Positions 1 through 40,069 of a stretch of DNA of 40,069 nucleotides are shown in pieces (the stretch's first letter is position 1; each line of letters starts with the position of its first letter). The stretch comes from an uncultured Bacteroidales bacterium (GTDB lineage: Bacteria; Bacteroidota; Bacteroidia; Bacteroidales; P3): contig CALUMK010000025.1 of the NCBI GenBank assembly GCA_944321735.1, positions 1 through 40,069 of the forward strand, in the 5' to 3' direction. A program made the position numbers and the translations under genes. Under the pieces are notes generated by a model. The model ran no database searches and was not told the DNA's origin. It worked only from the letters and a program-made list of their open reading frames with translations.

Positions 1-455
1 TGGACGTGAGCGGCTGCACTGCCCTGACGGAATTGGACTGTAGCAGCAATGATTTGACGAACTTGGACGTGAGCGGCCTGACCGCCCTGACGAATTTGGA
101 TTGCTTAGGCAACCATCTGACGAGTCTGGACGTGAGCGGCCTGACCGCCCTGACGAATTTGGATTGCTACGACAACAATTTGACGAGCTTGGACGTGAGC
201 GGTTTGACCGCCCTGACGGATTTGTTCTGCCACTACAACCAGCTGGCGAGCTTGGACGTGAGCGGCCTGACCGCTCTGACGGCATTGTCCTGCTCCGACA
301 ACCAGCTGACGAGCTTGGATGTGGGCGGACTGACCGTCCTGACGGTTTTGAACTGCTCCAGCAACCAGCTGACGAGCTTGGATGTGGGCGGCCTGACCGC
401 TCTGACGGCATTGTCCTGCTCCGACAACCAGCTGACGAGCCTGGATTTGAGTTCC
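1..455 (+). repeat. 63-bp tandem repeats encoding the LRR array
   Basis: About seven head-to-tail 63-bp units encode the 21-residue leucine-rich repeats. Stretches starting at 264 and 390, exactly two units apart, are identical for about 50 bp. This points to recent duplication or gene conversion and to possible copy-number variation between strains. The array continues past the left edge of the window. Confidence 0.85.
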
Positions 456-2948
456 TGTACGGTGTTGGAGGCTGTATCTCTGGAGCAAGGTTGCGTTTTG
501 GTCTCCTCGGATGACTCCAACCGTTTCAGCCTGTCCGGTCTCATTCAAGAAAGGGGCGGTGAAATGAGTATGGTGGAAAACACAAGAGTGGATAGAAGTG
601 AGTACAAGGATGATATCGTCCAGTTTTTTAGTCCGGAGGCATCCCTCTCATATCGGTATGAAACCGGGAAAGGTGGAATGGACGTGACTTTGCGTCCGGC
701 CTCGTTCAACGACTATGCGGTAGTTGCCATCGACGAGGAACATTTCCCGGACTTCAATTTCCGCAGGTATATACAAGAACATTTCGATGCTAACCGGGAT
801 GAGATTCTTAATATTTCTGAAATCTTTCTTACGGAGACGGTTATCCATCGAGAGGATGATTTCAGTCTCATCTCTCCATATATCTTCTATTCTGCCAATG
901 ACGTACATCTGTTCGAGGGTATTGGTTTGGATGTTTCGGACATGGGGATTACCGATTTGACAGGTATCGAGTACTTCAAGGGATTGGAAGTCTTGGTGTG
1001 CCAAAACAATGCCTTGGAAACCTTGGATTTGACGAAGTTTCCCGAGTTGCGTTCCATCGATTGCTCGGGCAATGCGACCCTTTCTCGGATAGAGCTGGCA
1101 GAAGACAGTTTATTGATTGTCTTGGACTGCAACCGTACCACCTTGGATTTGAAGCAGGCCTTGCCACGTTGGAAAAATTTGGCGGGTTTGGACTGTCGGG
1201 GCATGCAGCTGATGGAACTGGACATGAGCGGGAATCCTCGGCTTTCTTTTGTGGCTTGTTCCAATAACCAGATAGACACCCTGTCTTTGGCAGGGACAGG
1301 GATTGGCTCCTTGTATTGCGGTGAGAATGGTATGAGACATATAGACTTCGGGGGAGATACATTGCATTCACTCGCGGGTTTGGAGTGCAGCTTCAACCGT
1401 TTGACAGAGTTGGATTTATCTCTTGCGCCCGACTTGGCTGATGTCGGTTTTCTGAATAACAGATTGGCTTGTATGGATTTTTCTCAAATGTATGTATACT
1501 ATATTTATCATTATGAGGACAATGAAGATTCTACCGGCAACTACCACGGGGTGGTCTTGGACGGCAGCCGGAAGATGGCCTTGTCCTCGATTCCCGGTCT
1601 GGATGCTTCCCGGATAACCTACCTGCGAGGCGGAACCATCCAGGGCGACAGCCTGACCTTCGTCAAGGATACGGTCAGCTATTTCTATCACTATCGGTGT
1701 CCGAACCCTGACGCGCCTTTGGGCGGGTATTTTTCTTTGTATCTGATGGAGACCGAGCCGGTCCGGATCGATGAGGCCAATTTCCCGGACGAAGCTTTCC
1801 GTGATTACGTGTCGGAACATCTGGATACCTCGGCCAACGGTTATCTGGATGGCAAGGAAGCAACCATCAAGGTTCTGGATGTGTCCGGCCTCGGCATCCG
1901 GAACCTGAAAGGGATAGGGAATTTCGCCGACTTGGAAAGCCTCGACTGCTCGGACAACGAGCTGACAAGTCTGGACTTGTCCCTCAACACCAGGCTGAAC
2001 GAACTGGATGCCACGGGAAATGTGCTAAAGGTGTCTTTGGACGATGCCAACCGCCTGGATTTTTCCGTCTTGCCGGGCTTCGACCCGGCCAAGGCCTCGG
2101 ACTGGACCGGCGCACAGGTAGAAAACGGGCAACTGCAATTCTTGCAGGCGGAGGTGTCCTATGCCTACGAAACCGGCTACCAGGGCGAGGCGGAACTCCC
2201 CGAAGTGCGCTTCCGTCTGGATGCCGGGAACGGGGAGGCGGAAATTGCCGTGAGCGAGGCCAACTTCCCCGATGCGGTCTTCCGCAGCCATGTCAGCGGA
2301 CAGATAGACCGTTCGGGCAACGACAGCCTGGACATCGTGGAACGGGGCAACGTACGTACCTTGGAGGTGGCGGACATGGGTATCCAAGACCTGCGGGGTA
2401 TCGGATATTTCAACAAGCTGGAAAATCTTGACTGCTCGGGTAACGAGCTGACGAGTCTGGATTTGTCGGGCAATCCCGAACTCCAGACTTTGAACGCGGA
2501 AAACAACCGTCTCGACATCACGCTCGATGCCAGCAACGGCTTCGACCTTTCCCTCCTGCCGGGCTTCGACCTGGCCAAGGCCTCGGGATGGGAAGGCGGC
2601 ACCCGGCTTGGCAATGTCTTGACGTTCAGCCAGCAGGAAGTTACCTACACTTACGCCACCGGCTACAACGGCAGCACGGAAGACGAAAGCCTGTCATCGG
2701 TCCGTTTCAGCCTGAAGGCCGACCGCGATCCCGGTGTGGCAAACGAAAGCATGGAAGCCAAGCTGCAAGGCAAGGTCTATGCCAAGGAGCATGTTATTTA
2801 CATCGAAGGCATTGAAGGGGAAATCTCGGTCTTCACGCCCTCCGGCATCCTCCTTTACCAAGGCCACGGCAAGGACATCCCTGTCCGGAACGACGGCCTT
2901 TATATCGTCCGCTCCGGCCAGCAGGTCTGGAAAGTCCTGGTGATGTAA
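1..2948 (+). CDS. Secreted leucine-rich-repeat protein with EF-hand-like loops and T9SS sorting domain (5' partial)
   Basis: The frame is open from the window edge. The first possible start codon, GTG at 6, lies inside a repeat, so the true start and signal peptide are upstream. About 980 residues are visible. Residues 3-150 are seven 21-residue leucine-rich repeats of the form LTALTxLDCSxNQLTSLDVSG. Three later modules each begin with a NFPDxxFRxxV-like segment, then an acidic loop resembling an EF-hand calcium site (for example DTSANGYLD near residue 607), then a short LRR stretch. The last ~70 residues (EISVFTPSG ... GLYIVRSG ... WKVLVM) look like a type A T9SS C-terminal sorting domain, so the protein is probably exported and attached to the cell surface. 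LRR proteins of this kind often serve in adhesion; that role is inferred. It converges with the next gene across a strong hairpin. Confidence 0.85.
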   Translation, partial: DVSGCTALTELDCSSNDLTNLDVSGLTALTNLDCLGNHLTSLDVSGLTALTNLDCYDNNLTSLDVSGLTALTDLFCHYNQLASLDVSGLTALTALSCSDNQLTSLDVGGLTVLTVLNCSSNQLTSLDVGGLTALTALSCSDNQLTSLDLSSCTVLEAVSLEQGCVLVSSDDSNRFSLSGLIQERGGEMSMVENTRVDRSEYKDDIVQFFSPEASLSYRYETGKGGMDVTLRPASFNDYAVVAIDEEHFPDFNFRRYIQEHFDANRDEILNISEIFLTETVIHREDDFSLISPYIFYSANDVHLFEGIGLDVSDMGITDLTGIEYFKGLEVLVCQNNALETLDLTKFPELRSIDCSGNATLSRIELAEDSLLIVLDCNRTTLDLKQALPRWKNLAGLDCRGMQLMELDMSGNPRLSFVACSNNQIDTLSLAGTGIGSLYCGENGMRHIDFGGDTLHSLAGLECSFNRLTELDLSLAPDLADVGFLNNRLACMDFSQMYVYYIYHYEDNEDSTGNYHGVVLDGSRKMALSSIPGLDASRITYLRGGTIQGDSLTFVKDTVSYFYHYRCPNPDAPLGGYFSLYLMETEPVRIDEANFPDEAFRDYVSEHLDTSANGYLDGKEATIKVLDVSGLGIRNLKGIGNFADLESLDCSDNELTSLDLSLNTRLNELDATGNVLKVSLDDANRLDFSVLPGFDPAKASDWTGAQVENGQLQFLQAEVSYAYETGYQGEAELPEVRFRLDAGNGEAEIAVSEANFPDAVFRSHVSGQIDRSGNDSLDIVERGNVRTLEVADMGIQDLRGIGYFNKLENLDCSGNELTSLDLSGNPELQTLNAENNRLDITLDASNGFDLSLLPGFDLAKASGWEGGTRLGNVLTFSQQEVTYTYATGYNGSTEDESLSSVRFSLKADRDPGVANESMEAKLQGKVYAKEHVIYIEGIEGEISVFTPSGILLYQGHGKDIPVRNDGLYIVRSGQQVWKVLVM

Positions 2949-2971
2949 TAAGGGAGCATAAGGGGTAGTAA

Positions 2972-3019
2972 AACACAGAAACCGCGCGGAACTCGGCAAG
3001 TCCGCGCGGTTTCTGTGTT
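2972..3019. terminator. Bidirectional hairpin terminator between convergent genes
   Basis: A perfect 19-bp inverted repeat (2972-2990 with 3001-3019) encloses a 10-nt loop. The stem is GC-rich (CCGCGCGG core). It lies between the LRR gene, which ends at 2948, and a minus-strand gene ending at 3145. There is no long T-run on either side, but position and stem strength fit a shared terminator. Confidence 0.75.
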
Positions 3020-3144
3020 CTTAGAAGTCCTGGAAATGGTGGCGGTTTTCCCAAGGGGAAGATTCCGGCATTTCCTATTATGGAATTTCCGTCTGTCCCC
3101 GTTGAAGACGGCAAGGCGGCCCATATCGGGTCAGGAGGCAGGTG

Positions 3145-4404
3145 TCATTCCTGCATCTCTAAAAGCCAGCGGTAGACGGGGCGTATATGCACCGCTTGCC
3201 CTTGCGAGGTTTCGGTTTCGCTGCTTTCGTCCAAGGTCAGGATGAGGCCTTCGTCGAGCCCAAAAGCTTGCATGGCGGCTTCCAGTCCTTTCATTTCCCT
3301 TTGTCTTGTTTTGGCATCGCGCAGAGATGCGCTGACCTGGATTGCCATGGTGATTGTCCCGTTCTGACGAACCAGGAAATCGCATTCGACCTTTTCCGAA
3401 AAATAGAACACCTCGAAGCCTCTTCGTTTCAGTTCCACGAAAACTGTATTTTCCAAGGTGCTGCCGGTATTGCTGGTGGCGTTGAATCCGAGTTTGTGAA
3501 TGAAAGCATTGTCTATGAAATAAATCTTCTTTGGGCTTCGCAGTTGTATCCCGCTGGAATAGCTGAACTTGGATAGCTGGCATACCAAGTATGTATCTTC
3601 GATGAAACCCAGATAGGACTTGACTGTTTCCGAACTTTTCAATCCGATGGCTTTCGTCAAGGAATTATAGGTGTAGGGATGGGTGGCATTGCTGGCCAGG
3701 TAAAACATCATTTCTCGAATCGGCATGTCTTGGTTGATGCCGTTCCGGGTAATGACATCCTTGTATAAAATATCGTTGTAAAGCGATTGCAGGTAATTGG
3801 TGTTCTCTGTCCGGACATATTGGGGCATGCCTCCCGTCTTTAGATATTCACCGAGATATTTGGCAAGCGTGGCTTTCCCGGTGGTGGTATGGAAGGTTGA
3901 TTTTTCGATCCGGATACCTTTGTATCGCAGGAATTCCTGGAACGAGAAGGGGAAAAGCTCGTGCGTGACATGGCGGCCGGTCAGGAAAGTACCCAATTCC
4001 CGGCTAAGCATCTTGGCGTTGCTTCCGGTGACGAAGACTTTGCAATCTTGGCGGTATAGGCGGCTTGCAAAGCGTTCCCATTGATTGACATTTTGAATCT
4101 CGTCCAAGTAATAGGTGCGTTGATGACCGAATTCTTCGTGGAATATCTGGTCGAGCAGGGCAAAATCTTCTACTTCGAAGTTGAGGAGGCGTTCATCGTC
4201 AAAGTTCAGAAAATAGTCTTGTTCGTTTTGCGTCTTGCGGATTTGGTGGAGCAAAACGGATTTCCCGCAGCGTCGGATGCCGGAGATGACCATGATTTCA
4301 GGGCAAGCGATAAGTTGCGGGTCTATGTGTCGTTTTATGAAGTCCTGTTGTTGCTTTTCATGCTGCTCGTAGATGACTTGCTTTAATAGTTCTTTGTCAA
4401 TCAT
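3145..4404 (-). CDS. AAA-family ATPase with DUF4143-type C-terminal domain
   Basis: This 419-residue protein has an N-terminal AAA_14-type P-loop: Walker A GIRRCGKS at residues 42-49 and Walker B YYLDE at 98-102. A DUF4143-like C-terminal part follows, with a PD-(D/E)XK-style strand pattern (ECDFLV ... AIQV) near residues 340-360. The family is common and often multicopy in Bacteroidota. Its function is unproven; it has been discussed as nuclease-related or toxin-like. The ATG at 4404 is chosen because a Bacteroides-type -7 box lies about 33 bp upstream and the P-loop sits at the usual distance from the start. A second DUF4143-type gene lies at 38608-39888. There is no obvious partner gene. 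Confidence 0.85.
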   Translation of the reverse strand: MIDKELLKQVIYEQHEKQQQDFIKRHIDPQLIACPEIMVISGIRRCGKSVLLHQIRKTQNEQDYFLNFDDERLLNFEVEDFALLDQIFHEEFGHQRTYYLDEIQNVNQWERFASRLYRQDCKVFVTGSNAKMLSRELGTFLTGRHVTHELFPFSFQEFLRYKGIRIEKSTFHTTTGKATLAKYLGEYLKTGGMPQYVRTENTNYLQSLYNDILYKDVITRNGINQDMPIREMMFYLASNATHPYTYNSLTKAIGLKSSETVKSYLGFIEDTYLVCQLSKFSYSSGIQLRSPKKIYFIDNAFIHKLGFNATSNTGSTLENTVFVELKRRGFEVFYFSEKVECDFLVRQNGTITMAIQVSASLRDAKTRQREMKGLEAAMQAFGLDEGLILTLDESSETETSQGQAVHIRPVYRWLLEMQE

Positions 4405-4436
4405 TTAGTTGCCTTTTTCTTGAATTTGCGTGTCGC

Positions 4437-4444
4437 CAAAGGTA
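4437..4444 (-). promoter_or_regulatory. Bacteroides-type -7 box for the DUF4143 ATPase gene
   Basis: On the minus strand this reads TACCTTTG, an exact match to the Bacteroides sigma-ABfr -7 consensus TAnnTTTG, 33 bp before the ATG at 4404. No clear TTTG -33 box is present. The upstream region is instead occupied by two direct repeats at 4452-4466 and 4485-4499. Confidence 0.55.
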
Positions 4445-4451
4445 TGGAATT

Positions 4452-4499
4452 TTCGGTTCTGAATCGTATATTTTTTAAAAAACTTTCGGTTCCGAATCG
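4452..4499. repeat. Pair of 15-bp direct repeats spaced 33 bp apart
   Basis: TTCGGTTCTGAATCG (4452-4466) and TTCGGTTCCGAATCG (4485-4499) differ at one base. They lie just upstream of the -7 box of the DUF4143-type ATPase gene. Each copy is partly self-complementary. They may be operator sites, but the second also forms the loop and part of the stem of the hairpin at 4479-4507. Confidence 0.6.
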
Positions 4500-4507
4500 A
4501 AAGTTTT
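4477..4507 (-). terminator. Possible intrinsic terminator of the upstream minus-strand gene
   Basis: A perfect 10-bp stem (4479-4488 with 4498-4507, AAAACTTTCG and its complement) has a 9-nt loop. Read on the minus strand, it ends in six T residues. It lies about 67 bp beyond the stop of the gene at 4574-6115. The stem is AT-rich, so strength is uncertain, and it overlaps the direct repeats upstream of the next gene. Confidence 0.5.
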
Positions 4508-4573
4508 CTTGTTTTGCGCACGGATGCGCTGAATGCAAAGGGCGTTTTCTCCTGCATTTAGAGGAAATGCCGT

Positions 4574-6115
4574 TTATGCGATTTTCCACTCTTCAATCCG
4601 GCGCGTGGAGGAAGAGAAGTTGACCCCGATTCGGAAGAGCTTCCGGGAATCGGCGGCGAACGGCTTGGCATAGCCTTTCTCTTCAATCTGTTGCAAGGCC
4701 TCGTCCGCGCTGGCATCCATCTTCAACTCCATCACGTAGATGTATTTTTCGGTCTGAACCAGAATGTCCATGCGACCGGCACTGGTGTGACGTTCTACCT
4801 GCACGAATTGCCCCATCAACTTACACATGACGTACATCGTGTTCTGGAAGTACAATTCCGCATCCCCGACAATGGCGTAGTCGGCATCGGCAAAAAAGGC
4901 CTCGAAACGTTTCATCAAGCCCTCGGCATCGCCCTTTTCGAAATCATCCACGAACTTTTGTACATCGAAAGGACTGTAGTAAGAGGCCGTGGGGATGTAG
5001 GTCTTGGCCAAACACTCCATGAAACCGCGCTCCACCTCTTGGTTGGGATACTTCAACGAATACCGCTGCCGCCTTTCGTCATAGGAGCGGATAGTCAGAT
5101 AACCGCTCTGATAAAGTACCGGGACCGGGTCGGAGTCGTCGGCATTCACTCCACCCAAGGCGGAGTAGGGAACCCCCTCCAAAGTCAAGTCTTCCAATTT
5201 GAACTTGCCCTGCCGAAGAGCCTTGACCACGAAAGTGGGCGTGCCGGTCTCGTACCAGTAGTCGCGGAACCTTTGCCCGTTGAGGGCGCTGAGTAGGCTG
5301 AAGGGATTGTAGATGTCTTCGGATTCCTCGCAGAAATGATAGCCGTCGTAATAGTCCTTGAGCCTGGCATAACATTCTTCCTTGCTCATCCGGTTGGCAT
5401 CGGCCATCTCCTGCACGCTTCCGTCAAAATACGCATGCAAATCGCTCTCGGAAATGCCGCAGATATCCGCGTAGCGGTAATCCATCGAGATGTCGTTGAG
5501 GTTGTTGAGCCCGCTGAAGATGCTGAGTTTGCCCAGTTTGGTGACACCGGTCAGGAAGCCGAAGCGGAGCTTGCCGTCCTGACTCTTCATCACACTGTAA
5601 AAGCCTTGCAAACGGCTGCGGAAGGCTTCCCGCAGCGGTTCGTTGCCCGCCGTGTCCAACAATGGCTTGTCGTACTCGTCGATCAGGATTACGACCGGTT
5701 TGCCTGTCTTTTCATAAGCCGCATCGATGATATCGGAAAAACGGGCATCAGCCATCGGGTAACGTTTCTCGAATCCAAAAGAGTTTTCCCATTGGCTCAG
5801 ATGTCGGTCCAGACGGACATCGAGGTCATCCATGGTATTGTATTCCTTCCCGCTCAAATCCAGATGTAGTACCGGATAAGCGCTCCAATCCTTTTCCAGA
5901 TTCTCGATGGCCAAGCCTTGGAACAACTCTTTTTTGCCTTGGAAATAGGCTTCCAAGGTCGAAATCAAAAGACTCTTGCCGAAACGGCGGGGACGGCTCA
6001 GGAAGTAGTAACCGCCTGTTTGGACGATGTTGTAAATCAAATCCGTCTTGTCCACATAGACGTAACCGCCTTCACGGATTTTTCCAAAATTCTGGATTCC
6101 AATCGGGTATAACAT
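4574..6115 (-). CDS. AAA-ATPase-like protein with PD-(D/E)XK nuclease domain (DUF1703 type)
   Basis: This 513-residue protein starts MLYPIGIQNF, the usual N-terminus of the AAA-ATPase_like (PF09820) family. An upstream in-frame GTG at 6151 is possible but less likely. Walker A (RPRRFGKSLL) ends at residue 50 and Walker B is ILIDEYDKPL. The C-terminus carries a DUF1703/PDDEXK_9-type nuclease signature, GRMDILVQ ... YVMELKM, giving the D...ExK arrangement. Members are widespread and multicopy in Bacteroidales, with no established biological role. It may be a monocistronic accessory gene, with its own -7 box upstream and a hairpin downstream. Confidence 0.88.
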   Translation of the reverse strand: MLYPIGIQNFGKIREGGYVYVDKTDLIYNIVQTGGYYFLSRPRRFGKSLLISTLEAYFQGKKELFQGLAIENLEKDWSAYPVLHLDLSGKEYNTMDDLDVRLDRHLSQWENSFGFEKRYPMADARFSDIIDAAYEKTGKPVVILIDEYDKPLLDTAGNEPLREAFRSRLQGFYSVMKSQDGKLRFGFLTGVTKLGKLSIFSGLNNLNDISMDYRYADICGISESDLHAYFDGSVQEMADANRMSKEECYARLKDYYDGYHFCEESEDIYNPFSLLSALNGQRFRDYWYETGTPTFVVKALRQGKFKLEDLTLEGVPYSALGGVNADDSDPVPVLYQSGYLTIRSYDERRQRYSLKYPNQEVERGFMECLAKTYIPTASYYSPFDVQKFVDDFEKGDAEGLMKRFEAFFADADYAIVGDAELYFQNTMYVMCKLMGQFVQVERHTSAGRMDILVQTEKYIYVMELKMDASADEALQQIEEKGYAKPFAADSRKLFRIGVNFSSSTRRIEEWKIA

Positions 6116-6174
6116 GGTCTTTCGTTTTTTCGCGTTCCCGGATATTGACACAACTTTGCCTAAGCTGCAAAATC

Positions 6175-6182
6175 CAAAGGTA
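6175..6182 (-). promoter_or_regulatory. Bacteroides-type -7 box for the AAA/DUF1703 gene
   Basis: On the minus strand this reads TACCTTTG, matching TAnnTTTG, 60 bp upstream of the ATG at 6115. A TTTC at 6206-6209 could be a weak -33 element. The position supports ATG 6115 over the GTG at 6151, although both would lie downstream of the start of transcription. Confidence 0.55.
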
Positions 6183-6294
6183 ATGATTTTTTCAGAGACT
6201 GTCCTGAAACCCGGTTTGCCCGAAAACGGATTTTCCTAAACTCATCTCTTTCAGTATTGTAAAAAATTTAAACAGTTTCTAAGCCTATTTGCAT

Positions 6295-6302
6295 TATCTT
6301 TG
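6295..6302 (+). promoter_or_regulatory. Bacteroides-type -7 box for fabD
   Basis: TATCTTTG matches the -7 consensus TAnnTTTG, 63 bp upstream of the fabD ATG; an imperfect GTTT lies about 20 bp further upstream. The predicted leader contains a small GC-rich hairpin (GAAGCCG at 6315-6321 pairing with 6341-6347). Confidence 0.55.
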
Positions 6303-6365
6303 CTTCTTCAAAAGGAAGCCGCCGGCCCTGCGGGGTCTTCCGGCTTCGAGAAAAAGAAAAGCCTT

Positions 6366-7247
6366 ATGAAGACAGCTTATGTTTTTCCCGGGCAGGGATC
6401 GCAATTTTCCGGAATGGGAAAAGATTTGTACGACAACTATCCCCAAGCCAAGGAAATGTTCGAGAAAGCCAATGAAATCCTTGGCTTCAAGATTACCGAC
6501 ATCATGTTTGCCGGCAACGAGGAAGATTTGAAACAGACGAAAGTGACCCAGCCTGCGGTATTCCTGCATTCGGTGATTTGGGCCGCCTGCTTGCCCGGCT
6601 TCAAGCCCGACATGGTGGCCGGCCACTCCTTGGGCGAATTTTCGGCCCTGGTCGCCAGCCAAGCCTTGAAGTTCGAAGATGCCTTGGTGCTGGTATCCAA
6701 GCGTGCCAACGCGATGCAGAAGGCCTGCGAGATGAACCCCTCCACGATGGCGGCTATTATCGGTCTGGCCGATGAGAAGATTGAGGAAATCTGCGCAGGC
6801 ATCAAAGACGAGGTAGTGGTTCCTGCCAATTACAACAATCCCGGCCAGTTGGTTATTTCCGGGACGATGAAAGGCATCGAGATGGCTTGCGATCAATGCA
6901 AGGCGGCCGGCGCCAAGCGGGCTTTGCCGTTGAAGGTGGGCGGTGCTTTCCATTCGCCCTTGATGGAACCGGCCCGTTTGGAACTTTCGGCAGCCATTGA
7001 AGCTACCGAATTCCAGACACCGATTTGCCCGGTATATCAGGATGTGGATGCTTTGCCGCATACCGATCCGGCAGAAATCAAGGCGAACCTGATAGCCCAG
7101 CTCACCTCTCCGGTGCGTTGGACCAAGATTGTCCAGAACATGCATGCCGACGGGGCTGCCCGTTTCATCGAAGTGGGACCCGGAAAGGCTTTGCAAGGCA
7201 TGATTGCCAAGATTGTGAAGGACGTGGAAATCAAGGGGGCTGAATAA
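6366..7247 (+). CDS. fabD: Malonyl-CoA:acyl carrier protein transacylase
   Basis: This 293-residue cytoplasmic enzyme transfers malonyl groups from CoA to ACP for fatty-acid synthesis. The family signatures are clear: N-terminal FPGQGSQ, the nucleophile elbow GHSLGE with the active-site serine, and GAFHSPLM with the catalytic histidine. Length matches E. coli FabD (about 309 residues). The ATG at 6366 is used because MKTAYVFPGQGSQ is the normal N-terminus. The frame is open further upstream but only through the leader. No other fab genes are adjacent. A hairpin separates it from the sugar cluster, so it is probably transcribed alone. Confidence 0.96.
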   Translation: MKTAYVFPGQGSQFSGMGKDLYDNYPQAKEMFEKANEILGFKITDIMFAGNEEDLKQTKVTQPAVFLHSVIWAACLPGFKPDMVAGHSLGEFSALVASQALKFEDALVLVSKRANAMQKACEMNPSTMAAIIGLADEKIEEICAGIKDEVVVPANYNNPGQLVISGTMKGIEMACDQCKAAGAKRALPLKVGGAFHSPLMEPARLELSAAIEATEFQTPICPVYQDVDALPHTDPAEIKANLIAQLTSPVRWTKIVQNMHADGAARFIEVGPGKALQGMIAKIVKDVEIKGAE

Positions 7248-7260
7248 TATTGGCCGAGCT

Positions 7261-7300
7261 GGGGCAATGGGATGATACTGGGTGTATTATCCATTGCCCC
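7261..7300 (+). terminator. Hairpin downstream of fabD
   Basis: GGGGCAATGG (7261-7270) pairs perfectly with CCATTGCCCC (7291-7300). The stem continues inward through GATGATAC and GTATTATC with a bulge and a wobble pair. It lies 13 bp after the fabD stop. The tract that follows is only moderately T-rich, so this may be a terminator or a 3' stabiliser. Confidence 0.6.
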
Positions 7301-7365
7301 GTATTGGTTTGAAACAAGGATGTGGGGAATCGGAAGGATTCTTTTAATGATTCAAGGACAAGAAG

Positions 7366-8703
7366 ATGGCAGAAAGCAAGACCGCTGAAGCGCTGAGGTT
7401 GGAAATCAGGCAATTGGTGGCGGAATACTATCGTGCGCAGTTCGGGAAGGAAGCCGAGGAAAAAGCCGGGCAGGAAATACGCCAGGTCCGTTATGCCGGG
7501 CGGGTTTTCGATGAAAGGGAAATGGAAAACTTGGTGGATTCATCGCTGGATTTCTGGCTGACGGAAGGCCGTTATGCCCGGGAATTCGAAGCCAAGTTCA
7601 AGGATTATTTGGGAGTGAAGTTTGCCTTGCCGGTCAATTCGGGTTCATCGGCCAATTTGCTGGCATTAACGGCATTGACAAGCAAGCTTCTCGGTGATAG
7701 GCGTTTACGTAAGGGGGACGAGGTCATTACCGTGGCTGCCGGATTCCCGACCACAGTCAATCCGATTATCCAGAACGGTATGGTCCCGGTTTTCGTGGAC
7801 GTGGAGCTGGAAAACTATAATGTGATGGTGGAACAGGTCAAGAAAGCCATTTCGAGCGAGACCCGGGCTATCATGCTAGCGCATACCTTGGGCAATCCGT
7901 TCTGTTTGGAGCAGATTTTGAAACTGGCCAAGGAATACGACCTTTGGGTCATCGAGGATTGCTGCGATGCCTTGGGCTCCACCTACAGAGGGCAGAAGTT
8001 AGGGACTTTCGGCCATGTGTCCACCTTCTCGTTTTATCCGGCGCATCATATAACTACAGGCGAAGGCGGCATGGTCTGCACCAACGACCCGGCGATAGCC
8101 CGCGCCATTCGTTCTTTCCGGGACTGGGGACGGGATTGTTATTGCGAAGGCGGGCAGAACGGGCGTTGTGGCCAGCGTTTTACCAAGCAGTACGGGGAAT
8201 TGCCATTGGGCTATGATCACAAATATGTCTATTCCCATGTGGGTTATAATCTGAAAATGACCGATATGCAGGCTGCTATCGGTTCGGCGCAGATGGACAA
8301 GCTGCCTGCTTTCGTACAGAAGCGCAAGGAGAATTTTGTCCGTTGGGAACAAGGCTTCAAGGCATGGGAAAAGTATTTCATTCTGCCCAAGGCCGAACCG
8401 GATTCGGATCCGTCCTGGTTCGCGTATCCGGTCACGGTACGCAGCCAAGCGGGTTTCACGAGGACGGAGCTTACCGAATACCTGAGCCGTTACGGCATCG
8501 AGACCCGGAACCTGTTTGCCGGCAACATGGTGAAGCAGCCGGCTTATCTTCAAGTGGAAAAACGCATTGTGGGAAATCTGGAAAACACCGATATGGTGAT
8601 GGAAAGCACCTTTTTCCTAGGGACTTATCCTGGATTGAGCCAGGAGCAGATTGCTTACGTGCTGGATAAAATCGCCGCTTTTTTGAAGGAGAAAGGCTGT
8701 TGA
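7366..8703 (+). CDS. rfbH: CDP-4-dehydro-6-deoxyglucose 3-dehydratase (E1, PLP/[2Fe-2S])
   Basis: This 445-residue DegT/DnrJ/EryC1-fold protein has two features that distinguish E1 dehydratases from sugar aminotransferases. The PLP lysine is replaced by histidine (AHHITTGEGG, His227/228). Cys200, Cys258, Cys260 and Cys268 form the spacing C-X57-C-X1-C-X7-C known for the [2Fe-2S] cluster of Yersinia E1. It should remove the C3 hydroxyl of CDP-4-keto-6-deoxyglucose, giving 3,6-dideoxyhexoses for surface glycans. The ATG at 7366 follows an AAGGA-like ribosome site. It heads a cluster with rfbF and rfbG. The usual electron-donating partner, E3 reductase (AscD), is not in this window. Confidence 0.93.
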   Translation: MAESKTAEALRLEIRQLVAEYYRAQFGKEAEEKAGQEIRQVRYAGRVFDEREMENLVDSSLDFWLTEGRYAREFEAKFKDYLGVKFALPVNSGSSANLLALTALTSKLLGDRRLRKGDEVITVAAGFPTTVNPIIQNGMVPVFVDVELENYNVMVEQVKKAISSETRAIMLAHTLGNPFCLEQILKLAKEYDLWVIEDCCDALGSTYRGQKLGTFGHVSTFSFYPAHHITTGEGGMVCTNDPAIARAIRSFRDWGRDCYCEGGQNGRCGQRFTKQYGELPLGYDHKYVYSHVGYNLKMTDMQAAIGSAQMDKLPAFVQKRKENFVRWEQGFKAWEKYFILPKAEPDSDPSWFAYPVTVRSQAGFTRTELTEYLSRYGIETRNLFAGNMVKQPAYLQVEKRIVGNLENTDMVMESTFFLGTYPGLSQEQIAYVLDKIAAFLKEKGC

Positions 8704-8818
8704 GCGAAGAGGAAGGAATGCGGGGACGGACAGTCCTTTGACAGAGGATGCGACGCGCTTGCCATGAGATAGAGGAAAGTGCTTTGGATCAAAAGGATAA
8801 ATAGAAAACATAGAATAT

Positions 8819-9598
8819 ATGAAGGTTGTCATCTTGGCAGGAGGGTTCGGTACCCGGCTTTCGGAAGAAACCGATATCCGTCCCAAACCGATGGTGGAGA
8901 TAGGCGGGAGGCCGATTTTGTGGCATATCATGAAGATTTATTCCCATTACGGTTTCAATGAGTTCGTGATTTGCTGCGGGTACAAAGCTTATATGATCAA
9001 GCAGTATTTTGCCGATTATTTCCTGCATCAGGCAGATATGACGGTGGATTTGAGCAACAACAGCATGGAAATCCATCATTCCCATGCCGAGCCTTGGAAG
9101 GTGACCTTGGCCGATACGGGTCTGAATACGATGACAGGAGGGCGTTTGAAACGGATTAAGGAGTATTTGCCTGCCGATGAGCCTTTCCTGATGACTTATG
9201 GGGACGGGGTGGCGGATGTAGATATTCCGGCATTGCTTCGTTTCCATCGGGAACAGAAGAAACTAGCTACGGTGACCGTGGTGCAGCCATCGGGCCGTTT
9301 CGGGGCCATCACGTTCAATGCCCAGGACGAAGTGAAAGTCTTTTCGTTCCAGGAAAAGCCCAAGGGGGATAGCAGTTGGATCAATGGAGGTTTCTTCGTG
9401 CTGGAACCCAAGGTGCTGGATTATATCGACGATGATGCCACGATATGGGAACGAAAGCCCTTGGAGACTTTGGCGGCCGAAGGCGAATTGGTGGCTTTCC
9501 GTCACTATGGTTTCTGGCGGCCGATGGATACCCAGCGGGAAAAGCGGGAACTGGAGGCTTTGTGGGCGGAGGGCAATGCCCCTTGGAAGATTTGGTAG
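8819..9598 (+). CDS. rfbF: Glucose-1-phosphate cytidylyltransferase
   Basis: This 259-residue nucleotidyltransferase makes CDP-glucose from CTP and glucose-1-phosphate, the first step toward CDP-deoxysugars. The N-terminal signature GGFGTRLSEETDIRPKPMVE is close to that of characterised RfbF enzymes, and the length is typical (about 257 residues). The ATG at 8819 places this motif at the expected distance. A 115-bp gap separates it from rfbH; rfbG follows after 79 bp. The three adjacent genes form a coherent CDP-glucose to dideoxysugar route. Confidence 0.95.
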   Translation: MKVVILAGGFGTRLSEETDIRPKPMVEIGGRPILWHIMKIYSHYGFNEFVICCGYKAYMIKQYFADYFLHQADMTVDLSNNSMEIHHSHAEPWKVTLADTGLNTMTGGRLKRIKEYLPADEPFLMTYGDGVADVDIPALLRFHREQKKLATVTVVQPSGRFGAITFNAQDEVKVFSFQEKPKGDSSWINGGFFVLEPKVLDYIDDDATIWERKPLETLAAEGELVAFRHYGFWRPMDTQREKRELEALWAEGNAPWKIW

Positions 9599-9677
9599 TT
9601 GGATGAGGAGATGGCCATATCGGGCATAAGGCGCGTTATAGGGTGAATGGTTTATTGATAGGCGGAAGGCTTCGTTT

Positions 9678-10772
9678 ATGGATTTTGACGGGTTTTATAA
9701 AGGAAAAAAGGTCTTGGTGACCGGGCATACGGGCTTCAAAGGAAGCTGGCTGAGCATCTGGCTGCATTCGTTAGGCGCGGAAGTGGTCGGTTTGGGGCTT
9801 GATCCTTATAGCGAACGGGACAATTATGTCCTGTCGGGCATCGGCCGGAAGATAAAGGCCGATTTGCGGGTGGATATTCGCGATGAGGCTGCGCTGAAAG
9901 CGGTATTCGAGCAGTACCGGCCTGACATCGTGTTCCATTTGGCGGCCCAGCCTTTGGTTCGCCTTTCCTACGAGATACCGGTTGAGACTTACCAGACCAA
10001 TGTGATGGGAACCATCCATGTGATGGAAGCCATCCGGCACTGTCCCAGTGTCAAGGTCGGCGTGATGATTACCACCGACAAATGTTATGAAAACAGGGAG
10101 CAGGTCTGGGGATACCGGGAAGATGAACCGATGGGAGGTTATGATCCTTATAGCAGCAGCAAGGGCGCGGCGGAAATCGCGATAAGCAGCTGGCGTCGCA
10201 GCTTCTTTAACCCATCGCAGTTTGCCCGTCACGGCAAGAGCATAGCCAGCGTGCGGGCAGGGAATGTGATCGGGGGCGGCGACTGGGCCAAGGACCGTAT
10301 CATTCCCGATTGCATCCGAGCCTTGGAAGCCGGGCAAGCGATAGGGATTCGCAGTCCCAAGGCGATTCGTCCCTGGCAGCATGTGCTGGAACCTTTGAGC
10401 GGCTACATGCTGTTGGCAAAGAAGATGTGGGAAGAACCGACCCGTTATTGCGAGGCATGGAACTTCGGTCCGGATGCCGGCAGCATTGTCCCGGTCTGGG
10501 ATGTGGCCGGCATGGTAATCGATGCCTACGGTTCAGGCGAGCGCAAAGACTTGTCCGACCCGGACGCTTTGCACGAAGCCAATCTGCTGATGCTGGATAT
10601 CAGCAAGGCTCGTTTCCGTTTGGGATGGAATCCCCGTCTGGATATCCGCCAGAGCATCGATTTGACGGTTGATTGGTACAAACGTTACCGTCAAGGGGAT
10701 GTGTATGAGCTGTGTTTGAACGAGATAAGCCTGTATTGCCAGATGGGTGGCACGGGGATGGGCCATGAATAG
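9678..10772 (+). CDS. rfbG: CDP-glucose 4,6-dehydratase
   Basis: This 364-residue extended short-chain dehydrogenase converts CDP-glucose to CDP-4-keto-6-deoxyglucose with bound NAD. The Rossmann motif is GHTGFKGSW near the N-terminus and the catalytic YxxxK is YSSSK (start of YSSSKGAAEI). ITTDKCYENRE and GNVIGGGDWAKDRIIPD are characteristic of this family. The ATG at 9678 follows a GGCGGAAGG-rich ribosome site. It supplies the substrate of RfbH and sits between rfbF and an SDR gene. Confidence 0.95.
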   Translation: MDFDGFYKGKKVLVTGHTGFKGSWLSIWLHSLGAEVVGLGLDPYSERDNYVLSGIGRKIKADLRVDIRDEAALKAVFEQYRPDIVFHLAAQPLVRLSYEIPVETYQTNVMGTIHVMEAIRHCPSVKVGVMITTDKCYENREQVWGYREDEPMGGYDPYSSSKGAAEIAISSWRRSFFNPSQFARHGKSIASVRAGNVIGGGDWAKDRIIPDCIRALEAGQAIGIRSPKAIRPWQHVLEPLSGYMLLAKKMWEEPTRYCEAWNFGPDAGSIVPVWDVAGMVIDAYGSGERKDLSDPDALHEANLLMLDISKARFRLGWNPRLDIRQSIDLTVDWYKRYRQGDVYELCLNEISLYCQMGGTGMGHE

Positions 10773-10814
10773 TGCCATGCAGGTGGAATCAAGACTCGAA
10801 GTGGAGGGTTTGTT

Positions 10815-11705
10815 ATGAAAAGGATATTGCTGACGGGAGGAAGCGGCTTTATCGGAAGGAATATCCGGGAGAGTTTCCTGGCGGAGAAATACGAGATTGT
10901 GTCGCCTTCGCACAAGGAGGTGAATTGGGCGGATTCGGAGGCGATGGATGCTTGGTTTTCGACTCGATCCTTCGATGCCGTGATTCATGCCGCGGTCAAG
11001 CCGGGTCATCGGAACGCGCCCGACCACGAACATCTGTTATATACCAATACCCGGATGTTTTTCAATCTGGTGCGTCATGCCGACCGTTGCGGACGCATTC
11101 TCAATATCGGTTCGGGAGCCATCTATGACATGCGGCATTACGAACCTGCGATGAAAGAGGATTTTTTCGGTAGGTATATGCCGGAGGATGAGCATGGATA
11201 TACCAAATATATCTGCGGCAAATACATGGAACGGTGCCAGGAAGATGTGGTGGACTTACGGGTTTTCGGCATCTTCGGAAGATACGAGGATTACGCGATA
11301 CGTTTCATTTCGAATGCGATTTGCAAGACCTTGTTCGATTTGCCGGTGACTTTGCGCCAGGACCGGGTTTTCAGTTATCTGGCGGTGGAGGATTTGATGC
11401 CGGTTTTGGATTATTTTATCGAGCATAAGCCGCGGCATAAAGCGTATAACGTGGTTCCGGACGAAAGGGTTTCCTTGTTGGATCTGGCTCGGCGGGTAGT
11501 CCGGATTTCGGGCAAGGATTTGCCGGTCAAGGTGGGGATGCCGGGCATGGGGATGGAATACAGCGGCGACAATGCCCGTTTGAGAGCTGAAATGGGAGAC
11601 CGGCTTTCGTTCACGCCGGTTGAACAGTCGGTGAGACGGTTATACGGATGGTACCAGGAGCATAAAGGAGAACTGGACAGGGAATGCCTGCTGTTTGACA
11701 AGTAA
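10815..11705 (+). CDS. NAD-dependent epimerase/dehydratase (extended SDR), sugar-nucleotide modifying
   Basis: This 296-residue extended SDR has the Rossmann glycine motif GGSGFIG at residues 8-14, a conserved IHAA strand, and YxxxK-type catalytic residues in GYTKYICGKY. In this context it could be the C4 ketoreductase finishing the sugar, as CDP-abequose/paratose synthases do, or the reductase acting after a two-carbon branch is added (YerF-like role). The sequence alone does not decide. The ATG at 10815 has a GGAGGG ribosome site 7-8 bp upstream. It follows rfbG by 42 bp and precedes the TPP enzyme by 129 bp of unassigned DNA. Confidence 0.8.
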   Translation: MKRILLTGGSGFIGRNIRESFLAEKYEIVSPSHKEVNWADSEAMDAWFSTRSFDAVIHAAVKPGHRNAPDHEHLLYTNTRMFFNLVRHADRCGRILNIGSGAIYDMRHYEPAMKEDFFGRYMPEDEHGYTKYICGKYMERCQEDVVDLRVFGIFGRYEDYAIRFISNAICKTLFDLPVTLRQDRVFSYLAVEDLMPVLDYFIEHKPRHKAYNVVPDERVSLLDLARRVVRISGKDLPVKVGMPGMGMEYSGDNARLRAEMGDRLSFTPVEQSVRRLYGWYQEHKGELDRECLLFDK

Positions 11706-11834
11706 TGCATTGCAAGCGAACTGTGGCGAGGGGGCCAGCCGGCGTATCGGGCCGTTTGGTAAGCAAGGTTGTCAAGCCGGCCTTGGAGGACTGGATGGAA
11801 TTTAAATGAGAATAGGGCAAAAAACGGATATAGA

Positions 11835-13637
11835 ATGCGAGTCAGTGATTATATATTCAAAAGGCTGAAAGAGAAATACGGGGTGGACCGTGTTTTCATG
11901 ATTACCGGGGGCGGTGCCATGCACCTGAACGATGCGGTATTGCAAAGCGGTCTGGCCTATACGTGCTGCCATCATGAGCAGGCGTGTGCCATTGCGGCCG
12001 AAGGTTATGTACGGGCTGGAAAGCGCTTGGGCGTGGTCAATGTGACGACGGGCCCCGGAGGATTGAATACCCTGACGGGGGTCATGGGCGAATGGACCGA
12101 TTCCGTGCCGGTCTTGTACGTTTCCGGCCAAGTGAAGCAATCGACCACGATTTCCGCATGTCCCGATTTGCCGTTGCGCCAGTTGGGTGACCAGGAGGTG
12201 GATATTATTTCGGTGGTGAAGCCGCTGACGAAGTATGCATGCCAGATTAAGCGCGCCGAGGATGCCGGCAGGATTTTGGACGAGGCGGTTCATGCCGCTT
12301 TGTCCGGACGGCCCGGCCCGGTCTGGATTGATGTGCCGATGGATATACAAGGTGCGTTGGTGGATGAAAAGAAAATGGATGCCGCTTTGTCGGTGTTCCA
12401 TCCGGCATGGGATGTGGTCTTGAAACCGGATGAGGCTGCGATGCAGGAATTGTTCTCGCTGTTGGATCAGTGCCAGCGCCCGGTCTTGATTGCCGGGAAC
12501 GGAATCCGGATAAGCGGGGCGGAATCCGGGATGAGGGCTTTCTTGGAAAAGATGCCGATGCCGGCTTTGGGTACGTTCAATGGGATGGATTTGCTGGAGG
12601 AAGACTATCCATGCTTTGTGGGAAGAATAGGAACCTTGGGGAGCCGTGCCGGGAACTTCGCCTTGCAGAACGCCGATTTGGTGCTATGCGTGGGATCCCG
12701 CAATAATATCCGTCAGACAAGCTATAATTACGAGTTCTTCGCACGGGCGGGTCGATTGGTGTGCGTGGACGTGGATATGGCGGAGATGCAAAAGCCGACC
12801 GTGCATCCCTGTATGGCCATCCAGTCCGATGCCAAGGCTTTCTTCCGGGCGATGGAATCCTACCAGCCCAAGCGATCCTACCAGGATTGGCTGGATTGGG
12901 CCTTGGAAAGGAAAAAACGTTATCCGGTCGTGTTGCCGGAATATTCTCGGCCCGGTCGTGTGAACCCTTATTATTTTGTGGATACATTGAGCTGTATGCT
13001 GCCGGAGAATGCCGTGGTGGCAACAGCGAACGGCTCGGCTTGCGTGGTCGGTTTCCAGGCTGTCAAGGTGAAGCGGGGACAGCGTTATTTTTGGAATTCG
13101 GGTTGCGCGGCGATGGGGTACGATTTGCCGGCCGCTATCGGGGCGGCTTTGGCCTCCCCGGGAAAGACGGCGGTTTGTCTGAGCGGGGATGGGAGCTTGA
13201 TGATGAATGTCCAGGAATTGGCTACCGTGGTGGCGAATAACTTGGATTTGAAGTTGGTCGTATTGAACAATGGAGGTTATATCTCTATCCGTCAAACGCA
13301 AAACAATTTCTTTTCGGGACGGCATATAGGAATTGGGCCGGATTCCGGTGTGGTTTTCCCCGATTTTGTTAAATTAGCCGATTCGTTTGGCATTCCGGCA
13401 TTCCGGATAGAAAAGAATGAGGATGCGGAAAGCGGCATACGTAAGATGTTGCAGATGTCCGGGCCTGTGCTGTGCGAGGTTGTTTTGCCGGAAGATTATA
13501 TTTTCCAGCCCAAGACATCTTCCGAAAGGAAACCGGATGGGCGGATGGTGTCAAAGCCCTTGGAAGACCTGTATCCCTTTTTGCCAAGAGAGGAGTTTGT
13601 TAAAAATATGATTGTACCACCAATAAAAGAGGATTAG
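11835..13637 (+). CDS. Thiamine-pyrophosphate-dependent enzyme of the acetolactate synthase type
   Basis: This 600-residue protein has the three-domain layout of the acetolactate synthase/pyruvate oxidase superfamily. An N-terminal PYR domain has the cofactor-activating glutamate in HHEQAC (Glu48) and a GPGGLNTLTG motif. A central domain follows, then a C-terminal PP domain with the TPP/Mg motif GDGS (from residue 451) ending in NNGGY. The ATG at 11835 is preferred to an in-frame TTG at 11769 because MRVSDYIFKRL is the natural N-terminus. Housekeeping acetolactate synthase is unlikely here, since no ilvN, ilvC or ilvD is nearby. A role in carbon-branching a CDP-sugar, like YerE in yersiniose synthesis, is inferred from context. 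It lies 2 bp from the aldolase, so the two are probably co-translated. Confidence 0.82.
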   Translation: MRVSDYIFKRLKEKYGVDRVFMITGGGAMHLNDAVLQSGLAYTCCHHEQACAIAAEGYVRAGKRLGVVNVTTGPGGLNTLTGVMGEWTDSVPVLYVSGQVKQSTTISACPDLPLRQLGDQEVDIISVVKPLTKYACQIKRAEDAGRILDEAVHAALSGRPGPVWIDVPMDIQGALVDEKKMDAALSVFHPAWDVVLKPDEAAMQELFSLLDQCQRPVLIAGNGIRISGAESGMRAFLEKMPMPALGTFNGMDLLEEDYPCFVGRIGTLGSRAGNFALQNADLVLCVGSRNNIRQTSYNYEFFARAGRLVCVDVDMAEMQKPTVHPCMAIQSDAKAFFRAMESYQPKRSYQDWLDWALERKKRYPVVLPEYSRPGRVNPYYFVDTLSCMLPENAVVATANGSACVVGFQAVKVKRGQRYFWNSGCAAMGYDLPAAIGAALASPGKTAVCLSGDGSLMMNVQELATVVANNLDLKLVVLNNGGYISIRQTQNNFFSGRHIGIGPDSGVVFPDFVKLADSFGIPAFRIEKNEDAESGIRKMLQMSGPVLCEVVLPEDYIFQPKTSSERKPDGRMVSKPLEDLYPFLPREEFVKNMIVPPIKED

Positions 13638-13639
13638 TT

Positions 13640-14455
13640 ATGAATGCATTAGAGCAACGGATGGTTGACGTATTGAAAGACCTGAAAGAGAATCACCATG
13701 TGGTCGGGGTCAAGGCCGAGTTCGAGGCGGAAGGAACCCGGATGGAAGAGGCTCTTCGTTTGAAAGAGGTGATTACGAAGGCTGGATTGGATTTGACAAT
13801 CAAGATTGGAGGCTGCGAAGCTATCCGCGATATGTACGATGCCCGTTCCATCGGAGTGACCCGGATTGTGGCTCCCATGATCGAGACTCCGTATGCATTG
13901 AAGAAATATTTGGCGGCCACGCACATGGTTTACCCTAAGGATGAATGGGAAACAGTGGATTTTCTGATTAATGTGGAAACCAAGACAGGATATGAGAATT
14001 TTCAGCAAATGATGGATTTGCCAGGTTCGGATCAGTTGAAGGGGATTGTCCTGGGACGTGTGGATATGACGGGCTCGATGGGCTTGACAAGGGATGATAT
14101 CAATAGCGAGCCAATCTTCAAGATTGCGGAAGAATTGTTTGTAAAGGCGAAGAAATACGGGAAGGAATGTGTGATAGGCGGTGGCGTGTCAGCGGCTTCC
14201 ATCGATTTTTTCAAACGGTTGCCGCAAGGGTGCATGGACAGGTATGAGACAAGAAAAGTCCTTTTCCAGTTGCCGGGAGCGATTGGTACGGGTTCAGACA
14301 AGGGCATATTGAAGGCGGTTGGGTTTGAGTTGATGTGGTTGAAGAACAAAAGGGAGTTCTATCATATGATTTACGAGGAAGACGCTTCCCGTATCGATAT
14401 GCTGCAGAAGCGTTATGACAAATTGATTGAAGAAGCAGGGGGGCAATATAAATAG
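13640..14455 (+). CDS. HpcH/HpaI aldolase/citrate lyase family protein
   Basis: This 271-residue protein is a TIM-barrel member of the HpcH/HpaI family, metal-dependent aldolases or lyases that usually use pyruvate or a related oxoacid. Likely metal ligands are Glu113 in NVETKTGYEN and Asp142 in GRVDMTGSMG. The ATG is 2 bp after the stop of the TPP enzyme, implying tight coupling. Both families handle pyruvate-like substrates, so the pair may build or trim a carbon branch, or supply a modified oxoacid, for the glycan made by this cluster. Substrate cannot be read from the sequence. Confidence 0.82.
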   Translation: MNALEQRMVDVLKDLKENHHVVGVKAEFEAEGTRMEEALRLKEVITKAGLDLTIKIGGCEAIRDMYDARSIGVTRIVAPMIETPYALKKYLAATHMVYPKDEWETVDFLINVETKTGYENFQQMMDLPGSDQLKGIVLGRVDMTGSMGLTRDDINSEPIFKIAEELFVKAKKYGKECVIGGGVSAASIDFFKRLPQGCMDRYETRKVLFQLPGAIGTGSDKGILKAVGFELMWLKNKREFYHMIYEEDASRIDMLQKRYDKLIEEAGGQYK

Positions 14456-14469
14456 GAAATGCATGCGCG

Positions 14470-14498
14470 ACGGCCGGTTCTGCAAGGGATTCGGCCGT
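14470..14498 (+). terminator. Weak hairpin after the aldolase gene
   Basis: ACGGCCG (14470-14476) pairs with CGGCCGT (14492-14498) around a 15-nt loop, followed by a T/G-rich tract. It may be a partial terminator inside the cluster. Confidence 0.35.
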
Positions 14499-14532
14499 TG
14501 TTTGTTGCTGGTTTTGAAAATCATAGGGAGAT

Positions 14533-15174
14533 ATGAGGTTTGGGGATTTGTTGGATTTCGATCATTTCTTTTTCGATTTGGACGGGACTTTGTCCGATTC
14601 CAAGGCGGATGTGCTGGGAAGCATTGAGCAGGCGTACAAGAATCTGGGTTTTAGCTATGACAAGAGCAAGCTGCGGATAGGGCCTTTGCTGCCCGATATT
14701 ATCTCGGCTATTTCGCCTGCTTTGAACGAGGAAGAACGCGCTCTGGCGGCGAGGACTTTCCGGGCGGTTTATGCGGCCGGGAAATACAAGAACACGGTTT
14801 TGTTTGAAGGCGTCGCGGAATTCTTGGACAAGTTGCTGGCAGAGGGCAAGACCTTGTATGTGGCCACCAACAAGCCCAAAGCACCTACGTATGAGGTATT
14901 GGAAAAGTTAGGCATCAAGGACAAGTTCCTTTTTGTCGGCACCCCGGATTGCACGGGCGACAGCCTGACCAAGCCGGAAGTCTTGAAGATGATGGTCTCC
15001 ATGTTCGATTTGGAACCGGGGAAATGCCTGATGGTAGGGGATACTCTGCCCGACATCGAGGCAGGTCGTTATGCCGGGATGAAGACGATGGGTTTCCTTT
15101 CCGGTTACGGGGATGCTTCTTTCCGGAACAGCCATGCTGATTTTTTCTTTGCCTCCTATAAAGAGCTTTTGTAG
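14533..15174 (+). CDS. HAD-superfamily hydrolase (phosphoglycolate phosphatase-like)
   Basis: This 213-residue protein has the full set of HAD motifs: I, FDLDGTL with nucleophile Asp15 and Asp17; II, VATNKP; III, the lysine in LTKPE; IV, MVGDTLPDIEAG. A helical cap lies between motifs I and II, as in phosphoglycolate phosphatase and beta-phosphoglucomutase relatives. The substrate is probably a small phosphorylated metabolite. Its place between the aldolase and the glycosyltransferase suggests removal of a phosphate from a sugar intermediate, but a general housekeeping role is equally possible. Confidence 0.85.
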   Translation: MRFGDLLDFDHFFFDLDGTLSDSKADVLGSIEQAYKNLGFSYDKSKLRIGPLLPDIISAISPALNEEERALAARTFRAVYAAGKYKNTVLFEGVAEFLDKLLAEGKTLYVATNKPKAPTYEVLEKLGIKDKFLFVGTPDCTGDSLTKPEVLKMMVSMFDLEPGKCLMVGDTLPDIEAGRYAGMKTMGFLSGYGDASFRNSHADFFFASYKELL

Positions 15175-15216
15175 TATTTTAGCTGGCAGATTCCCTGGCA
15201 GGATTAAAGCAAGACA

Positions 15217-16272
15217 ATGGAAAAGCGCAAGAAGATATCCATTATTACCGCTTGTTACAACGAGGAGGAGAATGTTCCGATTCTGTGCGAGCGTATCCGC
15301 AAGGTGATGCAAACCTTGCCGCAGTATGATTACGAACATATTTTTATCGACAATTCGTCCACGGACAAGACGGTGGACTTAATCCGCAAGGAAATAGCGC
15401 AGGACAAGCATGTCCGCTGTATTGTCAACGCGCGGAATTTCGGGCATATACGTTCTCCCTTCCATGGTATCCGGCAGTGCTACGGGGACGCGGTCATTTC
15501 GATGTGTTCCGACCTGCAGGACCCTCCCGAAACGATTCCGGAACTGGTCGCCAAATGGGAAGAAGGGCATAAGGTGGTTATCGGGGTCAAGAACCAGAGC
15601 GAGGAAAACCCGATGATGTACAGGGTCCGCAAGGTCTTTTACAATCTTATCGCCAGGATGTCGGAAGTGGAGCAGGTGAAGAACTTCACGGGCTTCGGCT
15701 TGTACGACAAGAGTTTCGTGGATGTGCTTCGGACGATAGACGACCCTTATCCCTATTTCCGGGGATTGGTTTCCGAATTAGGGTTCGATATTGCCCGGGT
15801 CAATTTCGTGCAGCCGAGGCGGGAGCATGGCCGGACAAAGAATAATTTCTACACCCTTTACGATATGGCGATGCTGGGTTTTGTGAGCTATTCCAAAGTC
15901 CCGTTGCGCTTGGCTACGTTTATCGGGTTCGGGGTCGCGATACTGAGTTTCTTGGTGGCCTTGGTCTATCTGATATACAAGTTGGTATATTGGGACAGCT
16001 TTCAGGCAGGGCAGGCACCCTTGGTTATCGGCCTCTTTTTCTTCTCGGCCGTCCAGCTCATTTTTATCGGAATCGTCGGTGAATACGTCGGAGCAATTAA
16101 TACCCAGGTCCGCAAGAGGCCGCTGGTGATAGAGAAGGAGCGGATCAATTTCGAGAAAACCAAATTTCCGGAAGCCCAGGACTCCAAGGAAAATCCGCAT
16201 CAGTCCCAGAGCAAGGAGGTTCTGACTATTACCGAATCTTTGTCGGAGACTTTGGGGAATCCGGTATCTTAG
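15217..16272 (+). CDS. Membrane glycosyltransferase family 2 (polyprenyl-phosphate glycosyltransferase type)
   Basis: This 351-residue protein has a GT-A catalytic domain: start ISIITACYNEEENV, DNSSTDKT near residue 45, and SDLQDPPE with Asp99/Asp102 in the DxD-like site. Two C-terminal transmembrane helices follow at about residues 233-256 and 268-291. This layout matches DPM1/GtrB-like enzymes that load a sugar onto undecaprenyl phosphate at the inner membrane. The C-terminal ~55 residues are charged and cytoplasmic. As the last gene of the sugar cluster it may transfer the dideoxy or branched sugar, or may be independent. An intrinsic terminator follows. Confidence 0.88.
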   Translation: MEKRKKISIITACYNEEENVPILCERIRKVMQTLPQYDYEHIFIDNSSTDKTVDLIRKEIAQDKHVRCIVNARNFGHIRSPFHGIRQCYGDAVISMCSDLQDPPETIPELVAKWEEGHKVVIGVKNQSEENPMMYRVRKVFYNLIARMSEVEQVKNFTGFGLYDKSFVDVLRTIDDPYPYFRGLVSELGFDIARVNFVQPRREHGRTKNNFYTLYDMAMLGFVSYSKVPLRLATFIGFGVAILSFLVALVYLIYKLVYWDSFQAGQAPLVIGLFFFSAVQLIFIGIVGEYVGAINTQVRKRPLVIEKERINFEKTKFPEAQDSKENPHQSQSKEVLTITESLSETLGNPVS

Positions 16273-16274
16273 GA

Positions 16275-16306
16275 CTTTCAAAATAACAGAAAATTGCGTA
16301 CTTTTA
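16275..16306 (+). promoter_or_regulatory. Possible Bacteroides-type promoter before the PNGase F-like gene
   Basis: TTTC near 16275 and TACTTTTA near 16299 resemble the -33 and -7 boxes at about 20-bp spacing. The start of transcription would then fall just at or inside the hairpin at 16307-16346, so that sequence would serve mainly as terminator for the upstream gene. Confidence 0.35.
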
Positions 16307-16357
16307 CCCCTTTAAGGCAAGATTCGGAGGAATTTGTCTTAAAGGGTTTTCTTTTTT
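16307..16357 (+). terminator. Intrinsic terminator after the glycosyltransferase gene
   Basis: CCCTTTAAG (16308-16316) pairs with CTTAAAGGG (16338-16346), followed by TTTTCTTTTTTG. It is well placed 35 bp after the GT2 stop to close the sugar cluster. Confidence 0.72.
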
Positions 16358-16385
16358 GTGTAAACCAATAACCAAAACCATATTT

Positions 16386-18701
16386 ATGAAAGCAAAGTTC
16401 CTATTTTCATTGATGCTCGGGGCTGGATTCATTTGCCCGGGTATCGAAGCGCAAGTGAAACCTGTGCCGGTTTCAGAATACAAGGTTCTGTCAATCAATA
16501 GCCAGTCGGCTTCCGATACGGTAGGGAAAGCTTTTGACGGGGATTCTGCCACTTGGTGGGCGGTCAATACGGCAATTGCCAAACCTTTGCCAGCTATCTT
16601 GGATCTGGATTTGGGCCAGCCTTACAAAGTTTGCGGCATTTCGTATCTGTGCAATCCTCAGAATTACGAGGACAAGCTTTCGGCTTATTCCGTTTATGTG
16701 AGCAACGATACGGCCGAATGGGGAAACCCTCAGGCTGCTTCGCGGATTTATTGGCCGTCATCGACCGATGTGGATGGCAAGGACTTGCTGTTCGGTGCGG
16801 TGGAAGGTCGCTATGTACGTATTGTGTATGAGGATAATACCAATACATGGAATAATGCAATCCAGACGGCAGAGCTTCGGGTTCTGGCTGACGATACGGT
16901 GACATTGGGTAGGAAAAATCAGATTTTGGATATCCCGGCATTGCCGACTTTGGTTTCTGCCGATGATACGACCTTGTTACGGGCATCGGCTTCTTCCGGA
17001 TTGGATGTGGAATTCCGTTTGCTTTCAGGTCCTGCCAAAATCGAATTGCTGGATACTGTCTATGCCTTGATATGCGATGGGACGGAAGGTTTGGCTGTAG
17101 TGGAAGCGTTTCAGGCGGGGGATGCCAGTGTGTATCCTGTATCTTACACGTTTGCCGTTGAAATCCAGCAGCCGAACAGTTACGGAGTGCAATTGTACAC
17201 GCCTTTGGTAGAAGAAGAACCTATCGTGATGCCCTCCGATACGTTATATTATTTGTTGCAGGCTCGGGCTGAAATCGGTTCGGCATTCAACGAAATTACC
17301 GGAGTGGAATTTTCGGTGGATGGAGAGACTATCGCATCGGATTTCTTTCCTGAGAGCGGTCTTGCTCAGGCGCGTTTTTATCCGGGCGGATACGGGGAGT
17401 TCGATATTGCCATCACGGCGCGTGCAAGCAATGGGCGGGATACGGTGGTGAACCGTCATGTCAAGGTGGATAGCGCGCAGGAGTCCAGGACGGTTCGGGC
17501 TTTTGAACATCTTCTGATTAATTATCCCGATCCGGGACGTACCAATGGAGGGGTGTATGTATTCCCGCAGCATGTGGGGAGCTACCAAAGCATAGTGGTG
17601 AAGATGGATGTGCAGTGTCCTGAAATTGAGGGCGGTTGCGATGATTGGGATCGTGTAGCATGGATCGAGATTCAGACGCCTGATGGACAATGGCGTGAAA
17701 TCATCCGTTATACAACCGCGTATGGCGTGCCTTGCGATCATGAACTGGATGTGACCGATTTCGCTTCTTGGCTGCAAGGGGAGGTTCCGATGAGGATGTT
17801 TGTGGATACCTGGGGAACGGGCGGTTATGATGTGACCCTTGATTTCGAGTTTACCAAAGGTTTGCCGCAGTATTTGTACACAGGGATTACGCCGCTTTGG
17901 AATGGGAACTTCATGTTCGGGGATCCTGCCAACCTGCAACCTTTGGATACCTTGAATGTGGGTTTGGGTGACGATATAGCGGCTTTGAATCTCAAAGTGG
18001 TGACGACCGGGCATGGCTGGGGAAGCAATAACACCAGCAATGCAGCCGAGTTCTATCATGCCTATCATCATCTTTATGCCAATACGGAAGTGTTTGAACA
18101 CGATCCGTGGATGAAATGTAATCCCAATCCGGATACGTGTTTGCTTCAAAGAGGTACTTGGCAGCACAATCGGGCTGGATGGTGTCCTGGAGCGATTGCG
18201 CCAGGATACAACTATAACTTAGCAGCTTTGATAGGGGAGGATAGCTTGCAAATGAAATTCATTTTCGAGGAAGATTATGTGGACGAGTGCCACCCGAATA
18301 ATCCGGAATGCGTGAGCGGAGTTACTTGTGCCGACTGTATGGATACCTATAATCCGCAATATTATATTGCGTCCTATTTGATTTCGTATTACGACAAAAT
18401 GTATGATTCGTTGCCCGAGGTGGCTAACGAATCGGTGGAACCATCGAGAGAAGAATTGCAGTTCACGGCTTATCCTAACCCGGCCACGGAGAGATTCTTT
18501 GTCCAGACCTATGGAGAGACGGGACGAGGTATTTTGCAAATCATCGGTTTGGATGGGAGAGTTTGGCATAATTACATGTTCAATAGCGGGGTTGAATTGA
18601 ACGGGATGGAGTTCCCTGTATGGGATTTGCCGCAAGGCGTGTATGTGATTCGGATTCAGACTGAGCATAAGAACGGGATTTATAAAATTGTAGTTCAGTA
18701 G
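16386..18701 (+). CDS. Secreted PNGase F-like peptide-N-glycosidase with discoidin domain and T9SS sorting domain
   Basis: This 771-residue protein starts at ATG 16386, with a signal peptide ending near IEA-Q. Residues ~25-150 resemble an F5/8C (discoidin) carbohydrate-binding domain. Two Ig-like segments follow, then a PNGase F catalytic region at about residues 365-660, then a type A T9SS sorting domain (YPNPATERFFV ... GVYVIRI). Compared with Elizabethkingia PNGase F, the CDEWDR Asp60 site corresponds to CDDWDR (Asp422), the Glu206 site to Glu555, and RAGWCPG is conserved. Glu118 in TETW is replaced by Asp474 in DTW. It should cut N-glycans from asparagine in glycoproteins outside the cell, probably of host or dietary origin. 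It is followed 1 bp later by folA. Confidence 0.87.
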   Translation: MKAKFLFSLMLGAGFICPGIEAQVKPVPVSEYKVLSINSQSASDTVGKAFDGDSATWWAVNTAIAKPLPAILDLDLGQPYKVCGISYLCNPQNYEDKLSAYSVYVSNDTAEWGNPQAASRIYWPSSTDVDGKDLLFGAVEGRYVRIVYEDNTNTWNNAIQTAELRVLADDTVTLGRKNQILDIPALPTLVSADDTTLLRASASSGLDVEFRLLSGPAKIELLDTVYALICDGTEGLAVVEAFQAGDASVYPVSYTFAVEIQQPNSYGVQLYTPLVEEEPIVMPSDTLYYLLQARAEIGSAFNEITGVEFSVDGETIASDFFPESGLAQARFYPGGYGEFDIAITARASNGRDTVVNRHVKVDSAQESRTVRAFEHLLINYPDPGRTNGGVYVFPQHVGSYQSIVVKMDVQCPEIEGGCDDWDRVAWIEIQTPDGQWREIIRYTTAYGVPCDHELDVTDFASWLQGEVPMRMFVDTWGTGGYDVTLDFEFTKGLPQYLYTGITPLWNGNFMFGDPANLQPLDTLNVGLGDDIAALNLKVVTTGHGWGSNNTSNAAEFYHAYHHLYANTEVFEHDPWMKCNPNPDTCLLQRGTWQHNRAGWCPGAIAPGYNYNLAALIGEDSLQMKFIFEEDYVDECHPNNPECVSGVTCADCMDTYNPQYYIASYLISYYDKMYDSLPEVANESVEPSREELQFTAYPNPATERFFVQTYGETGRGILQIIGLDGRVWHNYMFNSGVELNGMEFPVWDLPQGVYVIRIQTEHKNGIYKIVVQ

Positions 18702-18702
18702 G

Positions 18703-19245
18703 ATGGATGGGATTGAGACGCGACCCGGTTTGAGCCTGATAGTCGCTGTGGCGGAAAACGGTGCCATAGGGAAGGATAACGATCTCCTGTGGCACCTTTC
18801 TGCCGATTTGAAGCGTTTCAAGGCGATAACGACGGGTCATGTGATTATTATGGGGCGACGGACTTACGAATCGTTCCCGAAGAGACCTTTGCCGAACCGG
18901 TACCATATCGTGTTGAGCAAGAGCGCTTGCATAGAGGAAGGCGAGCAAGTGAAGGTGGTGTCGGATAGGGAAGAGGCCTTGTCTTGTATCCCTGAGGGAC
19001 AGGAAGCTTTTGTGATAGGCGGAGGACAGGTATATCGGCAGTTTCTGCCATATTGCCAGCAGGCTTATGTCACAGAAGTGAAAGGGCATTTCGAAGCGGA
19101 TACCTTTTTCCCTGCATTGGACAAGCAGGATTGGGATTGCGTGGAGGAAGGCGAATGGCAGAAAGACGAGAAGTCCGGTCTGGAGTACAGGTTTCTGCTT
19201 TATCGAAGGAAAGGAAGCGGGACGGTTCCAGTACGGAATATTTGA
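18703..19245 (+). CDS. folA: Dihydrofolate reductase
   Basis: This 180-residue enzyme reduces dihydrofolate to tetrahydrofolate with NADPH. Typical features are the Rossmann-like start LSLIVAVAENGAIGKDNDLLWHL, IIMGRRTYESFP, and the NADPH-binding FVIGGGQVY. The first ~9 residues are an extension on the usual N-terminus. The start at 18703 lies one base after the stop of the PNGase F-like gene, suggesting translational coupling although the functions look unrelated. No thyA is present nearby. Confidence 0.94.
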   Translation: MDGIETRPGLSLIVAVAENGAIGKDNDLLWHLSADLKRFKAITTGHVIIMGRRTYESFPKRPLPNRYHIVLSKSACIEEGEQVKVVSDREEALSCIPEGQEAFVIGGGQVYRQFLPYCQQAYVTEVKGHFEADTFFPALDKQDWDCVEEGEWQKDEKSGLEYRFLLYRRKGSGTVPVRNI

Positions 19246-19290
19246 TGCCGAGGTATAGGCATTGGATGATAAGATTGCAGTTGATTGAAA

Positions 19291-20316
19291 ATGCGTTCTG
19301 AAATGGAAGAAAGAACATTATATCCGTTGAAGTTTGTTCCTATCTTCAAGGAAAAGGTATGGGGGGGAACGGCGATACGCAATGTGTTAGGGATGGATTA
19401 CGGGGATTTGCCCAATTGCGGGGAAGCCTGGATGTTGTCGGGAATGGAAGACGAGGAGTCGGTGGTCGCCAATGGTTTCTTGGAAGGGAATACGCTGGTG
19501 GATTTGGTGGAGGTGTATATGGGCGATTTGGTCGGAGAGGCGGTTTACCAGAAATTCGGCTTGCAGTTCCCTTTGTTGATCAAATGGATCGATGCGGCTC
19601 AGGATTTGTCGGTGCAGGTGCATCCAGATGACGAGCTGGCGATGGAACGGGATGCGTGTCTTGGCAAGAGCGAGATGTGGTATGTTCGTCGGGTTGAAGG
19701 ACATGCGCATTTGATATGCGGTTTTAAGGAGGGGGTAAACCAGATGCGCTATCTCAAGAGCCTGAAGGAAACCAAGTTGGAAAGCGTGCTGGAAGAGGAG
19801 CATGTGCATGCGGGCGATGTTTTCTATGTACCGGCAGGGACGGTTCATTCATTGCGGGCGGGCTTGTTGGTTGCAGAAATACAGGAATCGAGCGATGTGA
19901 CCTACCGGATTTACGATTGGAATCGTCCGGGGATGGATGGAAAACCTCGTCAATTGCATATCGAGGCGGCGTTGAAAGCCTTGAAATTCGATGAAAGCCG
20001 GATGGAACCGGGGGATGAGAAGGCGGGGCTGGTTGTTTACAGCCGTGTAGCCAATATGACGAACCCGGTTTTGGAGACGCCGCATTTTTGTGTCAATTAC
20101 CTGCCTCTGATGCAAGGAATTGAAAAGGATTTCTCGAACTTGGATTCTTTTGTGGCTTATCTTTGCTGCAAGGGGGGCGCTGTGATTAAGGTGGATGGCA
20201 AAAGCGTGGAAATCAGGCAGGGAGAGTTGGTTTTGGTTCCGGCTATCTGTGAAATTGTAGATATCTACCCCGATTCGTTGGGATGCGAGCTGATAGAGAC
20301 GTATATGCCGCAGTGA
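19291..20316 (+). CDS. manA: Mannose-6-phosphate isomerase (type I)
   Basis: This ~341-residue cupin metalloenzyme interconverts mannose-6-phosphate and fructose-6-phosphate. It opens with LKFVPIFKEKVWGGTAIRN. Zinc ligands are visible in LSVQVHPDDE and in the PAGTVHSL motif. Start choice is uncertain: ATG 19291 is used, and ATG 19303 and TTG 19285 are also in frame. It could feed mannose-derived sugar nucleotides to envelope glycans, or use mannose released from glycoproteins, which would fit its position two genes after a PNGase F-like enzyme. That link is inferred. Confidence 0.92.
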   Translation: MRSEMEERTLYPLKFVPIFKEKVWGGTAIRNVLGMDYGDLPNCGEAWMLSGMEDEESVVANGFLEGNTLVDLVEVYMGDLVGEAVYQKFGLQFPLLIKWIDAAQDLSVQVHPDDELAMERDACLGKSEMWYVRRVEGHAHLICGFKEGVNQMRYLKSLKETKLESVLEEEHVHAGDVFYVPAGTVHSLRAGLLVAEIQESSDVTYRIYDWNRPGMDGKPRQLHIEAALKALKFDESRMEPGDEKAGLVVYSRVANMTNPVLETPHFCVNYLPLMQGIEKDFSNLDSFVAYLCCKGGAVIKVDGKSVEIRQGELVLVPAICEIVDIYPDSLGCELIETYMPQ

Positions 20317-20365
20317 TTGTGGCTGTTTCGGGGCGTTGGTGAATATGGCGGGGCGGCATCTTTGC

Positions 20366-20373
20366 TGTCTTTG
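20366..20373 (+). promoter_or_regulatory. Candidate -7 box before the antiporter gene
   Basis: TGTCTTTG, with a second CATCTTTG-like box at 20357-20364, resembles TAnnTTTG and lies 21-30 bp before the antiporter ATG. No convincing -33 element is seen. Confidence 0.3.
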
Positions 20374-20393
20374 CGGGTTTAAACGATACGATT

Positions 20394-21875
20394 ATGAATG
20401 TAGATTTGACACTTGTTTTTCTGGGGCTTTTGGTGTTTTCGGCTCATTTGTTCTTTTCGGTCTATAACCGGAAGAAGATTCCGGATGTGCTGTTCCTGAT
20501 AATTGTAGGACTTCTGTTGGGGCCGGTTTTCAAATTGGTCAATGTGGACAGTTTCGGGGTCAGCGGTCCTGTCTTTGTGGCGATTACTTTGGTGGTTATT
20601 CTTTTTGAGGGTGGTACATCATTGTCTATCAATGTAATGCGCTCTTCGTGGAAGAGTACGATGAGCTTGACAATGATTTGCTTCTTTATCTCGATGTTGT
20701 TAGTGGCCGGGGTGGGGATGATTTTCGACATGTCGTTGCTGAGTTCGTTGACATTGGGAGCTATTTTGGGCGGTACGTCTTCGGCCGTGGTGATTCCGTT
20801 GGTGAAAATCCTGGACATAGGGGAGGAATCGAGGACGGTGCTGGTTTTGGAATCGGCGGCTACCGATGTGCTCTGTATCGTGTTTACCTTGGCTTTCATG
20901 CATGCCATGCAGATGGGGAGCCTGAACGTGGGGGCGATTGTGGGCAATATCCTGTCTTCTTTTGTCCTGGCGGGTCTGCTTGGTTTTGCGGCGGCTTTGG
21001 TATGGTCCCGTATCATTACGCAGATCAGAAAGTTGCAGAATTCTATCTTCACGACCCCGGCTTTTGTTTTTGTTATCTATGGGATTGCTAATTTGTTGGG
21101 TTACAGTGGTGCTATTGCGGCCTTGGTATTCGGTATCACGATGGCCAACATCACGACAATCAAGAATAAGTTCCTGCTGAAGGTCATGGGGGGACAGGGG
21201 CATTTGCTGAACCGGACCGAGATGATTTTCTTCGGGGAAATCGTGTTCTTGCTGAAGACGTTTTTCTTCGTGTATATCGGGATTTCGATCAAGTTCTCCG
21301 ATATGCGTTCCATTCTGGCTGGCTTGATGATTACGTTCATCCTGTTTTTCGGGCGTATCGTCATTGCGCGTTTCTTTTCTCCCAAGAGTGCCAATTCTTT
21401 CGACAAGATGATTATTTCGCTGATGATTCCCAAAGGTCTGGCGGCGGCGGTATTGGCCGGGATGCCTTTGGCGGCGGGTCTGCCGGGCGGGGAGTTCATT
21501 CAGAACGTGACCTATTCGGTGGTCTTGTTCTCGATTACCTGGGTGTCGGTCCTGATTTTGCTGGTGGATAAGTCTCGTTTTGTGCGTCATGCGTTCGAGA
21601 AGGTGCTGGGGGGCAAGGTGGATTCGGTGGACAGCATCTTTATGCATGACGTGGAGCGGAATGGGGATTTGTCGGTTGTGGACAAAGATGCGCCTGCTTA
21701 CGAGGATCGGACGGCTTATGGTTTCTTGCAGGAGCAGGAGCGGGAACAGCGCAGGGAGAAGGAGGAGGCCAAGGAGGAATTCGTGGAGGCGGTGATGGAG
21801 TATCATCAGGATGAGGTGGAGGCGGCGAAGTCTTCCGCAGACTCTCCCTCGGAGAAGGACTCAAAATCCCACTAA
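20394..21875 (+). CDS. CPA1-family cation:proton antiporter
   Basis: This 493-residue inner-membrane protein has about 12 hydrophobic segments across residues 1-400. Family motifs include the start FLGLLVFSAHLFFSVYNRKKIPD, FEGG, GGTSSAVVIPLV and the ion-binding segment ESAATDVLCIV. It probably exchanges Na+ or K+ for protons; which ion is not evident. The final ~90 residues are hydrophilic and rich in Glu, Lys and Arg, and probably form a cytoplasmic regulatory tail. The last codons run into a long inverted repeat: the segment around 21850-21880 resembles the complement of the conserved tail near 21990-22020. The natural C-terminus may therefore have been altered by arrival of that repeat. 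Confidence 0.9.
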   Translation: MNVDLTLVFLGLLVFSAHLFFSVYNRKKIPDVLFLIIVGLLLGPVFKLVNVDSFGVSGPVFVAITLVVILFEGGTSLSINVMRSSWKSTMSLTMICFFISMLLVAGVGMIFDMSLLSSLTLGAILGGTSSAVVIPLVKILDIGEESRTVLVLESAATDVLCIVFTLAFMHAMQMGSLNVGAIVGNILSSFVLAGLLGFAAALVWSRIITQIRKLQNSIFTTPAFVFVIYGIANLLGYSGAIAALVFGITMANITTIKNKFLLKVMGGQGHLLNRTEMIFFGEIVFLLKTFFFVYIGISIKFSDMRSILAGLMITFILFFGRIVIARFFSPKSANSFDKMIISLMIPKGLAAAVLAGMPLAAGLPGGEFIQNVTYSVVLFSITWVSVLILLVDKSRFVRHAFEKVLGGKVDSVDSIFMHDVERNGDLSVVDKDAPAYEDRTAYGFLQEQEREQRREKEEAKEEFVEAVMEYHQDEVEAAKSSADSPSEKDSKSH

Positions 21876-21882
21876 AAAAGGG

Positions 21883-21978
21883 GAAACGAGGAAAGTTTTC
21901 GCTAAAAGCAAGAACTCGCTTGGCTTCGCCTGCGCTCAGACATGCTTGCTTTCTTTACGCTGCAACTTTCCTCGTTTC
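21883..21978. repeat. Large hairpin repeat, unit 1
   Basis: Outer arms 21883-21897 and 21964-21978 are a perfect 15-bp inverted repeat. Inner arms 21905-21912 and 21945-21952 pair over 8 bp. The centre holds a 30-nt core (21913-21942) that is identical in unit 2. A weaker outward pairing extends to about 21850 and 22018, overlapping the stop codon of the antiporter gene. A conserved tail (21996-22041) follows. It may terminate antiporter transcription. Confidence 0.85.
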
Positions 21979-22040
21979 TTTATCCCTTTTTTTCGTGAGG
22001 ATTTTTCGTTCCTTCTCCTCGGTCGAGCCGGGGGCAACGG

Positions 22041-22137
22041 GAGGCTTCGGACTAAATCGCTAAAGGGCATGAACTCGCTTGGCTTCGCCTGCGCTCAGAC
22101 AGCATGCCCTTTTTAACGCGATTTTTTCCGAAGCCTC
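22041..22137. repeat. Large hairpin repeat, unit 2, and conserved tail
   Basis: Arms pair at 22041-22051 with 22127-22137 (11 bp), 22054-22060 with 22118-22124 (7 bp) and 22062-22071 with 22103-22112 (10 bp). The centre is the same 30-nt core (22072-22101) as in unit 1, while the arm sequences differ completely from those of unit 1. A tail at 22154-22200 repeats 21996-22041 almost exactly. No open frame explains 21876-22336. Confidence 0.85.
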
Positions 22138-22270
22138 TTTTTCCGTTTTTGCATGAGGATTTTTCACTCCTTCTCCTCGGTCGAGCCGGGGGGCAACGGG
22201 CGATATGGGCAATACCACGGTATAGTGACGAAAACCTGATAGTCGGCAGTGACAGTGTGGGAAAGAAATG

Positions 22271-22278
22271 ATACCTTT
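22271..22278 (+). promoter_or_regulatory. Bacteroides-type -7 box for the response regulator gene
   Basis: TACCTTTG is an exact TAnnTTTG match. It begins 3 bases after the first in-frame ATG (22268), which would therefore lie upstream of the start of transcription. This argues for a start at 22322 or 22337 instead. Confidence 0.55.
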
Positions 22279-22336
22279 GCAAAGGCCGGATGTTGCCGGA
22301 ATTGTTAGTGACTATGCTTTGATGGACAAGACAGTA

Positions 22337-23128
22337 ATGAATCAAGAAAAGAAGGGTGGTGTTTGCGTTGTGGCCGATGATGACATTGGGTTTTTAGATG
22401 ACCTTTGCGCGGGCTTGCGTGCAAGGAATGTATTTAAAAGCGTGATGCCGTTTGCCCGGATAGATGAGGCTATTGCTTATATAAGGACACATTCGGTAGC
22501 TTTGTTCGTATCGGATATTGAATTTCCCGATGGCGAGCTGAGCTACCACCATCTTTCGCTCATACCGTCCGTTCCGGTCATCTTGTTGACGGTGCATGGC
22601 CGTTATTTCATGGATCATTTATCCTCCATTGTTGTCAACAGGAACGTCCTAGGGACGGCATTGAAGTTTGCATTTCCGGATATAAGCCAAGAGATAGTAC
22701 GGCGGTACGAGTTGGCCAAGGCGGAAGGCTTGGATAAAGCGGTCATCAAGGAGACAGCCACGAATACGACTATAGAGCTGTACAGATTTGATACGGTGAA
22801 CCCGAGGCCATTTGAGGTCAGGTATAGCGAGATGGCTATGATTACTGTTTCCCGTCAACCGCGAGGTCTGCGTTTCCACCTAAACAACAACCTGCACAAA
22901 TATTATCTGCCTTACAGGAGTCTGCAGGAATGCTTTGTGGAGTTGGATCGTTCTTGCCCCGGTCTTTTTTTCCTGATTCCCCATAAAGGCATTCTAAATT
23001 TGTGGAATATGGCTTTGTCGGGATGCTTGGCCGTTTCAATCCGGAGCGAGGGAGTCAAGTATGAGTTGAAAATTCCGAAAGCGGTATTGCCTACGTTGAA
23101 GGCGCTTATGGACGGATGGACAAGATAA
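22337..23128 (+). CDS. LytTR-like response regulator
   Basis: This 263-residue protein has an N-terminal receiver domain: acidic cluster ADDD at residues 13-16, phospho-acceptor Asp60 in VSDIEFPDG, and conserved Thr85 in LLTVHG. The usual lysine of the beta5 loop is not evident. The C-terminal ~100 residues resemble a divergent LytTR DNA-binding domain, with a FFLIPHKGILNL segment like the family's HRSYIVNL region. The ATG at 22337 is chosen because the -7 box lies at 22271-22278; ATG 22322 is also possible. It converges with a LytS-like kinase and overlaps its 3' end by 23 bp. The two are a probable two-component pair. Confidence 0.72.
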   Translation: MNQEKKGGVCVVADDDIGFLDDLCAGLRARNVFKSVMPFARIDEAIAYIRTHSVALFVSDIEFPDGELSYHHLSLIPSVPVILLTVHGRYFMDHLSSIVVNRNVLGTALKFAFPDISQEIVRRYELAKAEGLDKAVIKETATNTTIELYRFDTVNPRPFEVRYSEMAMITVSRQPRGLRFHLNNNLHKYYLPYRSLQECFVELDRSCPGLFFLIPHKGILNLWNMALSGCLAVSIRSEGVKYELKIPKAVLPTLKALMDGWTR

Positions 23129-24164
23129 ATGTGCATGTTTGGTCTTGGATATCGTATTTCAAAGAGGCTTCTTCGCGGTATATCAACGCGAGTTTCTTTG
23201 CCAGGAAGGATAGGCCATTGCTTCCGTGAATATTAAAAACCGTTGTCGGGTTCGAGACCTTGTTTCTGAACCGTATTTGTATCCATTCCGGACTTTTGCT
23301 GAAATCGAATTCCACGGACATTTTGCCCTGCGGGCCGGTAATCCCATGCTTGAACAGGTTGCTGATTAAAGGCTCTGTTATCAAAGGAGGGATATAAACC
23401 GGAGGGATTTTTTGAGGGCAGATGAACGAAATCGGGGTGTCTGGAAAATGTTTCTGGTAAAAAGCGGTCAAGCGTCTAGCGAAAGCCACTTCCTTGTCTA
23501 AGGCATAGATGACGCAACTGTTGTGTTCGTAGCTGTATTGGTACAAATCCATGTATTCTTGGAGATCATGCCAGCTGTCAGGATGGTCTTTTTGGTACAC
23601 CCTTAACATATCTTGGGTGAAATGGCAGTGAGAGCGATAGTTTTGGATTTCTTTTTGAAGTCTTTCTTTTTCTTTGAGATGGTTGACTTGGTTTTGTAGT
23701 AACTTGTTGTATTGGAAAGCATCCTTGTAGAGGAGGCCGAAACCGACAATGGCGAAGAGGGCGAAGTCGCGGAGCGAGATGGCGATTAGTGTCTCTTTTT
23801 GCATGTACTGTTTGGATTCTTGGTAGTCGATGCCGGGATTGTCAGTCGGGATGTGGCCGATAATGGTATCGATGACGTAGAAGTATTCCATGCAGATAAT
23901 GAGGATGCAAATGAGGATGCTGGAGCATAGGAATGCTTTGATTTTTCCCTTTCGGTAGAAGCTCTTGAAGGCCAGGAAATAGAAGAGGTAAACGCCAAAC
24001 GGGATGAGGAAGAATGAATAGCGTTCGTGTTGCGGGTCGGAAAAATACCTCCACGTGCTTAGGCGCCATATAGCGTAGAAACAAAGCCATGCCACGATTT
24101 GGATGATTATCCAGAAAGCTTTGCTTTTGTTCCCGTCTTTAGGGAAGGTTTTTAGGGAATTCAT
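23106..24164 (-). CDS. LytS-like sensor histidine kinase
   Basis: This 352-residue inner-membrane protein has four transmembrane segments (about 16-36, 50-69, 77-97 and 127-146), a short coiled coil (155-175) and a His_kinase-type cytoplasmic region. The phospho-acceptor region is unusual: SHCHFTQDML (His181-Phe182) replaces the typical PHFLFNSLN. The ATP-binding N-box PPLITEPLISNLFKHG (Asn269) and a G-box GSNGLSFLAKKL near 314-325 are recognisable. It starts 2 bp after the stop of the Cys/His-rich lipoprotein, so both are one operon. It is likely the partner of the convergent LytTR-like regulator. Confidence 0.82.
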   Translation of the reverse strand: MNSLKTFPKDGNKSKAFWIIIQIVAWLCFYAIWRLSTWRYFSDPQHERYSFFLIPFGVYLFYFLAFKSFYRKGKIKAFLCSSILICILIICMEYFYVIDTIIGHIPTDNPGIDYQESKQYMQKETLIAISLRDFALFAIVGFGLLYKDAFQYNKLLQNQVNHLKEKERLQKEIQNYRSHCHFTQDMLRVYQKDHPDSWHDLQEYMDLYQYSYEHNSCVIYALDKEVAFARRLTAFYQKHFPDTPISFICPQKIPPVYIPPLITEPLISNLFKHGITGPQGKMSVEFDFSKSPEWIQIRFRNKVSNPTTVFNIHGSNGLSFLAKKLALIYREEASLKYDIQDQTCTFILSIRP

Positions 24165-24166
24165 GG

Positions 24167-24691
24167 TTATGCGTTAGGATGCAAGGGTTGAACCGTGAAG
24201 GTAATGCTTTTTATGATAAAGCAGCGGGATTCCGGATGCCGTTGCAGGATTTGTTCCGGGATGTTGAGCCACATTTGTTCTTTTTCCATATAAAAAGAGC
24301 GGGCCGGCATGGAAAAGGTTTCATAGTCGGAAATGTCTTCCGGGTAGAGGCATTTTCCTGTGTAAAGGCCGGAGGATGTCGGTAAACTCTTGACAATGGG
24401 TTCCAATTCTATGTTCCCGAACAACGGGCATTCTTTTCCTGTTCCTTGGCAGTCTATATGCTTGTGGGTTTGGCTACAAGAGCCATCACAATTTTCTTTT
24501 GAGTGCCCAGCCCGGGTTTTGATTCCTATGACATGACCGCCTTTGGCGTTTCTGTCTGTGACCCATTGCGCTGTGGATTCGATAGCGTTCTGGTGATTCC
24601 TGTCTTTTTCTTCTTGAAAAGTTTCTTGGGTACATCCCCAGACTAAAATAAGGCTGATGCTTGCGAGATAGAAGGTGATTTTTCTTACCAT
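24167..24691 (-). CDS. Cys/His-rich lipoprotein upstream of the histidine kinase
   Basis: This 174-residue protein has a lipoprotein signal ending LVWGC, with Cys20 as the likely lipidated residue. The mature part contains a compact cluster of possible metal or redox ligands: Cys68, Cys72, His76, His78, Cys81 and Cys88. I do not recognise a named family. It is co-transcribed with the LytS-like kinase (2-bp gap) and so may be an accessory sensor that detects a metal, thiol or surface signal; this is inference. The ATG at 24689-24691 gives a well-formed signal sequence. Confidence 0.72.
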   Translation of the reverse strand: MVRKITFYLASISLILVWGCTQETFQEEKDRNHQNAIESTAQWVTDRNAKGGHVIGIKTRAGHSKENCDGSCSQTHKHIDCQGTGKECPLFGNIELEPIVKSLPTSSGLYTGKCLYPEDISDYETFSMPARSFYMEKEQMWLNIPEQILQRHPESRCFIIKSITFTVQPLHPNA

Positions 24692-24815
24692 GGTAGTTTG
24701 TTTTTTTGTTGTTTATCTTGCGTGTCTCGTGGGACGAGACTGTTTGGCTAATCCAATAAAAATACAAAGAGAAGCATTTTTTTTCGAAATAGAAAAAATG
24801 TCTTTCCTGAAAATC

Positions 24816-24837
24816 CATTTTAGCCACATTTTAGCCA
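24816..24837 (+). promoter_or_regulatory. Tandem 11-bp operator pair, left
   Basis: CATTTTAGCCA occurs twice with no gap (24816-24826 and 24827-24837), one helical turn apart. It lies 125 bp upstream of the minus-strand lipoprotein start. The same element recurs inverted at 25017-25038. The CATTTTAG part resembles binding boxes of some LytTR regulators (ComE-type CAnTTcAG), which makes the nearby LytTR-like regulator a candidate binder. Confidence 0.6.
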
Positions 24838-25016
24838 AGGTGGTTTTTACAATATATAAGAAAACAGTGTTTTATATCGTATTTTGATGAAATGAAAAAT
24901 ATGTCGGCTATGTCTTTTTGGGGGTATGGAGAGAGAATAATGGACTGGACTCAAGAAAATACAAACTTTTTTATTTTGATAAAATATACATTTATATGTA
25001 ATTATAAGGATTGCTC

Positions 25017-25038
25017 TGGCTGAAATGTGGCTGTAATG
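25017..25038 (-). promoter_or_regulatory. Tandem 11-bp operator pair, right (inverted)
   Basis: On the plus strand TGGCTGAAATG (25017-25027) is followed directly by TGGCTGTAATG (25028-25038). The reverse complements, CATTTCAGCCA and CATTACAGCCA, match the left pair's CATTTTAGCCA at 10 and 9 of 11 positions. It lies 172 bp upstream of the S74-domain gene start and mirrors the left pair across the divergent region. Confidence 0.6.
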
Positions 25039-25209
25039 ACTTTCGCATGAGCTGCAGGCTTGGAAGAAATGCGTAATATTTTCATTTTTGCCCTGCTGAT
25101 GATGGCGAACATGCTTCGACCTGAAAGGCATTAGTAAAACAGGCACCTCTAAAATCGAACGGAACAAAAAAGGATTTATCGATAGTATTAACTTTAAAAA
25201 TTTATGGTT

Positions 25210-26280
25210 ATGAAAGTGTTGAAAAATCGTATCGTTCTTGCGACTGCTTTGTCTCTGGTAACATTCAGTCTGAATGCGCAGATTTTGGTTCAAGAAGACG
25301 GTGGAGTGCGGATTGGAACGCCCCATGTGCCTTCGTCCGGCATCACGATAGGCACTCCGACCTGGCAGCTTTCCACAAAAGGTCTGGAGGTATCGGTGGG
25401 GGATATTTTGTTCCATACAGCCAACGGAAATCTTCGTTTTGTCGATTTTCGGACCATGGTGGGTACGAGTAGTGGAGGCATTGCAGGGCAGACCTATGTC
25501 AATGCTACAGCTATCACGGGTTCCAACTTGAGTATTGGGATGAGCAGCCAGTACGCTTTTCGCGTTTATGCCAATGAAATTTACAGTTCCTCATCACAGA
25601 AGGTTATCTCGGATCGCCGCTATAAGGACAACATTGTGGATTTGGAAGATGCCACGGCGAAGGTGCTGCAATTGCGTCCGGTATCATTTGACCTCAAGAC
25701 CCCGGAAAATTATGCTGGCGACACGATGGCACTCAAAGGAAAAGTGGGGTTCATCGCGCAGGAAGTACAGGAGCTATTTCCGAATCTGGTAGGATATCTC
25801 CCGGATGCAGACCAATATGTTTTGGACTACACTTCTTTTATTCCATATTTGACCCAGAGCATCCAGCGGCAGGCGCAACAGATAGAAGAACAAGAAGAAA
25901 GAATAGCAGAATTGGAGATGACAGTGGAGATGTTGTTGACGAGCCTATCGGACGTGCAGACGCGTGCGCCTCAAGTTCCTGTCACTGGCAGCGAGGGGGC
26001 GAACTTGGCGATTTCTCATGCCAAACTGTATCAGAATATTCCCAATCCTTTTTCCGGCACTACGGAAATAAGATACGAGTTGCCGGAGGATGTGCATTCA
26101 GCCAGTATTGAGATTCATACGGCGGCAGGACAAAAGGTGGAAAGCAGAGTGTTGCCGCTCAAGCCTGGAGCAGGTACGGTGTTTTTTGAAAGTAGGGATT
26201 TCGCCACAGGTACTCATGTTTACAGCTTGATTGTGGACGGACAGTTAGTCTCCACCAAACGAATGGTCGTATCGGAATAA
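25210..26280 (+). CDS. Secreted protein with S74 (endosialidase-type) chaperone domain and T9SS sorting domain
   Basis: This 356-residue protein starts at ATG 25210 (an ATG 6 bases earlier is in frame), with a signal peptide ending SLNA-Q. An N-terminal beta-rich region precedes a Peptidase_S74 intramolecular chaperone domain starting at SDRRYKDNI. Ser134 and Lys139 have the five-residue Ser-Lys spacing of the self-cleaving dyad in phage tailspike chaperones. GKVGFIAQEVQELFPN is also typical of S74. A coiled coil (about 218-245) and a T9SS type A sorting domain follow. S74 domains help trimers fold and then cut themselves off. It is the first gene of a three-gene operon with a C25 protease 10 bp downstream. 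Confidence 0.85.
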   Translation: MKVLKNRIVLATALSLVTFSLNAQILVQEDGGVRIGTPHVPSSGITIGTPTWQLSTKGLEVSVGDILFHTANGNLRFVDFRTMVGTSSGGIAGQTYVNATAITGSNLSIGMSSQYAFRVYANEIYSSSSQKVISDRRYKDNIVDLEDATAKVLQLRPVSFDLKTPENYAGDTMALKGKVGFIAQEVQELFPNLVGYLPDADQYVLDYTSFIPYLTQSIQRQAQQIEEQEERIAELEMTVEMLLTSLSDVQTRAPQVPVTGSEGANLAISHAKLYQNIPNPFSGTTEIRYELPEDVHSASIEIHTAAGQKVESRVLPLKPGAGTVFFESRDFATGTHVYSLIVDGQLVSTKRMVVSE

Positions 26281-26290
26281 ACCCTGAGCC

Positions 26291-28558
26291 ATGAAAACAT
26301 CGAATTTGTTATTGAAAGCGCGAGGATGCCTGTTTTTGATAGCGGCAACTTTCCTTCCATTTTTCGTTTTTGCCCAGACAACGGAAACGATCACGTTCAC
26401 ATTCAGCATGTCCGACTTTACTTTTGAGACCGATGCCCAAGGACAGGTTCATATAGCCTCGGACAAGTACGACCTTGTTTTTGGCGAAGACTTGGCCAAG
26501 CCAGCCATCCCCTACCGGACAGTCAGTATGCTGGCCAAACCGGCCGAGGTGTATTCGAATGTTTTGTTTACCTACAGCGGTGCCGTCAAGAAATCCAATG
26601 TCAGGCTGGCGTCCAACCCGGAGCAGATAGAGGTTGGGGCAGATCCTGGCCCCGTAGTCTTGGCCTCGTATCCCAATGGGACTTATCCGTCTTCCTCGGA
26701 ACGGGGCTATTTCTTGATGCAAGGGTTGATGGATGGTCACCGGATATTGAATTTCAAGTTCAGCCCATTCTTGTATAATGCTACGACTAGGGAATTGACT
26801 TTGTACACCACAGTGACGATGCGTGTGACGACCAAGGTAGCTTCTTACGATGTGCCGGAGAGCAAAGGGTCGATGAACGGTCTCATTCCAAGGTTGGTAG
26901 AAAATGCAGAGAAGGAGAAGGCTTATTATCCTGGTACGATACCTTCGGTAGGTACTTACGAATGGGGTCCGGGTTACTTGATTATCTGTCCGGAGGAATT
27001 GCGGGAGGCTTTTGAACCCTTACGGCAATGGAAGATGGAGAAAGGTCTGTACGCGAGGACACGGACATTGGAAGACATCTATAGTGCATACGAGGGCGAG
27101 ACGGAGGCTATAAAAATCAAACGGTGCATCCAGGATTATTACCTGCACAACGGGTTGAAGTATGTTCTGTTGGGGGGTAATGGCGCAAAGGTGCCGGTGG
27201 TTTATTGTGGTTCGAGTGAAATTCCTTCGGATTGGTTTTATGCCTGCCTGGATGATTCGGAAGAGTTTTCTTTCGATTGGAATGCGGACGAAGATGAATT
27301 GTTAGGAGAAGTATCTACAGATAAAATTGATTTGTACCCAGAAGTGGTTGTCTCTCGTGCTCCGATGGAAACTTTGGACGAGGTGGAAGCTTTTGTAAAT
27401 AAGACATTGGCCTATGAGCAGAATCCCCCTCAAGGTGATTGGTACAATGATATTTTATTTACAGGTGTTCGCTTGGGGGAACCGGATGAAGGCTTGAATC
27501 CAACAGAAGAGACCAGCCAATATTTGTACGAAAATTATATAGAGCCGTCTTTTCCTGCCGATATGCAGACTCTTTTTGGAAACAAATTTTTTGATAACAA
27601 GAATGAACCGACCTGTCTTGACGTGGAAGAGTTTCAGGCTAAGATACAAGAAGGATTCCATATTATTCATTTGATAGCCCATGGTGATAGGGATAAATTC
27701 TGTTTGTCCGCAAAGACAGGGGATAAACCGGAAGGTCGCGAATATTATACCATAACCCATGCCATGCAAATGAAGTCTGATGTTCCCTGCCTTTTTGTAG
27801 CGCTGTCATGCTGGACGAACGATTTTGGATATTCGAAAAATATGTCGCGTTATCTATTGAAGAATCCCAATAATGGTGTTTTTGCCTATATTGGGACTAC
27901 ACGATCAAGTTGGGTGAGTGGAAGTAACCACGTATATTCTGATGGGATTATTAGATTTCATTATTCTTTGTTTCATGAACTTTACGGTGGTGAAAATATA
28001 GGGAAGTTGGGTCTTTCTTATACAATGTCGAAAGTGGACAATATAGATGATGTCAATCATGCATATATGTTCAATATGTGTGGTGATCCGGAGACGCAGT
28101 TGTATTTGTCTGTGCCAAAACAATTCGCTCATATCAATATTTCGTTTTCTGAAGGAAAATTCCTTGTGGATGCCGGGGTGGATAGCTGTACTTTTGCTGT
28201 GCGCTACACGCGAGCATCAGGAGTTATATACAAACGGGAATACCGAGAAAATGTCCGGGCATATGAAATATCTTCCGGGGAGATTGAAAGTTGCGAAATC
28301 ACCTTGATGCACGATGACTACATTCCAAGGACATTTACCATCAACCCGGAATACATACAGAATGTGGCCTATTCCGGAACGGTGAATGTCTTTGGAGATG
28401 TGATTGTGGCTGGTAGGGCGATAACGGACAAGAAGCCGGTCGGCGATGTGATTATCCAATCGGGAAAAACTACTTTTTCGGCGGAAAAAAGTGTTATCTT
28501 AGCACCGGGATTTGAAGTGAAGAAAGGGGCTTCGTTCGAGGCCAAAATCAAAAAATAG
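26291..28558 (+). CDS. Gingipain-like C25 cysteine protease
   Basis: This 755-residue protein has a signal peptide ending VFA-Q and a propeptide-like N-terminal region (to about residue 210). A C25 peptidase domain follows, with catalytic His464 in LIAHGD and Cys507 in ALSCWTND; MCGDPETQL is a conserved late motif of the family. The C-terminus is not a canonical type A sorting domain: it ends SVILAPGFEVKKGASFEAKI, a short repeat-like beta segment seen at the end of other secreted Bacteroidota proteins. It probably acts on the surface or outside the cell. It lies 10 bp after the S74-domain gene and 11 bp before a lipoprotein gene, so all three are likely one transcript. Confidence 0.88.
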   Translation: MKTSNLLLKARGCLFLIAATFLPFFVFAQTTETITFTFSMSDFTFETDAQGQVHIASDKYDLVFGEDLAKPAIPYRTVSMLAKPAEVYSNVLFTYSGAVKKSNVRLASNPEQIEVGADPGPVVLASYPNGTYPSSSERGYFLMQGLMDGHRILNFKFSPFLYNATTRELTLYTTVTMRVTTKVASYDVPESKGSMNGLIPRLVENAEKEKAYYPGTIPSVGTYEWGPGYLIICPEELREAFEPLRQWKMEKGLYARTRTLEDIYSAYEGETEAIKIKRCIQDYYLHNGLKYVLLGGNGAKVPVVYCGSSEIPSDWFYACLDDSEEFSFDWNADEDELLGEVSTDKIDLYPEVVVSRAPMETLDEVEAFVNKTLAYEQNPPQGDWYNDILFTGVRLGEPDEGLNPTEETSQYLYENYIEPSFPADMQTLFGNKFFDNKNEPTCLDVEEFQAKIQEGFHIIHLIAHGDRDKFCLSAKTGDKPEGREYYTITHAMQMKSDVPCLFVALSCWTNDFGYSKNMSRYLLKNPNNGVFAYIGTTRSSWVSGSNHVYSDGIIRFHYSLFHELYGGENIGKLGLSYTMSKVDNIDDVNHAYMFNMCGDPETQLYLSVPKQFAHINISFSEGKFLVDAGVDSCTFAVRYTRASGVIYKREYRENVRAYEISSGEIESCEITLMHDDYIPRTFTINPEYIQNVAYSGTVNVFGDVIVAGRAITDKKPVGDVIIQSGKTTFSAEKSVILAPGFEVKKGASFEAKIKK

Positions 28559-28569
28559 GAGGGAGAAAT

Positions 28570-29445
28570 ATGAAAACAAAAGCTTTGAAATGGGCATTGG
28601 CCGTGTGCGGCCTTGGATTGGTGGCGTTCTTTGCCTGCAAGCCATCCGAAGAAGGATACGAAGGACCGCTGGAGTTCGCGGTCTTGCAATCGGGCGATTA
28701 TGCCGATGGACAGCCTGTCACGGACTATTACACGGTTTGCATGGACTATGAATCGTATGCGGAGATGTGGAACCGGCTTTCCTTGCCCGGAGAACCGGAA
28801 CAGATGAATTTCAATGCCTACTCCGTCTTGTGCATCGTGGACACTTTGCGTCCTTTCCCGATGTACCGCATAGGCGTGACGGGGGTGAACCAAACGCTGG
28901 ATTACGTGGAGGTTCAAGTGGAGCGGGCGGTGGATGCGCGGGTGGGCGGCCCGGTGCAGGCCTATGCCTTGGTCCGCGTGCCACGGATAAGCAAGGATGT
29001 GAAATGCGTGAACTTGCCGTTCGAGACAGGTATTGTCGACCCGTACATGCCGGAGTTAGGGACTTCAGAATGCCTGATGATAGCCAAGGAAGAGTACCCG
29101 GAGGAGACTTTCTGGTTCAAGTTCACCCCAGAGGGCAAGTTGTTGATAGAACGCCGGAACGTGTGGATGAATTGCGCTGAAACCACCTTGGAGGCATCGG
29201 TAACGCAAGATGGGGAAAAGCTGGCTATCAAGGAAGAGGAAGTTTTTCCCGATGACAGGTACATGGCTTGCGAATGTTCCAAGTATGCGGCTTACGAGAC
29301 CGATGTGGTCGTAGGCAACGATTCCCTGACGGTAGAGTTGTATACAAGTACATCAGCGATAACCCGAACTGCTGTTTTCAAGATTCCCGGCCATGGCAGC
29401 GGGGAAATCGTCATCGATGACACGGAGGTTTCCTACGGGAAATAG
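28570..29445 (+). CDS. Lipoprotein with PrcB-like domain, third gene of the C25 protease operon
   Basis: This 291-residue lipoprotein has a signal ending AFFAC, with Cys23 the likely lipidated residue. Residues ~35-140 have the pattern of a PrcB C-terminal-type domain (NAYSVLCIVD ... MYRIGVTGV ... YALVRVPR), named for a protease-complex subunit in Treponema. The second half contains paired cysteines (NCAETTLE ... ACECSKY) and is not assigned. A good ribosome site (AGGAGGGAG) precedes the ATG. Its place 11 bp behind a secreted protease suggests a partner, inhibitor or anchor of that protease; this is inference. A strong terminator follows. Confidence 0.72.
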   Translation: MKTKALKWALAVCGLGLVAFFACKPSEEGYEGPLEFAVLQSGDYADGQPVTDYYTVCMDYESYAEMWNRLSLPGEPEQMNFNAYSVLCIVDTLRPFPMYRIGVTGVNQTLDYVEVQVERAVDARVGGPVQAYALVRVPRISKDVKCVNLPFETGIVDPYMPELGTSECLMIAKEEYPEETFWFKFTPEGKLLIERRNVWMNCAETTLEASVTQDGEKLAIKEEEVFPDDRYMACECSKYAAYETDVVVGNDSLTVELYTSTSAITRTAVFKIPGHGSGEIVIDDTEVSYGK

Positions 29446-29494
29446 CCGGGAGGAATCAGGCCTCTCTTTTATAAGCAACCAAAACCAATTCTTT

Positions 29495-29526
29495 GCCGAG
29501 GTCGGTTCATCCGGCCTCGGCTTTTT
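29495..29526 (+). terminator. Rho-independent terminator of the C25 operon
   Basis: GCCGAGGTCGG (29495-29505) pairs with CCGGCCTCGGC (29511-29521) through one wobble pair, with a 5-nt loop and then TTTTT. It is a classic intrinsic terminator 50 bp after the lipoprotein stop. Confidence 0.9.
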
Positions 29527-29654
29527 GCATTTTATGACTGCAAAGGTGCTGTAGCAGGGAATGGTTCTTGGAATTTGTAGGAGCAGGTGTTTGGTAGGCA
29601 ATAAGGTGTGGGTTGGATTGTGAGATGCAAGGCGGAGGCTATGGAAAGGGGGCT

Positions 29655-29841
29655 GTCGTTAAACGCATTTCTGGTGAGCAGATGCGAAGCGTCGAACCGA
29701 AGGAAGAACAATGGTCGTTAAACGCATTTCTATGAGGTGGATACGAGGCATGCGACGAAGGCGGCACCGGAGCGTACTTTGGTACGTGAGGATGCCGCCG
29801 AGGAGCATAACGAAGTAGACACCCATAGAAATGCGTTTAAC
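29655..29841. repeat. Nested inverted repeat with a partial second copy
   Basis: An 18-bp sequence (29655-29672) recurs exactly at 29714-29731. The second copy forms an 18-bp perfect inverted repeat (29717-29734 with 29824-29841). Inside it lie further arms, 29760-29766 with 29793-29799 and CGTAC (29773-29777) with GTACG (29782-29786). The right arm contains the stop codon of rseP. The first copy appears to be a diverged or truncated element. Apart from this and the terminator, 29446-29836 holds no gene. Confidence 0.8.
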
Positions 29842-31144
29842 TTATTAGGCGGAAGATGTCATTAGCAAACACAAATATAATCAACGCAAACAAAATCCCC
29901 ATCCCCACCATCTGCGCCTTCTCCAAAACGGCATCGCTCACTTTTTTCCGCGTAATCATTTCATAAAGAGTGAACATCATGTGCCCGCCGTCCAAGCCGG
30001 GAATCGGCAGTATGTTCATAAAGGCTAAGATTAGGGAGAGCATCCCGGTGATGAACCAGAAACGGTCCCAGTTCCAGACCGGGCCGTAGATGGTGGCGAT
30101 GCCGATAGGGCCTTGCAGGCTTTCGCTCGCTTTTTCCTGCCCGGAGAAAACCTTGCCCAATCCTCGTATATTGGTCCAAATCAAGTCGAAAGCATCCCGT
30201 GTGCCGTAGCGGAGCGCGCTGCCGACCGTGTAGGATTCGTAATCCAAGGGAAAAGCTGTCAGTATGCCGACAAGGCCGGTACTGTCCACTTTCAGCCCTA
30301 ATTGCAAGGTATCGTTTTGGCGGACAATGCCTAAAGTCACACTGTCATTCTTGAGTCCGGCTATGGTTTCCTTGAAGTTGCCGAACGAAGGCACGTTTTG
30401 GCCGTTGACAGCGAAAATCAGGTCGCCGGCTTTCACGCCGGCTTTCTCGGCCGGGTATCCGGAGGCGGCTTCCTTGACCACGGTAGGGTAATTGGTGATA
30501 TCCACGAAGGGCAAGCTGCTTTGGTTCAGTTTTTTGTAAAAGTTGGAAGGAATCTCGATGTCTACTCTCTGTCCCTCGCGCAGCACGCTGATTTCCCCGC
30601 CTAAGAGGGCGCTGTTGGGAATCGCGTCCGAGAAACGTTCCCGGCTCTTGCCGTTGGGGCCGATGATTCTGTCCCCGGTTTGGAATCCTGCTTCCCGGCC
30701 TAAAGGATAGGCGTAGATGCCGTATTCGTTGACCGCCGAGGTAGGCAGGTAGCCTTTCTGCTGGTAGAGGATGCCGGTGAAAATCAGGATGCCGACAATC
30801 AGGTTCATGATGACCCCGGCCGTGATGACGATGAAGCGTTTCCATGCCGCCTTGCTCCGGTATTCCCACGGCTGCGGATCCTTTTTCATGCTTTCGGTAT
30901 CCATCGACTCGTCCACCATCCCGGCAATCTTGCAGTAGCCGCCCAAAGGCAGCCAACCGATGCCGTATTCGGTGTGCCCAATCTTGAAACTGAGCAGTTT
31001 GAAGCCTCCGGCATCGAAAAAGAGATAGAACTTGTCCACGCGGATGCCGAAAATCCGGGCAGCCAGGTAATGGCCTAATTCATGGACAAAGACCAGGAGT
31101 GAGAGGCCCAGCAGCAACTGCCCGGCCATTATCAGTGCGTTCAT
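29837..31144 (-). CDS. rseP: RIP-type zinc metalloprotease (site-2 protease)
   Basis: This 435-residue inner-membrane protease cuts membrane-embedded regulators such as anti-sigma factors. The zinc-binding HELGH is at residues 21-25 in the first membrane helix. A PDZ domain lies around 210-290 (GYPAEKAGVKAGDLIFAVNG), and the third zinc ligand is in NILPIPGLDGGH near the C-terminus. The ATG at 31144 gives a normal N-terminus. It follows dxr by 125 bp on the same strand; dxr-rseP adjacency is common in many bacteria. Its stop codon lies within an inverted repeat. Confidence 0.95.
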   Translation of the reverse strand: MNALIMAGQLLLGLSLLVFVHELGHYLAARIFGIRVDKFYLFFDAGGFKLLSFKIGHTEYGIGWLPLGGYCKIAGMVDESMDTESMKKDPQPWEYRSKAAWKRFIVITAGVIMNLIVGILIFTGILYQQKGYLPTSAVNEYGIYAYPLGREAGFQTGDRIIGPNGKSRERFSDAIPNSALLGGEISVLREGQRVDIEIPSNFYKKLNQSSLPFVDITNYPTVVKEAASGYPAEKAGVKAGDLIFAVNGQNVPSFGNFKETIAGLKNDSVTLGIVRQNDTLQLGLKVDSTGLVGILTAFPLDYESYTVGSALRYGTRDAFDLIWTNIRGLGKVFSGQEKASESLQGPIGIATIYGPVWNWDRFWFITGMLSLILAFMNILPIPGLDGGHMMFTLYEMITRKKVSDAVLEKAQMVGMGILFALIIFVFANDIFRLIS

Positions 31145-31269
31145 TTTTAATTATCGGTTAGTTAAGAGGTGTTCTCTAAATCAGTTTAAAAGCAACAGGA
31201 ATCCACCGGGCGGCAAGGTGCTTCGGCGGGGTGTCCCGGAAACGCCAGCCTGCCGTTATCGAGCCTGTG

Positions 31270-32472
31270 TCATGAAGGGAAGGCTGTTCCGATTAATTCC
31301 TGGCAGAGGCGACGGCTCTCTGCGTCCGACTCATTCAATTCCTCTATGTTCGGAGCGGGCAGGAAGCTGGCCCTTTCCATGGTCCGGGAAATCAGGTCGG
31401 CAATGGCCAGGAACGGAATCCTTTCCTCCAAAAAGGCTTGAACCGCTATCTCGTTGGCCGCGTTCATGATGCAGGGCATGTTCCCGCCTTTGTCGATGGC
31501 TTGGTAGGCCAACGGCAGGCAGCGGAAAGTCTCGGTGTCGGGTTTCTCGAAATGCAGGTTGCCGGTTTGCGTCAGATCCAAGCGGGGAACGTCCAACGAC
31601 AGGCGTTGCGGGAAGCTGAGCGCGTATTGGATCGGCAGTTTCATGTCGGGCAGTCCCAATTGGGCCTTGACCGAACCGTCCTGGAAGGATACCATCGAAT
31701 GGACGATGCTTTCGGGATGGATTACGACCTCGATGTCCTGCGGCTTTACGCCGAACAGCCAGCGGGCCTCGATCATTTCCAGGCCTTTGTTCATCAGCGT
31801 GGCCGAATCGATCGAGATTTTCCGTCCCATGTGCCAGGTGGGATGTTTCAAGGCTTGTTCCGGTTTGATGTCTTGCAGCTGTTCCCGTTTCTTGCCCCGG
31901 AACGGGCCGCCCGAACCGGTCAGGAAGATTCTTTCCACCGGGTTCATGTATTCGCCGGCAAGGCATTGGAAGATGGCCGAGTGTTCCGAGTCGATGGGGG
32001 TGATGGCCACCTGCTGTTCGCGGGCGGCCCGGCATACGATAGCCCCTCCGGCCACCAAGGTCTCTTTATTGGCCAACGCGATATGCTTGCCGGCTTGGAT
32101 GGCTTTCATCGTAGGATTCAGGCCTGCGTAGCCCAAAAGCGCGGTCACCACGGTATCCACGCTCTCGCAAGTGGCGGCATCGGCTATCGAACCCGCTCCG
32201 GCAAAGACCTTGGTATCGGTATGCGCCAAGGCATCGCGGACCTTTTCGTAATGGGTCTCGTTGCCGATGACAACGATATTGGGCTTGAATTCCAGCGCCT
32301 GACGGATGAGCAAATCGGCTTGGTTTTGCGCTGTCAGCACTTCGATGCAAAAGGCATCCGGATGCTGGCGGACTACGTCCAAAGCCTGCGTGCCGATAGA
32401 GCCTGTGGAACCTAAAAGCGCCAAATGCTTCTGCCTATCAAGGTATTGCGTTGAAGAGAACTTTGTTTCCAA
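31270..32472 (-). CDS. dxr: 1-deoxy-D-xylulose-5-phosphate reductoisomerase
   Basis: This 400-residue enzyme converts DXP to MEP in the non-mevalonate isoprenoid pathway. Motifs include the NADPH-binding GSTGSIGTQALDVV near residue 21, ANKETLVAGG, the metal-binding PIDSEHSAIFQ, SATLMNKGLE and MNAANEIAV. No ATG is available before the first motif. TTG at 32472 (Met-Glu-Thr-Lys) is the only reasonable start seen, 11 bp after the stop of the M23-fold gene. It is probably co-transcribed with that gene and rseP. Confidence 0.95.
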   Translation of the reverse strand: METKFSSTQYLDRQKHLALLGSTGSIGTQALDVVRQHPDAFCIEVLTAQNQADLLIRQALEFKPNIVVIGNETHYEKVRDALAHTDTKVFAGAGSIADAATCESVDTVVTALLGYAGLNPTMKAIQAGKHIALANKETLVAGGAIVCRAAREQQVAITPIDSEHSAIFQCLAGEYMNPVERIFLTGSGGPFRGKKREQLQDIKPEQALKHPTWHMGRKISIDSATLMNKGLEMIEARWLFGVKPQDIEVVIHPESIVHSMVSFQDGSVKAQLGLPDMKLPIQYALSFPQRLSLDVPRLDLTQTGNLHFEKPDTETFRCLPLAYQAIDKGGNMPCIMNAANEIAVQAFLEERIPFLAIADLISRTMERASFLPAPNIEELNESDAESRRLCQELIGTAFPS

Positions 32473-32483
32473 TGCTGAAAGGT

Positions 32484-33383
32484 TTAAAATGCGATGTAAT
32501 TCTCCGGATCCATCGGACTTCCGTTGTACCAGAGTTCGAAATGCAGGCCGTTGGTATGCCTTAGTTCGGAAGAATTGCCGGTCATGCCGATGGCTTCTCC
32601 TGCCGTGACGAAATCCCCGCTGCGTTTGAACAAGGCAGAGGAGGAAGCATAGATGGAGGTCAGGTTGCCTTCGTGTTGCAGAATCAGGATGTACCCGTTA
32701 TCGGGAGACCAGGATGTGAAGACGACGTTCCCGTCCAAGACGGCTTTGATGACAGCGTTGGTTTCGGTTTCGATATCAACGCCCAAGTGGTGCTTCTGGT
32801 AATCGAATTTTTGCGAGATGTGGCCTTCCACCGGGGCGTAGAACAAGGATTTTTCGGAAGAACCGGAACGGAGAGGGTCGCTGCTACCCAATTGAGTTCC
32901 GCTGGCATCGAGGGTATAGGGGTCTGCGTTTTCTATCTCCAGCCGGAGCAGGGAATCTTCCAGGCTGCGGCGGTACTCGATGTTGTGGTAGTCGCGTAAG
33001 GAGTCGTGTATGGGCTGGATTTCGTCTTCGGGAATGCTTCCGGTGAGCGCGGCATTGAGCGTGCGGAGCATCAGTTTCTGGGCTTCCAGCTGCTGTTGCA
33101 GGGAGTCGAGCCGGATCCGGTCGTTGATGCTCTGTTCTACGAATTCCCGTTTGATGTATCCGGGAACATATTGCCGTATGGGCGTGTAAATGATGATGAC
33201 CATGGTGATGGCGACCACGATAAGGCTGCCCAAGGCGAGCAGTGTCCATAAGTTGAGGCTGGAGAGTTTGAACGACAGCTTTTCGTGAAAGTTCTCGTCC
33301 GTGACCGAAAGCCGGTACTTGTGCCTGACATCGGTAAAGGCTTTTTTCCAGATTTTCTTTATGGAGGGACGTTGCTTTTTCAA
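32484..33383 (-). CDS. Membrane-anchored M23/LytM-fold protein, catalytic histidines replaced
   Basis: This 299-residue protein has a cytoplasmic N-terminus, one transmembrane helix (about 46-66), a coiled-coil stretch (about 85-150) and a LytM/peptidase M23 domain (180-299). The zinc ligands look intact: His199 and Asp203 in HLGVD, and His281 in LHFE. The two catalytic histidines do not: the YAH motif reads YAS (around residue 247) and the first His of HxH is Gly279. Such degenerate LytM proteins, like E. coli EnvC, activate amidases rather than cut peptidoglycan. The start is a TTG at 33383, with no ATG before the membrane helix. dxr follows after 11 bp. Confidence 0.85.
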   Translation of the reverse strand: MKKQRPSIKKIWKKAFTDVRHKYRLSVTDENFHEKLSFKLSSLNLWTLLALGSLIVVAITMVIIIYTPIRQYVPGYIKREFVEQSINDRIRLDSLQQQLEAQKLMLRTLNAALTGSIPEDEIQPIHDSLRDYHNIEYRRSLEDSLLRLEIENADPYTLDASGTQLGSSDPLRSGSSEKSLFYAPVEGHISQKFDYQKHHLGVDIETETNAVIKAVLDGNVVFTSWSPDNGYILILQHEGNLTSIYASSSALFKRSGDFVTAGEAIGMTGNSSELRHTNGLHFELWYNGSPMDPENYIAF

Positions 33384-33766
33384 TTTTGTTTTCTTTTGAA
33401 AGACAGGTTTTTGTGGCGATTTATCGCGGGTGATGCCTGTCTTTGGAAAACCGCTAAGTTACAATTTAATTTCGTATGCAGGGGAAATCGGTCTTTTTTA
33501 TGCTTTTTCTGTGTGCTGTCAGTAGGATGCAAGGCGGGCTGCGAACGGGTGAGATGTTGTATGGGAAGGCGATTGGTTTGGCAAGGCCGCTGTCGATTCG
33601 GCATCTTGGTGCACGTCCTTTGCAAAAAAATCAAAACAGTTTCGTATCTTCGCGTCTTTATAAGCAAGGTGGAGAATGAGGAGGGCGCAAAATCTTGGGT
33701 AATCGAAGGTTTCGTTTTCCTTGTTCGGCATCCACCGGAATATTTATCAAAAAAACCGTATTGACA
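33384..33766. other. Intergenic region between divergent M23 and lysS genes
   Basis: The 383-bp gap contains the likely lysS promoter at 33619-33652. Open frames here have no coding character. I find no convincing minus-strand -7 box for the M23 gene. Confidence 0.6.
33619..33652 (+). promoter_or_regulatory. Bacteroides-type promoter for lysS
   Basis: TTTG (33619-33622) and TATCTTCG (33645-33652) resemble the -33 and -7 boxes, with a 22-bp A-rich spacer, slightly longer than usual. The start of transcription would be near 33660, about 105 bp before the lysS ATG. Confidence 0.55.
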
Positions 33767-35479
33767 ATGGAATTGACAGACCAGGAGATTTTCCGCCGCA
33801 AGGCGAAAGAAGAACTCGAAGCCATGGGCATCAACCCTTATCCGGCTCCCACTTTCGAAGTGAACGTGACCGCCGAGGAGATTGCCCGAAAGTTTCCTCA
33901 GGACAATTCCCTGTTCCAGAACGTAAGCATTGCCGGGCGTATCATGAGCCGCCGGGTGATGGGCGCGGCCTCGTTTGCCGAGTTGCAGGATGCCACAGGG
34001 AGAATCCAGCTGTACATAAAGCGGGACGAAATCTGTCCGGGAGAAGACAAATCGTTGTACAACACGGTTTTCAAGAAGCTGACCGATATCGGGGACATTG
34101 TGGGTGTGAGCGGTTTCGTTTTCGTGACCCAGATGGGCGAGATCAGCATCCATGTGAAGTCGTTCACGATGCTGAGCAAGTCCTTGCGGCCCTTGCCGGT
34201 GGTCAAGGAAAAGGACGGGCAGACTTTCGATGCCTTTACCGACCCCGAACAGCGTTATCGTCAGCGTTATGTGGATTTGATTGTGAACCCGCAAGTACGC
34301 AAGGTGTTCGTGCAGAGGACCAAGTTAGTCAACACGATGCGGGATTTCCTGGCCGAAAAGGGCTATCTGGAAGTGGAAACCCCGATTCTGCAACCCTTGT
34401 ACGGCGGGGCTTCGGCTCGCCCGTTCAAGACGCATCACAATGCTTTGGATACCACGCTTTATCTGCGTATTGCCAATGAGTTGTATCTGAAGCGGCTGAT
34501 TGTGGGCGGTTACGATGGGGTGTTCGAGTTTTCGAAGGATTTCCGCAACGAGGGGATGGACCGCTTCCACAACCCGGAATTCACGCAGATGGAGCTTTAC
34601 GTGGCCTACAAGGATTACGACTGGATGATGAACCTGGTGGAAGAAATGGTGGAAAGGGTGGCTTTGGCGCTGCATGGGACGACCCAGGTGCAGGTGGGCG
34701 AGAACCTGATAGATTTCAAGCGTCCGTGGAAACGTTTCACGATGTTCGAGGCCATCGAGCATTTCACGGGCATCGATGTCTCGGAAATGGACGAAGCCCA
34801 ATTGCGGGAAACGGCTGCGAAACTGAACGTGCCTATCGATGACACGATGGGCAAGGGCAAGCTGATTGACGAGATTTTCGGGGAATGCTGCGAATCCAAG
34901 CTGATTCAGCCCACGTTCATTTACGATTACCCGATCGAGATGTCGCCTCTGACCAAGAAACACCGCAGCAAGCCGGGATTGACCGAGCGTTTCGAGGCTA
35001 TCTGCAACGGCAAGGAGTTGTGCAATGCCTATTCGGAATTGAACGACCCGATTGACCAGAGGGAACGTTTCCAGGCTCAGTTGGAATTGGGCAAGCGGGG
35101 CGACGAGGAAAGCATGGTCCTGGATGAGGATTTCCTGCGAGCCTTGGAGTTCGGCATGCCGCCGACCGCCGGTCTGGGCATCGGCATCGACCGTCTGAGC
35201 ATGATTATGACCAATTCCAACTCGATTCAGGATGTGTTGTTCTTCCCGCAGATGAAACCGGAAAAGAAACCGGAAGTTTCTTCCGATGAGGAATTTGCGG
35301 CGCTGGGCGTGGATGCGGTTTGGATTCCGATGTTGCGCAAGGCAGGCATCCAGACGGTGGCGGCTTTGAAAGAAGCTAATGCTTCCCGGTTGATGAACGA
35401 GCTGAACGGCTTGCGGAAGAAGAACAAGCTGGAGGTTCCGGCTTTGCAGCTGGAGACGGTTGAAGCTTGGCTTAAATAA
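33767..35479 (+). CDS. lysS: Lysyl-tRNA synthetase (class II)
   Basis: This 570-residue enzyme charges tRNA-Lys. It has an N-terminal OB-fold anticodon-binding domain (about residues 55-170) and a class II core with motif 2 [18 protein letters not shown] and motif 3 [14 protein letters not shown]-terminal extension of about 75 residues beyond the E. coli length includes [18 protein letters not shown] and appears to be a Bacteroidota lineage feature. The ATG at 33767 is used, since residues further upstream lie in the leader. LutA-type and PurF-like genes follow on the same strand, the first after 40 bp. Confidence 0.96.
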
Positions 35480-35519
35480 ATCCCGGCCTGTGATAACGGG
35501 AGGCCTTTGATATTGGAAT

Positions 35520-36245
35520 ATGAAGAAGAAAGTCGAACTGTTCGTGCCTTGCTGTATCGACCAGCTTTATCCCCAGACGGCTTTCAACACGATAAAGGTG
35601 TTGGAGCATCTGGGGGTGGAGGTGCATTACAATCCGGAACAGACTTGTTGCGGGCAGACGGCTTTCAAGAACGGCTATTGGGACGAGGCCAAGGAAATCG
35701 GCGAGAAGTTCCTGCGCGATTTCAGCTCCGGCTTGCCAGTGGTTTGCCCGTCGGCTTCGTGTGTGGCCTATATCAAGAACTATTACCATAAACTGTTCTT
35801 CAATACCGGATGGCATTTGGAATACCGCAAGCTCAGGGAGAACATATATGAGCTTACGGATTTTATAGTCAATGTGCTGCGGGTGAATGAGGTGGGCGGG
35901 GAGTTCCCGCATAAGGTCACGTACCACAGTGCCTGTTCGGCACTGCGGGAATACGGCTTGGTGGAGGAACCCCGGATTTTGCTGAAGAATGTGAAAGGCT
36001 TGGAGCTGGTCGAGATGGAGAAAGCCGATCAGTGCTGCGGTTTCGGAGGAATGTTCTCGATGACGTTCGAGTCTGTTTCGGTGGCGATGACCGCCCAGAA
36101 ACTGAGCAACGCTTTGGCGACCGAAGCCGAGTATGTGGTTTCTACCGAGGCTACTTGCCTGGCTAATATGGATGCCTATGTCAAGAAGCAGGGCTTGCCG
36201 ATCAAGTGCCTGCATATAGCGGATGTGTTGGCCGCCGGCTTGTGA
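35520..36245 (+). CDS. (Fe-S)-binding protein with two CCG domains (LutA/YkgE type)
   Basis: This 241-residue protein has two cysteine-rich CCG domains. The first includes VPCCIDQ (Cys11-12), CCGQTAFKNG near 43 and a CPSASC motif; the second includes HSACSALREYG and CCGFGGMFSM. The layout matches LutA, part of the LutABC iron-sulfur system for L-lactate oxidation, and the same domains occur in glycolate oxidase and heterodisulfide reductase subunits. The LutB and LutC partners are not adjacent here, so its electron partners are unknown. It lies 40 bp after lysS and 54 bp before the PurF-like gene. Confidence 0.88.
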   Translation: MKKKVELFVPCCIDQLYPQTAFNTIKVLEHLGVEVHYNPEQTCCGQTAFKNGYWDEAKEIGEKFLRDFSSGLPVVCPSASCVAYIKNYYHKLFFNTGWHLEYRKLRENIYELTDFIVNVLRVNEVGGEFPHKVTYHSACSALREYGLVEEPRILLKNVKGLELVEMEKADQCCGFGGMFSMTFESVSVAMTAQKLSNALATEAEYVVSTEATCLANMDAYVKKQGLPIKCLHIADVLAAGL

Positions 36246-36299
36246 TAACGGGCAATCTGCGCAACGAAGCAGATGCCCACCAGAAAACGTTTTTATTAT

Positions 36300-38204
36300 A
36301 TGTCTGAACCAATCAAACACGAATGCGGCATAGCCCTGTTGAGGCTTCGTAAACCGCTTGATTATTACCGCGAGAAGTATGGCGACAGCCTTTACGGTTT
36401 GGGTCGCATGTACCTTCTGATGGAGAAGCAGCATAACCGGGGCCAGGATGGCGCGGGGATGGTGAACATCAAGTTCGGGATGCCGCCGGGTACTACTTAT
36501 ACCGATGTGGTGAAGTCCAATACGGCGACACCTATCAAGGATATTTTCCAGCGGACGTATGCCGACATCGAGAACCGGGTCAAGGGGCATGAGGACCGTT
36601 TGTCGGATATGGCTTGGGTCAAGGACAACCTGCCTTTCAGCGGGGAGCTTTTTTTGGGGCATTTGCGTTACGGTACATTTGGCAAGAACGATATCCGAAA
36701 TATCCATCCGTTCATTCGGGAAAGCAATTGGAAGACCCGTAACCTGATTATAGCCGGGAATTTCAACCTGACCAATATCAACGAGCTTTTCGACCATCTG
36801 GTGGAGTGCGGCCAGCATCCGGTCCAGATGGGCGACACGATAACCGTGCTGGAAAAACTGGCCAAATTCCTGGATCATGAGAACCAACGGCTTTACGATG
36901 AATACAAGGCAAAGGGGCTCAGCAAGATAGAAATCTCGGCCATTATGCCGAAAGCCTTGGATCTGAAGGCGATTGTCAAGAAGATTGCCGAGGATTGGGA
37001 CGGCGGTTTCGTGTTCGGCGGCATGGTGGGCTACGGGGATGCGTTTGTGATCCGCGACCGTCACGGCATCCGTCCGGCTTATTATTATTGCGATGACGAG
37101 GTCTTGGTAGTGGCTTCGGAACGTCCGGTAATCCAGACGGTGTTCAATGTGCCTTTTGAAAAGGTGACGGAGCTGCCGGCCGGTCATATCATCCTTTCGC
37201 GTTATAGCGGGGAGGTGGAAGTCTCGCCTTGCTTGGAACCGGTTGAAAAGCAGACGCCTTGTTCGTTCGAGCATATATATTTCTCCCGGGGAACCGATGC
37301 CCAGATTTACGAGGAGCGCAAGAAGTTGGGAGCTTTGCTGGTGCCGGCCGTTTTGGAGGCGATAGATTACGATTTGGAGAACTGCGTGTTCACTTCGATT
37401 CCCAATACGGCCCAGGTGGCTTATACCGGGATGCGGGATGCGGTTTACGCCTATACCGAGGAGCAGAAAGCCAAGAAGATTGCGGCTTTGGACCATAAGC
37501 CGGATTGGGAAGAACTCAGGAAGATATTGTCGTTCCGGCCCCGGATGGAGCAAATCGTGGTCAAGGATGCCAAGATGCGGACTTTCATTACCGGCGATGA
37601 CCAACGGAACGATTTGGTAAGCCATGTCTATGATGTCACATACGGGCAGGTTCGGACGAATACGGATTCGTTGGTGGCTATCGACGATTCGATTGTACGG
37701 GGTACAACCTTGCGGCAGAGCATCTTGCGGATTTTGGATCGTCTGGCTCCGAAAAAAATCGTCATCGTGTCGTCCGCGCCGCAGATCCGTTATCCGGACT
37801 GTTACGGCATCGATATGGCCAAGCTGAGCGATTTTATTGCGTTCCAGGCGGCTATCGCGCTTTTGAAGGAGAGGGGAATGGACAATGTGATCCAGGAAAC
37901 CTACCAGCTTTGCAAGGCGCAGTTGGATTTGCCGAGGCAGGAAGCGGTGAACCATGTCAAGGCCATTTACGCGCCTTTTACGGATGAAGAGATTTCGGCG
38001 CAGATTGCGCGGATGCTCAAGACCAAGCATATCCGGGCGGAAGTCCAGGTGATATACCAGACGGTGGAGAACCTGCACAAGGCTTGCCCGCAGAACACGG
38101 GGGATTGGTATTTTACCGGGAATTATCCCACGCCGGGCGGCAATCTGGTGGTTTGCCGTTCTTTCGTGAACTATATGGAGAACCGCAACGCGCGGGCGTA
38201 TTGA
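36300..38204 (+). CDS. Amidophosphoribosyltransferase (PurF-like, long form)
   Basis: This 634-residue protein joins an N-terminal class II glutamine amidotransferase domain to a phosphoribosyltransferase domain. The nucleophile is Cys9 in MSEPIKHECGIAL, so an 8-residue leader would have to be removed to expose it. HNRGQDGAGMV and GHLRYGTFG are glutaminase motifs, and VAIDDSIVRGTT is the PRPP loop. The family makes 5-phosphoribosylamine, the first step of purine synthesis. It is about 130 residues longer than E. coli PurF, with extra sequence inside the glutaminase half and at the C-terminus. It may be a second PurF paralogue rather than the main enzyme. ATG 36300 is chosen from the cysteine position. 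Confidence 0.88.
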   Translation: MSEPIKHECGIALLRLRKPLDYYREKYGDSLYGLGRMYLLMEKQHNRGQDGAGMVNIKFGMPPGTTYTDVVKSNTATPIKDIFQRTYADIENRVKGHEDRLSDMAWVKDNLPFSGELFLGHLRYGTFGKNDIRNIHPFIRESNWKTRNLIIAGNFNLTNINELFDHLVECGQHPVQMGDTITVLEKLAKFLDHENQRLYDEYKAKGLSKIEISAIMPKALDLKAIVKKIAEDWDGGFVFGGMVGYGDAFVIRDRHGIRPAYYYCDDEVLVVASERPVIQTVFNVPFEKVTELPAGHIILSRYSGEVEVSPCLEPVEKQTPCSFEHIYFSRGTDAQIYEERKKLGALLVPAVLEAIDYDLENCVFTSIPNTAQVAYTGMRDAVYAYTEEQKAKKIAALDHKPDWEELRKILSFRPRMEQIVVKDAKMRTFITGDDQRNDLVSHVYDVTYGQVRTNTDSLVAIDDSIVRGTTLRQSILRILDRLAPKKIVIVSSAPQIRYPDCYGIDMAKLSDFIAFQAAIALLKERGMDNVIQETYQLCKAQLDLPRQEAVNHVKAIYAPFTDEEISAQIARMLKTKHIRAEVQVIYQTVENLHKACPQNTGDWYFTGNYPTPGGNLVVCRSFVNYMENRNARAY

Positions 38205-38241
38205 GGTTTATCGATGTCTATCGAAGCTTATTGACGCGCGG

Positions 38242-38510
38242 GTGTTGGTAGGGTCGAGGATTGGCACGCCGGACATCATCAATTCGGACATCGTTGATGA
38301 TTCTGCCAATCTGGCAAGGCGTATGATTGGATTACGCTGTGGTTTCCGACAGCTATTTTATGGTTTACCTATAGAAAGAGTACAGGAGAGCTTCGTATGG
38401 AGAGCAATGGATTTATGGAAATCAGTATGTTTATTTGGGAGAAGGAAGATAACAGTGTGGCAAACAATAGATAGGCGATAGCCTTGGGCTTTGTGGGTGG
38501 AGATAACGAG
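38242..38510 (+). pseudogene. Possible decayed gene remnant
   Basis: The 403-bp gap 38205-38607 has no intact gene. Protein-like stretches occur in more than one plus-strand frame (for example SDSYFMVYL in one, YRKSTGELRMESNGF in another) and are broken by stops. This is the look of a frameshifted fragment, with a loose resemblance to the 6-bladed beta-propeller lipoproteins of Bacteroidales. The resemblance is weak and the call is tentative. Confidence 0.25.
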
Positions 38511-38607
38511 AATTCACTTGTATTTCGAGGGAAAGAATACGATGGGTATTGGAGAGTAGGTCGATGCTTTTTTGTTGATATGGAAGGCTCGTTTTGATAC
38601 TTTGCTT

Positions 38608-39888
38608 TCAGACCGCATAAAGCGGTATATTGGTCAAGTTGCCTTGGCGTTTGTAGGGCAGCATGGAGTAACGTTCGGCTTGGAGGTCGGGCCTTTGGGA
38701 GAGGAACTGGCTCAGAGCGTTGGAGCGGACGTTGCCTTCGGCCTTCACCTCGATGGGAATCATTTCTCCTTTCCGTTGGATAAGGAAGTCGATTTCCAAG
38801 CGGGAATCGTCCGTCTTGTGGTAATAAACGGGGGCTATATCCTTGCTTTTCATTTGTTGCAAGACATATTGTTCGGTCATCCCCCCCTTGTATTCCTTGA
38901 AAATGTCGTTCTTGATCAGGATATTGGCCGGGTCGGTTTTAACCAAGGCCCCCATGAGGCCGATGTCCAGCATATAAAGCTTGAAGGCGGAGAGGTCTTC
39001 GTAGATGCTTAAGGGCAATTCCGGTTTTGTGCAGCGGGGGACTTTGTAAATCAAACCGGCATCAATGAGCCATTGGATGGCCATTTCAAAATCGTGGGCT
39101 CGTGCCCCTTTGCGCAATGCTCCGTAGATGAATTTCTTGTTCTCTTTGAACAACTGGGAAGGGATGCTACTCCAGACCATCCGGATTCGCGGCACTTGTT
39201 CCTTGGGGGCGTGTTTGGAGAAATCAAGGCCGTAGCCTTGCAGGATTCCCTCTTGGATATCCCTGACTTCTTGCAGGGCTCCGGTTTCCACGTATTTCTT
39301 GACGGCTTCCGGCATTCCGCCCACGTAATAATACTGCCGGAGCAGGTCGGTGTATTTTTCGTGCAGAAGGTTCAATGTGTCGTAGTCCCGGCTTTGAAGC
39401 AGTTTGCAGGCCTCGTTTTCGCCTTTGGCAAGCAGGAATTCTTCAAAGTTCATAGGGTATAGGTTGATTACGTTGACCTTGCCTACAGGATAGGATACGT
39501 CTTGGTGCAAGGAGATGCCTAACAGGGAACCGGCTACGGCGATATGGTATTCCGGGGCTTCTTCTTTGAAGTATTTCAAGGATTCCAAGGCTTCCGGTAT
39601 GTCTTGGACTTCGTCTAAGATGATGAGTGTGTCATGAGGGGTGATGTCCACTCCGCTTAAGGCTCGCAGGCCTCGCAGGATACGGTCGATGTTGAAATCC
39701 TGGGAAAAAAGTTGCCGTGCCAATTCGTTTTTCCGGCATACGATGTAGGCTTCTTTCCGGTATTCCCGTTTGGCGAATTCCCGGAGAAGCCAGGTCTTTC
39801 CTACTTGTCGGGCACCATGGATCAAGAGAGGTTTTCTATCTGATTTGCTCTTCCATTCTTTAAGTTGTTGTATTGTTGTTCTTTCCAT
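38608..39888 (-). CDS. AAA-family ATPase with DUF4143-type C-terminal domain
   Basis: This 426-residue protein has an AAA_14 P-loop (GARQVGKT, Lys31) and Walker B LIILDEVQD. A central helical region follows, then a DUF4143-like C-terminus with a PD-(D/E)XK-type pattern, EIDFLIQRKGEMIPIEVKA. The ATG at 39888 has a Bacteroides-type -7 box 69 bp upstream. It shares overall layout with the ATPase at 3145-4404 but the two are well diverged. Function is unknown; the nuclease-like fold may be inactive or may act on nucleic acid. No partner gene is visible. Confidence 0.88.
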   Translation of the reverse strand: MERTTIQQLKEWKSKSDRKPLLIHGARQVGKTWLLREFAKREYRKEAYIVCRKNELARQLFSQDFNIDRILRGLRALSGVDITPHDTLIILDEVQDIPEALESLKYFKEEAPEYHIAVAGSLLGISLHQDVSYPVGKVNVINLYPMNFEEFLLAKGENEACKLLQSRDYDTLNLLHEKYTDLLRQYYYVGGMPEAVKKYVETGALQEVRDIQEGILQGYGLDFSKHAPKEQVPRIRMVWSSIPSQLFKENKKFIYGALRKGARAHDFEMAIQWLIDAGLIYKVPRCTKPELPLSIYEDLSAFKLYMLDIGLMGALVKTDPANILIKNDIFKEYKGGMTEQYVLQQMKSKDIAPVYYHKTDDSRLEIDFLIQRKGEMIPIEVKAEGNVRSNALSQFLSQRPDLQAERYSMLPYKRQGNLTNIPLYAV

Positions 39889-39895
39889 GTTTTAA

Positions 39896-39943
39896 CTACA
39901 TTTTTCTGCGGGTCTGTGTCCTGTTTTGCTACATTTTTCCGCA
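39896..39943. repeat. Direct repeats spaced 33 bp in the leader of the second DUF4143 ATPase gene
   Basis: CTACATTTTTCTGC (39896-39909) and CTACATTTTTCCGC (39929-39942) differ at one base and start 33 bp apart. That is the same spacing as the direct-repeat pair before the other DUF4143 ATPase gene. They lie between the predicted start of transcription and the ATG. Confidence 0.6.
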
Positions 39944-39956
39944 CCTGTTTTCATGG

Positions 39957-39964
39957 CAAATATA
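39957..39964 (-). promoter_or_regulatory. Bacteroides-type -7 box for the second DUF4143 ATPase gene
   Basis: On the minus strand this reads TATATTTG, an exact TAnnTTTG match, 69 bp before the ATG at 39888. No clear TTTG -33 box is seen. Confidence 0.5.
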
Positions 39965-40069
39965 CAAAAATCCGACACTTGAATCTTGGATCTGACCTTC
40001 CCTGAATTTGGTTGACACTTTTAGAGCGGTTAAACTAATATACTTTACATATTCACTGACTGGGTTTAC

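Follow-up and report, generated by a model that had tools for sequence, protein, structure and literature searches.

The canonical binding site of LytTR regulators is given, in an excerpt of PMC11347149, as a pair of 9-bp repeats spaced 10–13 bp, and an excerpt of PMC4847170 describes the usual sites as repeats of 9–11 nt that are separated by 11–13 nt and lack a common consensus. In Bacteroides, the operators of the LytTR regulatory system (LRS) comprise 11-bp direct repeats 11 bp apart, followed after another 11 bp by TGTA-19 bp-TATCTTTG; the excerpted text states that the position of these repeats is conserved and their letters are not (PMC6193735), and by our own sum from this text they lie about 34 bp before the −7 box. 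For ArcA, a member of the OmpR/PhoB family, the excerpt of PMC3798270 reports two to five copies of direct repeats, 11 bp centre to centre. Among titles and abstract beginnings of the open-access literature, we found no paper on the gene cassette described here or on 11-bp tandem LytTR sites.

Here, we analyzed a stretch of 40,069 nucleotides from an uncultured Bacteroidales bacterium (the window), in which two oppositely oriented pairs of 11-bp repeats lie between divergent operons. Like LytTR systems of the YpdB and AgrA type, the locus combines direct repeats upstream of a putative promoter with a receiver-domain regulator and a LytS-like kinase; also as in LytTR systems, the geometry is conserved without a common consensus, and counterparts in other families carry a LytTR domain. 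In contrast to usual LytTR sites, the units found here adjoin directly at a period of one helical turn and number 2 to 6, and the arrays of some cassettes are mirrored between divergent operons. The 11-bp direct repeats, the unconserved letters and, in part, the distance to the promoter are shared with the Bacteroides LRS, whose repeats, however, leave 11 bp between them and are those of operons for a regulator plus membrane protein, whereas kinase, lipoprotein, and protease operon are concerned here. The ArcA box likewise consists of contiguous 11-bp direct repeats, but no winged helix was detected in the regulators linked to our arrays.

Mirrored 11-bp tandem pairs between divergent operons

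A preliminary description had reported two opposing tandem pairs of an 11-bp element, and sequence inspection as well as a pattern count found them exactly so. The left pair consists of two head-to-tail copies of CATTTTAGCCA at 24816–24837 on the forward strand, and the right pair is formed by CATTACAGCCA CATTTCAGCCA on the opposite strand (25038–25017). Read toward the lipoprotein–kinase operon, i.e., on the reverse strand, the left pair becomes TGGCTAAAATG TGGCTAAAATG and represents the candidate operator pair of that operon; the right pair (25017–25038), read on the forward strand toward the S74–C25 operon as the candidate operator pair of the latter, is TGGCTGAAATG TGGCTGTAATG. In these orientations, both pairs follow TGGCTRAAATG TGGCTRWAATG and are identical to each other at 19 of 22 positions. 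The units of each pair adjoin without a gap, 11 bp centre to centre, and 179 bp of AT-rich DNA separate the two 22-bp pairs. The lag-11 identity of the left pair (11/11) was reached in none of 500 shuffles. The pattern CATTNYAGCCA, which was derived from the tested sites themselves, matches the window four times against 0.18 expected matches, and none of 100 shuffles reached four.

To the left of the pairs, a conserved Cys/His-rich lipoprotein (24167–24691, reverse strand) is followed by a LytS-like membrane histidine kinase (23106–24164, reverse strand). The 3′ end of the kinase gene overlaps convergently with the gene of the proposed binder, a response regulator with a receiver and a divergent C-terminal domain (22337–23128, forward strand; its ORF opens at 22268). 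The lipoprotein does not belong to a Pfam family; its homologs share invariant Cys and His residues, and NCBIfam matches were weak (the PG1828 family in two of 11 proteins, with E 0.024 as the lowest value). To the right, the divergent operon comprises an S74-domain protein as the first gene (25204–26280, forward strand; PF13884, E 9.3e-16), a C25-family peptidase (26291–28558, forward strand; PF01364, E 2e-54), and a putative lipoprotein (28570–29445, forward strand), homologs of which follow C25 in L066 and L070, too. Pfam and NCBIfam scans of this third protein gave no match. The C25 peptidase additionally carries a C-terminal GCX_COOH (3-coathanger stack) domain.

In the whole 2.71-Mb genome, the two window sites were the only exact matches to the 22-bp tandem, and allowing up to two mismatches added two further tandems on other contigs, C12:67040–67061 and C4:63331–63352. 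Once redrawn for the functional orientation, the pattern yielded four sites without mismatch and another four at 2–3 mismatches in this genome; its reversed control gave 4 matches at up to 3 mismatches. Read toward their operons, the four sites (two in the window, C12, and C4) follow TGGCTRAAATG TGGYTRWARTG. The C12 site is oriented toward an S74–C10 operon, whose C10 peptidase was confirmed by Pfam (PF01640), and the C4 site flanks a shortened S74/C10 reading frame on the corresponding side. This C4 region (L014:1369–2703) is a shortened duplicate of the C12 locus in which the candidate operator pair is retained, and its reading frame begins S74-like and runs on as a C10 peptidase. Single 11-mers occurred 30 times in the genome, compared to 6 matches for the reversed control pattern. 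Of the 26 located outside the window, 23 lie within some ORF of at least 100 aa in any frame, one of them being the C12 site, whose ORF we take as spurious. The signal is therefore the tandem and not the single 11-mer, and a genome-wide regulon of single 11-mers was rejected on the same grounds. Tandem matches in two other genomes (G013 and G019) were read as chance, as neither genome has an S74 match or a kinase match.

Repeat geometry and letters across the cassette family

We defined the cassette unit as a lipoprotein, a LytS-like kinase, and a convergent regulator. A kinase search (E ≤ 1e-20) revealed 12 copies in 4 of 190 genomes of the family, all of them in the genus of the window. In all 12 cassettes, the regulator gene lies tail to tail with the kinase gene and the lipoprotein gene is located upstream, with just a 53-aa piece of the lipoprotein being read in G011 C102. 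The divergent gene encodes an S74 protein in seven of the 12 cassettes (the window, C30, and C5 of its genome; C29, C160, and C52 of G011; C55 of G009). The same probably applies to G009 C3, as the end of this contig resembles the region upstream of the S74 gene on C59. Another gene with a signal-like start takes this place in G001 C8, G011 C102, and G001 C1, and the divergent gene of the C15 cassette lies beyond the contig.

An array of 11-bp period was found by inspection upstream of the lipoprotein gene in 11 of the 12 cassettes. In the twelfth, G009 C3, the array lies beyond a transposase-like gene inserted next to the lipoprotein gene, which probably separates the operon from its putative operator. 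This inserted gene (L190:5492–6442 / L228) carries HTH_38 and rve domains, and we take it to be of the IS30 type. Across cassettes, the arrays contain 2 to 6 unit copies of differing sequence: besides two copies of TGGCTAAAATG in the window, we could identify two to three copies of TGGTTGGNNNN in C30 and G011 C29, two of TGGTTGARAYW in G009 C55, four units near TGCCTGRGTGT/CGGCTGRATGT in C5, G011 C102, and G001 C1, TGGTTGGCTCG in G011 C52, TGGTTRTAATT in G001 C8, the AT-rich CGATTTTATTT in C15 and G011 C160, and four or more units near TGGCTGAATGT in G009 C3. In several four-unit arrays, copy 1 resembles copy 3 and copy 2 resembles copy 4. Mirror-image pairs are present in the window, C30, G011 C29, and G009 C55, with an identity of 18–20 of 22 positions within a locus; the candidate operators chosen for the four cassettes of the window's genome share just 9–11 of 22 positions with one another. 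Repeat letters vary between cassettes, and the 11-bp geometry is largely fixed. Conservation in related intergenic regions, on which the preliminary description had staked its proposal, was accordingly mixed: the letters are not kept, but the 11-bp geometry mostly is, and the mirrored layout is kept in part.

The period was quantified by summing the best 11-base self-match per lag (5–30) and comparing it with 500 dinucleotide shuffles. For 11 of the 12 family regions (G009 C3 was left out), the sum was 108 at lag 11 (shuffles 80.2, sd 2.7; z 10.2) and 102 at lag 22 (shuffles 80.1, sd 2.7; z 8.2), followed by 90 at lag 10 (z 3.4), and none of the 500 shuffles reached any of the three values. 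The lag-22 signal stems mainly from longer arrays and agrees with the likeness of copies 1 and 3 and of copies 2 and 4. Singly, the lag-11 scores of C30, C5, and G011 C102 were reached by about 1 in 10 shuffles, the best lag-11 stretch of C30 being a T-rich run and not its array. C15 and G011 C160 are not independent, as they share the same array letters.

Using the lipoprotein profile on 392 further genomes of the order, we found ten more copies, distributed over 5 genomes from two other families. These distant loci, a separate but not blind sample since the sequences were inspected before scanning, peaked at lag 11 (z 4.0; 0 of 500 shuffles) and lag 21 (z 3.4; 1 of 500), with lags 15, 12, and 22 next (z 2.4, 2.2, and 2.0). 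Individually significant were the 11-bp repeats of L232, L233, L238, and L244 and the 21-bp repeats of L234 and L240; the other four of the ten were not clear alone (L239 weak, 122 of 500; borderline signals at lag 22 in L235 and at lag 21 in L242; L236 none). Inspection of L232 and L233 again revealed two facing arrays. The wider stretch of L233 contains a divergent gene of the endonuclease/exonuclease/phosphatase family with a signal-like start (L247:2570–3388), which suggests that the controlled cargo is exchangeable between cassettes.

We further compared 26 regions upstream of S74 genes, 13 from cassette genomes and 13 from genomes without a cassette; 9 of 35 upstream regions (other genera, and L096) were left out, for G009 C65, the region in front of the first gene was used in place of that of the S74 gene, and for G009 C59, the terminal part of contig C3. 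Arrays co-occur with the cassette: a type A or type B array (0–1 mismatch, either orientation) was present in 10 of the 13 regions from cassette genomes, and in genomes without a cassette, no region matched exactly (0 of 13) and 2 of 13 came within one mismatch of the short type-A pattern. The array points toward the S74 gene in six of the 13 regions (C25, i.e., the window, C30, and C12 of the same genome; G011 C29; C55 and C19 of G009) and away from it in four (C5; G011 C52; C59 and C65 of G009). The remaining three are C18 and its G001 counterpart, both without an array, and G011 C160, which has just an AT-rich one. With six arrays toward and four away, control of S74 by its own pair would apply to part of the cassettes, including the window. 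Within G009, sites of the type seen in the C55 cassette are also present at C19, next to S74–C10, and at C32, near a shortened frame of the Porph_ging family, and the array type of C3 recurs as six units near the end of contig C65. The latter six contiguous 11-bp units (L230, about 430–500) lie near a gene encoding a BNR-repeat protein.

Candidate promoters and the proposed binder

Downstream of the left pair, at a distance of 43 bp, we found the putative −7 box TCTCTTTG (24765–24772, reverse strand), which fits 5 of 6 consensus positions and is tied with TATTTTTA at 51. The right pair is followed at 44 bp by CATTTTTG (25083–25090, forward strand), a putative −7 box that also fits 5 of 6 positions and is the single best candidate. 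For 15 arrays, which are related by descent and not independent, the best match to TAnnTTTG was recorded 20–61 bp downstream of the last two units; C15, G011 C160, G009 C3, C65, and C32, and the C4 duplicate were left out. The best match was a single position, i.e., 33, 43, 44, or 53, in nine of the 15 arrays, and one of 33, 34, 43, 44, and 53 was tied with other positions in the remaining six. Phase concentration was 0.74 with a peak at 10.5–10.7 bp and was reached by none of 1000 shuffles; since periods of 9–12 likewise gave 0 of 1000, this reflects clustering more than an exact period. G009 C32 has TAACATTG at offset 44. In one distant family, four arrays are followed by TACATTTG or TACTTTTG at 10, 21, 28, and 24 bp past the array end, and three of the four offsets equal 32 when all are hand-counted in one frame starting from the first two units. 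LytTR repeats usually lie about 10–11 bp before the −35/−33 element; a −7 offset of 33/34, which would suit this placement, is found in part of the arrays, and the window pairs are placed one turn further (43/44).

On their outer side, type-A arrays share a conserved flank of about 16 bp with a consensus near AAGNAATCTTTGTAAT, in which a −7 box directed inward may begin at a distance of 4 bp. Its counterparts in the window are AGGTGGTTTTTACAAT at the left pair (24838–24853, forward strand) and GAGCAATCCTTATAAT at the right pair (25001–25016, reverse strand). This flank could belong to the operator or to a promoter that faces inward.

Regarding the regulators, a Response_reg domain was detected in all 12 family members at E up to 1, with E 0.004 and 17.7 bits against a cut-off of 30.2 for the window regulator, and the receiver residues D14, D15, D60, and K110 are invariant in all 12. 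The preliminary description had called the protein at 22337–23128 LytTR-like. Pfam LytTR matched none of the 12 family regulators, the window's included, and a PF04397 search of the window's genome returned two other proteins only. A profile comparison between the C-terminal domain and LytTR was weak (P 0.005; 1 of 150 permuted decoys scored higher) and placed an F-x-R-hydrophobic-H-R-S motif in register; the five-regulator subgroup of the window alone gave P 0.13. An AlphaFold single-sequence model of the window regulator reached a pLDDT of 36.6, too poor for fold comparison. In distant loci, however, all four regulators scanned at the same position (L245, L246, L247, and L254) carry LytTR above the cut-off, with E 1.6e-8 to 1.4e-13, and they align with the window protein along its C-terminal domain. 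As same-position regulators elsewhere carry this domain, LytTR is most likely the family of the binder by descent, which upholds the earlier assignment by relationship, although Pfam misses the window protein itself. In one genus of another family (L249 to L253), the lipoprotein gene lies beside a gene for a membrane-type LytTR protein in five of five loci, instead of kinase and regulator. The proteins of L249, L250, and L251 gave winged-helix matches as well. The repeat period in this genus is 21 bp in two loci and 11 bp in L244/L253, and the other two loci show no clear period.

Six of the 12 family kinases, but not that of the window, match PF06580 (His_kinase) with E up to 1, the lowest value being 6.8e-7. 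A profile of the 12 kinases matches a histidine kinase structure at 1.5e-6, a distant homolog scored 3.5e-21, and H179, H181, N269, and H273 are invariant. Regulators and operators covary (r 0.70); as the receiver domain alone does so equally strongly (r 0.71), this points to co-inheritance and not to contact. ComE follows the canonical 9-bp repeat pair. The likeness of one half of the window element to a ComE-type box, which had been put forward earlier, was dropped, because related cassettes do not share the repeat letters and the units adjoin at 11 bp instead of having the canonical spacing.

A proposed circuit and competing readings

The mirrored pairs are very probably the operators of the adjoining two-component system. 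Taken as a whole, we consider it likely that the regulator encoded at 22337–23128 binds both pairs, activates both operons, and acts in trans on C12 and C4. The lipoprotein and the membrane kinase encoded at 23106–24691 would sense a signal, and the phosphorylated regulator would bind the 11-bp repeats head to tail, as two or more monomers on one helix face, docking at a distance of three to five helical turns before a −7 box of the Bacteroidetes type. The regulator would activate its own lipoprotein–kinase operon to the left and the S74–C25 protease operon to the right, activation being assumed from LytTR practice; the S74–C10 locus on C12 and its shortened C4 duplicate would probably be reached in trans. 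The earlier proposal of one regulator for both divergent operons is supported by the cassettes with a mirrored layout (C30, G011 C29, G009 C55, and two distant ones) and by sites of the same type elsewhere. As the other cassettes of this genome have their own regulators and their own repeat letters, the circuits look insulated from each other.

The contiguous geometry would also suit a winged-helix regulator of the OmpR/PhoB type, given that ArcA sites share it according to the excerpt of PMC3798270. We regard such a binder as quite unlikely, since a scan of the 12 linked regulators revealed no winged-helix domain at E up to 1, the distant counterparts are LytTR proteins, and an unlinked global regulator would leave the cassette-specific letters unexplained. 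A phase-variable promoter segment, with the mirrored pairs as its inverted repeats, is highly improbable: invertible promoters are known in Bacteroidales, and the window does hold 22-bp inverted arms around 179 bp of AT-rich DNA, but these arms match at 19 of 22 positions only, are internally tandem at an 11-bp period, and have the predicted −7 boxes outside; several related cassettes, moreover, have a one-sided array and hence no inverted pair.

The outer flanks raise the question of whether promoters directed inward have a −33 region that overlaps with the arrays, so that each pair would control the opposite operon, perhaps through a repressor. Many type-A arrays have a −7-like box that begins 4 bp beyond their outer end, and the mean −7 score at this inward offset is 3.58 of 6 (12 type-A arrays) compared to 3.53 at the outward offset of 44 (15 arrays). 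However, the window has only poor boxes in the inward direction (AATCCTTA and GGTTTTTA), the three type-B arrays examined lack the flank, and four arrays of one distant family have a perfect outward TANNTTTG, which leaves this arrangement unlikely. That the repeats are chance features without function has next to no weight for us; AT-rich DNA often contains short repeats in two copies, and three cassettes (C30, C5, and G011 C102) do not exceed at lag 11 what about 1 in 10 shuffles reaches, but the pooled shuffle tests and the distant loci argue against it.

Returning to operators of the adjoining two-component system, we see an even chance that the cassettes represent a Bacteroidales family of self-contained secretion switches, each with its own lipoprotein, kinase, divergent LytTR regulator, and private, recoded one-turn operator, and often with an effector operon. 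The effectors would then be a C25 or C10 protease and, elsewhere, a nuclease-like gene. If this is true, paralogs keep the geometry and rewrite the letters, by which several circuits would be kept apart in one cell, and binding head to tail on a single-turn array would be a mode new to LytTR regulators. The 12 related cassettes and the distant ones form a natural series in which the geometry is largely fixed and both letters and regulator vary, and which may be useful for understanding DNA choice by LytTR-type regulators and the avoidance of cross-talk among related circuits in one cell. The locus provides testable operators and target genes for sensor systems that apparently control secreted proteases of Bacteroidales.
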